A DNA stretch of 64,000 nucleotides, from contig NZ_MWQY01000002.1 in the NCBI RefSeq assembly GCF_002087085.1, positions 124,001-188,000 of the forward strand, given 5' to 3'. Both the position numbers and the translations under genes were made by a program. The stretch comes from Marispirochaeta aestuarii (GTDB lineage Bacteria; Spirochaetota; Spirochaetia; JC444; Marispirochaetaceae). This document shows, one piece after another, positions 1 through 64,000 of this stretch. The notes beneath the pieces were generated by a model. It ran no database searches. It worked only from the letters and a program-made list of their open reading frames with translations, and was not told where the DNA came from. Every line of letters starts with the position of its first letter. The stretch's first letter is position 1.

Positions 1-2
1 AA

Positions 3-674
3 GAGATTATCGGGCGAGCCCATGCAGAGGGGATCCCTGTGCTGGTGGACGCCGCCCAGAGCATTCCCCGACTCCCCGTGGATGTTCAGGCGCTGGGGGC
101 GGATTTTCTTGTATTCTCGGCGCACAAGGTTTACGGCCCCACGGGAATCGGGGTGCTCTACGGCAGAGAGGAGTGGCTGGAGCGGCTGCCCCCCTGGCGG
201 GGCGGAGGAGATATGATCGATACAGTGGAGCTGGATGGATCCACCTGGAATACCCTGCCCTACAAGTTTGAAGCAGGAACCCCCAACATTGCCGGGGCTG
301 CCGGAACAGGTGCTGCCCTGGAGTGGCTGGAGCGGCGGGATATACGGCTCATCTCGGACAAGGAAGAGTATCTTACCGAATACCTGCGATCCCGCCTTGC
401 CGAGCTGTCGTGGATAAAAATGCTCCCCGCCCCGGAAGGAACACGAACCGGACTCGTCTCATTTACCATGGACGGGATTCACCCCTACGACGCGGCCCAG
501 ATCCTGGACAGGAAAGGCTTTGCCCTGCGCTCGGGACACCACTGTGCACAGCCCCTGCATCGCCGTTTCGGCCTGGAGGGTTCCTTACGGGCGAGCTTCG
601 GGGTCTACAACCGGGAATCGGAACTGGACAGGCTGGTGGAAGCTCTGCAGGAGACCCGCCGCTTTCTGGCCTGA
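3..674 (+). CDS. sufS: SufS-type cysteine desulfurase (5' end outside window)
   Basis: C-terminal 223 residues of a PLP-dependent class V aminotransferase-fold cysteine desulfurase, which takes sulfur from cysteine for Fe-S cluster assembly in the cytoplasm. The reading frame is already open at base 3, so the start lies upstream of the window. The motif FSAHKVYGPTG carries the PLP-binding lysine (codon 126-128), and RSGHHCAQP carries the persulfide cysteine (codon 543-545). The RxGHHCA form of the active-site loop is typical of SufS rather than IscS/NifS. Whether sufB/C/D/U precede it cannot be seen. The next gene is on the opposite strand, 14 bases away. Confidence 0.93.
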   Translation, partial: EIIGRAHAEGIPVLVDAAQSIPRLPVDVQALGADFLVFSAHKVYGPTGIGVLYGREEWLERLPPWRGGGDMIDTVELDGSTWNTLPYKFEAGTPNIAGAAGTGAALEWLERRDIRLISDKEEYLTEYLRSRLAELSWIKMLPAPEGTRTGLVSFTMDGIHPYDAAQILDRKGFALRSGHHCAQPLHRRFGLEGSLRASFGVYNRESELDRLVEALQETRRFLA

Positions 675-688
675 GTCCAGCGTCCGAT

Positions 689-1504
689 TCAGATACGCTG
701 CAGTAACAGCTTTGCAAAGGACATTATGGCCAGCCGATCGGACAGCTCCGCCTGCCGGGCCTCCTCCCCGTTGAGAAGAGGAATAACATGCTGAAACAGA
801 GGATAGGACTCAACCCCGCGAACCGCTTTTGAAAGGGTGTATAGTTCATCCGCGCTTTCAATGGACCACTTCATGACAGAATCCGAAGAGTTTTTCAGAA
901 CCAGACGGTTACCCATCTCGAGTCCCCTGGCGGAACAGTATTCCAGAATCATTGCAGCCTGACCGATGCGACGGGCAATGATCTCCAGTAGCTGTGCAAC
1001 TTCATCAGCATTGAAATAGTAGAGGAGCCCGACAGCCAGGACCACAGGCCTGCCCTGGATTTCAATCCTCCGATAGGTGCTTTCCTCGAGGACAGAACCC
1101 GGAATAAGCCTGTAGCGGTCGGATTCCGGAAAAAGCCGTTTTTTCAACGCTATTACCCCTGGAAAATCTATATCATACCAGCGAACGGAATCCGATACGA
1201 AGCCATGGAAGGCCGTATCCAGTCCGCAGCCAAGATTGAGTATCGTTAAATCACCACCCTTTTCGCTTATACTCCTCAGTTCACGCAGCACATTGAGGGC
1301 CCTGGCCACCCAGGCCAGGCGGCTCATACTGAGCTGCTCCGAAGAAATAACCGAGAAGTCGATTCCCAGAGATTCAACCAATCGAACACATTCACTGTCA
1401 TGCAGCAGACCATGTTCCCTGATACTCTCTGAATACCGCCCCCAGAGCGGAAGCAGCATGGTTTTTTCCACTCCTCTCAATGCAGAAGCTGCATCCTCTG
1501 TCAT
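689..1504 (-). CDS. LCMT-family SAM-dependent methyltransferase
   Basis: 271-residue class I methyltransferase resembling the leucine carboxyl methyltransferase / polyketide O-methyltransferase family (PF04072 type). NLGCGLDTAFHGF is the SAM-binding motif I, and YDIDFPGVIALKK contains the acidic residue expected to hold the ribose. The substrate cannot be predicted. The start at 1504 is chosen over a longer frame to 1552 because GGGAGGAA lies just upstream and the ATG overlaps the stop of the TetR gene as ATGA. The two genes are therefore translationally coupled, and the TetR protein probably controls this enzyme. Confidence 0.85.
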   Translation of the reverse strand: MTEDAASALRGVEKTMLLPLWGRYSESIREHGLLHDSECVRLVESLGIDFSVISSEQLSMSRLAWVARALNVLRELRSISEKGGDLTILNLGCGLDTAFHGFVSDSVRWYDIDFPGVIALKKRLFPESDRYRLIPGSVLEESTYRRIEIQGRPVVLAVGLLYYFNADEVAQLLEIIARRIGQAAMILEYCSARGLEMGNRLVLKNSSDSVMKWSIESADELYTLSKAVRGVESYPLFQHVIPLLNGEEARQAELSDRLAIMSFAKLLLQRI

Positions 1505-2136
1505 GGTTCCTCCCCGACACTCTCCATCGAAGCGGCACGCCAGATAAAGCACACATGATGTCTGAGGGCATCGCGAATCCGCCCGGAATCGAAATGTCTG
1601 TTCTCTTTCTGAAGACTTCGTTCATAAAAGTTCGCCGCCACGGGGGCCAGCAATTCGGCGGTGAGAAAATCGGTGGAGCAGTCAAAATGCCATCCAAGCA
1701 TCCTTACCCGCTCCAAAACCAGAGTTACCAGCTTCCGTGGTCGTGAAAAAAACTCATTATACAGAAAATCACGAATGCCCTCGTGAAAATACTGTCCCCT
1801 GGTTACAATCCGAACAGGAACAAAAAACTTCTCATTCTGAAGCAGATCAACAGGTGCAAGCATCAGGTCCGATAGCACCGCTTCAGGACCGTTCCTGATC
1901 AGCAAGTCATCAAGATTTTCAGGAACATCATTCATGCCCAGGGCTCTGAGATCCTGACTGAACCGCAGTACTACTTCATCCAGAATAGCGGCTTTTTCCG
2001 GGAAATGGTTATAGATCGAACTGGCCCTGATGTGTATCTTCGATGCAATATCCCGTATAGAGACATTTTTATAGCCGTATTCGGAGAATAGTGAACAGGC
2101 TGTCTGATAAATCTTTTCTCGATTGGATTTTCCCAT
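1501..2136 (-). CDS. TetR-family transcriptional regulator
   Basis: 211-residue TetR/AcrR-type repressor. The N-terminal helix-turn-helix is recognisable (SIRDIASKIHIRASSIYNHF, about residues 25-45), followed by a divergent all-helical ligand-binding domain. It is the first gene of a two-gene minus-strand operon with the methyltransferase. Upstream lie a near-consensus promoter and a perfect 23-bp palindrome at 2160-2182 that covers the predicted transcription start, so autorepression is likely. The ligand is unknown. Confidence 0.9.
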   Translation of the reverse strand: MGKSNREKIYQTACSLFSEYGYKNVSIRDIASKIHIRASSIYNHFPEKAAILDEVVLRFSQDLRALGMNDVPENLDDLLIRNGPEAVLSDLMLAPVDLLQNEKFFVPVRIVTRGQYFHEGIRDFLYNEFFSRPRKLVTLVLERVRMLGWHFDCSTDFLTAELLAPVAANFYERSLQKENRHFDSGRIRDALRHHVCFIWRAASMESVGEEP

Positions 2137-2159
2137 TCCAGGTATTCTCCCCCGATGAG

Positions 2160-2182
2160 ATAGACTAGCATTGCTAGTCTAT
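2160..2182. promoter_or_regulatory. Probable TetR operator (23-bp perfect palindrome)
   Basis: Two 11-base arms (ATAGACTAGCA and its exact reverse complement) flank a single central T. The size and symmetry fit a TetR-family operator. The palindrome starts 24 bases upstream of the tetR start codon and overlaps the -10 box and expected transcription start of the minus-strand promoter at 2181-2209. Confidence 0.8.
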
Positions 2183-2209
2183 TATAATCCTGGAACCGGT
2201 AACAGTCAA
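2181..2209 (-). promoter_or_regulatory. Sigma-70 promoter of the tetR-methyltransferase operon
   Basis: Minus-strand -35 TTGACT (2209-2204), 17-base spacer, -10 TATAAT (2186-2181). The expected start near 2174 falls inside the palindromic operator. The -10 sequence is itself symmetric (ATTATAAT), so weak opposite transcription toward the epimerase is possible, but no matching plus-strand -35 is seen. Confidence 0.75.
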
Positions 2210-2337
2210 AGTATTTATTCTTGAAATATACAGCCGGGTAGAAGTGCTGTGCTCCATGAAGAGAGAAGACTTTTCTTGCATGACCTGCAGCAATGCCGTA
2301 CACTCATCATAAACCCTGAGATTCCAGGAGGATACCC

Positions 2338-3342
2338 ATGAAGGTTCTTTTTATCGGCGGCACCGGCAACATATCCACTCCCTGCTCGCGGGAACTCCTG
2401 CGTCGCGGAGTCGAGCTTGTCCATCTCAACCGGGGAAGCAGCACACCGGATTTTCCCGAGGGCAAGGTCCGGAGCATACACTGCGATGTAAACGACGAGG
2501 CAGCCCTGACTCAGGCTCTGGAAAAGGAAAGCTTCGATGTTGTGGTGGACTGGATTGCCTTTCGACCCGAACAGGTCCTGCGGGATATTCGCCTCTTTAC
2601 CGGAAAAACCGGACAGTATATCTATATAAGTTCCGCGTCTGCCTATCGGAAGCCCCCGTTGCAGCCGGTGATTACAGAATCGACGCCCCTTATTAATCCC
2701 TACTGGGACTACTCACAGCTCAAGATTCTCTGTGAACGGGAGCTTTTCCGGGCCTGGGAGGAAACGGGATTTCCGGCAACCGTCGTACGCCCCTCCCATA
2801 CCTACGGAGAAAGCTGGATTATCTCAAGCTTCGGTTCCAGGGATTATACTGCGGCCGCCCGCATGCTCGAAGGCAGGAAGATACCCGTTCACGGTGACGG
2901 TCAGAGTCTCTGGGTACTGACCCACGCCGAGGACTTCGCCGTCGGTTTCGCGGGACTCGTCGGAAATCCTAATAGCCTGGGAGAGGCCTATCATATAACC
3001 TCCGACGAGCTTTTGACCTGGGACAGGATTCACCAGCTGCTGGCGTCTGCCCTGGGGGTGAAGGCTGATATAATTCACCTGCCCCTGGATTTTATCGAAC
3101 AGGAGGCTCCTGAGTTCGGTCCCGGGCTCAGGGGCGACAAGAGTTACAGCGTGATCTTCGACAACAGCAAGATTAAAGCGGCCGTTCCCGATTTCCAGCC
3201 CCGGATCTCCTATGCCCGGGGAATCCGCCGTTCCGTGGTGTACCTGGAGGCACATCCGGAGAAGAAGATCATCGATACAGCGAAGGACGCCCTGATGGAC
3301 AGGATGATAAGCACCTATCTTCAAGGATTTGCAGGAGCTTAA
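2338..3342 (+). CDS. NAD(P)-dependent epimerase/reductase (extended SDR family)
   Basis: 334 residues. The N-terminal Rossmann motif GGTGNIS (residues 7-13) and the overall layout place it in the extended/atypical SDR family of NAD-dependent epimerases, close to the CSP41/isoflavone-reductase-like branch. YIYISSASAYRKPP resembles the catalytic Ser/Tyr region, and DYSQLKILCE may hold the Tyr-x3-Lys-like site. AGGAGG lies seven bases before the ATG. It converges with the lipid-kinase gene, and the two stop codons overlap in TTAA at 3339-3342. The substrate is unknown. Confidence 0.85.
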   Translation: MKVLFIGGTGNISTPCSRELLRRGVELVHLNRGSSTPDFPEGKVRSIHCDVNDEAALTQALEKESFDVVVDWIAFRPEQVLRDIRLFTGKTGQYIYISSASAYRKPPLQPVITESTPLINPYWDYSQLKILCERELFRAWEETGFPATVVRPSHTYGESWIISSFGSRDYTAAARMLEGRKIPVHGDGQSLWVLTHAEDFAVGFAGLVGNPNSLGEAYHITSDELLTWDRIHQLLASALGVKADIIHLPLDFIEQEAPEFGPGLRGDKSYSVIFDNSKIKAAVPDFQPRISYARGIRRSVVYLEAHPEKKIIDTAKDALMDRMISTYLQGFAGA

Positions 3343-4403
3343 AGATCCTCAAAAGGGTGGAACTTGCGGTAGAAACTCCCGGGAACCAGAAAATTCACCG
3401 CCGAGGGAACAATGGAGCAGTGCAAGGTGTAGCGCCCTTCCACTGCGGGATTATCACAACGACGGAGTTCGCCATCCGCATGGTAGGCAAAGGGCTCCCG
3501 CTTCATCAGTTTCACCTGTCTGACCTCATAGCGTTCTATCACCGGCCGGTCTCTTTTGGCCCGCTGCCGGTTTATCCTGCGATGCCAGCCATTCCATATA
3601 TCAAAGATGTTCGACAGGATCTCCCGGCGATGGATAAAATTGAAGCTGTAGATATCCATGAAACCGCTGTTGCAGACAACATCAGGGGCTATCTTGAACA
3701 TTTTCGCGTAATACGGGCGGGTGGCAATCTCGATGAGGGGAGAACGGGTTTCTCGTGTAAAGTGCTTAAAGGGAAATTCAGCATTGCTCCTGGGGCCCTT
3801 GAAGGCGTACTTCCCATCTTCCATTTCCAGGATTTTTGTATCCTGCAGGAGAGAAAAATCCCGGTACCATGACTGCAGGGAAGCGGCAATATAATTCATC
3901 ATTCCGGGACGGCCGCGCCCGGCCCCTTCCCTGTATTCCAGCACCCTGGCATCGAGCCCGATTCCAAGCAGCTGACAGTACAGCGATGCTTTTCCGTCGT
4001 CTGCACGGATAAGGTCCACGGGCTGAATATATTCCCGTTCCATGCCTTCCAGATAGGAGCGGATTTGAGCCCGTATCGAAACCGGGACCTCATAGGAATC
4101 CTGAATACCGTTTCCGCTGCCCCCGCGCAGGAAACCAAGGGCCTTGCTTGTTGTGGATATCCTTCGGTGTGCGGACATATAGGCGTTAATGGCCAGGTTC
4201 GCCGTTCCGTCTCCGCCCCATATCAGAAGGAAGCGTTTTTCCCCGGCGGCAAAGGCTTCGACCTCCCTGCGAAAATCCTCCGGTCTTCTGCACTCCACGA
4301 TATGGGAGGCTTTATAGATCCGAAGGATTTTCTTCAGTTTCCGCGCATAGCCCGGGAATCGGTTCGGGTTTATAAGAAAAACCGCATTCTTAAACGCCTG
4401 CAT
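3339..4403 (-). CDS. Diacylglycerol/lipid kinase family protein
   Basis: 354 residues with the DAGK catalytic-domain signature LLIWGGDGTANLAINAY (GGDGT nucleotide-binding loop near residue 80) and a GGSGNG element further on. The family (DgkB/YegS/sphingosine kinase-like) phosphorylates lipid alcohols using ATP at the membrane face. It lies in the same minus-strand group as a PlsC acyltransferase and an unknown protein, which supports a role in phospholipid turnover. The substrate is not determinable from sequence. Its upstream region (4404-4481) has a possible TATATT -10 at 4420-4415 but no convincing -35. Confidence 0.85.
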   Translation of the reverse strand: MQAFKNAVFLINPNRFPGYARKLKKILRIYKASHIVECRRPEDFRREVEAFAAGEKRFLLIWGGDGTANLAINAYMSAHRRISTTSKALGFLRGGSGNGIQDSYEVPVSIRAQIRSYLEGMEREYIQPVDLIRADDGKASLYCQLLGIGLDARVLEYREGAGRGRPGMMNYIAASLQSWYRDFSLLQDTKILEMEDGKYAFKGPRSNAEFPFKHFTRETRSPLIEIATRPYYAKMFKIAPDVVCNSGFMDIYSFNFIHRREILSNIFDIWNGWHRRINRQRAKRDRPVIERYEVRQVKLMKREPFAYHADGELRRCDNPAVEGRYTLHCSIVPSAVNFLVPGSFYRKFHPFEDL

Positions 4404-4481
4404 ACCCGTATTCCAATATAATCAGAACAGCGGCAGCAAACCATCCGTCCGGGAACGATTTAACCGATCTTTAACAGGAGT

Positions 4482-4856
4482 TCAGGAATATTTGGACAGG
4501 ATCTCCAGGACAAAGGCCTTTAAGGGGAGTTCCAGTGAGGCTGAGGCTTCCTTGAAATCCCGGATGATCCTGCCGGAATCGAACACTCCGTCTTTCACCA
4601 GAACGGGAGCCTCCTTATAGGTGTAGCCCCGATCCTCTCCGGTATCCACCTTATCGAGACGATAGCCTTCTTCTTCGGTCCAGGTGAGGGCCTTCTCTCC
4701 CTCCTCCCTGTCGTTTTTGTCGTAGCAGAGTTGAAAACCGATAAGCGCACCGCCTTCCCGGCGGTACCAGACAATGAGGTCCATCTTCTCGTCGGAAAAC
4801 CAGCGCCGGAATCCTTCTCCGGGGATCTGGCGGGTTTCAGGTATCTCGACGAGCAT
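4482..4856 (-). CDS. Uncharacterised 124-residue protein
   Basis: Not recognised. It is a small soluble acidic protein rich in E, D, K and W, with no signal peptide, membrane segment or cysteine cluster. GGAG is placed ten bases before the ATG, and the gene follows plsC by seven bases on the same strand, so it is a genuine operon member. The sequence suggests a compact alpha/beta fold (IVWYRREGGALIGFQLCYD could form antiparallel strands). Its place between plsC and a lipid kinase is the only functional hint. Confidence 0.7.
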   Translation of the reverse strand: MLVEIPETRQIPGEGFRRWFSDEKMDLIVWYRREGGALIGFQLCYDKNDREEGEKALTWTEEEGYRLDKVDTGEDRGYTYKEAPVLVKDGVFDSGRIIRDFKEASASLELPLKAFVLEILSKYS

Positions 4857-4863
4857 TATGTGA

Positions 4864-5586
4864 CTACTCCTTCAGTCCTGAACGGATAACCGACTCCACC
4901 CGCTCATGCAAGGACGACAGTTCTTCCTTGTCCATTGCGGAAGTATCGATGGGCTCATGGAAGGTGATGGAAATGGAGGCAGGGGTCAGTCTTCCCTTCT
5001 CCTCCAGGGCATGATAGGTCCCCTGGACGGTAACCGGAAGGATGCTGGCTCTGGAGCGGGTTGCAAGCTTGAGGCTCCCTTTTTTAAAGGCATTCATTTT
5101 ATCCCCGCGGCTCCGGGTTCCTTCGGGAAAAATCAGCATGGGAAAACCGTTTTTAATATTTTGTACACCCTTTTCTATTGCCCTGATGGCGGAACGGGGA
5201 CTGCTGCGCTTGATGGGTACACAACGGATAGCCCACATCATTATCCCCACCCAGGGAAAATAAAGGAGCTCCCTCTTGGCAATGAACCCGACATAAAACG
5301 GAAGGGAATGTACAATTACCGGTATGTCCGCAATTCCCTGATGATTGCTGACCACACAGACGGCCTTATCCAGGAGTCCTGCGGTGTTTTCTCTGCCCTT
5401 GATCTCCACCTTTGCCCCGCCGGCGATAATATAGAACCAGGACAGAAAAGAAGCCATCAGATTGATATAGCGCCGCTCAAGCCTGTGCAGACGAAAGACC
5501 CTGAAAATTACCGAAAACAGGGCCACGGGGAACATGAGGGTCGTTACAACAAAATACAGCAGCAGAAAAAGAACTGATCGGACCAT
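4864..5586 (-). CDS. plsC: 1-acyl-sn-glycerol-3-phosphate acyltransferase (PlsC family)
   Basis: 240 residues. It has one or two N-terminal membrane segments (about residues 5-30 and 45-57), the catalytic HX4D motif as NHQGIAD, and the substrate-binding FPEGTRSRG. The family acylates lysophosphatidic acid to phosphatidic acid at the inner membrane. The length is normal for bacterial PlsC. It heads a short minus-strand group with the unknown 124-residue protein and, after a 78-base gap, the lipid kinase. Confidence 0.92.
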   Translation of the reverse strand: MVRSVLFLLLYFVVTTLMFPVALFSVIFRVFRLHRLERRYINLMASFLSWFYIIAGGAKVEIKGRENTAGLLDKAVCVVSNHQGIADIPVIVHSLPFYVGFIAKRELLYFPWVGIMMWAIRCVPIKRSSPRSAIRAIEKGVQNIKNGFPMLIFPEGTRSRGDKMNAFKKGSLKLATRSRASILPVTVQGTYHALEEKGRLTPASISITFHEPIDTSAMDKEELSSLHERVESVIRSGLKE

Positions 5587-5607
5587 ACCGGCGATATTAC
5601 CCCCTTT

Positions 5608-7203
5608 TCAGGTATCTGTAAAGTTAGGGCACCTCCGGCTTCCGCCACTGTAGCGATGGGCAAGATGAACCGCGAGACGCCACCTGGGATACTCCCTGTC
5701 GAAAAGCTCCTCTTCCCGGGGATTGGAAAAAACTTCGTACTGCAGGGGGATATCCCGCAGTTCATCTTCGCTGCTCCACCAGAGGGCACCCAGGCCTGCC
5801 ATACAGGCTGCCCCGACGCTGCTGAGTTCCAGTTCAGGGGAACGCAGAACAGGAATGCCACAGGAAGCGGACAACAGCCGCATGAGAATCGTCGAACGGC
5901 TGACGCCTCCATCGACCTTCAGCTGCCTGACCTCTACCCCAAGATCCTTTTCTATACCCTGAATAATCTCACGAACCCGGAAGGCGATTCCTTCATACAT
6001 GGCCCGGGCAATCTGGGAGCGCTTTGTTCCCAGGCCCAGACCGAACACGGCGCAGCGCATTCCCGAACGGAAATAGGGGAATCGTATACCCAGGGGTGTG
6101 GGAAGAAAGATAACCCCGCCGGAATCAGCAGCCTCTTCCGCCAGGGCATCGAGCTCCTCGGGAGAATCGGCAAAACCGATTTCCGAAGAGAGCCAGTTGA
6201 TGAGTGTACCTACCGAGGCTACCTGCCCTTCCAGCATGTAGGTTACCTTTCCCTGTATGGACCATGCGATAAGAGGAAAAAGGCCCCGGGGCGAAAAGCG
6301 CGGTCTGGACCCGACATTAATCGTCACAAAGCTCCCTGATCCCTTGGAGACCTTCACCTCTCCGGGATCAAAACAGCGGTGACCGAAGAGGGCCGCCATC
6401 TGGTCGCCCACAAGAGCCTTTACAGGGGCTTGAACCCCAACAAAGACCTCGGGATCCGTGGTACCAAAATCGTCAATGCTGTCCCGTACAGGGGGAAGGA
6501 TGCTGACGGGAATGTCAAAAAGCCAGCAGAACAGGCGGTTCCACTTGAGCTTGAACGGATTGTAGAGTCCGGTGGCCGCCGCATTTGAGGTATCCGTAAC
6601 CCATTGCCGTCCTCCGCTCATACGATAGAGAAGCCAGGTATCCAGGGTTCCGAAGCGCAGGCTTCCGTCCCTGCAGGCTTCCCGGATGGCGGGGTTCCGG
6701 TCAAGAAGTGCCTTCAGCCGGCAGGAAACATGGACAGTGGTAAAACGCAACATGGAAGCGGTACGAAGAAAGGCATTTCCGGAAATCCGCCCGGCAATAC
6801 CCGCGGCCAGACGGATTATCCGCCAGACCAGAGACCGGTTCATGCCGGCAGCCGTTTCCATCGAACGCACATCCGACCAGGAGATCAGCTTTGTTACAGG
6901 TTTTCCGGTACCTTCCTCCCACAGGCAAAAGGTGGCCCGCTGCACGGTCACCGCAACCGCATCCGGCTGCCCCAGATCAGGATGCTCCCGGAAAAGACCT
7001 TCTGTTGCTTCCAGAACGATAGTCCAGACGGTTTCCGGGTCAAACTCAACCGCTCCGTCAGGGCCCGGCAGGGGAGAGAGCTTCCGGCGGAACATGGCGA
7101 AGGCCTGGCCGTCGGTATTCACTGCGGTGGCCCGAATACCGGAACCTCCTGCATCAATTGTCAGAATCCAGCGGAAATCCCGCCTGGAGTCGGTACTGTC
7201 CAT
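5608..7203 (-). CDS. FGGY-family carbohydrate kinase
   Basis: 531 residues. The N-terminal ASKHA phosphate-1 motif is WILTIDAGGSGIRATAVN, followed by the FGGY_N and FGGY_C domains. KVSKGSGSFVTINVG and LKVDGGVSRSTILMRLLS are typical of xylulokinase/glycerol-kinase relatives. These enzymes phosphorylate a sugar or polyol with ATP, but the substrate cannot be assigned. The start at 7203 rather than 7245 is preferred because a TTGCCC-N17-TATTAT promoter ends exactly six bases before this ATG, implying a leaderless message. The upstream start would lie inside the promoter. No transporter gene adjoins it. Confidence 0.88.
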   Translation of the reverse strand: MDSTDSRRDFRWILTIDAGGSGIRATAVNTDGQAFAMFRRKLSPLPGPDGAVEFDPETVWTIVLEATEGLFREHPDLGQPDAVAVTVQRATFCLWEEGTGKPVTKLISWSDVRSMETAAGMNRSLVWRIIRLAAGIAGRISGNAFLRTASMLRFTTVHVSCRLKALLDRNPAIREACRDGSLRFGTLDTWLLYRMSGGRQWVTDTSNAAATGLYNPFKLKWNRLFCWLFDIPVSILPPVRDSIDDFGTTDPEVFVGVQAPVKALVGDQMAALFGHRCFDPGEVKVSKGSGSFVTINVGSRPRFSPRGLFPLIAWSIQGKVTYMLEGQVASVGTLINWLSSEIGFADSPEELDALAEEAADSGGVIFLPTPLGIRFPYFRSGMRCAVFGLGLGTKRSQIARAMYEGIAFRVREIIQGIEKDLGVEVRQLKVDGGVSRSTILMRLLSASCGIPVLRSPELELSSVGAACMAGLGALWWSSEDELRDIPLQYEVFSNPREEELFDREYPRWRLAVHLAHRYSGGSRRCPNFTDT

Positions 7204-7238
7204 TCCGCAATAATAGCAGAGCCCTGCAAGGCGGGCAA
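7204..7238 (-). promoter_or_regulatory. Leaderless-type promoter of the FGGY kinase
   Basis: Minus-strand -35 TTGCCC (7238-7233), 17-base spacer, -10 TATTAT (7215-7210), then six bases to the ATG at 7203. Transcription is expected to begin at or within a base of the start codon. No Shine-Dalgarno sequence is present. Confidence 0.65.
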
Positions 7239-7308
7239 TTGTCATTTTTCATACCTTTTGATTTGCCTTCGGGAATCCCAAAAGCTACAATCAGAAAAGA
7301 GGTTAAAC

Positions 7309-8265
7309 ATGAGCCACGAGAAAATCCCCCTTGGAATAAGTACCTGCCTGCTTGGATACAATGTCCGCTACAACGGCGGTCACAAGAAGGACCGTTTCAT
7401 TCTGCAGACCCTGGGAGACTATTTTGACTATGTTCCCGTATGTCCCGAGGTGGAGTGCGGAATGCCGATACCCCGGGAATCCATGCGCCTGGAGGGGGAA
7501 CCCGACGATTACCGGCTCATCACTCATAAGACGAAGGAGGACAAGACAGGGCAAATGATGAGGTGGGGCCGGAAACGGCTCAGGGAACTGGAGGAAAAAG
7601 ACCTGTGCGGTTATATATTCAAGAGCAAATCCCCGTCCTCCGGTCTTTTCAGGGTGAAGATATACGCTCCGGAGGGACATCATGTCTGGAATACCGGCAC
7701 CGGGATCTGGGCCGGAATGTTCCGGGACCATTTCCCGCTCCTTCCGCTGGAGGAGGACGGCCGTCTCCATGATCCTGCGCTGCGGGAAAACTTCATCGAA
7801 AGGGTCTTTGTTTTTAAACGCTGGAGAGACTTTGCAAAGAAAAAAACCGGCTACGGAGAGCTGGTGGATTTCCATACCCGCCATAAGCTCCTTATCATGA
7901 GCCACGATGTCGAGGCGTATCGCAGAATGGGGAAACTGGTGGCGGAAGGTAGAAACCGGAACTTCGATGAGCTTCTTGACGAGTATCTGGGAATGCTGCT
8001 GTCGGCAATGACAAAACTGGGGACCATAAGGAAACACATTAACGTTCTTCAGCACATCCTGGGATACTTTAAAAAGCAGCTCAGTTCCGACGAGAAGCAG
8101 GAGTTCCTGCAAATTCTGGACCAGTACCGGCAGAGTCATTTTCCCCTGATTGTACCGGTAACCATGCTGAATCATTTTGTACGGAAATACGGGAACGAGT
8201 ACCTGGAAAAACAGTGGTACCTGAATCCCCACCCCACGGAAATGAAGCTCAGAACCCATGTTTAG
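7309..8265 (+). CDS. DUF523-DUF1722 two-domain protein (TudS/YbgA-related)
   Basis: 318 residues. The N-terminal DUF523 domain (about 1-150) has STCLLG (Cys13) and VCPEVECG (Cys45, Cys50). The C-terminal DUF1722 domain (about 190-318) is the YbgA-type helical domain. DUF523 proteins include thiouracil desulfidases that hold a [4Fe-4S] cluster with three cysteines. Here the usual third site reads SPSSG (Ser111) where many relatives have SPSCG, although Cys100 (DLCGY) is near. The start at 7309 is set by AGAGG six bases upstream and by conservation beginning at KIPLGISTCLLG. The frame runs far upstream without homology. Confidence 0.88.
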   Translation: MSHEKIPLGISTCLLGYNVRYNGGHKKDRFILQTLGDYFDYVPVCPEVECGMPIPRESMRLEGEPDDYRLITHKTKEDKTGQMMRWGRKRLRELEEKDLCGYIFKSKSPSSGLFRVKIYAPEGHHVWNTGTGIWAGMFRDHFPLLPLEEDGRLHDPALRENFIERVFVFKRWRDFAKKKTGYGELVDFHTRHKLLIMSHDVEAYRRMGKLVAEGRNRNFDELLDEYLGMLLSAMTKLGTIRKHINVLQHILGYFKKQLSSDEKQEFLQILDQYRQSHFPLIVPVTMLNHFVRKYGNEYLEKQWYLNPHPTEMKLRTHV

Positions 8266-8277
8266 CGTGCCGTTCCC

Positions 8278-8955
8278 CTAGAGTTTCAGCTTTTCCGTGC
8301 CCTTGAGTTCGTCCCGCAGATGAAGGGCGAACTGTTTGATGAAGGCGAACTTCCTCCGCATAATCTTGCGTGCCCCCAGGGTGGAAAGGCGCTGCTCCTG
8401 TTTCTTGAAGAAACCGTACTCATTTCTTTCCAGAAGCTTCAACACCTGGGCATAATAGTCGTAGCGCTCCCGGTCTGCCTGGTGGGAAATCATGAAAATC
8501 GACATGGCCCCAAGTTCATCAAGAATGTCCGAGTCCTTGAGAATGGCATAGGGAAGCTTCTTTTCCTTACCGTCTTTTTTCTGGTGGGTCAGGATAAGAG
8601 AAAGAAGGGTTTTTACATTCAGCCTGGCTGTAATGTGGCTTTTGTTCCGACAGAAATTCTCGACAATTCCGGCACCGGTTTTGGCATGCCGTCGCCGGTC
8701 ATCCAGGGACCCGATATCGTGCATCAGGGCCGCCGCACGGATCATAAGGGCTTCGCTCTCCGACAGGCCCCCTTCCAGCTCGATCAGTTCTTTCGCGTAG
8801 GATTCCACCCGCAGGGAATGGGAAACGATATACTGCCAGGAGTCCTTCCAGGGATACCCCCGTTTCTCGGATGTAGACTTTCCCCGCAGGTAAGAGACCA
8901 GGAACTCTCTGAACTCCCTGAGTATGGCCTCGCTTTCGTCCTCTTTTACATCCAT
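8278..8955 (-). CDS. HD-domain phosphohydrolase
   Basis: 225 residues with the metal-binding HD signature: SHSLRVE (first His), then AAALMHDIGSLDD (the HD pair) and a later aspartate/histidine region. Such domains hydrolyse phosphate esters, often nucleotides or cyclic nucleotides. The substrate is unknown. Its ATG lies ten bases inside the preceding EcfT-like gene, so it is translationally coupled to a membrane-transport operon. The C-terminal 90 residues are helical and basic, with no other domain recognised. Confidence 0.85.
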   Translation of the reverse strand: MDVKEDESEAILREFREFLVSYLRGKSTSEKRGYPWKDSWQYIVSHSLRVESYAKELIELEGGLSESEALMIRAAALMHDIGSLDDRRRHAKTGAGIVENFCRNKSHITARLNVKTLLSLILTHQKKDGKEKKLPYAILKDSDILDELGAMSIFMISHQADRERYDYYAQVLKLLERNEYGFFKKQEQRLSTLGARKIMRRKFAFIKQFALHLRDELKGTEKLKL

Positions 8956-9542
8956 AGGGCAATGGCTCCCGTAATGCCGAAACTCAGCATGATTACCAGC
9001 ACCCCAAGGGGTGTCGTTCTCCTGAACCGATCCTCCCCGTCAGGTACGTTCTCCGAAGGAAACAGATCCAGGAGGATCCCGTCTATATCCGAGAAGAAGC
9101 TGCGTCGGTGAATCTTCCGTTTATGGCTGTAGAGACTTTCAAAATAGTAGAAACTGCGCCCCAGCAGTCTTCCGAACCTGCCTGGCAGTTTGAGGTCCCG
9201 GGAAACGGAAAAGAGGGAAACAAAAACCAGTCCGCTGATGGTGATTCCCTTCGTCAGTCCGGCGATAAGGGCCCCCCGGGTAATATCGAAACCTCCCGGA
9301 GAATAGAGTACCTCGCCCCAGGGAGTAAGCAGATTAAAAAGAGCTATGGAAGAGGTCAGGATAATGAAATAAGAGAATTTTATCCTTTTTCCTGCAGCTC
9401 TCGCCATCAGGGCAAAAAGGATTACCATGGCAAACCGGGGCAGCAGGCCCTGGATAAACAGAAAGGAGAGAAGAAGCAGCAAACCCCACACAAAGCGATG
9501 GCCCGGTTTCACGATGGCGGAGATGTGATCATTCCTGGGCAT
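8946..9542 (-). CDS. EcfT/CbiQ-like membrane protein
   Basis: 198 residues with about four to five hydrophobic segments (near 17-45, 53-70, 85-110, and a last one at the C-terminus). The stretch KGITISGLVFVSLFSVSRD resembles the T-component (EcfT/CbiQ) of energy-coupling-factor transporters, but the protein is short and the usual Ala-Arg-Ser/Gly coupling motifs are not evident. It overlaps both neighbours (14 bases with the Gx-type gene, 10 with the HD gene), and AGGAGG is well placed. A role as membrane partner of the Gx-type substrate-binding protein is inferred. Confidence 0.55.
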   Translation of the reverse strand: MPRNDHISAIVKPGHRFVWGLLLLLSFLFIQGLLPRFAMVILFALMARAAGKRIKFSYFIILTSSIALFNLLTPWGEVLYSPGGFDITRGALIAGLTKGITISGLVFVSLFSVSRDLKLPGRFGRLLGRSFYYFESLYSHKRKIHRRSFFSDIDGILLDLFPSENVPDGEDRFRRTTPLGVLVIMLSFGITGAIALWM

Positions 9543-10071
9543 AGAGCCTCCTCAGCTTGGCGTGCCACCTGGAACGTTCAACAAAACCTTCGGCGATCAG
9601 CCCGATAAGCAGTCCGCTGACCGTACCGATGCCAAGAAAAAGGGGAGCTATCATGACGGCATTCTTTCCGAAGATAAAATAGATGGATAGCAGAACCTGC
9701 ACCGCGTTGCTGGTCAGTGAGCCGACGAGGCTGACCCCCACCAGAGAAAGGAACCTGCCGCTGATGCGGGAAACCGCATACATTACCAGTACACTCGAGT
9801 AGGACCCCGCCACGGAAAAGATGAATACGTAGGAGGCGAGGGTTCCGTTTATAAGTCCCTGCCCCGCGACCTTTACCAGGGTCAGAAGCATGAGGTAGGG
9901 GAAGGGCAGCAGATGAAGAGAAACCAGTATCGGCAGATTGGCGAGTCCCAGACGCATGAAGGGGATCGGCTTGGGGAACAGATATTCCACCGTCGACAGG
10001 AAGAGACACAGGGCCCCCAGGAAGGCGACCAGATCGATCCGTTGTTTGTGCAGATCAGAATGCAAGTCCAT
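9529..10071 (-). CDS. Gx-type transporter (Hpre_diP_synt_I family)
   Basis: 180-residue integral membrane protein with five or six hydrophobic helices. MRLGLANLPILVSL and the overall pattern match the family once called heptaprenyl diphosphate synthase component I, now usually treated as an ECF-type S-component. The ligand is unknown. The start at 10071 (ATG) is preferred over the TTG one codon upstream, with GGAGG nine bases before it. It overlaps the NusG-II gene by 17 bases and the EcfT-like gene by 14, so all are translationally coupled. Confidence 0.8.
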   Translation of the reverse strand: MDLHSDLHKQRIDLVAFLGALCLFLSTVEYLFPKPIPFMRLGLANLPILVSLHLLPFPYLMLLTLVKVAGQGLINGTLASYVFIFSVAGSYSSVLVMYAVSRISGRFLSLVGVSLVGSLTSNAVQVLLSIYFIFGKNAVMIAPLFLGIGTVSGLLIGLIAEGFVERSRWHAKLRRLYAQE

Positions 10072-10429
10072 CAACCTCTCCCTCCTGTTTTCCTTCTATG
10101 CGGACCAGAACCCTGTTCGGCAGACAGGCGATAAAGGTGCCCGGGGCGGATATCTGCCCCGCAGCGATGCAGACCTTCTGGGTACACGGAGAATCACTAA
10201 CCCATACAGCACCGTCATGTATAAGGACATGGGTATGGCCGAGGGGGCCCTCGACTTCCACCTCGATATCGGCATCCAGGGGGTATACCCAGCTTTCATC
10301 TTCTCCTTCAATCCTGACAATCGGAGTCCCGCCGCGATCGCCCAGGGACTGCAGGGTTAAAAGAACAACAAGGATTATGGATACCAGCAATACGATCCAG
10401 TCGCCCGGACGCAGGGATAATCGAAACAT
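10055..10429 (-). CDS. NusG domain II-containing exported protein
   Basis: 124 residues. There is one N-terminal membrane anchor (about residues 11-28, WIVLLVSIILVVLLTL), then a small beta-rich domain ending in PCTQKVCIAAGQI and IACLPNRVLV. This is the NusG_II (PF07009) signature with conserved cysteines. The domain should face the periplasm. In many bacteria this family sits next to the Gx-type transporter, as here, but its function is unestablished. It lies 32 bases after the sensor-kinase stop and overlaps the transporter gene. Confidence 0.85.
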   Translation of the reverse strand: MFRLSLRPGDWIVLLVSIILVVLLTLQSLGDRGGTPIVRIEGEDESWVYPLDADIEVEVEGPLGHTHVLIHDGAVWVSDSPCTQKVCIAAGQISAPGTFIACLPNRVLVRIEGKQEGEVDGLAF

Positions 10430-10461
10430 GGCTTAGACTACCCCGATGGGCGGGTAACTGG

Positions 10462-11865
10462 TCAAGAGAATACCCGGGTATCCGACAAAGGAAGGGCTAT
10501 TGAAATCCGGGCTCCCCCGTTTTTCCCCTCATCCGCCCAGATGCGTCCGCCATGAAGCTGCATGATCCTCCTGGCAATGGCAAGCCCCAGCCCGGCTCCG
10601 CCGGCTTCCCGGTTACGGCTGGAGTCAAGACGAAAGAAGCGCTGAAAAATCTGCTCCCGGTACTCCTCAGGGATACCCGCCCCTGAGTCATCGACACGCA
10701 GTACTGCTTCATTCCCGACTTTTTCAGAATATATATCGATGCGTCCACCGTCGGGAACGACCTTCAGGGCATTGGCGACAAGATTACGGATTACCTGAAT
10801 GATCTTCTGGGGATCTCCGAAGACTTCCATACCCTCAGTATCCGGGATTTGAATGCTGACCTTCCGGGGAAGAGCCTGTACCAGAAAAGGCTCAGCCGCT
10901 TCTCTTGCGAGTTCTTCAAGAGAACAGTTCTGCCGGATAAGCCTGATCTGACCACCCTCTGCAGCAGCGAGTTCCCCCAGCTCACTGATAAGCCGTGACA
11001 TGAGCTCCGTCTCACGGTAGAGGCTCTCGATCCGTTTCCGGTCGGGGGTATACACTCCTTCAAGGATCATCTCAAGTTCACCCTGCAGCACAGCAACCGG
11101 AGTCCGCAGCTCGTGAGCTGAATCACTGATAATCCGCCGCTTCCACTCTTCCGAGGATTCAAGGGAGGAAGCCATGGTGTTGAACTGATCGATAAGCTCG
11201 CCGAGTTCATCGGATCTATGGATGTTGATTCTGGCATGCAGATTACCTTGGGCAATGGACCTGGAAGCAGCCGCCAGGGCTTCCACCGGGGATGCAATTC
11301 GCCGGAACAGCACGGCTCCGAGAAAAACCGCCACAATTGCAACAGACAGGGAGGATACGAGGACCGAGCGGACCACGAGTCCAAGAAACTCGTTATCCCG
11401 GTCATCCAGGGCGGGTACAATCATGCTGCCGACAAAGACCCTTCCCACCGTCCGGCTGCCAATCATAACCGGAGTGCCGTGCTGAATCTCAAAATCCTGT
11501 ATATCCCTGGTGGTAAAAAAACCGTGGGTATCAGCGTATACCTGTCCATCCTCTCCCAGCACCAGCACCGGCGGGACCATTCGGGGCATCATCCTGGAAT
11601 GATCCATCATTCTGCGGCTTGGGGGCATCCCGTATCCGGAGGGCAGACGGAGGATCTCCGAAATTCCGATCAATGTGCCGTTCTGACGATAATAATCTTC
11701 CGCAAGCAGGGCCATCTGATCCGCCAGCAGCTTATCCTCCTGCCGCACCATGCGGGTATACGCCTTGTGGGTGGAAAAGGCGACGATGGCAATATTGACG
11801 GCGGCACCGAGAAAAATAATCAGGGCGAAGAAGGCCAGAAAGGTATAGAAGAGTCTATGCTTCAT
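10462..11865 (-). CDS. Sensor histidine kinase (OmpR-type partner) with Met-rich sensor domain
   Basis: 467 residues: TM1 about 8-30, periplasmic sensor about 31-162, TM2 about 163-186, HAMP about 187-240, HisKA with DSAHELRTP (His251), and a C-terminal HATPase (DDSGAGIPEEY, AGGAGLGLAIA). The sensor contains a cluster of methionines and histidine between residues 80 and 96 (Met80, 86, 87, 92, 93, 96; His89). This resembles soft-metal (Cu/Ag) binding segments, and a CopZ-like gene starts the same run. It overlaps the response-regulator gene by 11 bases, so the pair is coupled. Confidence 0.92.
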   Translation of the reverse strand: MKHRLFYTFLAFFALIIFLGAAVNIAIVAFSTHKAYTRMVRQEDKLLADQMALLAEDYYRQNGTLIGISEILRLPSGYGMPPSRRMMDHSRMMPRMVPPVLVLGEDGQVYADTHGFFTTRDIQDFEIQHGTPVMIGSRTVGRVFVGSMIVPALDDRDNEFLGLVVRSVLVSSLSVAIVAVFLGAVLFRRIASPVEALAAASRSIAQGNLHARINIHRSDELGELIDQFNTMASSLESSEEWKRRIISDSAHELRTPVAVLQGELEMILEGVYTPDRKRIESLYRETELMSRLISELGELAAAEGGQIRLIRQNCSLEELAREAAEPFLVQALPRKVSIQIPDTEGMEVFGDPQKIIQVIRNLVANALKVVPDGGRIDIYSEKVGNEAVLRVDDSGAGIPEEYREQIFQRFFRLDSSRNREAGGAGLGLAIARRIMQLHGGRIWADEGKNGGARISIALPLSDTRVFS

Positions 11866-12592
11866 TGATCCCGGCCCCCGGAAGTTCGTTGGAAATTTCC
11901 AGCTTGTAGCCGACTCCCCATACTGTCTGAATATAACGTGGATGTCGTGAATCCGGCTCCAGGACCTTTCTCAAGTTTTTTATATGCACATCAATGGTCC
12001 GTTCATAGCCCTCCCAGGGATCATCCTGGATTATTCTCAGTAGATCCATTCGGGTAAACACCCGTCCAGGAGATTCAAGCATGCCTTTCAGCAGATCAAA
12101 CTGGAGAGAGGTCAAATCCACCCGTTTTCCGTCGACATCTACACGGCGAGATTCAGGATCCACCTGCAGACCATGATACATCAGGGGTGCGTTCTTCCCG
12201 TTCCCTGCACGGACCTCGGCCATTCCTACCCTGCGTAGTTGTGCCCGTACCCTTGCGGCTAGTTCCTTGAAACTGAAGGGTTTTGTAACATAATCATCAG
12301 CGCCGGTATCCAGTCCAATGAGCTTGTCCTGTTCCTCTACCCTGGCGGTCAGAATGATGATCGGGATAGAGGACAACTCCCGGATGCGTCGGGTAACGTC
12401 TATTCCGTCCATCCTGGGCATCATTACATCAAGTATGGCTATATCGGGCCCTTCCCTGTGGAAGAGTTTCATGGCTTCCACCCCGTCGAAGGCAGAAACC
12501 ACGCGATACCCCAGGGATGCAAAATAATCGAGCATCATGCGGTTGAGTTTTTTCTCGTCCTCCGCCACCAGGATACAGGCATTTTCCTCCAC
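11855..12592 (-). CDS. OmpR/PhoB-family response regulator
   Basis: 245 residues. The receiver domain starts CILVAEDEKKLN, with phosphoacceptor Asp in DIAILDVMMPRMDG and Lys in VTKPFSF. The C-terminal winged helix ends in DVHIKNLRKVLEPDS and YIQTVWGVGYKLE. A GTG start at 12592 is chosen over upstream codons because AGGAGG lies six bases before it. It is coupled to the downstream kinase and lies 72 bases after the CopZ-like gene. Its likely targets include its own run. Confidence 0.93.
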   Translation of the reverse strand: MEENACILVAEDEKKLNRMMLDYFASLGYRVVSAFDGVEAMKLFHREGPDIAILDVMMPRMDGIDVTRRIRELSSIPIIILTARVEEQDKLIGLDTGADDYVTKPFSFKELAARVRAQLRRVGMAEVRAGNGKNAPLMYHGLQVDPESRRVDVDGKRVDLTSLQFDLLKGMLESPGRVFTRMDLLRIIQDDPWEGYERTIDVHIKNLRKVLEPDSRHPRYIQTVWGVGYKLEISNELPGAGINEA

Positions 12593-12664
12593 ACGTGTCC
12601 TCCTGCTTTTTATTATATAACGCAGATATGAACAAAATGTGAAGGACAAACCCGGAGAAGACGA

Positions 12665-12925
12665 TCAGGCGTCGCGTACAGTATCCCAGTCAATCTCCGC
12701 GGAATAGCCAAGGCGATGAACAATTTCTTTTATCCGTTCCAGCGAACCCGCATTGCCGCCATAGCTCACGGATATTTCACCTTTACTTGCGTCAACATTG
12801 ACATCTGCAACACCCTGAACCTTTCGGCCGGCATGTTCTATGGTAAAAACACAGGAAGCGCAGGTAGCACCGCTCAGTTTGAGTTTAGCCTGCTTGGTGT
12901 TGGTTCGTTCCAGATCGTTTTTCAT
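12665..12925 (-). CDS. Heavy-metal-associated (HMA) domain protein, CopZ-like
   Basis: 86 residues forming a single HMA domain. GATCASCVFTIEHA contains the CxxC metal site, and the rest follows the beta-alpha-beta-beta-alpha-beta pattern of CopZ/Atx1 metallochaperones. Such proteins carry Cu(I) or another soft metal in the cytoplasm. No P-type ATPase gene is in the window. It precedes the two-component pair whose sensor is Met-rich, suggesting a metal-response function. No Shine-Dalgarno is near the ATG, and a weak leaderless-type promoter fits instead. Confidence 0.85.
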   Translation of the reverse strand: MKNDLERTNTKQAKLKLSGATCASCVFTIEHAGRKVQGVADVNVDASKGEISVSYGGNAGSLERIKEIVHRLGYSAEIDWDTVRDA

Positions 12926-12960
12926 ATGATTAAAATACTAAGATTTATCTCCAGTGAAAA
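12926..12960 (-). promoter_or_regulatory. Possible leaderless-type promoter of the CopZ-like gene
   Basis: Minus-strand TTTTCA (12960-12955), 17-base spacer, TATTTT (12937-12932), six bases, ATG at 12925. Both boxes match consensus only 4/6, but the geometry equals that of stronger examples in this window. Confidence 0.35.
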
Positions 12961-12980
12961 CACTCTTTTTTCGAATTACA

Positions 12981-13735
12981 CCTCTGCGGATTCTGCGCAG
13001 TTATTCCTCCCACATTCACGCCCTACGCCAGGATAACCTACACATACTGAGGCACAGGTACCCGAACCACGCAGCGGGCGCTGAAAAGAGAAGGCATAGC
13101 TGTCGCAGCACAGGTGATCAGCCCGGTTTATACCTCTGCGAACTCTGCGCGGACATTCTTTCTCGTTCACACGCTATCCGAACTATCCAATGCTTCATGA
13201 GTCACAGGCACCGGAACCACGCAGAGGACGCTGAGAGGAGAAGGCATAGCTTTCGCAGCGCAGGTGATCAGCCCGGTTTATACCTCTGCGGATTCTTCGC
13301 GAACATTTCTCCTCCTTTTCACACTACACTACAATAACCAACGCTTCATGAGGCACAGGTACCCGAACCACGCAGCGGGCGCTGAGAAAAGGGGGCACAG
13401 CTGTCGCAGCGCAAGTGATCAGCCCGGTTTATACCTCTGCGAACTCTGCGCGGACATTCTTTCTCGTTCACACGCTATCCGGACTATCCAACGCTTCATG
13501 AGTCACAGGTACCGGAAAATCCACGCAGAGGACGCTGAGAAGAGGGGGCACAGCTGTCGCAGCGCAGGTGATCAGCCCGGTTTATACCTCTGCGAACTCT
13601 GCGCGGACATCCCTCCTCCTTTTCACACTACACTACAATAACCAACGCTTCATGAGGCACAGGCACCGGAACCACGCAGAGGACGCTGAGAAGAGAAGGC
13701 ATAGCTGTCGCAGCACAGGTGATCAGCCCTACGTA
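12981..13735. repeat. Tandem repeat array: five units of 150-153 bp with alternating unit types
   Basis: Units begin at CCTCTGCG (12981, 13133, 13283, 13434, 13587) and each ends with GTGATCAGCCC preceded by a conserved GCATAGCTGTCGCAGC-like tract. Spacings are 152, 150, 151 and 153. Units 2 and 4 share one middle segment (CTTTCTCGTTCACACGCTAT), and units 3 and 5 share another (CCTTTTCACACTACACTAC). The array is therefore also a 301-304 bp dimer repeated twice after a divergent first unit. Each boundary has a CGCAGAGG-like sequence facing the CCTCTGCG of the next unit across about 55 bases, able to form a hairpin. The short open frames are not conserved in phase and are not genes. It fills the space between divergent genes. 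Confidence 0.9.
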
Positions 13736-13748
13736 TACCACGATACCT

Positions 13749-13777
13749 TTGGCTATTTTTCCCGTTTTGTGTATATT
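13749..13777 (+). promoter_or_regulatory. Probable promoter of the M29 aminopeptidase operon
   Basis: TTGGCT (13749-13754), 17-base spacer, TATATT (13772-13777), directly after the last repeat unit. The expected start near 13784 gives a leader of about 33 bases before the ATG at 13817. Confidence 0.5.
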
Positions 13778-13816
13778 ATCCCTGCATTCACAGAAACTAC
13801 CGGGAGCAGACCTGTC

Positions 13817-14938
13817 ATGATTCATCCTAAACAAGCCGAACTTGCCCGTCTTCTTGTTACCCACTCCGTTGCACTGAAAAAAGGGGAGAAATGCCTGATC
13901 CAGAGCCATGACGTCCCGGAGGAGATGATCGAAGCCCTTATAAACGAAATCTACGAAGTCGGAGCCTATCCTGTGCTCGATTATCGCCGCGCGCGGCTGC
14001 AACGGGCACTGCTTAAAGGCGCATCCGTGGAGAGCCTTACAAATCTCGCGGAGATAGAAGCCTTCCGCATGAAAAAGATGGACGCTTTTATCGGTATCCG
14101 GGGTTACGACAATCCCAGGGAAACCGGCGATCTCCCGGAATCCCAGAGCCAGCTTGAAATGACCCACCTGATGAAACCGGTGCATCATGAAATACGGGTT
14201 CCCGGAACCAAATGGGTGGTATTGCGCTACCCGACCCCAGGGATGGCCGCCATGGCGCAAACCTCCACCAGCAGCTTTGAGGATTTCTATTTTGCCGTGA
14301 CTACGCAAGTCGATTATGCTGCAATGGCAAAGGCGATGGAACCGGCCAGGGAGTTCCTGGAGAAAACGAAAAAGGTCCATATCACCGGCCCCGGCACCGA
14401 CCTCAGGTTCTCCATCGAATCAATTCCGGTTGTTCCCTGCTTCGGGGAACGGAATATTCCCGACGGTGAAATCTATACCGCGCCGGTACGGGACACTGTC
14501 GAGGGGACAATCAGTTATAACGCGCCTTCCAGCTTTTTCGGTCACACCTACCAAAACATCCGATTCAGTTTTGAAAAGGGAAGGATTATCGAGGCCGCTT
14601 CCGACGATACCGGCAAGCTGAACGCCATACTCGATACCGATGAAGGCTCCCGGTATATCGGTGAATTCGCCCTGGGCTGTAATCCCCGGATTCTGGAACC
14701 GATGGACGAAACGCTCTTCGATGAAAAGATCGCCGGTTCCTTTCATTTTACGCCGGGAAACGCGTATACAGAAGCGGACAACGGAAACCGCAGCGCCATC
14801 CACTGGGACCTGGTCTGCATTCAGCGCCCGGAGTACGGGGGAGGAGAGATCAGCATGGACGGTCAGCTCATCCGCAAGGACGGGATTTTCGTCCACCCCG
14901 CCTTTGAAGCTTTGAATCCAAAGCACCTGACCCGCTGA
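13817..14938 (+). CDS. M29-family (thermophilic-type) aminopeptidase
   Basis: 373 residues resembling aminopeptidase T/AmpS (M29): LARLLVTHSVALKKGEKCLIQ at the N-terminus and HWDLVCIQRPEYGGGEISMDGQLI at the C-terminus, where the metal-binding region lies (GNRSAIHWDLV). These are cytoplasmic dinuclear-metal exopeptidases. The open frame extends upstream into the tandem repeats, but the real start is ATG 13817: homology begins there and GGGAG sits about ten bases upstream. It is first in a five-gene plus-strand run (spacings 26, 12, -4 and 40 bases). Confidence 0.9.
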   Translation: MIHPKQAELARLLVTHSVALKKGEKCLIQSHDVPEEMIEALINEIYEVGAYPVLDYRRARLQRALLKGASVESLTNLAEIEAFRMKKMDAFIGIRGYDNPRETGDLPESQSQLEMTHLMKPVHHEIRVPGTKWVVLRYPTPGMAAMAQTSTSSFEDFYFAVTTQVDYAAMAKAMEPAREFLEKTKKVHITGPGTDLRFSIESIPVVPCFGERNIPDGEIYTAPVRDTVEGTISYNAPSSFFGHTYQNIRFSFEKGRIIEAASDDTGKLNAILDTDEGSRYIGEFALGCNPRILEPMDETLFDEKIAGSFHFTPGNAYTEADNGNRSAIHWDLVCIQRPEYGGGEISMDGQLIRKDGIFVHPAFEALNPKHLTR

Positions 14939-14964
14939 GAACAGGACAATACCGGAGGTTCAGC

Positions 14965-15615
14965 ATGATTCCGGAGATACCCGCCCATTATCTCAGGATT
15001 CTCGGACTTCCGGATAATCCCGACAGTGCCGACATTAAGCGGGCTTATCATCAGGCGGCCAGATCCAACCACCCTGACCTGTTTCCGGACAGTGAGCATC
15101 AAAAACAGGAACTCGCCATGATGCGTATCAACGAAGCATACATGGCGCTTACAGCCCTGTTTTACATCAGGGGGCAGGCTGAAAGCAAACCGTCCTCCAA
15201 TTCCCCTCCGGCGGCAGCCCCTCCTTCACCGGAAGAAAAACTCCCCGGCCCCTTGAAGAATCCCGATTACGTATACTACAAACGGGGCATTGAAAACTAC
15301 AGAGCCGGACAGCGCAGATTTTTCGACCGGAAAAATGCCGCCGGAAGACCGCAGCACTTCGTCCCTGACAGTCAGCTCCTCAATCTCGCCATATCTGCAC
15401 TGCGTCATTTTCAAAAATCTTATGCCTGTTTTTACCAGGTTGTTTCAGAATATCCCGACAGCATCTGGGTACGGGACAGCAAATTCCACCTTTGGCGCCT
15501 CGAACAGTACAACCGTGTTTACACCCGGATCTGCAGACAGCTTGCTTCACGAGTTGCGGCGAAGCAGGAACAGCAGGGAGATCCGGGACTTGCAGAACCC
15601 TTCACGGAGGGATAA
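14965..15615 (+). CDS. J-domain (DnaJ-like) protein
   Basis: 216 residues. The N-terminal J domain (about 1-70) has the HPD tripeptide in ARSNHPDLFPD, which stimulates Hsp70 ATPase. The rest is not the DnaJ Gly/Phe or zinc region but a proline-rich linker (about 75-95) and a helical C-terminal domain of unknown family, with a repeat-like segment (ALRHFQKSYACFYQVVSEYPDS) resembling a TPR. GGAGG lies six bases before the ATG. A specialised co-chaperone is likely. Confidence 0.85.
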   Translation: MIPEIPAHYLRILGLPDNPDSADIKRAYHQAARSNHPDLFPDSEHQKQELAMMRINEAYMALTALFYIRGQAESKPSSNSPPAAAPPSPEEKLPGPLKNPDYVYYKRGIENYRAGQRRFFDRKNAAGRPQHFVPDSQLLNLAISALRHFQKSYACFYQVVSEYPDSIWVRDSKFHLWRLEQYNRVYTRICRQLASRVAAKQEQQGDPGLAEPFTEG

Positions 15616-15627
15616 GCTGTCCCGTAA

Positions 15628-16488
15628 ATGAACAGACAGTACCCCCAATTCATGTATCTCTCTTCGGAATTCCGGGACCCCGAAACAGCCAGATACCATA
15701 TTCTTCCGGTCCCCTTCGATGCAACCAGTACCTTCCGCAAGGGGGCGGATCTTGGTCCTTCCACCCTGCTGGAAGTCTCCAATCAACTGGAAGAATACGA
15801 CATTGAAACCGGCAGCATCCCCTGCAGAGCGGGCATTTATGTAGAAGAACCTGTCTCCGCCCAGGAGCCGGAGGAGCTCCCGGACAGGGTACAGCAACGT
15901 ACCCGCAGAATCCTGGAGGCCGGAAAAATCCCCATTATCCTTGGAGGAGAGCACAGCGTCAGTGTCGGATCGGCCTGGGCTGCGGCAGAATACTTCGACG
16001 ATCTGACGGTTGTGCAGCTTGATGCCCACAGTGATCTGCGGCAGAGCTATCACGGCTCGCCTTTCAACCACGCCTGCGTCATGGCCCGAATCCGTGAGAA
16101 GAGTCCGATTCTTCAGGCCGGAATCCGCAGCATGGACATCTCTGAGCTTGAGTTTGTCGACCCGGACCGCATATTCTACGCCCATCAGATACATGAAGAT
16201 CCGGAATGGATTTCGAGGCTCTGTTCCAGACTCAGTGCCCGTACATATCTGACCATCGACCTGGACGCCTTTGACCCGTCGATTCTTCCTTCCACCGGCA
16301 CACCTCAGCCCGGAGGTCTGGACTGGTATACCGTACTCAGGCTGATACGATGCATTGCAGAAAAAAGCCGGCTGGTCGGGTTCGATATCGTCGAACTCTG
16401 CCCCGACGGAAGCCACGCATCTCCCATGCTGGCGGCAACGCTTCTATATAAAACAATCGCCTACATCGAGACTGCAGCAGAGAAATGA
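15628..16488 (+). CDS. Agmatinase/arginase-family ureohydrolase
   Basis: 286 residues with all binuclear manganese motifs of the ureohydrolase fold: GGEHSVSVG, QLDAHSDLR and TIDLDAFDPS. The length and closest sequence pattern fit agmatinase (agmatine to putrescine and urea), but guanidinobutyrase or formimidoylglutamase activity is not excluded. A Shine-Dalgarno-like GGAGGG lies 16 bases before the ATG, longer than usual, so initiation may depend on coupling to the J-protein gene 12 bases upstream. Its stop overlaps the next ATG as ATGA. Confidence 0.85.
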   Translation: MNRQYPQFMYLSSEFRDPETARYHILPVPFDATSTFRKGADLGPSTLLEVSNQLEEYDIETGSIPCRAGIYVEEPVSAQEPEELPDRVQQRTRRILEAGKIPIILGGEHSVSVGSAWAAAEYFDDLTVVQLDAHSDLRQSYHGSPFNHACVMARIREKSPILQAGIRSMDISELEFVDPDRIFYAHQIHEDPEWISRLCSRLSARTYLTIDLDAFDPSILPSTGTPQPGGLDWYTVLRLIRCIAEKSRLVGFDIVELCPDGSHASPMLAATLLYKTIAYIETAAEK

Positions 16489-19244
16489 GTATACGAATCC
16501 TCGCCTGCGGAGTCTTTCGTACAGACCTGAAAAAAATCCTGGGGACGAATCAATCCGATATTGCGATAAGCTTTCTCGAGGGGGGGCTTCACAGCGAACC
16601 GAACAAACTGAGGGAAGCCCTGCAGAGAGCCATCGATGAAGAGCATGCAGCCTCCAGGATAATCCTGCTCTACGGCCTCTGCGGTACCGGTACTTCCGGA
16701 CTGCATGCCCGCAGTATCCCGCTGATCATTCCCCGGGTACACGACTGTATCAGCCTCTTCCTGGGTTCTTCCGCCGCATATACCAGGCAGTTCCGCCACA
16801 TTCCGGGTACCTACTATATCTCCGCGGGATGGTATGAGGAACAGGTCCAGCCCAGGGGATCAAAACCCGGCGGGGACGACAGGGACCCTTCCCAGGAGGC
16901 CATCAGGCTCGATATTTCCCGGGATAAACCGGAAGACCTGGTGGAGAAATACGGTCGGGAAAATGCCGAAGCTATACTCGATGTAACTCACTCCTGGAAA
17001 AAAAACTACAAGCGGGCTGTTTTTATCGATACCGGAAGCGGAGACCGGGATAAATACCGCAAGCATGTCCAGACTATAGGTCAAAAGTTCAATTGGAAGA
17101 CCGAAACCATCGCCGGTTCCACCAGGCTCATGGAAAGAGCCCTGAAGGCAGAGACAGGCGATGATGAGATCCTTGTCGTTGAACCCGGTGAGCTTACCTA
17201 TTTCGATGTTGCCGCGGGCAGACTGAACGCCGGAAAACCTGAAGAGGCGGGCCTCGGTTACTCCCCGCAGCGTCGCAGCTGGACTATCCCGGGCAGCCGA
17301 GGAACAAGCCACCGGCAGCGACGAATCGGTCTCGGCATCGACGCCGGAGGAACGTACACAGACGCGGTACTCTTCGATCTGCAGACGGAATCGGTACTGG
17401 CAAAAACCAAGGCCCTTACGACACCCTGGGATTATACCGAGGGTATCGACAAGGCTCTGGAGCAGCTTCCTGCAGAGACCCTTATCCGAACGGAGATAGT
17501 CTCGGTATCCACGACCCTTGCCACAAACGCCATCGTGGAAAACAACCGGCAGGCTGTAGGACTGCTGTTAATGCCCCTGTCCGATTCCGTGGCCGAAGAG
17601 ATAGAACACCGCCCCCTGCAGCTGATACGCGGGAGGGTTAACATCTCCGGAGAGGTACAGGAAGAGATCGACGAGACGGAGATACGAAAAACAGCCCGGG
17701 AGATGGTGCGGAACCACGGGGTACGGGCCTTCGCGGTCTCAGGGTACGGCGGAACCGTCAACCCGGTGCATGAAAAGACTGTCGCCGGAATTCTGAGGGA
17801 TGAGACAGGACTCATGGTCTGTGCGGGACATGAATTATCGGGTCAGCTGGATTTTACCGTCCGGGCTGCGACCGCAGTGCTGAATGCCGGCATCATTCCC
17901 CACCTGGAGACCTTCTTTCATGCCGTTGAAGACCGGCTCAGGTTCCGCCATATCGACGCACCGGTCCTCTTCGTACGGGGCGATGGTTTCCTCATGAATG
18001 CCTCCTATGCCATGGAACACCCTATAGAAACGGCACTCTCCGGACCCGCCGCGAGCATAGCAGGTGCGCGATACCTTACCGGCTGCGACGAAGCCTGTAT
18101 TATCGATGTGGGGGGAACAACTTCTGACATCGCCTATGTGGAAAACGGCTCCGTGGAGACAGATCCCGACGGTGCCATGATCGGAAATCACCGCACCCAT
18201 GTGCGGGCCGTCGACATGGTTACCCTGGGTATCGGAGGAGACAGCGAGGTAGTATTCGACAGAGGTGATATCCGGGTCGGTCCCAGGCGGGTAAGCCCCC
18301 TCTGCAGGCTCGGCAGGGAGGGTGAGGATCTCCTTAAGAGACTTGCATCCAGGATCGATGATTTCAGCGCCTCCAGCAGCGCTGCCCTGATATGCCGCTT
18401 CACGGGAAAACAGCCCCCCTTCCCGCTCAACCGGATGGAGAAGGAGGCCCTGGATTCCCTGATAAACGGTCCTCTGTCCGTGCTGGAACTGGCCGAGAAA
18501 ATCCTCCTTGGGCACTGGCGCTTTCTCAAACTGGACCGCCTTCTTTCGGTACGCTCCATAGAAATCCTGGGACTCACACCTACAGACCTTCTGCATGTGG
18601 AGGAACGGCTTGTCCTGGGTTCAAAGGAATCCGCCCGTCTGGGACTGAAACTCCACGCCCGTCTCTCAGGTCTCCCGGAAGCTGAGTATGCCCGCCTGGT
18701 CTGGGGGCAGGCTGAAAGAAGCATCAGTGCCGGAGTCATGGCAAAAATGCTCGAGCTCAGCCCGGGGGATCCCGCCGTAGAGCTTCTTGTAAGCGGTGGT
18801 TCCAGGCGGGTCAGGCTTTCAGCGAAGCCGGCGGCACCGCTTGTCGGACTGGGTGCGGCGGCCCCCTTTCTGCTGGGAGGAATCCAGCGCAGCCTTGATC
18901 AGGAAGCTCTGATTCCGGAGAATGCCGATGTGGCCAACGCGATCGGGGCGGTGACTTCATCGGTGCAGGCTCTGGCAAGGGCTTCAATAGTCCCCGCCGC
19001 GCCTGAAGGCTATCGTCTTACCGGTACCGATGATACGATCTATTCGGAATTAAGCCAGGCGGAAAGCGTTCTGGAAGCACGGCTTCTGGAGCAGGTCCGC
19101 CGGAGGGCATTCGCGGCAGGGACCAGCGAAACAGAGGTCAGACTTTCGGTATGGGACAGGGTAGCCCGCAGTGCGACGGGTGAACCTATTCTGCTTGAAC
19201 GCTGCATGGAAGCGGAGATACGAGGCTTACCGGACAACTTTTAG
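16485..19244 (+). CDS. DUF1638-hydantoinase/oxoprolinase (HyuA) fusion
   Basis: 919 residues in one frame. Residues about 1-240 match DUF1638 (LLYGLCGTGTSGLHARSIPL, IIPRVHDCISLFLGS), and 241-280 form a linker. From 281 a HyuA-type ASKHA ATPase begins (IGLGIDAGGTYTDAVLF), with VSTTLATNAIVENNR and IIDVGGTTSDIAYVENG. HyuA proteins hydrolyse ATP to open cyclic amides, usually with a HyuB partner, or activate corrinoid proteins. No hyuB is present. DUF1638 genes are known near methyltransferase clusters in archaea and anaerobes (recalled, not checked). The ATG overlaps the agmatinase stop. Confidence 0.85.
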   Translation: MSIRILACGVFRTDLKKILGTNQSDIAISFLEGGLHSEPNKLREALQRAIDEEHAASRIILLYGLCGTGTSGLHARSIPLIIPRVHDCISLFLGSSAAYTRQFRHIPGTYYISAGWYEEQVQPRGSKPGGDDRDPSQEAIRLDISRDKPEDLVEKYGRENAEAILDVTHSWKKNYKRAVFIDTGSGDRDKYRKHVQTIGQKFNWKTETIAGSTRLMERALKAETGDDEILVVEPGELTYFDVAAGRLNAGKPEEAGLGYSPQRRSWTIPGSRGTSHRQRRIGLGIDAGGTYTDAVLFDLQTESVLAKTKALTTPWDYTEGIDKALEQLPAETLIRTEIVSVSTTLATNAIVENNRQAVGLLLMPLSDSVAEEIEHRPLQLIRGRVNISGEVQEEIDETEIRKTAREMVRNHGVRAFAVSGYGGTVNPVHEKTVAGILRDETGLMVCAGHELSGQLDFTVRAATAVLNAGIIPHLETFFHAVEDRLRFRHIDAPVLFVRGDGFLMNASYAMEHPIETALSGPAASIAGARYLTGCDEACIIDVGGTTSDIAYVENGSVETDPDGAMIGNHRTHVRAVDMVTLGIGGDSEVVFDRGDIRVGPRRVSPLCRLGREGEDLLKRLASRIDDFSASSSAALICRFTGKQPPFPLNRMEKEALDSLINGPLSVLELAEKILLGHWRFLKLDRLLSVRSIEILGLTPTDLLHVEERLVLGSKESARLGLKLHARLSGLPEAEYARLVWGQAERSISAGVMAKMLELSPGDPAVELLVSGGSRRVRLSAKPAAPLVGLGAAAPFLLGGIQRSLDQEALIPENADVANAIGAVTSSVQALARASIVPAAPEGYRLTGTDDTIYSELSQAESVLEARLLEQVRRRAFAAGTSETEVRLSVWDRVARSATGEPILLERCMEAEIRGLPDNF

Positions 19245-19284
19245 AGCTGCCGTATCCGGACATTTCTGTACAGGGAGGATAAGC

Positions 19285-20730
19285 GTGCGCAATGGATGTC
19301 AGTTAATTACCTATCCCGACTCCATGGGGGGCAGTATCGCCTCGCTGAAGCATGGAATCGAGAAGTATTTTTCCCGTGCTATAACGGGGGTCCATATTCT
19401 CCCCTTCTACCCGTCTTCCGGCGACCGGGGCTTTTCTCCCCTGGGATATGACACGGTGGATCCCTCCTTTGGATCCTGGGACGATATCCGGGGCATAAAA
19501 GAGATGGGCCTGGACCTGACTGTCGACTTCATGATCAATCACTTGTCCCGCCGGTCTGCCCAGTTTCAGGACTTTCTGCGCCGGGGTAAGGATTCTCCCT
19601 TCAGGGATTTCTTTATACGCTACAGCAGTTTCTGGCCGGGAGGGGAGCCGACGGATGAAGACCTGGCAAAAATATACACCCGCAAACCCCGTCCCCCCTA
19701 CGTGGAAGAACAGCTTTCCGACGGAACAGCGGAAAAAATCTGGTGTACCTTCGATACAGAACAGATCGATCTGAACCTCGATTCCCCGTCGACACGAAAT
19801 TTCGTGCAGGACTCCATGATGTCACTCTGCCGCCGGGGTGCCGACTGTATCCGCCTGGACGCCTTCGCCTACGGAATCAAGCGCCCGGGGACCAGCTGCT
19901 TCTTTGTCGAACCCGATGTCTGGGACCTGCTGAGCTGGTGCGACAGCATCGCCGCCGAATCCGGAGCTGTGGTGCTTCCGGAGATCCACGAGCACCACGG
20001 CATCCAGCTGAAGCTCGCACAGCACGGCTACCTGGTTTATGACTTTGCACTTCCCATGCTCATTCTCCAGGCCATCTACGACGGCAGCAGCCGTAATCTC
20101 AGGAACTGGCTGTCGATCTGTCCCCGCAGGCAGATCACGACCCTCGATACCCACGACGGTATCGGTGTTGTTGATGTCCGGGACCTTATGACCGACAAAG
20201 AGATTGAAGATACCAGGGACAACCTCTATTCCCGGGGGGCGAATGTAAAACGCATCTACAATACTCCGAAGTACAACAATCTGGATATTTACCAGATCAA
20301 CTGTACCTACTATTCAGCCCTGGGAGACGATGACGAGGCCTATCTTCTGGCCAGGGCGGTTCAGTTCTTCGCACCGGGAATCCCCCAGGTCTACTACGTG
20401 GGGCTCCTTGCGGGCAGAAACGATATAACCCTTCTGGAGAAGACAAAAAACGGAAGGGATATAAACCGCCACAGCTACAGTCTCGAAGAGATCGACTCAG
20501 AACTCGGGCGGCCGGTGGTGAAGAGGCTGCTGCGCCTCATGGAGTTCCGCAGCTCCCACCCTGCTTTTTCGGGTGTATTTACCTTGAAGGAGAGCAGTCC
20601 CTCATCGCTGCATATCGAGTGGCATCATGAAGGCCATTGTGCCTGTCTGAGGGCAGATCTGAATAACCTCTCATTCCGGATCGAAGCCACGGGGAATGCA
20701 GGGACAAATCCTTCAGCTCTGGATTTGTAA
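19285..20730 (+). CDS. GH13_18 sucrose-phosphorylase-like glycoside phosphorylase
   Basis: 481 residues, the usual length for sucrose phosphorylases. Nucleophile Asp192 is in CIRLDAFAYG, acid/base Glu233 in VLPEIHEHHG, and the transition-state Asp291 in TLDTHDGIGV; the positions match the family almost exactly. Relatives cleave sucrose, sucrose 6'-phosphate, glucosylglycerol or glucosylglycerate with phosphate to give glucose 1-phosphate. Which acceptor is used cannot be told. A GTG start at 19285 is supported by GGGAGG six bases upstream, so the upstream in-frame ATG at 19171 is rejected. It follows the HyuA fusion by 40 bases. Confidence 0.88.
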   Translation: MRNGCQLITYPDSMGGSIASLKHGIEKYFSRAITGVHILPFYPSSGDRGFSPLGYDTVDPSFGSWDDIRGIKEMGLDLTVDFMINHLSRRSAQFQDFLRRGKDSPFRDFFIRYSSFWPGGEPTDEDLAKIYTRKPRPPYVEEQLSDGTAEKIWCTFDTEQIDLNLDSPSTRNFVQDSMMSLCRRGADCIRLDAFAYGIKRPGTSCFFVEPDVWDLLSWCDSIAAESGAVVLPEIHEHHGIQLKLAQHGYLVYDFALPMLILQAIYDGSSRNLRNWLSICPRRQITTLDTHDGIGVVDVRDLMTDKEIEDTRDNLYSRGANVKRIYNTPKYNNLDIYQINCTYYSALGDDDEAYLLARAVQFFAPGIPQVYYVGLLAGRNDITLLEKTKNGRDINRHSYSLEEIDSELGRPVVKRLLRLMEFRSSHPAFSGVFTLKESSPSSLHIEWHHEGHCACLRADLNNLSFRIEATGNAGTNPSALDL

Positions 20731-20781
20731 TATCCCCTTGAGAAGATACGGCTGTCCAGGCGTTCCGCTTTCTACTTCCCT

Positions 20782-22950
20782 TCAGGCAGACTTTGAGGCC
20801 GGATCAAGGGGAAAAACAATACGGAAAACCGCACCCGGCTCACTCCTGTACTCCAGAGATCCGTGAAGCTGCAGGACCAGCTCCCTGACCAGAACCAGAC
20901 CAAGGGAACTTCTCTTTCCTGAAGCTTCATCAGAAGGCAGACCGACACCATTGTCCCCGATGGTCAGGGCTATGGAGTTGTCGGGATTTTCCTTCATCTC
21001 TATCCATATGTTCCTCTCCTTCCGACCGCGAAAGGCATGCTTCATGGAGTTGGTAAGAAGTTCGTTGATAATAAGACCGCAGGGAACAGCGGTTTCAATA
21101 CTGAGAGCGACAGAAGCAATATCGGCGACGAAATGAATACCCGCCGTATCCTGATCGAAGGATTGAAGAAGATACTGTGACAGGGACTCGACATAACGGG
21201 AGAAATCTATCCGGGAAAAATCATCACTCATGTACAGCTGCTCATGGATCAGTCCCATGGACTGGATTCTCTGCTGCCCGGCCTGAAATACATCCTTCAT
21301 GATCCGGTCATCTATACTGTCCTCCTGGAGGCTCAGCATGCTGGAAATAATCTGCATATTGTTCTTGACCCTGTGATGGATCTCCCTGAGAAGCACCTCT
21401 TTTTCCCGCAGAGAGGATACTATCTGTTCCCGGGCCATTTTTTGTTCTGAAATATCACTGACAAGATTCATGATTCCGTATACGTCTCCTGAAGAGTCCA
21501 CCAGAGGAGCGACGGAAACATTTACCCAGATACGCGTTCCGTCCTTACGGAGGCTCTGAAATTCCCTGTTAATGACCTTGTCCTTACCCTCTACAATCTC
21601 CCGGAAAAAGATTTTATACGACCCGAGTTCCCCGGGGGGAATAACAGGCAGCTCCTTACCGAGGACCTCGCCGCTTTTCCATCCGTAGATGGATTCAGCC
21701 GCCTTGCTCCAGAGTTCAATAATCCCCTCTCTGTTCTGCAGAACAACAGCAATTGGAGAGTGATCGATAAGGACCTGCATTCTCGTATTTGCTTCACGCA
21801 GACTGACCTCGTTTCTCCGTATCTCCTGGATGCGGTTCTCAAGACGCCGGAGAACCAGATTCAACTGCTCCGTCATACTGTTGAAAGCCGCGGCAAGCAG
21901 GGAAACCTCCCGGGGGCCATGGAGATCGGCACGAAGATCTTCTTCACCCCCGGATATCCTCGTTACCATGCCGGTCAGGTGATCGAGAGGTACAGTTATC
22001 CGCCGGGACAGGAGAATACCGATGAGTACTGCAGTAAGGGCGGCAAGAATGATTATTCCCGCAGAAAAGAGAACCTGTCGGAGAATAGGAGAGAAGGAGC
22101 GGTCCCAGGGGATCTCCGTTACCACCGCCCAGTCAGTGGCTGTAACCGGATAATATTTTCCCACCACGGGTACACCGTTTATTCCGATATAGCGTTCATC
22201 CGTCCCCGTCTGATCTTCTCCGTAACGCAGAAAATCCGCGACAATCGGCAGTCCCGACACATTCTCCGCGGCCAGTGCTCGCGTAAGATCAGGATGGGCC
22301 AGGAGCCGGCCTTTGGAATCGACGATATAGGCGTAGCCCCCGTTTTCAATTAGAACCTGCCCGATAAATTCCCACATGAATCTGAGACTGAGTTCCGCTA
22401 CCAGAACGCCCTGAAAATCACCGAACACATCAAATACCGGAACGGCTGCAGCCACATGGGGTTCGTTGGTACTCCGGTCAATATGGACCTCCCCTACCAG
22501 GGACTCCCGGAGGTTCATCAGATTCTTCCCCTGGGCCTGCAGATACTCCGTCAGATGCTGTGAACCTGTACTGTCAAGGAGAGAAAATCTACCCTCCAGG
22601 TTTCCCTCCCGGTCAAGAAATGCCGCCTGCTGAAGGGCCTCCACATGGCCCAGCAGGCGAGAGAGCATTTCCACCTGATCCTGTACCGACAGGGAAGCAA
22701 TGTCAGCTATCCATGCTGTATTTTTCAGGATCTGCAAACGGGTGCTGATAAAACCATCAAATCTCAAGGCTGTTTTTTCCGCGATTATCTGAATATTCGC
22801 GGATACATATTTCAACTGGCGCCGATAGCTTGCTACCGTCAGTATGGTTCCCGGAACAACAAGGAAAAAAAGCATCAGATACAGAAAAGACCTGGAAAGG
22901 ATTCCCGAGACTGATTGATTGCTCCCTTTGCCCATTGATAATCCCGTCAT
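20782..22950 (-). CDS. Membrane sensor histidine kinase: Cache-HAMP-PAS-HisKA_2
   Basis: 722 residues. TM1 is about 21-43, an extracellular double-Cache-type sensor about 44-290, and TM2 about 293-314. HAMP is about 315-370, PAS about 390-505, and a HisKA_2 block with EIHHRVKNNMQIISSML (His525/526) leads into an HATPase ending near 718. HisKA_2 kinases generally signal to stand-alone receivers or output regulators. No receiver gene adjoins it. The start overlaps the stop of the preceding periplasmic-binding lipoprotein gene as ATGA, suggesting that the lipoprotein delivers the ligand. Confidence 0.9.
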   Translation of the reverse strand: MTGLSMGKGSNQSVSGILSRSFLYLMLFFLVVPGTILTVASYRRQLKYVSANIQIIAEKTALRFDGFISTRLQILKNTAWIADIASLSVQDQVEMLSRLLGHVEALQQAAFLDREGNLEGRFSLLDSTGSQHLTEYLQAQGKNLMNLRESLVGEVHIDRSTNEPHVAAAVPVFDVFGDFQGVLVAELSLRFMWEFIGQVLIENGGYAYIVDSKGRLLAHPDLTRALAAENVSGLPIVADFLRYGEDQTGTDERYIGINGVPVVGKYYPVTATDWAVVTEIPWDRSFSPILRQVLFSAGIIILAALTAVLIGILLSRRITVPLDHLTGMVTRISGGEEDLRADLHGPREVSLLAAAFNSMTEQLNLVLRRLENRIQEIRRNEVSLREANTRMQVLIDHSPIAVVLQNREGIIELWSKAAESIYGWKSGEVLGKELPVIPPGELGSYKIFFREIVEGKDKVINREFQSLRKDGTRIWVNVSVAPLVDSSGDVYGIMNLVSDISEQKMAREQIVSSLREKEVLLREIHHRVKNNMQIISSMLSLQEDSIDDRIMKDVFQAGQQRIQSMGLIHEQLYMSDDFSRIDFSRYVESLSQYLLQSFDQDTAGIHFVADIASVALSIETAVPCGLIINELLTNSMKHAFRGRKERNIWIEMKENPDNSIALTIGDNGVGLPSDEASGKRSSLGLVLVRELVLQLHGSLEYRSEPGAVFRIVFPLDPASKSA

Positions 22951-23951
22951 CGCAGTATCTGGTCGGCAATATTCAAAAGCACCTGGGGAAGGACCAGGCC
23001 CAGCTCCTGTGCGCGGCGGTAATTAACCAGCAGGGTCATATCCGCCGTGGCCACCGGTATCGTACCGGTATCGGTACCTTTCAGTATTTTATCTGCAATG
23101 AGGGCTGCCATTGCACCTGTTTTTTGGAAATCCACGGCGTATGCCAGGACAGCTCCGGATTTCGCCTGGACTGCAGATCCGCCGCTTATGGGTATACTGT
23201 GCCGGGCGGCAAACTGGCTCAGCACTTGCCATCCCTGGACCGACTGCGTAATGGAATCAGCTGTAATCAGGATTCCGTCGATGTCGACTTCGCCCTTGTC
23301 CCTGTCCTCCAGGTCTGCCGCAAGTTCCTCGACACTGCCTGTCCGTGCCTGGACAAGCTCGATCCCCTCCCGCAGGGCGGCCTTTTCCAGTTCGGGAATA
23401 ACGGATTTGTTTGCTTCATAATCAGGGTCATAGGCGGTATAGATTCTTTCGGCATTCGGGACCAGCTGTAGAAGGTATTCGAAGCGCTTAACAACCACCT
23501 GGGCACTGGGAGCGCGTATCCCCGTGGTATTGCCCCCGGGACAATGAACTGTATCGACAAGGCCGGTACCTTCGATATTCCCGAGGCCGAATACCAGGGG
23601 GACAGATCCGTCCAAAGTACTTTTTGCGGCTACGGCGGATCCCGTGGGAAAGGCAAGCACAAGATCGGCTTTTTCGGCTGCAATCCGTTTCAGGATCTCC
23701 CGTTCCTGTTCAGATCCGCTTATGCCTTCATGCAGGAAGATGCCGATATTCTTTCCGTCCTCGTAACCCAGCTCCATCATCTTTTCCGTGAAACCCTCGG
23801 CTATACCCAGGAAAGACTTCGTGCCGCAGATAATATGAACCTGCGGAATCCGCTCCGGTTCTCTTCCTGTGCATCCTGAAAAAACGAGAACCAGCAGAAA
23901 AAGAGTTATGTGACGAGAAAAGCGTCCTTGCTTTTTCATTACCCTTTCCAT
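22947..23951 (-). CDS. ABC-type substrate-binding lipoprotein (PF04392/TrpX-like)
   Basis: 334 residues. A lipoprotein signal peptide ends in VLVFSGC (Cys about 27). The mature part is a two-lobe type I binding fold of the ABC_sub_bind family (ADLVLAFPTGSAVAAKS, PLVFGLGNIEGTG, LAYAVDFQKTGAMAALIADKIL). Relatives bind aromatic amino acids or other small molecules for ABC import. No permease or ATPase gene is adjacent, whereas a Cache-domain kinase is coupled directly downstream. Use as a sensory input protein is therefore inferred. The first ATG is used; a second at 23939 is also possible. Confidence 0.88.
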   Translation of the reverse strand: MERVMKKQGRFSRHITLFLLVLVFSGCTGREPERIPQVHIICGTKSFLGIAEGFTEKMMELGYEDGKNIGIFLHEGISGSEQEREILKRIAAEKADLVLAFPTGSAVAAKSTLDGSVPLVFGLGNIEGTGLVDTVHCPGGNTTGIRAPSAQVVVKRFEYLLQLVPNAERIYTAYDPDYEANKSVIPELEKAALREGIELVQARTGSVEELAADLEDRDKGEVDIDGILITADSITQSVQGWQVLSQFAARHSIPISGGSAVQAKSGAVLAYAVDFQKTGAMAALIADKILKGTDTGTIPVATADMTLLVNYRRAQELGLVLPQVLLNIADQILR

Positions 23952-24002
23952 CGCAGCGTCGAATATGTTTCTACTGAGAACAGGTATTATTTCTCTTTAT
24001 AA

Positions 24003-24031
24003 AGTATAGGAGAAGAGATCAGGATTGTCGA
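24003..24031 (-). promoter_or_regulatory. Promoter of the lipoprotein-kinase operon
   Basis: Minus-strand TCGACA (24031-24026), 17-base spacer, TATACT (24008-24003); each box matches consensus 5/6. The expected leader before the ATG at 23951 is about 45 bases. Confidence 0.65.
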
Positions 24032-24063
24032 ATCGGAAAGAGCTTAAGTTACAGAAACAGCCC

Positions 24064-24115
24064 CTCCCCGGGGATTAAGCATCTAACGCTCAAGCGTGTA
24101 CTCAATCCGGGGGAG
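24064..24115. other. Imperfect GC-rich hairpin between helicase and lipoprotein genes
   Basis: CTCCCC (24064-24069) pairs with GGGGAG (24110-24115), and GGATT (24072-24076) pairs with AATCC (24104-24108), with a small internal bulge. A second small hairpin (ACGC/GCGT, 24086-24097) sits in the loop. There is no U-tract on either strand, so a Rho-independent terminator for the helicase gene is possible but unproven. Confidence 0.35.
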
Positions 24116-24152
24116 CAGACTATTGAATATAACTCCCGGGCAGAGGGTTTCT

Positions 24153-25868
24153 TCAGGATTTCTTACCCTTCAGAAACCGGGAAATCTTTTTAAACAGAGA
24201 GACTTTGGCGTGTTTTTTCTCCGCCTGGGCCAGTTCGGGGCTTATGGTAAAATTCTCCCCATACTTCTGGCGATAGTATTCCACCCTGTCTTCCAGTGAC
24301 TGATCACCTTTCCTGGCAAGCTCGGGTTTGATTTTTCTTCCAGGTTTTCGGGGGGGCTGATTTTTTGGCTCCCGCCGCTTCTGCTGTACCGCTTCCTTTT
24401 CCGGTCTCTTTCCCCGTCTGGTCCCGCCGGCCGGCTGGGTTCTCTGGGAATCCCGGGGAACTTCCTTTTTGCGGTTCCGCTGTTTTTCAGGTTTGTCCCG
24501 GCGCGGATCGTTCCGTTTACCGACCCCGGTCTGTCTGCCGGTTACGGATTCAATATTTTCAGATATCTCCCGGCTCCGATCCCGGTCCCTGTCGCGGCCA
24601 CGGGAATCCCTCCTTCCGGTCCGCCGTTCCGGACGTTTGTCACCCCGCTTTCGATCTCCCCGCCGGTCATTGCGACGGTCTCCCCGATCTCGCTTCAGGT
24701 AATGATCGTGCATGACGTTCATCCCTGCACTCTGGTCCTCCGCCAGCATAGAGGGGTCAAGCTCCGCCACGGGGATCTTCATACCGATAAAGCTTTCAAT
24801 GGCCGGCAGCCCGTAGACAAAGCGTTCGCAGGCCAGGGTAATGGCCTTTCCTTCCCTGCCGGCCCGGGCCGTCCTGCCTATACGGTGTACGTAGCTTTCA
24901 GGATCCTCGGGAACATCATAGTTGATCACCATGTCCAGGTCGTTTATGTGCAGACCCCGGGCGGCCACATCGGTGGCAACCAGGAAACGCAGGTCGCCCT
25001 TCTTGATGCGGTTGATGGTGGAAAGCCGCTTTTTCTGGGGCATATCTCCCATGATGTACTCACAGGGAAACCCGTTCAGAGAGAGACGCTTGGCCACCTC
25101 CACGGCGGCGAATTTGGTATTGGTAAAGATGATTGCGTTGGCGGGCTGCATGGTTTTAAAGATACCGATGACCATACGTATCTTTTCGTCCCGGGACAGA
25201 TGATAGATACTCTGGTCGATCTCCTCCACCGTGATGGACTCCGGTTCGATCTCGATATGCATCGGATCCCGCATGTATTCCCAGGCCAGGTTCTGTACCC
25301 GTACGCTCATGGTGGCGGAAAAGAGCATGGTCCTGCGTTCATCCAGGGGGGGCAGCATTTTTACAATACGCCTCAGGTCCGGCAGAAAACCCATATCAAA
25401 GAGCCGGTCCGCCTCGTCGATTACAACCGCTCCAAAGCCCTTGAAATCCATCTTTTTCTGCTTTCCAAAATCAATCAATCGCCCCGGTGTCCCGACAACG
25501 ATATCCACACCTTCCCGGAGCATCCGCTCCTGGTCCCCGTAGCCTACACCGCCGTAGAAACTGCCTACCTTGAAATCAAGATGGCTTCCCAGCAGTTTAG
25601 CTTCTTCCTCTATCTGCACCACCAGTTCCCGGGTGGGAGCGATAATCAGGGCCTTCTTTTTCTCCACCGAGTCGGTCAAAAACAGATGGTAGATGGAGAG
25701 CAGAAAGGCCGCGGTTTTTCCCGTCCCCGTCTGGGACTGGGCCGTCACATCCTTGCCGGCAAAAATCGCCTGAAAACACTGTTCCTGTACAGGCATGCAC
25801 TCTTCAAAGCCGGCTTCTTGAATACCCTTCTGGATATCCGGATGAAAATCAAAGTCTGTAAATCTCAT
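24153..25868 (-). CDS. DEAD-box ATP-dependent RNA helicase with long basic tail
   Basis: 571 residues. The core (about 1-375) has every family motif: AQSQTGTGKT (43-52), PTRELV, TPGR, DEAD (151-154), SAT (184-186), ARGLHINDLD and HRIGRTAR (328-335). From about 391 the protein carries a disordered tail of roughly 180 residues rich in Arg, Lys, Asp and Gly (repeated DRGDRR/RDRDRDR-like runs), then a short ordered-looking end. Such tails bind RNA non-specifically. RhlE/CsdA-like roles in ribosome assembly or RNA decay at low temperature are likely. GAGG precedes the ATG by a normal distance. Confidence 0.93.
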   Translation of the reverse strand: MRFTDFDFHPDIQKGIQEAGFEECMPVQEQCFQAIFAGKDVTAQSQTGTGKTAAFLLSIYHLFLTDSVEKKKALIIAPTRELVVQIEEEAKLLGSHLDFKVGSFYGGVGYGDQERMLREGVDIVVGTPGRLIDFGKQKKMDFKGFGAVVIDEADRLFDMGFLPDLRRIVKMLPPLDERRTMLFSATMSVRVQNLAWEYMRDPMHIEIEPESITVEEIDQSIYHLSRDEKIRMVIGIFKTMQPANAIIFTNTKFAAVEVAKRLSLNGFPCEYIMGDMPQKKRLSTINRIKKGDLRFLVATDVAARGLHINDLDMVINYDVPEDPESYVHRIGRTARAGREGKAITLACERFVYGLPAIESFIGMKIPVAELDPSMLAEDQSAGMNVMHDHYLKRDRGDRRNDRRGDRKRGDKRPERRTGRRDSRGRDRDRDRSREISENIESVTGRQTGVGKRNDPRRDKPEKQRNRKKEVPRDSQRTQPAGGTRRGKRPEKEAVQQKRREPKNQPPRKPGRKIKPELARKGDQSLEDRVEYYRQKYGENFTISPELAQAEKKHAKVSLFKKISRFLKGKKS

Positions 25869-25910
25869 ACTGACCTCACTATAGCATTTTTACCGGCGAT
25901 ACAACAAGAT

Positions 25911-27128
25911 TCAGCCCCTCTCCCCCGGGAAGGGACGAAATGTCCGGGCCAGACCTCCCCCGGAGGTCTCCCGGTAGTCCCGTCCCAGGTCCCTGCCGGT
26001 ACGATACATGGTCTCCACAACCTGATCAAAACTGACCGAATGGCTGCCGTCGGACTGCAGGGCGTATACGGCTGATTCCACCGCCCGGGCAGCGGCCATG
26101 GCATTGCGTTCGATACAGGGAATCTGCACGAGGCCCTGGACGGGATCGCAGGTAAGTCCCAGGTGATGTTCAAGACCCATCTCCGCGGCATATTCAACCT
26201 GATTGCGGGTCCCGCCGATAAGGTGGGCTGCGGCGGCCGCCGCCATGGCGCAGGCGGTTCCCACCTCTCCCTGACAGCCGACCTCCGCTCCGGAGATGGA
26301 GGCGTTATGCCTCACCAGAATACCGATAAGTCCGGCGACGGCCAGGGCCCGATAGATACGCTCATTGGGCAGCTTGTGGGATTCGGCATAGAATGCCAGG
26401 ACCGCCGGAACCACCCCGGAGGCACCGCAGGTAGGGGCGGTCACGACGATCCCTCCCGCAGCGTTCTCCTCTGAGACCGCCAGGGCATTTGCAAACAGCC
26501 TGCCCAGGTCCCTGGTTATCCCCCTGGCATCCCGCACCCTTGCCATGTACTGGGAGGCCTTCCTGGGCAGTTTCAGGCCCCCCGGAAGGCGACCCTCCGC
26601 CAGAAGCCCCCGTTGGATGCTCTTTTTCATTACCTCCCAGACCTGCCTCAGGTGTTCCTCGAGTCCCGGTTCCCGAAGGTAGGCGTAGTTCCAGAGGGGG
26701 ATCTCCTCACGGGCGCAGTACGTGAGAACCGCCGCCAGACTCTCATGTTCATAGGGACGCGGCGCTTCAGGCAGGCCTGGATACAGGATACTTCCCCCTC
26801 CCACGCTGTAGACTTCCCGGCTCCCCAGAAGCTTCTTCCCGGCATCCCGGGCGCTCAGGCGCATTCCGTTGGGATGTTCAGGAAGCTCCTTATCCGGATA
26901 CCACTGAATCGTGCAGCGTTCCCGACCCAGGACATCCGTGATTGCCTGGTCGGTCAGATGCCCCCTCCCGGTGGCGGCAAGGCTCCCGAAAAGTTCAACG
27001 TCAAAGCTTTCCCCGCCGGGGAACTCCTCAAGGAAGCGTTCAGCCGCAGCCGCCGGTCCCAGGGTGTGACTTGAGGAGGGACCACGCCCTGGTTTATAGA
27101 GATCGATGATGCCCTTCATGAATGCCAT
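25911..27128 (-). CDS. sdaA: L-serine dehydratase, iron-sulfur-dependent, single chain
   Basis: 405 residues combining the beta (about 1-130) and alpha (about 140-400) portions that are separate subunits in some bacteria. GPSSSHTLGPAAAA is the N-terminal signature. Cluster cysteines lie in APTCGASG, VGCQGEVG and CDPVQGLVQIPCIERN. It converts serine to pyruvate and ammonia using a labile [4Fe-4S] cluster. It is divergent from the Lrp-glycine cleavage operon across a 114-base AT-rich region, which suggests shared control. GAGG is near the ATG. Confidence 0.94.
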   Translation of the reverse strand: MAFMKGIIDLYKPGRGPSSSHTLGPAAAAERFLEEFPGGESFDVELFGSLAATGRGHLTDQAITDVLGRERCTIQWYPDKELPEHPNGMRLSARDAGKKLLGSREVYSVGGGSILYPGLPEAPRPYEHESLAAVLTYCAREEIPLWNYAYLREPGLEEHLRQVWEVMKKSIQRGLLAEGRLPGGLKLPRKASQYMARVRDARGITRDLGRLFANALAVSEENAAGGIVVTAPTCGASGVVPAVLAFYAESHKLPNERIYRALAVAGLIGILVRHNASISGAEVGCQGEVGTACAMAAAAAAHLIGGTRNQVEYAAEMGLEHHLGLTCDPVQGLVQIPCIERNAMAAARAVESAVYALQSDGSHSVSFDQVVETMYRTGRDLGRDYRETSGGGLARTFRPFPGERG

Positions 27129-27207
27129 ACAGTCCTCGCGTAATACTTACAAATACATAATATTTTATCATAAATAATTAGATTATCATCAATATTCTAT
27201 TTTTGAA

Positions 27208-27242
27208 TTGACATTTAGCGCAATCATACTCAAAATGAGGAT
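27208..27242 (+). promoter_or_regulatory. Promoter of lrp-gcv operon, leaderless geometry
   Basis: TTGACA (27208-27213), 17-base spacer, CAAAAT (27231-27236), six bases, ATG at 27243. The six bases read GAGGAT, so a GAGG only two bases from the ATG could also act as a compressed Shine-Dalgarno. The surrounding 27129-27215 is very AT-rich and is the likely Lrp-binding region shared with sdaA. Confidence 0.55.
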
Positions 27243-27737
27243 ATGCACCTCGATGAACTCAACCGCGCGATTCTCTACCGGCTTCAGGACGGCCGCAGGT
27301 CCTTTCGCCGCATAGCCGAAGAGCTCGCGGTTACCGAGAATACGGTGCGTGCAAGGGTCAACCGTATGGTCGAATCGGGAGTCCTGGAAATCCGGGCCCT
27401 GGTGGAGCCGGAGGCGGTTCCCGGAGGCCAACTGGCGGTGGTCGGCATTAAACTCGCCACCATGGACCTGGTAAACAAGGGAGAAGAGATCAGCCGTCTC
27501 AAGGGGGTTGTCTCCGTAAAGGTCGTAACAGGACGTTTTGACCTGATTATCGAAGTCCTGCTTACCGAAGGATTCGGCCTTCTGGAGTTTTATACCCAGG
27601 AGGTATCCCGGGTCCAGGAGATCGATTCCGTCGAGACCTTTATCGTCTACAAAAGCTACAACAGCAAGGTTCCCCTTAATCACAAACCGGAAAAACTTCC
27701 CGGACCGGCAGTACTGTCCGGTAAAGAGAGGAATTAA
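27243..27737 (+). CDS. Lrp/AsnC-family regulator of the glycine cleavage operon
   Basis: 164 residues. An N-terminal winged HTH (DELNRAILYRLQDGRRSFRRIAEEL, recognition helix TENTVRARVNRM) is followed by a RAM/AsnC ligand-binding domain (about 65-145). Such proteins form octamers that bind AT-rich DNA and respond to amino acids. It starts the gcv operon, one base before gcvT, and faces sdaA. It therefore probably senses glycine, serine or leucine and controls both sides. No glycine riboswitch-like leader is present. Confidence 0.9.
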   Translation: MHLDELNRAILYRLQDGRRSFRRIAEELAVTENTVRARVNRMVESGVLEIRALVEPEAVPGGQLAVVGIKLATMDLVNKGEEISRLKGVVSVKVVTGRFDLIIEVLLTEGFGLLEFYTQEVSRVQEIDSVETFIVYKSYNSKVPLNHKPEKLPGPAVLSGKERN

Positions 27738-27738
27738 T

Positions 27739-28872
27739 ATGGCGCAGTTAAAAAGGACAGCCCTTTTCCCGGCCTATGGGGAAACCGAAGGGGTCAGGCT
27801 TATCGATTTCGGCGGATGGGAGCTTCCGGTTCAGTTTGCAGCGGGAATCCTCGCTGAACACAAAGCAGTACGGAGCAACGCCGGGCTCTTCGACGTCTCC
27901 CACATGGGAGAGATTTTCCTGGAAGGAGACGGAGCGGAGGATTACCTGGATCGCCTCGTCACCGGCAGCGTCAGCGCCATGAAGAACGGAACCTGTCTCT
28001 ACACCATACTCTGCAACACGAGAGGCGGAGCCGTGGACGACCTGCTTGTTTACCGCCTTGGAGAGAAACGCTTCATGCTGGTGGTAAACGCCGCCAATAC
28101 GGAAAAGGACTTTATCTGGATTACAACGGAAAACCCCGCGGCTTCGAAGAAAAGCTCCCACCTCCGTATAGAAAATCAAAGCGCCCAATGGGTGCAGATC
28201 GCCCTTCAGGGTCCCAGGGCCCGGGAGTACCTGCAGGAGCTTGTGGATGTTAACCTGGAGGACCTGGCCTTTTACAGTTTCTTCGATGAAGTCTCCCTCG
28301 CCGGAGTCCCCACACTGATATCCCGGACAGGTTACACCGGGGAGGACGGCTTCGAGATCTACTGCGAGGCTTCGGAAGGGCCCGGCATATGGCGGACCCT
28401 GCTGAACCACGGGGCTGACAGGGGGCTCATTCCCTGTGGACTGGGTGCCAGGGACACCCTGCGTCTGGAGGCTCGGCTCCCCCTCTATGGACATGAACTG
28501 ACCGAAGACGCCGGCCCCCTGGAGGCGGGACTCAGGGTATTCGTGGATTTTGAAAAGGGTGATTTTATCGGCCGGGCGGCCCTGAAAGAGATGCTCAGGA
28601 AGGAGAACTATCGCGTATTGAGGGGAGTCCGGATGATCGACCGGGGCGTTCCCCGTCAGGGATACCGGGTATACAAGGAGGACCACCCTGTCGGCGAGGT
28701 AACAAGCGGCGGAAAATCCCCGAGTCTGGACGAGTTTATCGCCCTGGTGCGGGTTCCGAAAGGGAGTCTCAAGACCGGAGAGCAGGTCCGGATCGAAATC
28801 AACGGAAAGCGCAAAACCGGGGAGGTAATTTCCACCCCGTTTTATAAAAAGGCCTATGGAGGGAAGCAATGA
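27739..28872 (+). CDS. gcvT: Glycine cleavage system T protein (aminomethyltransferase)
   Basis: 377 residues, normal for GcvT. GLFDVSHMGEI, LQGPRAREYLQ, ISRTGYTGEDGFEIY, LGARDTLRLEARLPLYGHEL and VGEVTSGGKSPSLDEFIAL are family signatures. It transfers the methylene from aminomethyl-lipoyl GcvH to tetrahydrofolate, releasing ammonia. Its last codons overlap the gcvH start (four bases). It is encoded directly behind the Lrp regulator. Confidence 0.96.
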   Translation: MAQLKRTALFPAYGETEGVRLIDFGGWELPVQFAAGILAEHKAVRSNAGLFDVSHMGEIFLEGDGAEDYLDRLVTGSVSAMKNGTCLYTILCNTRGGAVDDLLVYRLGEKRFMLVVNAANTEKDFIWITTENPAASKKSSHLRIENQSAQWVQIALQGPRAREYLQELVDVNLEDLAFYSFFDEVSLAGVPTLISRTGYTGEDGFEIYCEASEGPGIWRTLLNHGADRGLIPCGLGARDTLRLEARLPLYGHELTEDAGPLEAGLRVFVDFEKGDFIGRAALKEMLRKENYRVLRGVRMIDRGVPRQGYRVYKEDHPVGEVTSGGKSPSLDEFIALVRVPKGSLKTGEQVRIEINGKRKTGEVISTPFYKKAYGGKQ

Positions 28873-29261
28873 GTTCGGAAATCAAAAAAGAGCTGAAATA
28901 CGCGGAAAGCCACGAGTGGGTCCGCGTGGAAGGTACAATTGCCTACGTGGGCATCTCCGATTATGCCCAGGAGAGCCTCGGGGAGATTGTTTTTGTGGAG
29001 ATACCGGAAGTCGACGATGGGGTCAAAAAAGGAGACGAGGTAACCACCATCGAATCGGTAAAAGCCGCCTCCTCAATATATGCCCCCGTATCCGGAACCA
29101 TCAGCGAGGTCAACGAGTCCCTGGAGGATGAACCGGAACAGGTAAACCAGGACCCCTACGGGACCTTTCTTTTTGCCATCGACATGAAAGACCCCGGGGA
29201 ACTCGATTCCCTGATGGATGCAGCGGGTTACGAAAAGTTCCTGGCAGAGCACGAGGATTAG
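28869..29261 (+). CDS. gcvH: Glycine cleavage system H protein
   Basis: 130 residues. The lipoyl-lysine is Lys65 in TTIESVKAASSIYAPVSG. It shuttles the aminomethyl group between the P, T and L proteins. The start overlaps gcvT. A gene for the L protein (dihydrolipoyl dehydrogenase) is not in this window. Confidence 0.96.
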   Translation: MSSEIKKELKYAESHEWVRVEGTIAYVGISDYAQESLGEIVFVEIPEVDDGVKKGDEVTTIESVKAASSIYAPVSGTISEVNESLEDEPEQVNQDPYGTFLFAIDMKDPGELDSLMDAAGYEKFLAEHED

Positions 29262-29271
29262 GGAAAAGACC

Positions 29272-30618
29272 ATGTTTGCCTATCTTCCCCATACGGAGAC
29301 AGAGATCCGCGAAATGCTGGAGCGTACAGGCCTCAGCTCCCTGGACGAGCTCTTCCTGGATATCCCGGAAAAGATCCGGCTCAGGGACGGGATTGATCTG
29401 CCCTCCGGAATCGGGGAGTACCAGGTGTTCCGGGAGATGGAATCACTGTCGCAAAAAAATAATATACAGCCGGTTTCCTTTCTCGGCTGCGGCTGTTACG
29501 ACCATCTCATCCCGGCGGTAATAAAGCACCTGACCAGCCGCTCCGAGTTCCTCACCGCCTATACACCCTATCAGGCGGAGATGTCCCAGGGAATGCTCCA
29601 GGCCATTTTCGAATTCCAGAGTCTCATGTGCCGTCTTACAGGACTGGATGTATCCAACGCCTCCCTTTACGACGGCCATACCGCTGCCGCCGAGGCCGCC
29701 GCCATGGCGCTGAACAGCGTGAAAAACGGAGACACCATACTCGTTTCCGCCTCCGCCCACCCTTCAACTATCCGGGTTCTCAAGAGCTACTACGCCGACA
29801 TGGGAATCACCGTGGAGGCTGTCCCCGCGGAGGGAGGTGCAACTTCAATTCAGGAGCTGAAGGAAAGGCTCAGGCCCGGGGTCGCCGGGGTAATTATCCA
29901 GACCCCGAACGTCTATGGCATACTGGAAGACCTGAGCGAAGCAGCGGATGCAATAAAGGCCGCCGGCTCCATGCTGATTATCAGTGCCAACCCCCTCAGT
30001 CTTGGTATCTGCCGCTCACCGGGAGAATGGGGAGCCGACATAGCCGTGGGGGACTGTCAGCCCCTCGGGCTGCCCCCCGGTTTCGGCGGCCCCTCGGCAG
30101 GATACATTGCCGCGAGAGAGAAGCTCCTCAGGAAGCTCCCCGGTCGTATATCCGGGATGACCCTCGACCGGGAGGGGCGCCGGGGTTTTGTCCTGACTCT
30201 TCAGGCCCGGGAGCAGCACATCAAACGACAGCGCGCCACCTCAAACATCTGTTCCAACCAGGCCCTGGCTGCACTGGGAGCGACAGTCTACCTGAGCAGC
30301 CTCGGCGAAGAGGGGCTGAAGGAGGTGGCCCTGCGGAACCTGAACAATGCCGCCTATGCCTTCAAGGAGCTTACTTCCATTCCCGGTGTCGAAGCGGCGT
30401 TTGATGGAAACTTCTTCAACGAGTTCACACTGGATTTACCCCGTGACGCCGGAGTAGTTGTCACCGATCTGGCGCAGAGGGGCTACTTCGCCGGAGTACC
30501 GGAGAAGCGCCTCTATCCGGAAGCAGAGCCCAAGCGCCTGATTGTCGCGGTAACCGAGAAGCGCGACAGAGAAGAAATCGACGCTTTTGTCCGTGCCATG
30601 AAGGAGGCCCTGACATGA
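29272..30618 (+). CDS. gcvPA: Glycine dehydrogenase (decarboxylating) subunit 1
   Basis: 448 residues, the N-terminal half of the split P protein. PHTETEIREML, SFLGCGCYDHLIPAVI, TAYTPYQAEMSQGMLQAIFEFQ and YDGHTAAAEAAAMA are characteristic. With GcvPB it forms the alpha2beta2 enzyme that decarboxylates glycine. The start at 29272 follows gcvH by ten bases and matches the conserved N-terminus. The upstream ATG at 29218 lies inside gcvH. Confidence 0.95.
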   Translation: MFAYLPHTETEIREMLERTGLSSLDELFLDIPEKIRLRDGIDLPSGIGEYQVFREMESLSQKNNIQPVSFLGCGCYDHLIPAVIKHLTSRSEFLTAYTPYQAEMSQGMLQAIFEFQSLMCRLTGLDVSNASLYDGHTAAAEAAAMALNSVKNGDTILVSASAHPSTIRVLKSYYADMGITVEAVPAEGGATSIQELKERLRPGVAGVIIQTPNVYGILEDLSEAADAIKAAGSMLIISANPLSLGICRSPGEWGADIAVGDCQPLGLPPGFGGPSAGYIAAREKLLRKLPGRISGMTLDREGRRGFVLTLQAREQHIKRQRATSNICSNQALAALGATVYLSSLGEEGLKEVALRNLNNAAYAFKELTSIPGVEAAFDGNFFNEFTLDLPRDAGVVVTDLAQRGYFAGVPEKRLYPEAEPKRLIVAVTEKRDREEIDAFVRAMKEALT

Positions 30619-32069
30619 ACAGTGAATATCCCCTTCTTTTTGAACGCTCCCGTCCCGGACGAAGGGCCTATATCCTGCCGGAAACGAAGATTCCCCAGAA
30701 GGCTTCCGGGGAACTGCTGCCCCCGGCCCTGCTCAGGGAAAAGCCCGCCGGGCTGCCGGAGCTCTCGGAGGTCGATGTGGTCCGCCACTTTACCGGTCTT
30801 TCCAGGCGCAACTTCGGCGTCGACCTGGGTTTCTACCCTCTGGGATCCTGTACCATGAAGTATAATCCGAAGATCAACGAGGATATCGCCGCCCTTCCCG
30901 GTTTCAGCGCCCTTCATCCCCTGGTTCCCGAATCAGCGGCCCAGGGAAGCCTGGAACTCATGCACCGTCTGCTGGAAAATTTGGCGGAGATAACCGGGAT
31001 GGACACCGGCACCCTGCAGCCCTTTGCCGGTGCCCAGGGTGAATATACCGGGATGAAGCTCTTTCGAGCCTTCTTCAAGCATCGGGGAGAGCACGCTCGC
31101 ACCAAGGTGCTGGTACCGGACTCCTCCCACGGAACAAACCCGGCCTCCGCGCATATCGCAGGCTTTGACGTAGTGGAAGTTCCCTCCAACAGGGCCGGAC
31201 GGATATCCCTGGAGGCTGTAAAGGAGCATCTGGACGAAAACCTTGCGGGGATCATGCTGACCAACCCCAACACCCTGGGACTCTTTGAAACTGAGATCCT
31301 CGAAATAGCTGCGGCGGTACATGATGCGGGAGGACTCCTCTACTACGACGGCGCCAACCTGAACGCCATTACCGGACAGTGCCGTCCCGGGGACATGGGC
31401 TTCGATGTGGTGCATCTGAATCTGCACAAGACCTTTTCCACTCCCCACGGCGGCGGAGGACCGGGGGCAGGCCCGGTGCTGGTGAAGAAGCGCCTGAAAG
31501 CCTTCCTTCCCGGCCCCCTGATCGTGAAAGAAGGAGACCGCTATACCTTCAGGGATCAGGGTCCCGAAAGCATGGGACCCGTGGCGGGCTTCTACGGTAA
31601 CGTGGGAATAATGATAAGGGCGGCTGCTTACATTCGAAGCATGGGCGCCGACGGGCTCTCCCTGGCGGCAAAACTGGCGGTGCTGAACGCGAATTATCTC
31701 CGGGTCTCCCTTTCTGAAAGCCTGGAAATTCCCTATGACTCCCTCTGCAAGCATGAGTTCGTACTCTCCGCCCGCAGACTCAAGGAAGAGTACGGTATTA
31801 CCGCCACAGACATAGCCAAGGGCCTAATCGACAGGGGTATTCATCCGCCGACGGTATATTTTCCCCTGATCGTGCATGAAGCCCTGATGGTGGAGCCCAC
31901 GGAAACCGAAAACAGGGAAACCCTTGACCATTTCGTGGAGGTAATTCAGGACCTGGTCAGGACCGCCGCAGAGGCGCCTGACCAGCTAAAGGGAGCGCCC
32001 CGGACCACCCCCGTGGGCCGCCTGGACGAGGTCCTGGCGGCGCGAAAACCGAAGGTCAGCTGGACCTAG
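30615..32069 (+). CDS. gcvPB: Glycine dehydrogenase (decarboxylating) subunit 2
   Basis: 484 residues, the PLP-binding half of the split P protein. The PLP lysine is Lys272 in VHLNLHKTFSTPHGGGGPG, and PGSCTMKYNP-like GFYPLGSCTMKYNPK is conserved. It overlaps gcvPA by four bases and ends the operon. Its TAG stop overlaps the sbcC TAG stop on the other strand within the palindrome CTAG (32066-32069), so the two operons converge without any spacer or terminator between them. Confidence 0.96.
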   Translation: MNSEYPLLFERSRPGRRAYILPETKIPQKASGELLPPALLREKPAGLPELSEVDVVRHFTGLSRRNFGVDLGFYPLGSCTMKYNPKINEDIAALPGFSALHPLVPESAAQGSLELMHRLLENLAEITGMDTGTLQPFAGAQGEYTGMKLFRAFFKHRGEHARTKVLVPDSSHGTNPASAHIAGFDVVEVPSNRAGRISLEAVKEHLDENLAGIMLTNPNTLGLFETEILEIAAAVHDAGGLLYYDGANLNAITGQCRPGDMGFDVVHLNLHKTFSTPHGGGGPGAGPVLVKKRLKAFLPGPLIVKEGDRYTFRDQGPESMGPVAGFYGNVGIMIRAAAYIRSMGADGLSLAAKLAVLNANYLRVSLSESLEIPYDSLCKHEFVLSARRLKEEYGITATDIAKGLIDRGIHPPTVYFPLIVHEALMVEPTETENRETLDHFVEVIQDLVRTAAEAPDQLKGAPRTTPVGRLDEVLAARKPKVSWT

Positions 32070-35000
32070 CCGACAGTCTCCGGGTATACGGCCAGGGTAC
32101 TGTAGCCTGTACCCCTGCGACGGACCCGGATCTGCACGGGGACCCTCTCCTTCAAGGTATCCACATGGGAGATTATACCCACCAGCTTGCCCGAAGAGCG
32201 CAGGGTCTCCAGGGCGGCCAGTACGGTCTCCAGGGTCTCCGAGTCCAGGGTCCCGAAACCTTCATCAAGAAAGAGTGAATCGATCCTGGTCTTCCGGCCC
32301 GCCAGCTCGGACAGTCCCAGGGCCAGGCTCAGACTCGCAAGAAAGGTTTCCCCCCCGGAGAGGGTCTCCACCGGCCGTACTGCGTCGGCCTGCCAGGTAT
32401 CTACAATAAAGAGAGACAGCTCCTCACCTCCGTCCCGTTGCAGCCGGTAACGTCCGGAAAAACGGTCCAGATGCCGGTTTGCCAGGGAGACGAGGTAATC
32501 CAAGGTAAGTCCCTGGGCAAAGCGGCGGAAGGCATCCCCCGAAGCGGAACCGATCAGCCCCTTGAGCCGCCACCATATCTGGTATTCTTTGCGCTGATCT
32601 TCCTGTTCTTTGAGCAGCCTTTCCCGATGCTCCCGGTTCTCCCTGTCAGCGGCAATTCTGCTCTGACAGCCAAAAAGCTCTTTCTGGGCCGCTGCATATT
32701 CTTCGTCAGCATCCGCCAGTTCCTTCTCCACCCTGGTACTGTCCCGAAGTTCCCCGGGAATCTCTTGAAGCTCCCGGGTCAGTTCCTCCCGACGCTGCTC
32801 GAGGCTCATACTGGAGGCAGCCCACTCTTCAACGGCTTCCCGGCGTGCTTGCGCATCCTCCAGATAGGATGAGCGGAAATCATCAGTATCCGAAAAACCG
32901 GCGGCAAGAGCCCGTCGGGACAGATCCCTCTGCAGATTTTCCCGCTCCTGCCGCTTCCCTTCGAAAAGACTTTCCGCTGTTTCAAGGCGACCCTGAAAAA
33001 CCGCCCGTTTTTCCTTGCCCGAATTCACCCTGTTCTGCAGGGCTTCCAGCTCATCCTCAAGGTCCCGGACCTTCTGTTCCTTCAGCTGCAGGAGGTCCTG
33101 TACGGACTGGCCGCCGGTCAGTTCCATCAGGCTTCCGCTGATCTCAGATACCTGTTTCTGAAGCTCATCCCTCCGGGCGGAAAGTTTATCCAGTTCCTGC
33201 CGGCGTTCCGCGAGATCCAGGCTGTACTGCTCAAGTTTTTCCGAACTGCTCCGCTCCTCGGAAACAATCTCCTCCAGCTTCCCGCAGGACTTGCGGTAAT
33301 CATCCAGGCTTTTTACAGCCAGCTCCCGGAGATTCTCCATATCCCCGGATAAACCGGCCTTCCGGGCGATTTGCAGAATCCAGGCTGCGGTCTCTTCCAG
33401 TCCATCTTCTTTCCGACGGAGAGACTCCAGATGGCCCCGGATCCGTTCTTCCACCACCGCTGCCCGATTCCCGGTTCGCGCCTGTTCCTCCCTGGCGGCT
33501 TCTTCCTGCTCCAGGAGCTGATCCAGACGAAGCCGAAGTTCGTCCCGCTTTTTTTCAATGCCCAGGGACCTGGCATGCCTCTCGGAGAGATCAGCCCTCC
33601 TCCGATCCAGATCCTCAAGGATGGCGGAAGAACAGTCCTGATCTGCCAGTCGTGTGGAAAGTCCGCGTATTTCAGCATCCAGGGCGGAGGCTTTTTCCCG
33701 CTGAGAATCCCTGCTGCCCCGGAGAGTTGCAAGCCGGATCAGGGTATCGCGATACCGTTCCTCAGCTGCGGAAAAGTCAATGGCCTCTTCCGGGGCTTCA
33801 CCGGAAAAGAGCTCCTTCTGCCGGACCCCGGGATGTTCCCTGGAACCGCATACAGGACAAGGGCTTCCTTTTTTCAGCCCCTCCTTCAAGCTCTGTGCCG
33901 CCTGGTGCAGATGCCATTCTTCGCCCTGATCCCGGTGAACACGGGCCGTTTCTGAATCCTGACGGGCGGTTTCAATCTCTTTTTCCAGGTTTTCAAGATG
34001 CCGGTGAACCTGAAGAAGCTCTTCCCTGAGGCTTTCCCGGCGTTCAGCCCAGGGGACGAGGGCCTTCAGTTCTCCAAGCCGGAGATCGAGTTCCGATAAT
34101 TCACTTCTCAAAGCCCCGGAGCTTCCTGTATCTGCGAGGTCCTGTTCGAGTTCCGAAAGCTCTTTTCTGAGAGCGCTGAGCTCGGGAAGAGACGCTGCCT
34201 CCGTTATACCGGTAAGTGTCCCCTGTTCCCTTCGAAGAAGTTCAATCTCGTCATTCAGCTCTTGAATATCCTGGTTAAAGGTTTTCCATTCGGACAGGCG
34301 CGTAAAGAAGAGTTCCCGATTCAGGGAGAGTTCATACAGTCCGCTGTTGTCTGCGGCTGCTTCAAGCTTCTGTTTATCCAGCTTCAGACCGGAAAGCCTG
34401 TCTTCAAGCTCTTCGATAATCTCAAGGTTTCGGGATAGCTGCTTCTGCAGGTGCTGGATGCGTTCCTCCTCATCGGCCAGGCGTGCCTTCCGTTCGGACA
34501 ACAGGGCTTCCAGCTTTTCCGCTTCTCCCTTTTTTTCCCGGATATCGGATAATTGCGCGCGGGAAATCTTCAGGGATTCCCGGAGATCCCCCATGCCGGA
34601 TTCAAGATCCAGGATTTCAGTAGTAAGCAGTTCCAGGGACGAATTGATCTCCCGGATATCCGCAGCGGCTCCGGAAAGTTCGTCCTTTAGAAGATCAAAG
34701 CGGCGTATATCGTTCCAGTGAGGTTCCACCAGCCGATGCAGTTTCAGCTGCTCCCGCATTGTGTCCACCGACTCCCTCTGCTCCTCCAGCTTTTCCATTC
34801 CGTCTGCGATTTCATCGAGTTCCGCTGAGAGTTTTCGTCCCCGCCGGGCCTTTTCCACCGCCAGCACCATTGCATCCCTGGACTCTCTGGCCCGGTCGTA
34901 ACGCTCCCCGGCCGCCTTCAGATGCTCATGTACCAGGTCCAGACTCTCCTCATCCAGGACTCTAACATCCTGAATCCGCCGGGCAATCTCCACTCCTTTC

Positions 35001-35608
35001 TGCTCCTCCTCCCTGGCACGTTCGAAGGCCAGGCGGGAGAGCTCGGAATATATAAAGCTGCCGGTCATCTTTTCGAGCAGGTCCGCCCGTTCATTCGGCT
35101 TTGCGTCCAGAAATGCCGCAAAAGCTCCCTGGGCAAGCAGCACGGACCTGGTAAAGCGGGTAAAATCGAGACCCGTAAGCAGGGCTATCCGATCCGGAAC
35201 CTCGCTCAGCTTATCTTCTATAAGCTCCTCACCGGCGGAATCGATCTTTGCCAGGCGCATACGGGGCTGCTGAAAAGCCCCGGTAACACTTCCCCTTGCC
35301 CGATGAACCTCCCAGCGGGAGCGGTAGCAGCCCTGGGGTACCTCGAATTCAACTTCCGCCCAGGCTTCCGCGGTATGCCGGGAAACGATTTCCAGAACAC
35401 CCGACCCCGCGGCTTTTCGTTTCTGAAGCCGCGGGGTTTCACCGTACAGAGCGATGCAGAGGGCATCGAAGATGGTCGATTTGCCTGCACCGGTGGGACC
35501 GATTACGGCGAACAGTCCGGCATCCACAAAGGGTTCCCGGGTAAAATCCAGATGGAACTCCCCGCGCAGGGAGTTAAGGTTCTTAAATTTTAGATTCAGG
35601 ACCTTCAT
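32066..35608 (-). CDS. sbcC: Exonuclease subunit SbcC (Rad50-like SMC ATPase)
   Basis: 1180 residues. An N-terminal ABC half has Walker A GPTGAGKSTIFDAL, then two very long coiled-coil arms meet at a zinc hook CPVC (GSPCPVCGSREHPG). A C-terminal half has LSGGETFLASLSLAL and the Walker B region SLFLDEGFGTLD. It partners SbcD in cutting DNA hairpins and protein-blocked ends. The start at 35608 is fixed by the MKVLNLKFKNLNS N-terminus and by an ATGA overlap with the sbcD stop. The longer frame upstream lies inside sbcD. Confidence 0.95.
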   Translation of the reverse strand: MKVLNLKFKNLNSLRGEFHLDFTREPFVDAGLFAVIGPTGAGKSTIFDALCIALYGETPRLQKRKAAGSGVLEIVSRHTAEAWAEVEFEVPQGCYRSRWEVHRARGSVTGAFQQPRMRLAKIDSAGEELIEDKLSEVPDRIALLTGLDFTRFTRSVLLAQGAFAAFLDAKPNERADLLEKMTGSFIYSELSRLAFERAREEEQKGVEIARRIQDVRVLDEESLDLVHEHLKAAGERYDRARESRDAMVLAVEKARRGRKLSAELDEIADGMEKLEEQRESVDTMREQLKLHRLVEPHWNDIRRFDLLKDELSGAAADIREINSSLELLTTEILDLESGMGDLRESLKISRAQLSDIREKKGEAEKLEALLSERKARLADEEERIQHLQKQLSRNLEIIEELEDRLSGLKLDKQKLEAAADNSGLYELSLNRELFFTRLSEWKTFNQDIQELNDEIELLRREQGTLTGITEAASLPELSALRKELSELEQDLADTGSSGALRSELSELDLRLGELKALVPWAERRESLREELLQVHRHLENLEKEIETARQDSETARVHRDQGEEWHLHQAAQSLKEGLKKGSPCPVCGSREHPGVRQKELFSGEAPEEAIDFSAAEERYRDTLIRLATLRGSRDSQREKASALDAEIRGLSTRLADQDCSSAILEDLDRRRADLSERHARSLGIEKKRDELRLRLDQLLEQEEAAREEQARTGNRAAVVEERIRGHLESLRRKEDGLEETAAWILQIARKAGLSGDMENLRELAVKSLDDYRKSCGKLEEIVSEERSSSEKLEQYSLDLAERRQELDKLSARRDELQKQVSEISGSLMELTGGQSVQDLLQLKEQKVRDLEDELEALQNRVNSGKEKRAVFQGRLETAESLFEGKRQERENLQRDLSRRALAAGFSDTDDFRSSYLEDAQARREAVEEWAASSMSLEQRREELTRELQEIPGELRDSTRVEKELADADEEYAAAQKELFGCQSRIAADRENREHRERLLKEQEDQRKEYQIWWRLKGLIGSASGDAFRRFAQGLTLDYLVSLANRHLDRFSGRYRLQRDGGEELSLFIVDTWQADAVRPVETLSGGETFLASLSLALGLSELAGRKTRIDSLFLDEGFGTLDSETLETVLAALETLRSSGKLVGIISHVDTLKERVPVQIRVRRRGTGYSTLAVYPETVG

Positions 35609-36819
35609 ACATCCTCCCCCCGGAACTCCCCGGCGATATTGCTCTCGGCAATTACAAGAAGTTCCTGATACGCCCGGATCAGTTCGTCGTCCGCTTCCTC
35701 TCCCCGGGACTCGCACCGGCGCTTGAACACCTCCAGGGGCGAAAGCTCGCTCAGGTGCGGATCCGCATCCTCCCAGGTTTCATCCCCACCGCCGTTTTTT
35801 GCATAGCGGACCCGGAGGATCTCAAGGGAAAGTGCGCCGGAGGCCTCCTCGATTCTCTCCTGGGCATCGGGTACCGGGTCGTTGACGCTGATATCGAGCC
35901 AGGGAGAAAGCTCTTCATTCCTGCCCGCAACATCCTCCAGCTGCCAGATGATTTCCGGAAGAGACCCGGAAAGAGAGACCAGGCGCCGGAAAACCGGGAC
36001 GGGAAACTCTTCAAGGGAGGCAAGCTGCTTTCCGTCAAACTCTGCCAGCACTAGACTCTTCCGTGTTTCGTCCCCGAAATCCAGGGCCAGGGGCGATCCG
36101 CTGTAACGGATATGCTCCTTTCCGTCCACCCTGCCCCGGCGATGCAGATGGCCCAGGGCGCAGTAATCCGCCGATGCCGGGAAGACGGAGGAATCGACCT
36201 GCCCCAGGGTGCCCACATAGAGATCGCGTTCCGAGGAGGACCTTCCCCCTCCGGCGGCCAGCAGGTGTCCGGTCAGAATAAACGGCAGCTCCTTATATCC
36301 TGAGGCTGCCCGGGACACTGCCTGATAGTGATCCCTCAGCCCCGCGACAAGTGCCGCATCCCGCTCCCCGATACTTTCACCCGCCCGGGGCTGCCTGAGA
36401 TCCCGCTCCCGCAGAAAGGGTACGCAGCCCACGCAGGCCAGGGGGCTATCCTCTCCATCCCGCAGAATAAAGAGCTCATCCTCCGGGGGCATAGCTCCCC
36501 CGACAACATGAACCCGGAAGCGGTTCAGGAGCTGGCGGGGAGCATTCAGGGTAGAAACGGAATCGTGATTCCCTCCCGTTACCACGGTACCGCGGCAGGA
36601 TGTGCGGGAAATCCGGTAGAGAAAATCATAGTAGAGTTCAAGTGCGGCGTTGGGGGGAGTGCCGGTATCAAAAACATCCCCGGCAAGGATCAGGAGATCC
36701 GGATTTTCAGACCGGACCAGATCGACAAGCCAGTCCAAAAAGAGACGCTGTTCCTCCAGGCGGCTCCGCTCAAGAAGACGATGCCCGAGATGCCAGTCCG
36801 AGGTATGCAGTAGCTTCAC
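35605..36819 (-). CDS. sbcD: Exonuclease subunit SbcD (Mre11-like nuclease)
   Basis: 404 residues of the calcineurin-like phosphoesterase family: LLHTSDWHLGH, LILAGDVFDTG, VTGGNHDS and LTGHLLAAGG carry the manganese ligands. A GTG start at 36819 is chosen because the conserved N-terminus begins KLLHTSDWHLG and GGAGG is four bases upstream. The frame continues upstream to 36969 without homology. It is coupled to sbcC. Confidence 0.95.
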   Translation of the reverse strand: MKLLHTSDWHLGHRLLERSRLEEQRLFLDWLVDLVRSENPDLLILAGDVFDTGTPPNAALELYYDFLYRISRTSCRGTVVTGGNHDSVSTLNAPRQLLNRFRVHVVGGAMPPEDELFILRDGEDSPLACVGCVPFLRERDLRQPRAGESIGERDAALVAGLRDHYQAVSRAASGYKELPFILTGHLLAAGGGRSSSERDLYVGTLGQVDSSVFPASADYCALGHLHRRGRVDGKEHIRYSGSPLALDFGDETRKSLVLAEFDGKQLASLEEFPVPVFRRLVSLSGSLPEIIWQLEDVAGRNEELSPWLDISVNDPVPDAQERIEEASGALSLEILRVRYAKNGGGDETWEDADPHLSELSPLEVFKRRCESRGEEADDELIRAYQELLVIAESNIAGEFRGEDV

Positions 36820-36872
36820 GTATCCTCCGGGTCCCATTGTAGAGGAGAGGCACATAAACAGACAAGAAGGCA

Positions 36873-36915
36873 GAAAAAAAATAACCCTCAGGGAAAGGAG
36901 GTAAAACCCTGAGGG
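36873..36915 (-). terminator. Rho-independent terminator upstream of sbcD
   Basis: Perfect nine-base stem CCCTCAGGG (36885-36893) / CCCTGAGGG (36907-36915) with a 13-base loop. On the minus strand it is followed by an eight-base-plus T-rich tract (36882-36874). It should end the transcript of the orphan gene at 37068-38018 and isolate it from sbcDC. Confidence 0.85.
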
Positions 36916-37067
36916 GAAATAAAAGCGTGTGGGCCTGGTTACCGGGACTATTTCGGATCCCGTTAACACCCGGTAAAATATTTTATGCTCTAACTATAAC
37001 AATAAACAAAATAATGATCCAGAGGTTACAGATGAATTTTAATAGAATTTTGGCCCAAACACCCTTT

Positions 37068-38018
37068 TTAGAGTAATTTTGAGGAAGCTCCAAAAAGCGG
37101 TTCATCCAGGGGCAGAATACTGTGGTACTGCACGCGGGAAAACCTGTCGGCAGCATCCGGAAAGGTGTCATCCTGGGTCCGGATAAGGATATCATCCTCC
37201 CCCTGGCTGAATCGCATGATCGGCTGATTCAGGGCGCCCAGGACCTCCCCGGGGGAAAAACCCCGTTCCCGGGTCAGATACCGAAAGAAGGATGAACTCT
37301 CAGGATCTTCCGGACCGGCGTCCTCCCGGTATACGTAGCCCGACGCGTCCAGGATCTGTTCAAAGGGACTTTTTGAGTAGTGGAAAATCCGGGAAAGGGG
37401 CATATCCTTTCGAAGGAGCTGTGCATTCTGCAGTTCCCTGCCGATGGCGGAAATCAGGATGTGAATATGCCGATAATCCAGGGAGGTCCGGAATATCATG
37501 ACCGCAATGTCGGTACTGATGCTGTTTTTATGAAGAATCGCAGGAATATCGTAGTTGACGATATACAGATCCTCAAAACGCTTGATATTCTGACCGCAGA
37601 GGACAAAAAAGTCTGCCTGGGGGACCCATATTCGAAAAAGTTCTTCCGGAGAGAGGCCGAGGACATCCAGAGCCTCATAGGCGCCGATAATCTTCCCGGC
37701 CTCCTTTTCTCCGAAGCGGGAGATGAAGGAGTTCATCATCCAGGGGGTAAAGACTTTTGAGCCGTGCCGGGCAAAGAAGATCCGCACGTGATAATGACGT
37801 TCCACTATCCTACGGTCAACAAGAAAATCACCGGGAATATTGGCCAGGTAGGCCAGTTCTATGGCATCGCGATACCAGGGATTCTCGTAAACGACCCGCA
37901 TGATCCGGCTCTCCACCTGGATACCGTTGGTCTCGGGACGCAGGTACAGAAAAACATCCTGGCAGAGACTTCCCGTGCAGGCCGGCTTAAAGGGGATCAG
38001 GACTGTAGGCTTCTCCAT
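37068..38018 (-). CDS. Uncharacterised 316-residue protein
   Basis: Not recognised. It is a soluble protein without a signal peptide or clear membrane helix, having a mix of aromatic-rich segments (HYHVRIFFARHGSKVF, IFHYSKSPFEQILDASGY). The C-terminal half has helical character (RGFSPGEVLGALNQPIMRF). It is a real gene: good length, its own promoter in leaderless geometry (38019-38053) and a strong terminator downstream. It lies 54 bases after phosphofructokinase on the same strand. Possibly spirochaete-restricted. Confidence 0.7.
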   Translation of the reverse strand: MEKPTVLIPFKPACTGSLCQDVFLYLRPETNGIQVESRIMRVVYENPWYRDAIELAYLANIPGDFLVDRRIVERHYHVRIFFARHGSKVFTPWMMNSFISRFGEKEAGKIIGAYEALDVLGLSPEELFRIWVPQADFFVLCGQNIKRFEDLYIVNYDIPAILHKNSISTDIAVMIFRTSLDYRHIHILISAIGRELQNAQLLRKDMPLSRIFHYSKSPFEQILDASGYVYREDAGPEDPESSSFFRYLTRERGFSPGEVLGALNQPIMRFSQGEDDILIRTQDDTFPDAADRFSRVQYHSILPLDEPLFGASSKLL

Positions 38019-38053
38019 ACAGATATACTACTACCCCTGTTCAGGCGGGGCAA
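38019..38053 (-). promoter_or_regulatory. Leaderless-type promoter of the orphan gene
   Basis: Minus-strand TTGCCC (38053-38048), 17-base spacer, TAGTAT (38030-38025), six bases, ATG at 38018. No Shine-Dalgarno is present upstream of the ATG. The spacer contains a small CCCC/GGGG dyad. Confidence 0.6.
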
Positions 38054-38072
38054 TGTTAACCGTATTTACGGA

Positions 38073-39392
38073 TCAGTCGTTTCTGAAAAGCATAGGCTGA
38101 TGGGTGGCCCCGATAACATCCCTCCACAGGGGTCCCTCAGGGTCTACCGTGTTGCGCTTGTTTATGGCGATTTCGATGGGCAGATGCACAAAGGTGTTGT
38201 TTACCATGCTGATCAGCGTCTTGGTCCGTCCGGACATGGCGGCATGAACTGCATGAGTTCCCAGCCGGGCGCAGTAGATTGAATCGTTGGGATTGGCGGG
38301 AGCGGAGCGGATCATGTAACTGGGATCAATATACTTGATGCTGGTTTCCATTCCCTGTTTTTCGAAGTAGTCCCGTATGGCTTTCTTGAGGAAAAACCCG
38401 ATATCCCCGAGGATCCTGTTTCCCGAAAGATCCCGCTGCTGTTCCGATTCCATGTAGCGCTGCCCGGCCCCTTCGGCGACAAGGATAACCGCATGGTGTC
38501 TCAGTTCCAGTCGCCGCTTGAGGGCTGCAAAGAGTCCCTTTTCCCCTTCCAGATCAAAATCGATCTCCGGGATCAGAACGAAGTTTACATCGTTGATCGC
38601 CAGAGCTGTATGGGCGGCGATGAAACCGGACTCCCGTCCCATCACCTTTACAAGACCGATTCCGTTTATGGCGTCGTGAGCCTCCGTATGAGCGCTGGAA
38701 ACGGCAGCCACGGCCTCGGATACGGCGGTTTCAAAACCGAAGGATTTCTGAATGAAGGACAGGTCGTTGTCGATGGTTTTCGGGATGCCGATAATGGAGA
38801 TCTTCTGGTTACGCCGCTCCAGTTCCTCGGCGATGCGGAAGGCCCCGTGCTGGGTGCCGTCTCCGCCGATGGTGAACAGCATATTCAGGTTCATCCGCTC
38901 GATGGAGTCGCAGATGGCTTCCACATCGGCCCCGCCCCGGGAGGAGCCAAGAATAGTCCCCCCCTTGGTATGAATGTCGTCGACAATATCGGGGTCCAGG
39001 GGCATCACCGGAATTCCGTACTGGGGCAGAAAACCGCGATATCCGTTGCGTATTCCGGATATCCGATGAATCCCGTAGCTGTACCAGAGGGTGCGCACCA
39101 GGGCCCGGATCACGTTATTCAAACCTGGGCAGAGACCGCCGCAGGTCACGATACCGGCATGAACGTGGCCGGGAGAAAAAAAGATCTTCTCCCTGGGACC
39201 GGCCTTTTCCAGGAGGTCTTGAGAGGTATACTCAATGGTATAACTCCCCGGCCTGGCATCGATGTTATAAAGGATAAACTCGTCATCCCTGACGTAGTTT
39301 GCCATATTGTCCCCGGTTTTTGTAGACATCTTGATGGGAGAAGTGATCTTGGCCTCTCCAAGTCTGGGAACGGTAAAATTAAGGGAGTTCAC
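38073..39392 (-). CDS. 6-phosphofructokinase (PfkA superfamily, GGDGT type)
   Basis: 439 residues, with an N-terminal extension of about 75 residues before the catalytic domain. Signatures are GIVTCGGLCPGLNNVIRAL, TIGGDGTQHGA, GIPKTIDND, VKVMGRESGFIA and PSYMIRS. GGDGT with a following PKTIDND lysine suggests the ATP-using group found in plants, trypanosomes and some bacteria rather than a PPi enzyme (which has GGDD), but this needs assay. It catalyses the committed glycolytic step. A GTG start at 39392 has AGGAGG five bases upstream, whereas the longer frame to 39452 crosses its own promoter. Confidence 0.9.
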   Translation of the reverse strand: MNSLNFTVPRLGEAKITSPIKMSTKTGDNMANYVRDDEFILYNIDARPGSYTIEYTSQDLLEKAGPREKIFFSPGHVHAGIVTCGGLCPGLNNVIRALVRTLWYSYGIHRISGIRNGYRGFLPQYGIPVMPLDPDIVDDIHTKGGTILGSSRGGADVEAICDSIERMNLNMLFTIGGDGTQHGAFRIAEELERRNQKISIIGIPKTIDNDLSFIQKSFGFETAVSEAVAAVSSAHTEAHDAINGIGLVKVMGRESGFIAAHTALAINDVNFVLIPEIDFDLEGEKGLFAALKRRLELRHHAVILVAEGAGQRYMESEQQRDLSGNRILGDIGFFLKKAIRDYFEKQGMETSIKYIDPSYMIRSAPANPNDSIYCARLGTHAVHAAMSGRTKTLISMVNNTFVHLPIEIAINKRNTVDPEGPLWRDVIGATHQPMLFRND

Positions 39393-39423
39393 ACAAGCCT
39401 CCTGATTCAGCATGGGTCGGTGT

Positions 39424-39452
39424 ATTGTAGAAAACAAAGAAACAAGTATCAA
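39424..39452 (-). promoter_or_regulatory. Promoter of phosphofructokinase
   Basis: Minus-strand TTGATA (39452-39447), 17-base spacer, TACAAT (39429-39424); both match consensus 5/6. The leader to the GTG at 39392 is about 25 bases and contains AGGAGG. Confidence 0.7.
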
Positions 39453-39503
39453 GCATACAGGGTACCTCTAAAAACGTGGTATTTTTACCATAGTCAAGGA
39501 GGA

Positions 39504-39564
39504 AAGATTTTGTAGCGCCCGCAAACTCTTGTGGTAACAAGAGTTGAGGACCGCGGGAAATCTT
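39504..39564. other. Long composite hairpin in the pfk-crtI intergenic region
   Basis: The 358-base gap 39393-39750 holds the pfk promoter, this hairpin and the crtI promoter. The hairpin stacks three arms: AAGATTT (39504-39510) with AAATCTT (39558-39564), CCCGC (39518-39522) with GCGGG (39553-39557), and AACTCTTGT (39524-39532) with ACAAGAGTT (39537-39545) around a GGTA loop. Neither strand has a U-tract directly after it. It lies upstream of both mapped promoters, so it may belong to a longer transcript or be a DNA-level element. Confidence 0.55.
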
Positions 39565-39684
39565 GACGACGCAGGATATGGGGAAAAGAGTAGTTTTTTC
39601 AAGGTGCCCCATAGGAATGCTTGTATCGGGCGGAAGGAACAGAACAGGGTACGAAAAGACGGAAATAAATTTACCGGGATTTTA

Positions 39685-39713
39685 TTTCAAACTGCATCGC
39701 TTGCTGCTATACT
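39685..39713 (+). promoter_or_regulatory. Probable promoter of the carotenoid operon
   Basis: TTTCAA (39685-39690, weak), 17-base spacer, TATACT (39708-39713, 5/6). The start near 39720 leaves a leader of about 30 bases before crtI. Confidence 0.45.
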
Positions 39714-39750
39714 TTAGTTTAAGACCGGTATAGAGAAAGGCAGAAACACA

Positions 39751-41238
39751 ATGGCAGAGAAAACAGTAGTTATCGGTGCAGGCTTCTCCGGACTCGCGAC
39801 ATCTGCGCTTCTGGCCCATAAGGGGCACCAGGTTACCCTCCTTGAAAAGAATGACTCCACCGGAGGCCGTGCCAGGGAGTGGAAGAGCGGGGGTTTCACC
39901 TTTGACATGGGCCCCTCCTGGTATCTGATGCCGGAAGTCTTCGATGCTTTCTTCGAATATCTGGGAAAGAGACGGGAGGACTATTTCAGTCTTCACCAGC
40001 TCAGCACCTACTACAAGGTGTTTTTTGAGAAGGCTGATGCAGTTACCATTACCGGCGATCTGGATGAGACTAAGAAGCTCTTCGACAGCTTCGAACCCAT
40101 GGCGGGCCTGCGGCTGCAGAAATACCTGGACCAGGCAGAGTATAAATACGATGTCGCCATGAAGGAGTTTCTTTACAGGGAATACCGGTCGATATTTCAG
40201 TTTTTCAACAGAAGGATAATCCGGGAAGGGCTCAAGCTGAACATCTTCACCAATATGGATTCCTTCGTGAAAAACTATTTCCAGGACCTGCGGGCACGGC
40301 AGATTCTTGAGTACGCCATGGTCTTTCTCGGGACTGGTCCTAAAGATGCTCCAGCCCTCTACTCAATCATGTCCCACGTGGACCTGAACCTGGGGGTCTA
40401 TTACCCCGAAGGAGGCATGGCAGGGGCTGCCGCGGGATTTCGCCGTCTTGCCGAGGACTGCGGTGTGCGCATCCTTACCGCCAGGAGTGTAACAGGATAT
40501 GAATACGAGAAGAACAGGATCGCGGCGGTAGTATGCGGGGATGAACGGTATCCCGCAGACCTGGTGGTAAACAGTGCCGACTACCATCACGCCGAAACGG
40601 ACCTGCTTACCAGGGAATACCGGCGCTACAGTCCGGCGTACTGGAAGACCCGGGTCGTTGCTCCCTCAATGTTCATCATCTATATGGGAATCAACAGGCG
40701 GCTTGAGAATATGGAGCACCATAATCTCTATTTTGCAGAGGACTGGGACCGACATTTCGACCAGATTTTCAAGAAGCCCGAATGGCCGTCCAACCCCTGT
40801 TTTTACCTGAGCTGCAACTCAAAGACCGATACCACCTCCGCACCTCCGGGAGGAGAGAATGTTTTTATCCTCGTTCCCGTGGCCCCCGGCCTGGATGACA
40901 ACGATTCCCAACGGGAAGTCTACGCCGAAGAGGTACTCAGGCATATAGAGAAGGTCACCGGAGAAGATCTTCACAGTGATGTCGCGGTACGCCGTATTTA
41001 CAGTCATCGGGATTTTACGGCGGATTACAACGCCTACAAGGGGACCGCGCTGGGGCTGTCCCACACCCTTTTTCAGACCGCGGTTTTCCGTCCCGCCCAT
41101 CAGTCGGCAAAACTCAGGAACCTCTTTTATACCGGCCAGTTCACCCACCCCGGGGTCGGAGTTCCCATGACCCTGATATCCGGACAGGTAGTTGCGGAAG
41201 AGATAGAAAAAATGCTCGGAAAACCCCTTGGAGTATAG
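39751..41238 (+). CDS. crtI: Phytoene desaturase
   Basis: 495 residues. The N-terminal FAD-binding motif is VVIGAGFSGLATSALLAHKGHQVTLLEKN (residues about 6-34), and the C-terminal FTHPGVGVPMTLISGQ is the carotenoid-oxidoreductase signature. CrtI introduces double bonds into phytoene to give lycopene (or neurosporene) at the membrane. It begins a five-gene carotenoid operon with gaps of 9, 10, 1 and -1 bases, so co-expression is nearly certain. Confidence 0.93.
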   Translation: MAEKTVVIGAGFSGLATSALLAHKGHQVTLLEKNDSTGGRAREWKSGGFTFDMGPSWYLMPEVFDAFFEYLGKRREDYFSLHQLSTYYKVFFEKADAVTITGDLDETKKLFDSFEPMAGLRLQKYLDQAEYKYDVAMKEFLYREYRSIFQFFNRRIIREGLKLNIFTNMDSFVKNYFQDLRARQILEYAMVFLGTGPKDAPALYSIMSHVDLNLGVYYPEGGMAGAAAGFRRLAEDCGVRILTARSVTGYEYEKNRIAAVVCGDERYPADLVVNSADYHHAETDLLTREYRRYSPAYWKTRVVAPSMFIIYMGINRRLENMEHHNLYFAEDWDRHFDQIFKKPEWPSNPCFYLSCNSKTDTTSAPPGGENVFILVPVAPGLDDNDSQREVYAEEVLRHIEKVTGEDLHSDVAVRRIYSHRDFTADYNAYKGTALGLSHTLFQTAVFRPAHQSAKLRNLFYTGQFTHPGVGVPMTLISGQVVAEEIEKMLGKPLGV

Positions 41239-41247
41239 CACAACAGT

Positions 41248-42078
41248 ATGGAACAGCATCTGCAGGCCCAGAAACTTCACAGAGACATCTTTAAAGCAGG
41301 AAGCAAAACCTATTTCAATTCAAGTCTGTTTTTTCCGAAGAAGGTGAGGGAGGAGGTCTTCATCCTCTACGCCTTTGTCCGGGTGGCGGACAATTACGTC
41401 GATGCGATACCCCAGGACAGGGAAGGGTTCAACCGCTTCCGGGAGAACTACAGGCGGGCGGTAAAGGGCGAAATCACCGGAGATCCTGTAACGGACAGTT
41501 TTGTGAAACTTGCCTCTCTCCGGGACTTTGATCCCCTTTGGACCGAGGCCTTTTTCAAATCCATGGAGATGGACCTTCATAAAAAGAATTACGACAGTCT
41601 TGAGGAGACCCTGGAATATATCTACGGCTCCGCTGAAGTCATCGGCCTTTTCATGGCCCGCATCATGGGACTGCCCGATGAGGCACATCACCCGGCATGC
41701 CGCCTGGGGCGGTCCATGCAGTATATAAATTTCATCAGGGATATTGCGGAGGACAACAGCTTCGGGCGGCGCTACCTTCCCCTGGAGGAGAGCGGGCTGG
41801 TCTCCCTGAAGGAAGAAGAGACAAGGAAGAAGCCGGAGCAGTTTCGCCGCTTTATGCAGCTGCAGACAGAACGCTACAAAGAGTGGCAGCGCGAGGCGGA
41901 GGAAGGCTATGCCCTTATTCCCCGGCGATACCGGATCCCCATCAGGACAGCGGGAGATATGTACACATGGAGCGCCGGAATCATCGAACAGGACCCCTTC
42001 ATTGTATATCGACGGAAGGTAAAACCATCCAGGGCCCGTATTATTGCCTCCATTGCCGCAAATCTGTTCAGGGCCTGA
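41248..42078 (+). CDS. crtB: Phytoene synthase
   Basis: 276 residues of the squalene/phytoene synthase family. The two Mg-diphosphate motifs are VRVADNYVDAI (DxxxD) and INFIRDIAEDNSFGRRYLP (NxxRDxxED). It condenses two geranylgeranyl diphosphates to phytoene. The nearest prenyl diphosphate synthase gene is at 46768-47838. Confidence 0.94.
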   Translation: MEQHLQAQKLHRDIFKAGSKTYFNSSLFFPKKVREEVFILYAFVRVADNYVDAIPQDREGFNRFRENYRRAVKGEITGDPVTDSFVKLASLRDFDPLWTEAFFKSMEMDLHKKNYDSLEETLEYIYGSAEVIGLFMARIMGLPDEAHHPACRLGRSMQYINFIRDIAEDNSFGRRYLPLEESGLVSLKEEETRKKPEQFRRFMQLQTERYKEWQREAEEGYALIPRRYRIPIRTAGDMYTWSAGIIEQDPFIVYRRKVKPSRARIIASIAANLFRA

Positions 42079-42088
42079 GGAAGAACCG

Positions 42089-42859
42089 GTGAATCTATAC
42101 CTGCTGATCAATCTGCTGGTGGTTCTTTTCCCACTGCTCCATTCATTTGATCGGCGGGTCGTATTCTACCGTCAATGGGCGGCGGCCTTCAAAGCGATTT
42201 TGCCAGTTGCGGCAGTCTTTATCGCCCAGGACATATACGCCACTGCCGCAGGGCACTGGAGTTTTTCTCCCCGCTACGCAGGGACGCTGAAGATTCTGGG
42301 ACTGCCCCCCGGGGAATGGCTCTTTTTTCTATCCGTTCCCTTCGCTTCCATTTTCGTGTATGCCTGCGTACGGGGCTATCAGAGGGAAAAGACCCTGCCG
42401 GTACCCCGGGGCAGCGCACTGGTCCTGGCGGGTATTGCCCTTATCGGGGCCGGCCTGTTTCATGGAAGGGGCTACACGTTCTGGGTAATGCTCCTTACTT
42501 CCCTGGCCTTTCTGGTACTTCGGCTTCTTCAGCCGCGCCTTCTGAGGAGTCTCAATTTCTGGACAGCCATCGTCATCAGCTATCTTGCCTTCGCCCTGGT
42601 AAACGGAGTGCTCACAGCGGTGCCTGTGGTCAGCTACGGTCCGGAAGCGAACTGGGGACTTCGCATCGGGTCCATTCCCCTGGAGGACTTCTTCTACAGC
42701 TTTGCTCTCCTGAGCCTCAATTTTTCCCTCTTCCGTCTTTTCCTCGACGGGAATCAGGGACCATCCCCGCAGGACGGCTCGTACACTGGTCCGGAAGGAC
42801 AGGGTTCCACCGACAGGCCCCTTGCACCCTACCGTTTTATGGAGAGAAAGGACCGATAG
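42089..42859 (+). CDS. Lycopene cyclase (fused CrtYc-CrtYd type)
   Basis: 256 residues, six or seven membrane helices, made of two tandem lycopene-cyclase domains. The first carries LPPGEWLFFLSVPFASIF and the second IPLEDFFYSFALLSLN, each with the Pro-x-Glu-like catalytic element of the heterodimeric/fused cyclase family (not the FAD-type CrtY). Such enzymes can cyclise one or both ends. With a CruF hydratase in the operon, a one-ended reaction is likely. A GTG start at 42089 is chosen from GAGG upstream and the conserved N-terminus. The earlier in-frame ATG lies in crtB. Confidence 0.88.
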   Translation: MNLYLLINLLVVLFPLLHSFDRRVVFYRQWAAAFKAILPVAAVFIAQDIYATAAGHWSFSPRYAGTLKILGLPPGEWLFFLSVPFASIFVYACVRGYQREKTLPVPRGSALVLAGIALIGAGLFHGRGYTFWVMLLTSLAFLVLRLLQPRLLRSLNFWTAIVISYLAFALVNGVLTAVPVVSYGPEANWGLRIGSIPLEDFFYSFALLSLNFSLFRLFLDGNQGPSPQDGSYTGPEGQGSTDRPLAPYRFMERKDR

Positions 42860-42860
42860 G

Positions 42861-44345
42861 ATGGGTACGCGGGCACTCGTAATCGGCGCGGGTCTTGGGG
42901 GCATAGCGGCGGCGGGGTATCTTGCCGCCGCCGGTTTCGACGTGGAGGTATTCGAACAGGCGGAAGGTCCCGGGGGCAAAGCGGGAAGCGAAATGATCGG
43001 CCCCTACCGCTTTGATACCGGTCCCAGCCTTCTTACCATGCCCTTTGTATTCGACGAGTGGTTTGAGTCCCTGGGAATGCGGCGTTCAGAACATCTGGGT
43101 TTTGTTCCCCTTGCACCCATTACCCGTTACTTTTTCAGCGATGGAAGCGCTCTGCAGAGCTACAGCCAGAGAGAGCTGTTTCTCGACGAGATCCGCTCTC
43201 ATACCCGGGAGAACCCCGAGCATGTGCACGACTACCTCGAGGCCTGCAGGAAAATATATGCCACCGCGGGCAGCATCTTTCTCCGGAACAGTCTTCACGA
43301 AAAGGAGACCTGGCTGTCGAGGGAGTTTCTCCGCGCCCTGCCAGGGCTTCCCTTTATCGGCGCTATGACCAAAATGGACAGCATCAACCGTCGCTATTTT
43401 ACCGACCCCAGACTCATCCAGCTTTTCAATCGTTACGCAACCTACAACGGATCAAGCCCCTATAAAACCCCCGGAACCATGACCCTGATTCCCCACGTGG
43501 AATACAACCTGGGGGCCTTCGGTGTCGAAGGCGGCATCCGCGCCATCCCCGACAGCATGTATGCCGCAGCCCGGGTGAAGGGAGCGCTTTTTCACTTCTC
43601 CAGTCCCGTGGAGAAGATCCTCACGGAAGGGCACCGTGTAAGGGGTATCCGGGTCGGAGGAGAAAGGATTGAATCGTCCGTTGTCGTCAGCAATGCCGAT
43701 GTTCTGAGCACCTACGAAAAGCTGCTCACCGCACCGGATTCGCCGGAAGCCAGGCGTTATCGCACACTGGAACCTTCATCCTCCGGGATAATATTCTACT
43801 GGGGGGTAAAAAAGAGCTTTCCCGGGCTCGGTCTGCACAATATCTTCTTCTCCTCCGACTACCCGGGGGAATTCAGATGGATATTTGAAAAGGGTGATCT
43901 GCCGGAAGACCTGACTATATACATCAACATTACCTCCAAGCTCAGCACCGCGGATGCCCCCGGGGAAAGGGAGAACTGGTTCGTGCTGATTAACGCTCCC
44001 GCGGATTGCGGGCAGGACTGGCAGACGATTACCCGCAAGGTCCGACGCAGGGTGCTGGAAAAACTCTCTTCCCGGCTGGGGATCGAGATTCCACCCCTCC
44101 TGGAAGCAGAAGGGATCCTGACGCCTCCGGAAATTGAGTCCCGAACATCCAGCACCCACGGCTCCCTCTACGGTATCGCCTCGAACAGCATTTCCGCTTC
44201 CTTCCGCAGGCACCGGAACAGGTGCCGATACCCTGAAGGTCTTTACTTCTGCGGAGGCAGCGCCCATCCCGGAGGCGGAATGCCCCTGGTCGTGCTGTCG
44301 GGCATAATCGCGGCAAAACTCGCCATAAAGAACAGGAGGCCCTGA
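42861..44345 (+). CDS. crtD: Second carotenoid desaturase (CrtD-like)
   Basis: 494 residues, CrtI-family fold: ALVIGAGLGGIAAAGYLAAAG for FAD, GPYRFDTGPSLLTMPFVF and the C-terminal CGGSAHPGGGMPLVVLSG. The last motif with SAHPGGG is the CrtD/methoxyneurosporene-dehydrogenase type. It probably adds a terminal 3',4' double bond to the acyclic end. The exact step is inferred from the neighbours. Start ATG 42861 is one base after the cyclase stop, and its own stop overlaps the next ATG by one base (TGATG). Confidence 0.85.
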   Translation: MGTRALVIGAGLGGIAAAGYLAAAGFDVEVFEQAEGPGGKAGSEMIGPYRFDTGPSLLTMPFVFDEWFESLGMRRSEHLGFVPLAPITRYFFSDGSALQSYSQRELFLDEIRSHTRENPEHVHDYLEACRKIYATAGSIFLRNSLHEKETWLSREFLRALPGLPFIGAMTKMDSINRRYFTDPRLIQLFNRYATYNGSSPYKTPGTMTLIPHVEYNLGAFGVEGGIRAIPDSMYAAARVKGALFHFSSPVEKILTEGHRVRGIRVGGERIESSVVVSNADVLSTYEKLLTAPDSPEARRYRTLEPSSSGIIFYWGVKKSFPGLGLHNIFFSSDYPGEFRWIFEKGDLPEDLTIYINITSKLSTADAPGERENWFVLINAPADCGQDWQTITRKVRRRVLEKLSSRLGIEIPPLLEAEGILTPPEIESRTSSTHGSLYGIASNSISASFRRHRNRCRYPEGLYFCGGSAHPGGGMPLVVLSGIIAAKLAIKNRRP

Positions 44346-45004
44346 TGAATCTCTCCCGGGCTTACAAGGATTACCGAATCGCAGCCATTGTAACAGCCCT
44401 GTTCTACGCCGTCGGAATCGCAGGGCACATCTATCAGCCTGCACTGCCCCTGATGATCGCTCTGACTCCCTGGGTGCTGCTTATCTTCGGAGCTCTGGTC
44501 ATCCTTCAGGTCAATCCTCAGCCGCAGCGAAGGGCACTGCTCTGGATCGGCGGAACCTATCTTTTTACCTTTGTCATGGAAGCCCTGGGTGTCGCCACGG
44601 GCCTCATCTTCGGAGGCTATGTATACGGTGACAGCCTGGGGATCCAGCTGTTCCAGGTTCCCGTGGTCATCGGCTTCAACTGGACAATCATAGTGCTGGC
44701 CCTCTCGGGAGAAATCTTTCGCCTGGTCAGAAACCCGATTACGGGGGGACTGCTTGCCGGTCTGGGAGCAGTACTGTTCGACTGGATTATGGAACCCGCA
44801 GCCATCTCTCTGGATTACTGGCACTGGGACCAGGGCGGCATTCCTCTGCAGAACTATCTTGCCTGGTTCGGCATAGCCGCTCTCTGTTCCTGGGTGTACG
44901 GCAGACTCCGCATCCAGACCGAATCGCGTCTTGGGATCCTCTATGTGCTGATTCAGCTGATCTTTTTTGTCGCCCTGCGGGCTGCGGCAGTTCAATTTCC
45001 CTGA
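44345..45004 (+). CDS. cruF: Carotenoid 1',2'-hydratase (CruF, DUF422 family)
   Basis: 219 residues with about six or seven membrane helices. TYLFTFVMEALGVATGLIFG and LFDWIMEPAAISLDYWHW are the DUF422/CruF signature with conserved Glu and Asp residues. CruF adds water to the psi-end double bond of monocyclic or acyclic carotenoids (gamma-carotene, bisanhydrobacterioruberin). As the last gene in the operon it implies a 1'-hydroxy end group on the product. Confidence 0.87.
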   Translation: MNLSRAYKDYRIAAIVTALFYAVGIAGHIYQPALPLMIALTPWVLLIFGALVILQVNPQPQRRALLWIGGTYLFTFVMEALGVATGLIFGGYVYGDSLGIQLFQVPVVIGFNWTIIVLALSGEIFRLVRNPITGGLLAGLGAVLFDWIMEPAAISLDYWHWDQGGIPLQNYLAWFGIAALCSWVYGRLRIQTESRLGILYVLIQLIFFVALRAAAVQFP

Positions 45005-45010
45005 CTTGAC

Positions 45011-45045
45011 TGGATTCCCCGGGCAGGAGATTGTACAATAGAGAC
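45011..45045 (+). promoter_or_regulatory. Possible internal promoter before the UbiB-family gene
   Basis: TACAAT (45034-45039) ends six bases before an in-frame GTG at 45046. The -35 at 17 bases (TGGATT) is poor, and a good TTGACT (45006-45011) is 22 bases away. The gene may instead be read from the carotenoid operon. Confidence 0.3.
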
Positions 45046-46740
45046 GTGGGATGGTTCGTTAACAGAAAAAAACCTAAACATATCGGCAAGCTGGGACGCT
45101 ACCGGGCCATTATCAGCAAACTGATTGCCTACGGTTTCGAAGACTTCCTTATGCACCTTGGTCTCGTCAAGGGACCGAATATCGTACGAAAACTCCAGCA
45201 CCGCCGGGGTGCCGCGGTCTCCCATAAAGACCCCATGGCTATCCGTCTGCGCTACATGCTGGAAGATCTGGGACCAACCTTTATTAAACTTGGCCAGATT
45301 ATGAGTCTGAGGACGGACATTCTGCCGGAAGACTATACTGCGGAACTGAGTCAGCTGCAGACCGATGCGCTTCCTCTTCCAGTGGATGATATACGGGCAG
45401 AGATCGAAGGGAGTTTCAACCGCAGCATCGAGCAGATTTTCCGTGATTTCCAGGAAGAACCCATCGCCTCCGCGTCGATTGCCCAGGTACACCGCGGTAT
45501 TACCATCGAGGGAGACGAAGTCGCCATAAAGGTACGGCGGCCGGGGATCACCAACCTGGTGGAAAAGGATCTTAGCATTCTGCGGGACCTGGCCCAGCTG
45601 GCGGAGCGCTATATCCCGTCCCTGAAGATCTACGGTCCGGTTAAAATAGTCGACGAGTTCTCCCGCAGTATTAAAATGGAACTGGATTTCTTTCATGAGG
45701 GACGGGCCTTCGACCTCTTCCGCAAGAGCTTCTCAGAAGAAGAAGGCATTATCATCCCCAGGGTCTACTGGGACTATTCCAACTCCCGTGTACTTACCAT
45801 GGAATATATACCCGGTATTACCGTTGGAGAGTTTATCGAAGAGAAACACAGCGCGGAGGAACGCCGCCGTTACGCGGACCTTGGGGTCAGGTACATCCTT
45901 ACCCAGATATTCAAGTTCGGTTTTTTTAATGCTGATCCTCATCCCGGTAATTTTATCATCACCCCGGAGGGAAAACTCTCCCCCCTGGATTTCGGCATGG
46001 TGGGTTTTATTGACCGCCATATGAAGGAGGCCCTCTTTGCAATCTTTGAAGCCTTCGTCAGAAAAGACCCGAACAAGATTGTCCAGACCTTTCTGCGCAT
46101 GGATTTCATCGAGGAGGAGACCTCCATTCATGATCTCCGCCATGATCTGAATAATCTGATCAACTATTATTACAGCATTCCCGTTGCACACATACGGGCG
46201 GGAAAGATCATCGAGGACCTCTCCAGGATTATCCGGACCTTCCACATATCCCTTCCCGCCGATCTGGCTCTTACCTTCAAGGTGATTCTTACCGCGGAGG
46301 GACTGGGCCGTGAACTCGATCCGGAGTACAACATCATAGAGGCGGCGGAACCCTTTTTGCGGGATTATATGTTCGAGAGGTTCAGGCCCAAAGAACGCTT
46401 TACCGATACCCTGGATTTCCTGACAGAGGCGGGGACCTTCGTACGGGGCCTGCCGAACGACGCCAGCATGATTATGAAAAAGCTCAGGGCCGGAAAGCTG
46501 AAACTGGAGGTGGAGATAAAAGGACTGGATACCACCACCAGAGAACTGGACAAATCCTTCAACCGCCTGGCCTTCAGCATTATTATCGCCGGGCTTTTGA
46601 TCGGATCATCCTTTATGAACCAGTTCGAAGGGGGCCTCAAGGTATTCGGGTTTTCCATAATCGCCCTGGCCGGATACTTTGTAGCCGGCATCCTCGGGCT
46701 CTGGCTGATCATCGGGATCATCCGGTCCGGAAGAATATAA
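45031..46740 (+). CDS. UbiB/AarF/ABC1-family atypical kinase
   Basis: 569 residues (564 if GTG 45046 is the start). It has the KxGQ motif (TFIKLGQIMSLRTDILP), the Ala-rich loop (IASASIAQVHRG), ADPHPGNF, LDFGMVGF and two C-terminal membrane helices. These proteins are membrane-bound ATPases that support prenyl-lipid (ubiquinone-type) metabolism and are not classical protein kinases. The start is uncertain: TTG at 45031 sits only one base from AGGAG, while GTG at 45046 fits a leaderless message. It follows cruF by 26 bases and faces a prenyl diphosphate synthase, so a link to isoprenoid lipids is plausible. Confidence 0.88.
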   Translation: MYNRDVGWFVNRKKPKHIGKLGRYRAIISKLIAYGFEDFLMHLGLVKGPNIVRKLQHRRGAAVSHKDPMAIRLRYMLEDLGPTFIKLGQIMSLRTDILPEDYTAELSQLQTDALPLPVDDIRAEIEGSFNRSIEQIFRDFQEEPIASASIAQVHRGITIEGDEVAIKVRRPGITNLVEKDLSILRDLAQLAERYIPSLKIYGPVKIVDEFSRSIKMELDFFHEGRAFDLFRKSFSEEEGIIIPRVYWDYSNSRVLTMEYIPGITVGEFIEEKHSAEERRRYADLGVRYILTQIFKFGFFNADPHPGNFIITPEGKLSPLDFGMVGFIDRHMKEALFAIFEAFVRKDPNKIVQTFLRMDFIEEETSIHDLRHDLNNLINYYYSIPVAHIRAGKIIEDLSRIIRTFHISLPADLALTFKVILTAEGLGRELDPEYNIIEAAEPFLRDYMFERFRPKERFTDTLDFLTEAGTFVRGLPNDASMIMKKLRAGKLKLEVEIKGLDTTTRELDKSFNRLAFSIIIAGLLIGSSFMNQFEGGLKVFGFSIIALAGYFVAGILGLWLIIGIIRSGRI

Positions 46741-46767
46741 AGAGTCGTTTTTTGCAGGTACCCGGTT

Positions 46768-47838
46768 TCAAATCTTCCTGTTGAAATTATACTCTGCAAA
46801 AGAGGAAAGGATCTCCCTGAACTCCCCGTATGCGGAATCCAGGCCGCCGATTTCATCCTCGATTCTGCTCTGGTATTCCTGGCAGAGGGATTCAACCTCC
46901 TCCAGAACACCCGTCCGGTCCAGCTTCTCCTGTACAAAACGAATATCCTCAGGGCTCACCTCCGAGGCGCCTGCAAGACGGGTTATTCTCTCCTTCTCCG
47001 GTCCTGCCAGCCGACTCAGCAGTTTAACATAGAAGATGGTCTGCTTGCCCTCGTTCAGATCGGTCCCCACGGGTTTGCCTATCTCCTGCTGCTTTCCGAA
47101 AAGACCGAGCTCATCATCCCGAACCTGGAATATAACCCCCAGAAGCTCCCCAAGACGGCTCAAGGTTTCGAGAGATCTTTCATCCGCCCCTCCTACAAGG
47201 GCCCCCGCCATCAGGGGCAAGGAGAAGGTGTAGCGTCCGGTTTTGTGAACATAGAGGGAGAGAACCTCCTTCTCCGAAGGCGGCTGTGGCAGAACCCCGG
47301 CCCGTATATCCTGCATCTGTCCCAGTCCGACACCGGTCATCTCCCGGGAACAGAGACGCATCAGCTTTCCAAGGACTTCCGGAGAAACCCGGATGGACGA
47401 AAGAATCTCGTAGCCCAGGAAAAAGGCGATATCGCCGACACAGATGCCCAGGGATTCCCCTGTCCGTTCCGCATCCACAGCTCTTTCCTTCCTGAGATCC
47501 CCGGCAAACTGAACATGCATGGCCGGCTTTCCCCGTCTCAAAAGGTCCCGGTCCATTATGTCGTCATGAATAAGCAGAGCGGACTGGAACAGCTCCATAA
47601 CAGCCCCCAGTTTGTCAGCCTCCGCATCCACATTACCCGAAAAAAGACCCTGCCCCAGTCCGGCAAGGCCGCCCCGGATCATTTTCCCTTCCCGGGAATA
47701 CTCAAGAAGCCTCTCCGCGGCAGCCGATCCCATGGGGTTGATTCCTGCAAGTTCACCGGCCCGGTGATGGAGAAAACCCTCGAGATATTCGTATATTGCA
47801 TTCCTGCGCAGGGCAAAAAACTCTTTCATACCTGTCAT
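46768..47838 (-). CDS. Polyprenyl diphosphate synthase (probable GGPP synthase)
   Basis: 356 residues. First Asp-rich motif DDIMD (residues 92-96, HDDIMDRDLLRRG), second FQVRDDELG; also KMIRGGL and HKTGRYTFSLPL. Small residues upstream of the first motif permit a chain of at least C20, so geranylgeranyl diphosphate for CrtB is likely, with a longer quinone side chain as an alternative. It converges with the UbiB-family gene. Its GAAGAGG ribosome site lies within an 11-bp inverted repeat (47840-47894), suggesting translational control. Confidence 0.88.
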   Translation of the reverse strand: MTGMKEFFALRRNAIYEYLEGFLHHRAGELAGINPMGSAAAERLLEYSREGKMIRGGLAGLGQGLFSGNVDAEADKLGAVMELFQSALLIHDDIMDRDLLRRGKPAMHVQFAGDLRKERAVDAERTGESLGICVGDIAFFLGYEILSSIRVSPEVLGKLMRLCSREMTGVGLGQMQDIRAGVLPQPPSEKEVLSLYVHKTGRYTFSLPLMAGALVGGADERSLETLSRLGELLGVIFQVRDDELGLFGKQQEIGKPVGTDLNEGKQTIFYVKLLSRLAGPEKERITRLAGASEVSPEDIRFVQEKLDRTGVLEEVESLCQEYQSRIEDEIGGLDSAYGEFREILSSFAEYNFNRKI

Positions 47839-47839
47839 G

Positions 47840-47894
47840 CCTCTTCATTTCTTCTAACTTACAGCGTACATTCCCAGCTTCCTAAATGAAGAGG
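47840..47894 (-). promoter_or_regulatory. Hairpin sequestering the Shine-Dalgarno of the prenyl diphosphate synthase
   Basis: Perfect 11-base inverted repeat: AAATGAAGAGG (minus strand 47850-47840) and CCTCTTCATTT (47894-47884) around a 33-base loop. The downstream arm contains GAAGAGG one base before the ATG at 47838, so pairing would block ribosome entry. A TTGACA lies just upstream (47904-47899) but no -10 at normal distance is seen; the RNA may come from the nitrilase-like gene 97 bases upstream. Confidence 0.6.
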
Positions 47895-47934
47895 GCAATG
47901 TCAAGCTTTTCTGCTTTTCAGAACCAATGCCGGT

Positions 47935-48879
47935 TCAGGGAACCGCCGTTATTACAAAGGTTTCTTCCCTGACGGATTCAGCCCTGTCCAGATACGTAAC
48001 AGACCTCGCTCCCGGAGGACCGTCAGCACTGACAACACTGGACGGGCCCTCCCATCTCAAATCCAGAAAACCGCCGTTCAGACAGACCGTCATTCCCAGG
48101 GTATCGGTCAGATTCTGCAGGCGCTCAGGAAGGGCCCTGCGAAAGACCTCCCGCTGACGGGCGTCGAAGACCTCGCCGTTCGCCTTTATATCTATCCATA
48201 AATCCACGTCAAAAAATTTCTTCTCCCAGGGGGAGAAAAAAGTGTCTCTGCAGATACTGATTCCGACCTTTCGCCCCCGGATACTTACGGTCCGGGCCGC
48301 CTGTAAAGAACCCGGATCGATACCGATAATATCCGTCTCGAAAGACGTCAGGTAAACCTTGTCCTGCCGGTAGAGGACCTCTCCGTCCCCGTCATACAGG
48401 ACGGCACGGTTTCTCAATTCCCTGCCGGATCTCCCGTCCGCAGCGGCAAAACAGGTACCCCCGAGAATAGCGACTCCGAAGCTCCTGGCCAGGTTTCCCC
48501 ATACACGGTTCATCGTTTCTTCCGCTGGATAGAGCAGAAAATACTCCTTCAGGCCTGCTGTCTCAGTGTGCCTTAGCAGATACCGTATACCCTCCGCCAG
48601 GGTCTTTCCCTCCAGCCGCTCAATCCCCAGATTAAAAAAGGCGAAGAATACCCCGGTATATTCGGGAAAGACAACGAGATCCACCTCGCCTTCGGCCAGC
48701 ACCTCTTCAATCAGGTCCGCCGCATGGGCCGAGAAGGTTTCCTCGTCTGCGTAGAGCCCGGGGCTGATCTCCAGTTGAATCCCCGCCGCGTAAAAGGATT
48801 CGTCCGCAAGGACGATGCCTCCGAATATCCCGTAGAAAAGCAGTACACACATGAAAACAGTCAATCCAGGTCTGGGCAT
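47935..48879 (-). CDS. Exported carbon-nitrogen hydrolase (nitrilase superfamily)
   Basis: 314 residues. A signal peptide or anchor occupies about 1-25 (LTVFMCVLLFYGIFGGIVLADES). The catalytic Glu (VVFPEYTG), Lys (RQDKVYLTSF) and Cys (ISICRDTFF) triad of nitrilases/amidases is complete. Most members are cytoplasmic. An exported one might act on cell-wall amides, lipoprotein acyl chains (as Lnt does) or environmental amides, but it lacks the Lnt membrane helices. It lies on the same strand upstream of the prenyl diphosphate synthase. Confidence 0.8.
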   Translation of the reverse strand: MPRPGLTVFMCVLLFYGIFGGIVLADESFYAAGIQLEISPGLYADEETFSAHAADLIEEVLAEGEVDLVVFPEYTGVFFAFFNLGIERLEGKTLAEGIRYLLRHTETAGLKEYFLLYPAEETMNRVWGNLARSFGVAILGGTCFAAADGRSGRELRNRAVLYDGDGEVLYRQDKVYLTSFETDIIGIDPGSLQAARTVSIRGRKVGISICRDTFFSPWEKKFFDVDLWIDIKANGEVFDARQREVFRRALPERLQNLTDTLGMTVCLNGGFLDLRWEGPSSVVSADGPPGARSVTYLDRAESVREETFVITAVP

Positions 48880-48935
48880 ATTTCTTTACAATCCTCATTA
48901 TTCTCCCGGTACGGACCATCGCAGGGTTCAAGCCC

Positions 48936-48971
48936 TTGCCCCGGGCATTAGTTTCAGGTAGCTTACACTAC
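48936..48971 (+). promoter_or_regulatory. Possible leaderless-type promoter of the HAD hydrolase
   Basis: TTGCCC (48936-48941), 17-base spacer, TAGCTT (48959-48964, weak), seven bases, ATG at 48972. No Shine-Dalgarno is seen. Confidence 0.35.
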
Positions 48972-49628
48972 ATGATACGCTACATCCTATTCGATCTGGA
49001 CAATACCCTCTACCCGGAATCGAGCATTCTTGGAGAGCGCTTCGAGAAGGGCATCAACAGCTTTGTCGCCGGGTATCTCGGAATCAGCGAGGAGGAAGCA
49101 CGCCGTCAACGCCGGGCACGCCGCGGGGAGTATGGTACCACCCTGCAGTGGTTGATTCAGGTCCATAACTTCACCGAAATCGACGATTACATGGACGCGG
49201 TACACCCCAAGAGAATGGAAGGCTATCTGAAAAAGAATCCCGAGCTTACAAGGATTATACGCTCCCTGCCGGTCCAAAGATCGATCCTGACCAATTCACC
49301 CCTTGAACATGCGGAGCGTGTTCTGGCCTACCTGGAAATCAGGGACCAGTTCGAGTATGTATTCGACCTCAGATACAACAACTTTGTGGGAAAACCCGAT
49401 CCCGCCGTCTACAGCCGCATACTGGAGGTTATCCGGCAGAAACCGGAGGAGACCCTTTTCATTGATGATATCCCGGGCTATCTGGAGCCTTTTCGCCGCA
49501 TGGGCGGACATGCCCTGCTGATCGACGAGCTGGGACGGCATCCCCGGGGGGATTATCCGGTGATCCGGCAAATCGAGGAACTTCCCGCCTTTCTGGAAAA
49601 GGAATACGGCCTGGTTCTATCGCCCTGA
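48972..49628 (+). CDS. HAD-superfamily hydrolase, pyrimidine 5'-nucleotidase-like
   Basis: 218 residues. Motif I is FDLDNTLYPESS, motif II SILTNSP, motif III includes VGKPDPAVYSRIL, and motif IV is TLFIDDIPGYLEPFRRMG. The DLDNTLYP form and size match the SDT1/PYR5NTase branch that dephosphorylates UMP/CMP or related phosphate esters. Start ATG 48972 is where homology begins; the frame extends a little upstream without support. It stands alone between a minus-strand gene on each side. Confidence 0.87.
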   Translation: MIRYILFDLDNTLYPESSILGERFEKGINSFVAGYLGISEEEARRQRRARRGEYGTTLQWLIQVHNFTEIDDYMDAVHPKRMEGYLKKNPELTRIIRSLPVQRSILTNSPLEHAERVLAYLEIRDQFEYVFDLRYNNFVGKPDPAVYSRILEVIRQKPEETLFIDDIPGYLEPFRRMGGHALLIDELGRHPRGDYPVIRQIEELPAFLEKEYGLVLSP

Positions 49629-49632
49629 AGGA

Positions 49633-51195
49633 TCAGCGCGGACGTATGGCGGAAAAGGGGTGGAGGTCCATGCTGTTCGGATACCACCCGTCCCACTTTT
49701 CCGTATCAATCAGATTTGCCGAGGTCCGGAAAAGGACGGGAATAGCTCCCATATCCTCACCGACAAGAATCGACTCGGCCCGGTACAGCTGTTCAAACCT
49801 CTCCTTTCCATAGGAAAGGTTCTCGGCATTCAGGACTGCCTCATCGAAGGCAAGATTTCTGTACAGCCCGTCATTGTTCTCATGGATTGAAATAAAAGGG
49901 CTGAGGAAGGCAAGGGGATCAGGAAAATCCCCCTTCCAGCCGGCCCGGGCAAGGCTGAAATCGTGCAGACGCCGGGTAATCAGGTAACTGCCCCACTCTT
50001 CGTTCACAGGTTCACAGCGCAGATTCAGGTTTTCCCTCCAGGAAGCTGAGATGAACCGTATGACCTTCCGGTTGAAATCGGAACGATTGTACAGAATGGA
50101 AAAGGACGGAAAGCCTTTTCCTTCAGGAAAGCCGGCCTCCGCCAGCAGGGCCCGGGCCTTTGCGGCGTCATCTTCAAAGAAGGGATCCCCCGGGTATCCC
50201 GGCAGATTCGGCGGAACAATCGAGAAGGCGGCAATATGCCGCCCCCCGCCCAGGCTGTCGCAAAGTTCCCTGCGGTTGAATCCCAGGGACAGAGCCCGGC
50301 GGACCCGGGGATCGTCGAAGGGTTTTCGTTCGTTATTGACCAGGAGATAGTAGTTTTCCAGCGCCGGAGCCATATGAAACGCAGCATTCCCATACAGTTC
50401 GGGAGGAAACTCTTCCGGCAGGTCCCAGACCCAGTCCGCCTTTCCCTCCTTGTATATGCTGACGGCGATATCGGCTTCCGGCACCACCCGGTAGACAAGC
50501 CTCTTCAGCACCGTTTTTCCGGTCTCCCGGTACTGCTTATTCCTGACCAGGGAAATTCCTCCGTTCTCGCCCTTCTCCAGGGGCAGAAAAGCTCCGTTTC
50601 CCGCAAAATTTCCGGGTTCAGTCCAGGAAGACCCGAATTTATCAACCCGATGCATCGGTACAAGGAGAAAAGCGGGGTGTACAAGGGCCTGAATAAAATG
50701 AGGCATCGGCCGGATCAGTTCAACCTGAAGAAGATAATCGTCGATGGCTCTTATGCCCACAAGCTCAGGTCCGGAAGCACCTGAGAGGTACTCCCGGGCT
50801 CCCCTGATGAACATTCCCGGATACCAGGAGAAAGGGGAGGCCGTCTTCGGATCCATTCCCCGGAGCCAGGAATCCGCCACCGTCTGGGCGTTTATTCGTA
50901 TTCCGTCGCTCCACACCGTTTTTCGAAGGGTAAAACTGTATGTAATACCGTCATCACTTACTGTCCAGTTCTCCGCCAGACCCGGAACAGCGGCTCCGGT
51001 CCTGGGATCAGCGTTTACAAGACCCTCGAAAAGTGCATGAACAATACGTTTTTCTTCGGGACTTCGTACATGGTGGGGATCGATGCTTTCTATTCCCCGG
51101 GTGCCGAGAACGACAAACTCCTCCACGGAGGGACCGAGAAAACAGCCTGCCGGGAGGAGCAGCATAAGCAACAGCAGGGGGGTGAGAGATCTCAT
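49633..51195 (-). CDS. Peptide/oligosaccharide ABC substrate-binding lipoprotein (OppA-like)
   Basis: 520 residues. The lipobox LLPAGC (Cys18) is followed by an SBP_bac_5 fold: GTRGIESIDPHHVRSPEEKRIVHALFEGLVN, TYSFTLRKTVWSDGIRINAQTVADSW and DDPRVRRALSLGFNR are typical of OppA/DppA. It binds peptides or related ligands outside the inner membrane. No permease or ATPase genes accompany it, so it must use a distant transporter. It overlaps the stop of the UPF0158-GNAT gene by four bases. Confidence 0.92.
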   Translation of the reverse strand: MRSLTPLLLLMLLLPAGCFLGPSVEEFVVLGTRGIESIDPHHVRSPEEKRIVHALFEGLVNADPRTGAAVPGLAENWTVSDDGITYSFTLRKTVWSDGIRINAQTVADSWLRGMDPKTASPFSWYPGMFIRGAREYLSGASGPELVGIRAIDDYLLQVELIRPMPHFIQALVHPAFLLVPMHRVDKFGSSWTEPGNFAGNGAFLPLEKGENGGISLVRNKQYRETGKTVLKRLVYRVVPEADIAVSIYKEGKADWVWDLPEEFPPELYGNAAFHMAPALENYYLLVNNERKPFDDPRVRRALSLGFNRRELCDSLGGGRHIAAFSIVPPNLPGYPGDPFFEDDAAKARALLAEAGFPEGKGFPSFSILYNRSDFNRKVIRFISASWRENLNLRCEPVNEEWGSYLITRRLHDFSLARAGWKGDFPDPLAFLSPFISIHENNDGLYRNLAFDEAVLNAENLSYGKERFEQLYRAESILVGEDMGAIPVLFRTSANLIDTEKWDGWYPNSMDLHPFSAIRPR

Positions 51196-52133
51196 CCGTT
51201 TTTCCCCCAGGCATCAAGATCAAGGTAGAAGGAACTCCGGTACCGACTGAATCCATGCTCATCCAGAACCCGGCCCATGCTCTGGGCGTTTCCCCAGAGA
51301 TCCAGAATGACCCGTTTCATCTCCCGCCCGAAGGCCTCCCGGATATAGGTATCCAGGAGGAGCCTGGCGAGTCCGAGGCCCCGGTATTCCGGTTCAACGT
51401 AAAACTGCAGCAGAAAGGAAACTCCCGGGTCTTCATCAAAGAATTTCGCCGCCTGAGGACTGAGCCAGGCATCGGTTCCCCAGACAATACCCGCTGTTTC
51501 TCCTTCCGGAGTCGAGGCCTGAAAAACCACCAGCTTGTCCGGATCCTTCGGGACAAGAGCGCGCCGGGCCAGAAACAGCAGGTGGGTCAGGTCCCGGGGA
51601 TTCTCTCCGCAGGCCTCCCGGAAAGCCTTCAGGTCATATTCCTCCAGCCGATCCTTCAGCTCCGGATTTCCTGGGGCTATGACAAAGTCCGTAAGGACAA
51701 GATCTTCCGTCTCTTCCCGTTCGGGCCCCAGCTTCTGGAACCCCAGGGCCTCACAGACCTGCTCATACCATTCCAGCACCCTGGTCCGCATTTCCCGTTC
51801 CTTGAACTGGAACCAGAGACGCTGAATATCTTCCCGTTCCTTCAGGATATTCTTGAAATTCCGGAATACTCCCTTCCGGGACGCAAGGGCTTCCCGCAGA
51901 CGCTCCCGGAAAACAGGATTACGCAGGGAGTCGACAAAACGCTCCATAAGCTGGAAACCGTCGGCAGAGCTCCAGCGGGGAATCAGTATATACCGCGACT
52001 CGTCGGTCCGCTGTTCTTCTTCGAGCTGGCTCTCTTCTTCAACCTTCCCCTGCTCCAGATCCAGATAGTAATAGGATATCTGGTTCTCCATGCCGAAGAT
52101 TATCTGGTCGATTAATTCCGGGGTCAACTCCAT
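51192..52133 (-). CDS. UPF0158-GNAT acetyltransferase fusion
   Basis: 313 residues from ATG 52133 (318 from GTG 52148). The N-terminal about 140 residues resemble UPF0158 (ISYYYLDLEQGKVEE, RYILIPRWSSADGFQLMERFVDSL, WFQFKEREMRTRVLEWYEQV). The C-terminal half is a GNAT domain with the acetyl-CoA loop FYVEPEYRGLGLARLLLDTY. The substrate is unknown. The internal ATG at 52133 is preferred because CAGGA is placed seven bases before it. It is coupled to the OppA-like gene (ATGA-type overlap). Confidence 0.82.
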   Translation of the reverse strand: MELTPELIDQIIFGMENQISYYYLDLEQGKVEEESQLEEEQRTDESRYILIPRWSSADGFQLMERFVDSLRNPVFRERLREALASRKGVFRNFKNILKEREDIQRLWFQFKEREMRTRVLEWYEQVCEALGFQKLGPEREETEDLVLTDFVIAPGNPELKDRLEEYDLKAFREACGENPRDLTHLLFLARRALVPKDPDKLVVFQASTPEGETAGIVWGTDAWLSPQAAKFFDEDPGVSFLLQFYVEPEYRGLGLARLLLDTYIREAFGREMKRVILDLWGNAQSMGRVLDEHGFSRYRSSFYLDLDAWGKNG

Positions 52134-52166
52134 ACTCATATCCTGCACTGTAGCATAAAACCTGCC

Positions 52167-53846
52167 TCAATAGGCAAGAATCTGGGAGACAACTTCCCTG
52201 AGAGGCACCTGCCAGATTCTTCCGCTGGCGCGTTCGTACACTTCAACCTCATCATTCAGCAAAAGCCCTGAGGTCACTACTATCCGGTAGGGAATACCGA
52301 TAAGCTCGGCATCGAAGAATTTTACCCCGGGAGACTCAATCCTGTCGTCCAGCAGGGCAACCTCCGGTCCCAGCTCCTCATACAGATCGAAAACAACCCT
52401 CCGGACCTTGTGACTTTTTCCAATTCCCATCAGATAGACCTTGAAGGGAGCTATCTCAACCGGCCACCCGATGCCTTTTTCATCCCGATGTGCGGCGGCT
52501 GTCGCATTGAGCAGTCGTCCCATGCCGATGCCGTAGGAGCCCATATGGGGGTAGTAGCGCCTGCGCTTGTCATCCTGAAACTCCAGATTCATGGCCCGGG
52601 AATAGACATCCCCCAGTTTGAATATGTTCCCCAGTTCAATGGCACGCACCTCTTTCAAGGGCTGTCCGCACTGAAAGCAGCTGTCCCTGCCCCGGCTCCT
52701 GACAATATCCCCTACAAGGGGTGTTTCAAAATCCCGGCCGAAATTTACATTGACATAGTGAAGCCCCGACTCGTTTCCTCCCATCACCAGGTTATTGCTG
52801 TTCGCTACGGTATCGTCAACCACGACCATGACATCGTCAGAAATTCCCAGGGGAGACATGTACCCGGGAGCGATTCCCAGCTCCTTTACCCGTTCAATCC
52901 GGGCAAGATCCGATATGTTTCGTCCGCTCACCTTGCTGAGCTTGTCAATGCTGACCTCGTAATCCCCCCGCACCACAGCCATCACCAGCCCCTGGGAGGA
53001 CTGATACATCATTGACTTGGCCAGTTTTGACTTCGGGAGTTTCAGATAGCGGGAGAGGCGATTCATGGAGGAACATTCGGGGGTCAGAATCTTTTCCACA
53101 GGAAGCGGCCTCTCCGATCCGTACTCCTTGTGGGCTATGGCGATATCACGGTTGGCCTTGTAACCGCAATGCTCGCAGATAACTATGACATCTTCTCCTT
53201 CCCTGGAGGGCATCAGGAACTCATAGGCCTTGTGCCCGCCCATAAAACCGACCCCTGATTCTGCGGCAATGACATCAAGATCCAGGCGTTGAAATATACG
53301 CTGATATGCACGAAATATTCGGGGAAAGAAATTGTTCAGATCCGAGTAGGAACGATGAAAGGAGTAGGCGTCCTTCATTATAAATTCCCTTGCCCTGAGG
53401 AGCCCGCCCTTGAGATGTTCCTCATCCCTGAACTTTGTCTGAAACTGATAGAGCAGTATGGGCAGATCGCGATAGGAGTTCAAACCGATTCGCAGAAGCT
53501 CCACCATGGCCTCTTCGTGGGTTGGAGAGAGCACAAGATCCCGGTCCTGCCGGTCAGGAAACCGTACAAGAGACCTGCCGACCAGTTCCGCCCGTCCCCC
53601 TTTTTCCCAGATCTCATAGGGGTTCACCAGGGGCACAAGGACCTCCTGGCCGCCCAGGGCTTCCATTTCTTCCCGGATAATCGACTTGATACGCCGAAGG
53701 ACCCGGATACCCAGGGGCAGATACGAGAAGAGACCCGGGCCAAGGGAACGGATATACCCGGCCTGCTGCAGGATCCGGTAGCTTTTGGAGGAACCTCCCT
53801 GGGGCCGTTCTCTAAGGGTTTTTCCGAAAAGTCGGGAATAATGCAT
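52167..53846 (-). CDS. proS: Prolyl-tRNA synthetase
   Basis: 559 residues, bacterial type with an editing insertion between class II motifs 2 and 3. It starts MHYSRLFGKTLRERP. Motif 1 is SYLPLGIRVLRRIKSIIREEM, motif 2 FRDEEHLKGGLLRAREFIMKDAYSFH, motif 3 MGSYGIGMGRLLNA, and the anticodon-binding domain follows. It charges tRNA-Pro. The gene is divergent from enolase. There is no Shine-Dalgarno; a near-consensus promoter ends six bases before the ATG. Confidence 0.96.
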   Translation of the reverse strand: MHYSRLFGKTLRERPQGGSSKSYRILQQAGYIRSLGPGLFSYLPLGIRVLRRIKSIIREEMEALGGQEVLVPLVNPYEIWEKGGRAELVGRSLVRFPDRQDRDLVLSPTHEEAMVELLRIGLNSYRDLPILLYQFQTKFRDEEHLKGGLLRAREFIMKDAYSFHRSYSDLNNFFPRIFRAYQRIFQRLDLDVIAAESGVGFMGGHKAYEFLMPSREGEDVIVICEHCGYKANRDIAIAHKEYGSERPLPVEKILTPECSSMNRLSRYLKLPKSKLAKSMMYQSSQGLVMAVVRGDYEVSIDKLSKVSGRNISDLARIERVKELGIAPGYMSPLGISDDVMVVVDDTVANSNNLVMGGNESGLHYVNVNFGRDFETPLVGDIVRSRGRDSCFQCGQPLKEVRAIELGNIFKLGDVYSRAMNLEFQDDKRRRYYPHMGSYGIGMGRLLNATAAAHRDEKGIGWPVEIAPFKVYLMGIGKSHKVRRVVFDLYEELGPEVALLDDRIESPGVKFFDAELIGIPYRIVVTSGLLLNDEVEVYERASGRIWQVPLREVVSQILAY

Positions 53847-53881
53847 GGGATCATTTTATGCCATGCCGTGAGGGGGGTCAA
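53847..53881 (-). promoter_or_regulatory. Leaderless-type promoter of proS
   Basis: Minus-strand TTGACC (53881-53876), 17-base spacer, TAAAAT (53858-53853), six bases, ATG at 53846. Both boxes match consensus 5/6, making this the clearest leaderless candidate in the window. Confidence 0.7.
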
Positions 53882-53915
53882 GAAAAGCATTTACAATGGC
53901 CTCAGGCCTCTTACC

Positions 53916-53942
53916 TTGACTTTCAGGGTATATTTGGATAAT
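53916..53942 (+). promoter_or_regulatory. Probable promoter of enolase
   Basis: TTGACT (53916-53921), 15-base spacer, GATAAT (53937-53942). The spacer is short, but both boxes are 5/6. The leader is about 30 bases, with CAGGAG before the ATG at 53981. Confidence 0.5.
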
Positions 53943-53953
53943 TCTAAACATGA

Positions 53954-55285
<1,332 letters not shown>

Positions 55286-55298
55286 CAAGCCTTGAATC

Positions 55299-55333
55299 AA
55301 AAAAAGCCGCCCCTTACAAGGGGCGGTTTTTTT
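55299..55333. terminator. Bidirectional terminator between eno and the acylphosphatase gene
   Basis: Eight-base GC-rich stem CCGCCCCT (55307-55314) / AGGGGCGG (55319-55326) with loop TTACA-like, flanked by seven A on the left and seven T on the right. It therefore works for the plus-strand eno and the convergent minus-strand operon. Confidence 0.92.
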
Positions 55334-55371
55334 ATGGGAATCTTTAAAATCGCGGTATTTTTGTTCCGGAT

Positions 55372-55659
55372 TCAATACGTTACGGAAAATCCCCGGTACC
55401 TGCCGGAGGGGGCAAAATGATCCCTGTCCACCCGGTCAACTCTGGCCATCGATGGTCCCCGATGCAGCCAGGCATACAGGGAATCGAGGGCGCCGGCCGT
55501 TCCTTCCGCCCAGACCTCGACGCTGCCGTCCGCCCTGTTTCGTACATAGCCTGCAAGCCTCAGCGTCTGAGCCCTCCGTACAGTGGAATAACGGAAACCC
55601 ACCCCCTGCACACGGCCATGGACTGTAAATCTGCAGGCACTGTCTTCAGCCGTCCCCAT
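55372..55659 (-). CDS. acyP: Acylphosphatase
   Basis: 95 residues. RFTVHGRVQGVGFRYSTV contains the catalytic Arg and phosphate-binding loop, and LAGYVRNRADGSVEV holds the catalytic Asn. It hydrolyses acyl phosphates such as acetyl phosphate. Its start overlaps the CheY-like receiver gene by 14 bases. The pairing is notable because acetyl phosphate can phosphorylate receiver domains; a functional link is speculative. Confidence 0.92.
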   Translation of the reverse strand: MGTAEDSACRFTVHGRVQGVGFRYSTVRRAQTLRLAGYVRNRADGSVEVWAEGTAGALDSLYAWLHRGPSMARVDRVDRDHFAPSGRYRGFSVTY

Positions 55660-56014
55660 TCTTCTCCGTATCGAGGGTTGCGGCTATCATCTCCGCCAGT
55701 TTTCCGTAATCGAAGGGTTTGTACAATACGGGAAAGGGGATGGAGAAATCGGGACGCAGAAAACCGGAGGTGATAAAAACCTTCTTGTCGGCGCAGAAGG
55801 TATGAAGAAACTTTATCCAGTAATCGCCGCCCAGTACGTTCATACGGTAATCCGACACAATCAGATCGACCCGATTGTCCAAAAGGTGCTTGATGGCCCC
55901 TACCCCGTCGGAAGCCACAAGCACCTCGTAGCCCTTTTTTTTCAGGTAATCCCGCAGAGTCAGACGGATGGCGTCTTCATCTTCGACAATAAGAATTACT
56001 CCCTGCGCTCCCAT
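55646..56014 (-). CDS. Stand-alone response-regulator receiver protein
   Basis: 122 residues, a single receiver domain: acidic pocket ILIVEDEDA, phosphoacceptor Asp in DLIVSDYRMN, the switch Thr/Ser region VFITSGF and Lys in VLYKPFDY. There is no output domain, as in CheY or Spo0F. It lies ten bases after an HTH-receiver gene on the same strand and may share its kinase. The HisKA_2 kinase at 20782-22950 is a possible but unproven partner. Confidence 0.9.
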   Translation of the reverse strand: MGAQGVILIVEDEDAIRLTLRDYLKKKGYEVLVASDGVGAIKHLLDNRVDLIVSDYRMNVLGGDYWIKFLHTFCADKKVFITSGFLRPDFSIPFPVLYKPFDYGKLAEMIAATLDTEKNGDG

Positions 56015-56024
56015 TCAATACCTC

Positions 56025-56621
56025 TTAGTGCAGCTTGTCGGTAATTGCTTCAACCAGGGCATCAAAGTCAAGCGGCTTGGGAAAAAAGGCATCCGCCCCC
56101 TCTTCAACAATCTGCTTGCCGTCCTTCTCAGGATCAAGTCCGCTTATGGAGATTACAAGGGGATTATGAAGTTTCGGATCTTCCTTTATCTTTGCACAGA
56201 GTTTGTGTCCGTCGATGCCCGGAAGATCAATGTCCAGAACCACGCAGACAGGATTATTCTCAGCGAGCAGCCTGCCGGCCTCAAAACCGTCAAAGGCCTG
56301 TACGACCTCGTATTCGGGAAGCTTGCGTACCAGGATTTCCCTGAGCATACTGTTCAGATCCCGATCATCATCGACAATCAGAATTGTCCGTCTTTCGCTG
56401 TCCCGTGTTAATTCGATGAGCTCATCGGGAATCCTCATACCCCGGGACTCTAGAAACTCGAGGAGATCCTCGGCATATATACGATACTGGCCGCCGGGGG
56501 TTGTGAAAGCCTTAAGATGCTGATTCTTGATCCAGTTAATGGCAGTCTGGTTGACTACCCCGCAGATGTTTGCGACCTCCAGGGCCGAAAAGATTCTGAT
56601 TTTTTTTCCATTCTTTGACAC
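56025..56621 (-). CDS. Response regulator with N-terminal MerR/excisionase-like HTH
   Basis: 198 residues in an unusual order. Residues about 9-62 form a MerR/excisionase-type DNA-binding domain (FSALEVANICGVVNQTAINWI, TTPGGQYRIYAEDLLEFLE). Residues about 78-195 form a receiver with acidic pocket Asp84-86, phosphoacceptor Asp130 (VCVVLDIDLPG) and a Lys in FFPKPLDF. Most regulators have the receiver first. The GTG start at 56621 has GAGGG eight bases upstream. It is followed by the stand-alone receiver. Confidence 0.88.
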   Translation of the reverse strand: MSKNGKKIRIFSALEVANICGVVNQTAINWIKNQHLKAFTTPGGQYRIYAEDLLEFLESRGMRIPDELIELTRDSERRTILIVDDDRDLNSMLREILVRKLPEYEVVQAFDGFEAGRLLAENNPVCVVLDIDLPGIDGHKLCAKIKEDPKLHNPLVISISGLDPEKDGKQIVEEGADAFFPKPLDFDALVEAITDKLH

Positions 56622-56678
56622 GAACTTACCCTCACTGTATGCACAGATAGTCTCAAGGATGCTAGTAATAACTATATT

Positions 56679-56706
56679 AGTGTACCAAATACATCCAAAA
56701 TGTCAA
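56679..56706 (-). promoter_or_regulatory. Promoter of the HTH-receiver operon
   Basis: Minus-strand TTGACA (56706-56701), 16-base spacer, TACACT (56684-56679). An imperfect dyad (CTAGTAATA/ATATTAG, 56662-56680) lies at the expected transcription start and could be an autoregulatory site. Confidence 0.5.
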
Positions 56707-56738
56707 CGAAAAACTGGTCACTATGGAGAGATTTGAAC

Positions 56739-57395
56739 TCAAAAATCGTGTTTTTCAAAGAAAAAAGCAATATCCCGGTAGTGGAAGCCCATTTTTTCAA
56801 GTTTTTTCATGTATTCTTCCCTGGAAAGGTCAGTTTTCTTGCGCTTAAGCTTTTCCAGACAGCTTTCCAATGCCTCGTCCAGGACTTCGGGTGTGTAGGT
56901 TTCTTCAAGAACAGCTGCGATGAGTTCCCGGGGGATACCTTTCTGCCGCAGTCGCCGTTCCATTACCCGCGGACCTTCGGGTTTTCTCCGCAGACGCGAG
57001 CTTGCATAGGTGCGGGCAAAGCGCCCGTCGCTGAGAAGCCCCTGTTCCTCAAGATTCGAGCAGGTCTTTTCCGCCAGTTCCCGGCCAAAGCCCCTCTGAC
57101 AGAGCTTCTGCATCAACTCCTGGGACGAGTGTTCCCTTCGGGATAAAAGATCCAGGGCTTTTCTGCGGACAAGGAAGGACTCCTCCGCCGTCCGAAGCTC
57201 TTCCATATCATCCCGGGCCAGGGGAGCTCCCTCATAATGCCGGGAAGCATCGTAGGTTTCAAAGGGAATAAAAAAAGAGGAACCGTCGGACAGTCCGAGC
57301 CGAAAGGCGGACTCTGCGGTTCCCCATTGGAGTGAAACTATAACGATATCAGCGTTTGGAGAACTGGAACTTGCGCCGTGCTCCCGGCTGTCCAT
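56739..57395 (-). CDS. recX: RecX-family regulatory protein
   Basis: 218 residues. The RecX three-helix repeats are visible: ALDLLSRREHSSQELMQKL, CSNLEEQGLLSDGRFARTYASSRLRRK and VMERRLRQKGIPRELI. RecX inhibits RecA filaments. The start at 57395 gives a 47-base overlap with rpsI; no other start codon lies between this ATG and the conserved part, and GGAAGAAG precedes it. No recA is in the window. Confidence 0.85.
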   Translation of the reverse strand: MDSREHGASSSSPNADIVIVSLQWGTAESAFRLGLSDGSSFFIPFETYDASRHYEGAPLARDDMEELRTAEESFLVRRKALDLLSRREHSSQELMQKLCQRGFGRELAEKTCSNLEEQGLLSDGRFARTYASSRLRRKPEGPRVMERRLRQKGIPRELIAAVLEETYTPEVLDEALESCLEKLKRKKTDLSREEYMKKLEKMGFHYRDIAFFFEKHDF

Positions 57396-57741
57396 ACTTC
57401 TTCCGCTCCACCATTCTCGGGTCCCGGGTAAGGAAGCCGTTGGCCCTCAAGGGGCGAATATTCGTCTCGTCGTAGGCAACCAGGGCCCGGGAGAGACCAT
57501 GCCGACAGGCACCGGCCTGTCCGGTTATGCCGCCACCCTTGACGTTGATCACTAAATCAAATTTGGTCAGGTTGTCGGTAACATCCAGGGGCTGTTTTAC
57601 GATGTACACCATGCTGGGATTGGAGAAATAGGTCTCCACATCCTTACCGTTGATGGTTATCTTACCGCTGCCCTCGCGTAAATAAACCCGTGCCACGGAG
57701 GTCTTCCGCCGGCCGGTACCTAATGCTAAATTCTTAACCAC
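57349..57741 (-). CDS. rpsI: 30S ribosomal protein S9
   Basis: 130 residues, complete with the conserved tail GQPGARRKFQFSKR that reaches the P-site tRNA. TGRRKTSVARVYLREGSGKITING is the family start. It lies 30 bases after rplM in the usual rplM-rpsI order. Confidence 0.98.
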   Translation of the reverse strand: MVKNLALGTGRRKTSVARVYLREGSGKITINGKDVETYFSNPSMVYIVKQPLDVTDNLTKFDLVINVKGGGITGQAGACRHGLSRALVAYDETNIRPLRANGFLTRDPRMVERKKYGQPGARRKFQFSKR

Positions 57742-57771
57742 TCTGCTACTCCTTCAATCGGTTACACCGAA

Positions 57772-58197
57772 TTATTCAAGAACTTCCGGCTGCTGAGCGC
57801 TGTGGGGATGATTCGGTCCAGCATATACCTTTACATTCCGAAACAGCTGACGTCCCAGAGGTCCCTTGGGAAGCATGCCCTTTATGGCTTTTTCCAGGGG
57901 AGCTGTGGGTTTACGGGAGATCAGATCACTGAAGGTTTCTGACTTAATCCCGCCGGGGTACCCTGAATGTCGGTAATACATTTTCCGCTGAGCCTTATTG
58001 CCGGTTACTTCAATCTTGTCGGCGTTGACAATAACTACATAATCCCCGATTTCCTGGTGGGGGGTATAGTAGGGTCTATTTTTTCCCCGCAGAAGGCGTA
58101 CAACTTCGGTAGCCACCCTGCCGAGGCGCTTGTCGGCGGCATCGATCAGGAACCATTTCCGCTCTACTTTGCTCGGTTTTACGAATATCGTCTTCAT
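57772..58197 (-). CDS. rplM: 50S ribosomal protein L13
   Basis: 141 residues: [44 protein letters not shown] and [20 protein letters not shown] are L13 signatures. First gene of the rplM-rpsI-recX run, with GAGG before the ATG. Confidence 0.98.
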
Positions 58198-58232
58198 TCA
58201 AATCGCCTCAATACTAGTGAGAATTGGAACAC

Positions 58233-58261
58233 ATATTTCCATACATCCCGATGCTTGTCAA
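58233..58261 (-). promoter_or_regulatory. Promoter of rplM-rpsI
   Basis: Minus-strand perfect TTGACA (58261-58256), 17-base spacer, AAATAT (58238-58233). The leader is about 30 bases. Confidence 0.6.
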
Positions 58262-58280
58262 GCCGTCGGAACGGTATCGT

Positions 58281-58315
58281 TTGCCCTTTTATAGTGTCCT
58301 TAGTAAATTCCGACC
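58281..58315 (+). promoter_or_regulatory. Leaderless-type promoter of ferredoxin
   Basis: TTGCCC (58281-58286), 17-base spacer, TAAATT (58304-58309), six bases, ATG at 58316. No Shine-Dalgarno. Same geometry and -35 as the FGGY kinase and 38018 promoters. Confidence 0.65.
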
Positions 58316-58522
58316 ATGCGGGTTACCATTAATAAACAACAATGCGTCGGCTGCGGGTTATGTGAGGAACTGTTACCCGAGGTATTCATTATGCAGAACC
58401 AGAAGTCCCGGGTCAAGCAGGAGGGCCTGAAAAAAGCCGATAAATATGAGGTTCTGACCATTGCTGAGGACTGTCCCGCGGAAGCCATCATCGTCAGCGA
58501 AAATGCTGACGACGAATCATGA
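58316..58522 (+). CDS. Small [4Fe-4S] ferredoxin
   Basis: 68 residues. CVGCGLC gives three cluster cysteines, and DCPAEAIIV gives the fourth with the typical following Pro. It is a single-cluster ferredoxin of the Fer4_13/Thermotoga-Desulfovibrio I type and carries low-potential electrons in the cytoplasm. The 3' end overlaps the convergent membrane-protein gene by 29 bases. Confidence 0.9.
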   Translation: MRVTINKQQCVGCGLCEELLPEVFIMQNQKSRVKQEGLKKADKYEVLTIAEDCPAEAIIVSENADDES

Positions 58523-58793
58523 TAATCAGAGCGGCGGAAAAAAACAGATACGGCAGAATATCAAGAACCAGAGCAGCGAGGGGAATGTTTCCAAACAGCA
58601 ACAGGGAGTCGTCGATGATCCCGAAAAAGCTGAGGGTCGAAAAAGTAATCTCCAGGTAGCGCAGGACGATACCCATAATAACCAGCATCCACGCGGTATC
58701 TCTGGTCTGGGACCAGAAGTAAATGGCCAGAAAGGCCGTCACTCCTCCCAGGGCAAGCTGTGCGATATGGGGGATCATCGTACTTACTTCCAT
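58494..58793 (-). CDS. Small uncharacterised membrane protein
   Basis: 99 residues with three predicted membrane helices (about 7-27, 33-55 and 66-92) and a short basic C-terminus (MIRRQHFR). Not recognised. It overlaps the upstream PLP-enzyme-like gene by ten bases, so it is translationally coupled to it. Confidence 0.65.
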   Translation of the reverse strand: MEVSTMIPHIAQLALGGVTAFLAIYFWSQTRDTAWMLVIMGIVLRYLEITFSTLSFFGIIDDSLLLFGNIPLAALVLDILPYLFFSAALIIMIRRQHFR

Positions 58794-59599
58794 TTTCCCT
58801 CCGAATTCCTGAGTAATTTTATGTCTCCTTCCTCATAGCTCCCGGGAATTATTGAAGGAAGGTGATAATCCGGGGACGGGTAGATCCCGCAGGAGATCAG
58901 TTCCTGAACCAGATCCGGATAGTCCTCCTTCGCGCACCCGGGAAAGAGATAGGGACCCCTCCGCTCCCAGGGTCCCCTGGGGAAACTCTTATAATAATCG
59001 AGGTCGGCTTGACTGATCCAGCGAAAAAAGAGTCCGGCGGCGTAAACCTGGGGTGCAAGCAGAAAAGGCGGAACCGGTGCCGGCATCAGGTCCAGGGATT
59101 TCCGGCTCAGGACAAAAACCCCGCCCCAGGTACCCGTTCCGGGAAGTACCGGCAGCAGCACATCCGCCGGCGGCACAGGCAGAAAGGGTCTCCAGATACA
59201 GGGCTCATCGATTTCAGATAGTTCATCCGTCCCGTAGCCCGCATCCAGGGGATCCCGGAACGGGGCTGAATCCGCTCCGAGACGTGCCTCCAGAGCCTTC
59301 ATGGCTTCCGGATACGAAGGAAAAACGCTGACCTGGGGATAGTCCGGAAAAAAGCTGTTCAGCAGCCTTGCCGCCCTGTGCTCCCAGATTGAAGGCATTG
59401 CAGCGGGGCCAAGTTTATCCAGGCTGTTTTTGAATCGCAAAGCGAGCCCCTTCGGGCGGCTTCCGAGCATTCCTCTGCCCGCATCCTGATACAGGTCAAG
59501 AAAGCGTCTTCCCTCCGGAGTGTAGAGGCGAAAACCGCGGCTGCGACGTATGGATGGAAAACCCGCAAAGGAAGCGGCGGAGGGCAGTTCAAAACTCAT
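58784..59599 (-). CDS. Truncated class III aminotransferase-like protein without PLP lysine
   Basis: 271 residues. The N-terminal 110 residues resemble class III PLP aminotransferases (FRLYTPEGRRFLDLYQDAGRGMLG, EHRAARLLNSFFPDYPQVSVFPSYPEAMKALEARLG). The later part lacks the PLP-lysine motif and most of the large domain (normal enzymes are about 400-450 residues). A non-enzymatic role is inferred. Start ATG 59599 overlaps the helicase stop by 11 bases; the longer frame to 59665 lies in the helicase. It has its own GGAGAGGG upstream. Confidence 0.65.
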   Translation of the reverse strand: MSFELPSAASFAGFPSIRRSRGFRLYTPEGRRFLDLYQDAGRGMLGSRPKGLALRFKNSLDKLGPAAMPSIWEHRAARLLNSFFPDYPQVSVFPSYPEAMKALEARLGADSAPFRDPLDAGYGTDELSEIDEPCIWRPFLPVPPADVLLPVLPGTGTWGGVFVLSRKSLDLMPAPVPPFLLAPQVYAAGLFFRWISQADLDYYKSFPRGPWERRGPYLFPGCAKEDYPDLVQELISCGIYPSPDYHLPSIIPGSYEEGDIKLLRNSEGKWK

Positions 59600-61670
59600 C
59601 GATATAGACCCTCTCCAGGTGGTTCTCAAACTCGGGATAAAAGGTTGCGCTGCGTCCGGTCTCAAAGCGGACGATAATCAGTTCCCGCTCCCCGTTGAGC
59701 CAGGATTTGACCACAACACCGGTACCGTAGGCGTCATGATAAACCCCGTCGCCGGGGGAATAGGTCAGAGCTGCGGATGCCGCGGGCTTTTCGTCCCCTT
59801 CGACTTCGACCCGCTCCTGTGGAATCTCCCGTAAAAAGCAGGAAGGACTCTGCAGGTTCCGCCTCCCCCAGATAAAACGGCTGCGGCAGCTGGTCAGAAT
59901 AAGCTCTTCCCTGGCCCTGGTCAGACTGACATAGAAAATACGCCGTTCCTCTTCGTAGTCCACCTCCCGGAATCCGTTATTCCCCGGAAAGAGTTCCTCC
60001 TCCATTCCGGTGATGATGACCCGGGGGAACTCCAGCCCCTTGGTATTGTGCATGGTAATCAGGGTAACATACTCCCCGCTCTCCTCTTCGGCGGTCATAC
60101 GGGACCGGTCAAGCTCAATATCCTCGAGGAAGGAGACAAGGGCCTCCGGACCTCGACCGTAATCGGCGGCGGCATTGACCATCTCTTCCAGGTTTGAGGT
60201 CTTCTGGGTAGCGGCAACCTCATCCTGCTTCTGGTGATATTCATAGAGGCCGGAATCCCGGATTAAAAGCTCGATGACCTCCGCCAGGGGAGCCGATTCC
60301 AGCATCTGCTGAAGCCGCCTGAACAGATCAACAAAGCCGGCCAGGCCTGCAGCGGACCTGCCGCCCAGGGAGGGAAGAATTGCCTCGCAGGCGGACAGAA
60401 GGTCATCTCCCTCCGCCTGGTCCAGGATACGCTGCAGCGTGGTGTTGCCGATGCCCCGGGCAGGTTTATTGACAATCCGCCTGAAGGCGACCTCATCCAG
60501 GGAGTTGGAAATAAAGGCAAGAAAGGCCAGGACATCCTTGACCTCCTCACGCTCATAAAAACGAAGAGACCCGACAATCCGGTAGGGGATACCCCGGCGC
60601 AGAAAAACCGATTCAAAGGCGAGGGACTGGGCATTGGTGCGGTAGAGAATGGCAGTATCGCTGTAGCGCCGGTCCCCGAGAAGCCGGGCACAGTACTCGG
60701 CTTCCTCATCGTGGTCCCGCAGATAAACGATCCGGGCCCTGACCCCCTCGGGATTCCGGGTCCAGAGGGTTTTTCCAAGGCGTTCCTGGTTGTTGGCAAT
60801 CACGGATGACGCAACAGCAAGAATGGTACCGGTGGAGCGGTAGTTCTCCTCCAGACGGATAACCCGGGTACCCTTGAACTCCCTGGAAAAGTTCAGAATG
60901 TTCTGAACCTCCGCACCGCGGAAACGGTAGATCGACTGATCTTCGTCGCCCACAACGCAGATGTCCGTATCCGGCCCGGACAGGGCCTTAAGCAGCTTGA
61001 ACTGCGCCACATTCGAGTCCTGGTATTCATCGACCATAACCGCCTTGAAGCGCTGATGAAAACGACGCCTGAGCTCTTCCACCTCCCCAAGCAGCCTGAC
61101 CGGTTTCATTATAAGATCGCCGAAATCCACGTTCCCCATCCTGTCAAGCCGCTCCTGGTAGAGTCTGTACAGGCGGGGAAGCTCCGGATCTGAAGAAATC
61201 GTCGTAAGATCGTCCTCCGGTCCCAGGGCGTAATCCTTGGCCCGGCTGATCATGCGGACATAGCGCTTCAGGTCCTGCTTTTTTCGGGAATCCTGGGTGG
61301 AGTGAAGCAGGGTCAGGGAATCATCGTCGTCGTAGATGGTAAAACCCGATTTCAGCCCCGCCAGGTGGGCATTGCGGCGCAGCAGCCAGGCCCCGAAGGA
61401 GTGAAAGGTCCGGATCATGACTCCCCTGGTTCCGGGACTCAAGGATGCAGCCCGTTCGGCCATCTCCCGGGAAGCCTTATTGGTGAAGGTAACCGCCAGG
61501 ATCGACCGTGGATCGAATCCGGCGACATCGCAGAGATAGGCAATTCTGGTGGTTATTACCCGGGTTTTTCCTGACCCGGCTCCTGCAAGGATCAGCAGAG
61601 GGGTTCCGTAGTGGGTTACAGCCTCAAGCTGTTGGGGATTGAGACTCTCCAGATAGTCGGGACTTCTCAT
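59589..61670 (-). CDS. UvrD/PcrA/Rep-family DNA helicase
   Basis: 693 residues. Superfamily 1A motifs in order: LNPQQLEAVTH (Q), ILAGAGSGKTRVITTRIAYL (I), FTNKASREM (Ia), VDEYQDSN (II), VVGDEDQSIYRFRGA (III), LEENYRS (IV), TMHNTKGLEFPRVII (V) and VSLTRAREELIL (VI). The length suggests PcrA/Rep rather than a recombination complex subunit. It unwinds DNA 3'-5' in repair and replication restart. It follows rimO by 14 bases. Confidence 0.95.
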   Translation of the reverse strand: MRSPDYLESLNPQQLEAVTHYGTPLLILAGAGSGKTRVITTRIAYLCDVAGFDPRSILAVTFTNKASREMAERAASLSPGTRGVMIRTFHSFGAWLLRRNAHLAGLKSGFTIYDDDDSLTLLHSTQDSRKKQDLKRYVRMISRAKDYALGPEDDLTTISSDPELPRLYRLYQERLDRMGNVDFGDLIMKPVRLLGEVEELRRRFHQRFKAVMVDEYQDSNVAQFKLLKALSGPDTDICVVGDEDQSIYRFRGAEVQNILNFSREFKGTRVIRLEENYRSTGTILAVASSVIANNQERLGKTLWTRNPEGVRARIVYLRDHDEEAEYCARLLGDRRYSDTAILYRTNAQSLAFESVFLRRGIPYRIVGSLRFYEREEVKDVLAFLAFISNSLDEVAFRRIVNKPARGIGNTTLQRILDQAEGDDLLSACEAILPSLGGRSAAGLAGFVDLFRRLQQMLESAPLAEVIELLIRDSGLYEYHQKQDEVAATQKTSNLEEMVNAAADYGRGPEALVSFLEDIELDRSRMTAEEESGEYVTLITMHNTKGLEFPRVIITGMEEELFPGNNGFREVDYEEERRIFYVSLTRAREELILTSCRSRFIWGRRNLQSPSCFLREIPQERVEVEGDEKPAASAALTYSPGDGVYHDAYGTGVVVKSWLNGERELIIVRFETGRSATFYPEFENHLERVYIDEF

Positions 61671-61684
61671 ATATGTGTAGGACT

Positions 61685-63028
61685 TTACCGTAAAAGCGGT
61701 AACGCCTCAAGGTCGATTCCGTTACAGGCGATAATTTGCGCTTCCGTCAGATCCCCGGCGGTAAGTCCTTCGCCGTGGAGGACTACCGAACCGTCCACCT
61801 CCGGGGCGTGTATATACCCCCTGGCAAGGGCAAGTTCCTCTCCCTGAACGGGTTCGTCCACCAGGAGCCTCATGGGTTTCTTGACGAATCCGGACAGGAT
61901 CGCCCGGCTGATCTCCATCTGCAGGGCTTCCAGGCGTGGTTTCCGGGCGGCAGCGCGGAAACGGCTCCAGCGGGCCCGGGGAGTCCCGGCGTAGCCGGCC
62001 GCAGGGGTGTCTTCCTCGGGGGAATAGATAAAGAAACCGGCCCACAGAAAGCGGCCTGCTTTCAGGAAATCCTCCACCTCCCGGCGGTGACGACGGGTCT
62101 CCCCGGGAAAACCGAGAAGAATGGTGGTGCGAAAAACCGCTTCAGGAAGGAGTTTTCGGATCCGCGCAATAAGTTCAAGATAGGTGTCTGCAGTACCCCG
62201 ACGTCCCATGCGCCGGAGAATATCCTCTGAGGCATGCTGGAAGGGAATGTCAAAGTAGGGCAGAATCCTTGAATCCGCCTTCATGACGGGCAGGATCTCC
62301 TCAGGGAAGCGATCGGGGTGGATATAGAGAAGGCGCACCCAGAAATCCCCGGAAAGGGAGCTGATCCTCCGGAGCAGCTCAGGAAGCTCCTGAGCTCCCC
62401 TGTCCCGGCCGAAGGAAGCCAGGTCCTGGGCGACGAGGTTTATTTCGAATATTCCTCTGGACAGAAGTTCCTCAATCTCCTCCAGGATGTCCTCAATCCG
62501 CCGGCTGACAACCGGTCCCCGGATAAGGGGAATGGCGCAGTAACTGCAGCGGTTGTCACAGCCCTCGGCGATCTTTACGTAGGCCGTCCCCTTCGAGGAG
62601 AGAAGAAGGTTCCGTCGGAGCTCTCTGGGGGCATCAGGGAGGACCAGTACCGGCCGGCCGTCCTCTTCCAGTTCCCCCAGCACTCTTATAACCGCCTGAA
62701 GGTCCCGGTTGCCCGCGACGGCATCCGCTTCGGGAAGGGCCATGGTATGGGCATAACGCTGAGCGAGGCAGCCGGCAAGAACGATCTTCTTCTCGGGATA
62801 CCGGGCCTTGAGCTCCATGGTAACGGAGATCGATTCCTCCTTTGCCGGCTGAATAAAGCCGCAGGAGTTGACAATAATGGCGTCCGCAGCGGACTGGTCC
62901 TCCGTATACGCATACCCCTCATCTTCGAGGAGCCGGATAAGGTATTCCGCATCTACCTGGTTTTTTGCACAGCCCAGATTGACTATGGATACGGCATGTA
63001 TGGAGAAGGAGTTGTTATCGTGTGTCAT
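61685..63028 (-). CDS. rimO: Ribosomal protein S12 methylthiotransferase
   Basis: 447 residues. The UPF0004 domain (NLGCAKNQVDAEYLI, NSCGFIQPAKEESI) and radical-SAM domain with CxxxCxxC (EGCDNRCSYCAIPLIRGPVVSR) are followed by a TRAM domain. The GCAKNQVDAE and CGFIQPAKEE forms are those of RimO rather than MiaB. It modifies an aspartate of S12 using two [4Fe-4S] clusters. It lies between a RodZ-like gene and the helicase. Confidence 0.95.
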   Translation of the reverse strand: MTHDNNSFSIHAVSIVNLGCAKNQVDAEYLIRLLEDEGYAYTEDQSAADAIIVNSCGFIQPAKEESISVTMELKARYPEKKIVLAGCLAQRYAHTMALPEADAVAGNRDLQAVIRVLGELEEDGRPVLVLPDAPRELRRNLLLSSKGTAYVKIAEGCDNRCSYCAIPLIRGPVVSRRIEDILEEIEELLSRGIFEINLVAQDLASFGRDRGAQELPELLRRISSLSGDFWVRLLYIHPDRFPEEILPVMKADSRILPYFDIPFQHASEDILRRMGRRGTADTYLELIARIRKLLPEAVFRTTILLGFPGETRRHRREVEDFLKAGRFLWAGFFIYSPEEDTPAAGYAGTPRARWSRFRAAARKPRLEALQMEISRAILSGFVKKPMRLLVDEPVQGEELALARGYIHAPEVDGSVVLHGEGLTAGDLTEAQIIACNGIDLEALPLLR

Positions 63029-63044
63029 TAAGCCGGATTATCCC

Positions 63045-64000
63045 TCAGTACAGGGGGTAGAGAACCAGTTCGTACTCTCCGTCGGTGATCCGCCACTTCA
63101 GCAGCCGGGCTGTCACCTGTCCGGAGCGACCAAAGGAGACCTCTTCACCTTTTATTCGTCCCTGGACCGCCCCCCCGTTGGAAGCCCAGATCTTCAGGCT
63201 GTTGCTGAAATTGAGGCGCAGGACCTCATCCCGCTGAAAAAAGCGTTCCTGCCTGGGTTCGCCGTCGTATTCATAGCGGAACAGGCAGTTTCCCCGGAAG
63301 GATGCCGTCAGGGTTATTACCTCCGGAGAAGGCGCCCGGTACAGAACCTGGGGAGGAACCTCCCGGGAAGCCAGCTGAGTGGTCCCGACGGGAATATCCT
63401 CGGTTATTACTGCCGGCTGCTCAGGGCCTGTAACCGCCTTGTCCAGACGAAGAACCGTCGTGCCGGCAGCGGAATCTATGTCCCGCACCAGGAGATTCAG
63501 ATCATCCCGCCCGTCGCCGTTCAGATCGAGTCTCCGCTCTTCCCCGAGATTCAGGGAAGTCTCTTCTCCCGCCAGGGAAAGGCTCACCTGATCACCGGCT
63601 TCAAGCAGAGAAATGCTGTACTCCGGTCCAAGATCGGGGATTTCAATCCTGGTTCCCGTTTCAAAACGCTGTTCCACGATTTCATCTGTGAAAAGAAAAA
63701 GCGATTCATCCGCAGAAGCGGGAACTTCCCTGACCTGTTCCTGGGCTGCAGCTTCCCCGGCAGAGGAAGATACCGGCTTGTTCAGACGCGGAAAAAACAG
63801 AAACCCCGCGCCCACCGCAGCGAGAACAGTGAGCCCGATAAGGATTAGCAGGACCGGCGAGGGGCCCCGCTTTACCAGCAGCTCATCCATGGGGACCGGC
63901 TGTTCCTGAATCTTGAAATTCTTATACAGAGAGATCATCTCGTTAACATCGAGGCCCAGATAATCGCTGTAATTTCTCAGAAATCCGATCAAATACGGTT
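63045..64000 (-). CDS. RodZ-like helix-turn-helix membrane protein (5' end outside window)
   Basis: Frame open to the window edge. The visible part has the end of the HTH_25 domain (GFLRNYSDYLGLDVNEMISLYKNF), one membrane helix (VLLILIGLTVLAAVGAGFLFF) and a periplasmic region with two beta-rich modules, the last resembling DUF4115 (LTASFRGNCLFRYEYDGE, LNFSNSLKIWASNGGAVQG). RodZ links MreB to the envelope. The first residues are missing, so a complete assignment is limited. A TTG at 63992 is not the real start because the preceding codons (PY) continue the family pattern. Confidence 0.82.
   Translation of the reverse strand, partial: PYLIGFLRNYSDYLGLDVNEMISLYKNFKIQEQPVPMDELLVKRGPSPVLLILIGLTVLAAVGAGFLFFPRLNKPVSSSAGEAAAQEQVREVPASADESLFLFTDEIVEQRFETGTRIEIPDLGPEYSISLLEAGDQVSLSLAGEETSLNLGEERRLDLNGDGRDDLNLLVRDIDSAAGTTVLRLDKAVTGPEQPAVITEDIPVGTTQLASREVPPQVLYRAPSPEVITLTASFRGNCLFRYEYDGEPRQERFFQRDEVLRLNFSNSLKIWASNGGAVQGRIKGEEVSFGRSGQVTARLLKWRITDGEYELVLYPLY

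Follow-up and report, generated by a model that had tools for sequence, protein, structure and literature searches.

RAYT transposase genes are flanked by REP/REPIN repeats, and gene-less copies of these repeats are dispersed. MITEs lack a gene of their own but have the same terminal inverted repeats as a relative that carries one. REPINs are short palindromes that occur between genes in many copies, frequently in clusters (PMC3116915). The intervening sequences (IVS) of 23S rRNA with the S23 protein have been described as selfish elements (PMC4990558). The multicopy intergenic sequences of Geobacter are grouped into families by their palindromes or direct repeats, and in the available part of these reports no associated protein is named (PMC2700814, PMC2996986).

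Here, we describe a tandem array found in a 64-kb stretch of the Marispirochaeta aestuarii genome (the window), together with GxxExxY genes whose flanks carry arms of the same type. As in REPIN/REP-RAYT systems, the repeats are short, palindromic and intergenic, and a protein gene is flanked by them. The flanked gene, however, is not the HUH Y1 transposase gene by which REP/REPIN systems are recognised; it belongs to PF13366/TIGR04256, for which a PD-(D/E)XK nuclease-like fold is predicted in place of the Y1/HUH transposase fold of RAYT. The arms also differ from REPIN/REP in that they are periodic internally, with a 9-bp period, and occur in more than one sequence flavour within a genome. The likeness to the 23S rRNA IVS lies in terminal inverted repeats that form a hairpin enclosing a small ORF, an architecture also seen in our data for S23 genes outside rRNA. 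Unlike the IVS, the GxxExxY elements are located outside rRNA, code for another protein family and have a period of 9 bp, not 7 bp. With the Geobacter sequences they share the organisation into intergenic palindrome or direct-repeat families, and with MITEs the gene-less copies whose inverted repeats are those of a gene-bearing relative; no transposase and no target-site duplication were found here, and we infer the spread of the present elements.

Intergenic repeats of the CGCAGAG/CACAGAG type are common in bacteria and lack an explanation, as do the widespread protein families GxxExxY and S23. Should the arms be recognised by the GxxExxY protein, one answer would serve both puzzles, and the protein would be a new kind of repeat-propagating nuclease. 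The link between the window repeat and GxxExxY points to a class of repeat elements in bacteria that has received little notice. The association was nowhere described in the literature retrieved on repeat sequences, PDDEXK_3 and S23-type repeat elements; GxxExxY was itself seldom mentioned in the available papers, and no repeats were named alongside it in the text examined.

Structure of the Tandem Array and Neighbouring Genes

The array and its surroundings consist of the following features (window positions):

12665-12925, minus strand: left neighbour, a protein with a heavy-metal-associated (HMA, PF00403) domain
12976-13729, no strand: tandem array with five units of 151 bp, each in the order arm R, spacer, arm L and loop, from TRF and unit alignment
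13749-13777, plus strand: TTGGCT-17-TATATT, a promoter-like site ahead of the M29 gene
13817-14938, plus strand: right neighbour, M29 aminopeptidase (PF02073)

The TRF analysis gave a period of 151 bp with 5.0 copies (score 954) over the whole array and a higher-order period of 304 bp at 13048-13729 (score 1162). The unit starts given in the initial annotation (12981, 13133, 13283, 13434 and 13587) proved exact in the unit alignment, from which lengths of 152, 150, 151, 153 and 143 bp were obtained for units 1-5. The alignment also placed the reported TGATCA palindrome within a conserved tract in all five units. As for the sequences said to face each other at every junction, the arms were confirmed, but the literal CGCAGAGG is present in units 2, 4 and 5 only, with CGCAGCGG in units 1 and 3. 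In the 64-kb window, CCTCTGCG occurs 12 times (2.8 expected) and ACGCAGAGGACGCTGAGA-like sites occur five times (0.01 expected). The five-unit array is confirmed as real. Its copy number was taken from a draft assembly of 78 contigs, a state of the genome that would favour an assembly artefact; that explanation is extremely improbable, since the units differ by 5-21%, ordinary genes lie on both flanks, and similar arrays are present at other loci of the genome. Two ORFs of 125-127 aa inside the array are probably spurious.

Whole-unit identity was 95% for units 2 and 4, 89% for units 3 and 5, and 79-88% for the remaining pairs. The alternating A-B-A-B order proposed earlier holds chiefly for the middle segment, in which units 2 and 4 are 94% identical and units 3 and 5 are 96% identical, as against 74% for units 2 and 3. 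Outside the pairs 2/4 and 3/5, spacer identity is just 64-77%, while the segment comprising the left arm and the loop is 86-95% identical across all five units. Unit 5 is a mosaic with arms resembling those of units 2 and 4 and a middle resembling that of unit 3, and unit 1 is roughly equidistant from every other unit (79-82%). A single dimer duplication, by which the array had been proposed to grow, therefore does not by itself account for it; the mosaic unit indicates that conversion or unequal exchange took place as well.

The array ends about 20 bp short of the promoter-like site, in agreement with its reported position just before the M29 promoter, and adjoins the site on the upstream side without disrupting it. 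One site of this type was found, against 0.7 expected, and a similar sequence is located at the same place in the congener G002. The M29 frame is open upstream into the array (456-aa ORF from GTG, 13568-14938, plus strand). The ATG at 13817 is the likelier M29 start, and automatic start calls may fall in the array. The closest named relative of the M29 protein in the genome collection is from a Spirochaetales MAG (63% identity), and the next relatives are from other Spirochaetia MAGs, among other phyla.

Arms, Hairpins and RNA Tests

The ten arms of the array were assigned by unit alignment, and eight of them form four hairpins (all on the plus strand):

12981-13000: R arm 1 (CCTCTGCGGATTCTGCGCAG), without an upstream partner
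13067-13152: hairpin 1, L arm 13067-13086, 46-nt loop, R arm 13133-13152, 13/20 paired
13217-13302: hairpin 2, L arm 13217-13236, 46-nt loop, R arm 13283-13302, 13/20 paired
13368-13453: hairpin 3, L arm 13368-13387, 46-nt loop, R arm 13434-13453, 14/20 paired
13521-13606: hairpin 4, L arm 13521-13540, 46-nt loop, R arm 13587-13606, 15/20 paired
13672-13691: L arm 5, without a downstream partner (the loop segment ends the array)

The hairpin consensus consists of the left arm CCACGCAG[A/C]GG[A/G]CGCTGA, 46 nt, and the right arm CCTCTGCGAACTCTGCGCGG (one variant). The arms are inverted, of the CNCNGAG type, and built from 9-bp units (ACGCAGAGG/ACGCTGAGA and their complement). In the autocorrelation of the ten arms lag 9 was the highest (0.49), with lag 11 near it (0.48). 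Neither the 9-bp period nor the link to GxxExxY was among the observations of the initial annotation.

A structured RNA had been listed among the possible functions, and we weighed a structured non-coding RNA or a transcription attenuator on the basis of the four hairpins and of three weak terminator-like stems within the R arms. The Rfam scan of the window gave no match above the gathering score, and the tRNA/tmRNA search of the window gave none. Folding z-scores of the arm-loop-arm segments were weak (-0.7 to -2.3, with hairpin 4 folding best at -2.3). No compensatory change was found in the arms, and the left arms pair with foreign right arms as well as with their own. The unit was not found in congeners either. 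Since compensatory change is absent and folding is weak, a conserved RNA from the array is unlikely, and the RNA or attenuator explanation as a whole is very improbable.

Related Arms Elsewhere in the Genome

The genome of M. aestuarii (G000) was searched by pattern and by family. The complete unit is unique within its own genome. The strict arm pattern CGCNGAGNNCGCNGAG, in contrast, gave 52 matches, compared with 0 for the reversed control, and these fall in arrays on contigs C7, C11, C12, C16 and C29. On C12 the window R arm was matched at 92% over 25 nt. A profile built from the window hairpins matched other hairpins of the genome (C11 and C12) and of a congener, whereas a spacer profile gave no significant match against all the fetched loci. 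This indicates that the arms are the shared part and that the spacers are array-specific. An array of 9.4 copies of 71 bp with a super-period of 215 bp and the same arm type is located at 82.3-82.9 kb of C7 (L059:4261-4935), and so the combination of regular units and a higher-order period, regarded earlier as unusual, has a counterpart in the same genome. Related CGCAGAG repeats were also found in unrelated bacteria, in agreement with the initial annotation.

The genome carries eight GxxExxY genes. The array on C12 holds one of them (TIGR04256/PF13366) in its middle, between arms of the type seen in the window. For most of the eight genes, short-period repeats of a different flavour were recognised by eye at the flanks; the copy on C8, for instance, is immediately preceded by a 137-bp unit that contains CCACAGAATACACAGAAAACACGG hairpins. 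On C3 there are two tandem GxxExxY copies (L058:4669-5383 and 6240-6952) in a 716-bp duplication of 90% identity with CACGACGGG-type arms. No GxxExxY gene was found near the window array or on its contig (C2); the array is therefore termed a gene-less derivative and not a complete element.

Association of Arms with GxxExxY Genes

About 10 kb was fetched around 80 further GxxExxY genes of the phylum. Beside GxxExxY genes, inverted-repeat coverage was 5.8% within 200 bp, compared with about 0.9% beyond 700 bp. When the two flanks were compared, 36 of 84 genes had inverted repeats above the 99th percentile of shifted controls, and the median score was 14.5 against 10 in these controls. The remaining 48 genes were below the threshold, which counts against the reading as an element. 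The median distance of the arm ends was 18 bp from the HMM start on the upstream side and 11 bp from the stop on the downstream side. Lag 9 exceeded lag 7 in 31 of 34 arms; over all 84 genes, the best lag was most often 9 (26 genes), followed by 10 (16 genes). Among GxxExxY genes, likeness of the arms goes with likeness of the proteins (Mantel rho 0.35, 0/300 permutations), a correlation that includes vertically inherited orthologue pairs.

Co-occurrence was assessed in 295 genomes, with genomes called repeat-rich when the arm pattern outnumbered its reversed control by at least 10 and the contingency counted by hand. GxxExxY is present in 62 of the 295 genomes. Repeat-rich were 25 of these 62 but only 15 of the 233 genomes without the gene (Fisher 5e-10), and an excess of at least 40 was seen in 14/62 and 2/233, respectively. 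In the largest family alone, the hand-counted values were 5/17 and 0/50 (p 6e-4). The genomes are related, so these p-values are optimistic. The 15 repeat-rich genomes without GxxExxY argue against the element reading; G278 and G070, which lead this group in repeats, each have close relatives with GxxExxY.

In other phyla, AACCGCAGAGGACGCAGAGGGCCGCAGAGG hairpins accompany GxxExxY of Gemmatirosa (Gemmatimonadota), the Bacteroides gene (Bacteroidota) is arranged as CCACAGAGGACGCAGAGG..CDS..CCTCTGTGTCCTCTGTGG, and similar arms are present in Bernardetia. The inverted-repeat score was not distinct from controls in Persicobacter, Prevotella, Treponema saccharophilum and the Fusobacteria record, and no GxxExxY match was found in phage records. 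Taken together, the association of the arms with GxxExxY genes is well supported. In Sphingomonas (L257, NZ_CP155749.1:481394-484735), GxxExxY has fabD and fabG as its neighbours and a ACGCGAAGG repeat on one side only, and this copy looks like an insertion into a fatty-acid operon.

The GxxExxY Protein

An alignment of 46 GxxExxY sequences revealed the invariant residues D84, E94-x-K96 and Q108-x3-Y112 (D / ExK / QxxxY). The sequence search for solved structures gave none, and the AF2 model from a single sequence was unusable (pLDDT 43). The AF2 model with pLDDT of 91.6 gave its best, though weak, PDB matches with Cas4 SSO0001 and lambda-exonuclease types (best E 8e-4), and it also matched viral PD-(D/E)XK nucleases. 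Both the fold and the D, ExK and QxxxY residues of these nucleases were thus found in the model and the alignment. GxxExxY can be modelled as a small Cas4/lambda-exonuclease-like PD-(D/E)XK protein with intact catalytic residues and is a predicted nuclease. The dN/dS values were 0.02-0.11 among close or related pairs with estimable dS (dS was saturated for L053/L077), and the protein is under purifying selection.

Such strong selection, together with repeats kept at orthologous positions between species, would suit arms that serve as target or regulatory sites of a nuclease beneficial to the host, with repair, genome defence or nucleoid organisation as examples of its role. The patchy presence of GxxExxY (62/295 genomes), arrays wholly unlike between congeners and the insertion-like Sphingomonas copy speak against this explanation, and we regard it as improbable.

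Evolution of the Array Site and Proposed Origin of the Array

The suggestion that the locus is variable was borne out by the congener G002, in which the same HMA-M29 gap contains quite different CGCAGAG repeats (CCGCGCAGAGGAACGCAAAGG-type) and no 151-bp unit. A search for the unit in the congeners G001-G003 gave no match, an empty answer that counts as weak evidence. The sites of the C7, C12 and C16 arrays are likewise occupied by other CGCAGAG repeats in G002. No empty site was found for the arrays sought there, and recent array transposition is therefore not seen. No target-site duplication was identified; the window site, too, is occupied by repeats in G002. Because the sites are occupied in both species and their contents are unlike, the comparison points to an old array site with fast turnover. 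A segment of about 100-150 bp with a single CTCTGCG near L059:7581-7661 of M. aestuarii is absent from G002. The paralogous GxxExxY pair L072/L073 of G002 lies within a multi-kilobase duplication and does not define the element ends.

The main rival for the present form of the array is neutral change, in which old CGCAGAG intergenic repeats are altered by replication slippage and recombination and GxxExxY merely shares permissive intergenic places. The unrelated arrangements at every occupied array site checked in G002, the mosaic unit 5 and the arms without compensation all fit neutral change, which may hold in addition. As a full account it is rather doubtful, given that in several phyla repeats hug both sides of the GxxExxY CDS within about 20 bp.

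We consider it reasonably likely that the array arose by tandem expansion from a family of hairpin elements and lacks their gene; the full form of these elements carries GxxExxY between arms of 9-bp units and would spread by means of the nuclease. The GxxExxY protein would recognise the periodic arms, as a DNA hairpin or duplex, and nick or cut them, leading to copying or homologous rearrangement. The arms could then multiply and occasionally disperse, giving rise to gene-less copies, and existing copies could expand, contract and convert locally into tandem arrays. The window array may be a gene-less product of such nicking or cutting, and it probably has no host function.

S23 Genes with Similar Architecture

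G278, which is repeat-rich and lacks GxxExxY, has three genes of the S23 four-helix-bundle protein. Among the S23 genes of the phylum, 18 of 30 lie in tight inverted repeats above the threshold, compared with 1 of 57 controls. In the S23 arms lag 7 exceeded lag 9 in 17 of 18 cases, and the difference in period between the GxxExxY (9) and S23 (7) families is significant (Fisher 9e-10). No other observation suggests as strongly that a repeat is shaped by its protein, and a period specific to the protein family also speaks against the neutral explanation. Where the flanks of S23 loci were inspected, they are protein-coding neighbourhoods and not rRNA. We tentatively propose, as a possibility somewhat short of even, an undescribed class of bacterial selfish elements in which the gene of a small protein, either the GxxExxY nuclease or the helical bundle S23, is located inside an inverted repeat of short tandem units. 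The unit length (9 or 7 bp) would be set by the protein family, and the elements would spread gene-less hairpins and arrays, the window array among them, through the genomes of many phyla. Inverted repeats with a 7-bp period were observed at S23 genes (TIGR02436) of L150, L151, L266, L269, L272, L273, L275-L277 and others. The arm units of S23 genes include (GGTAATT)n, (GAAAGDT)n and the GTGAATR type.
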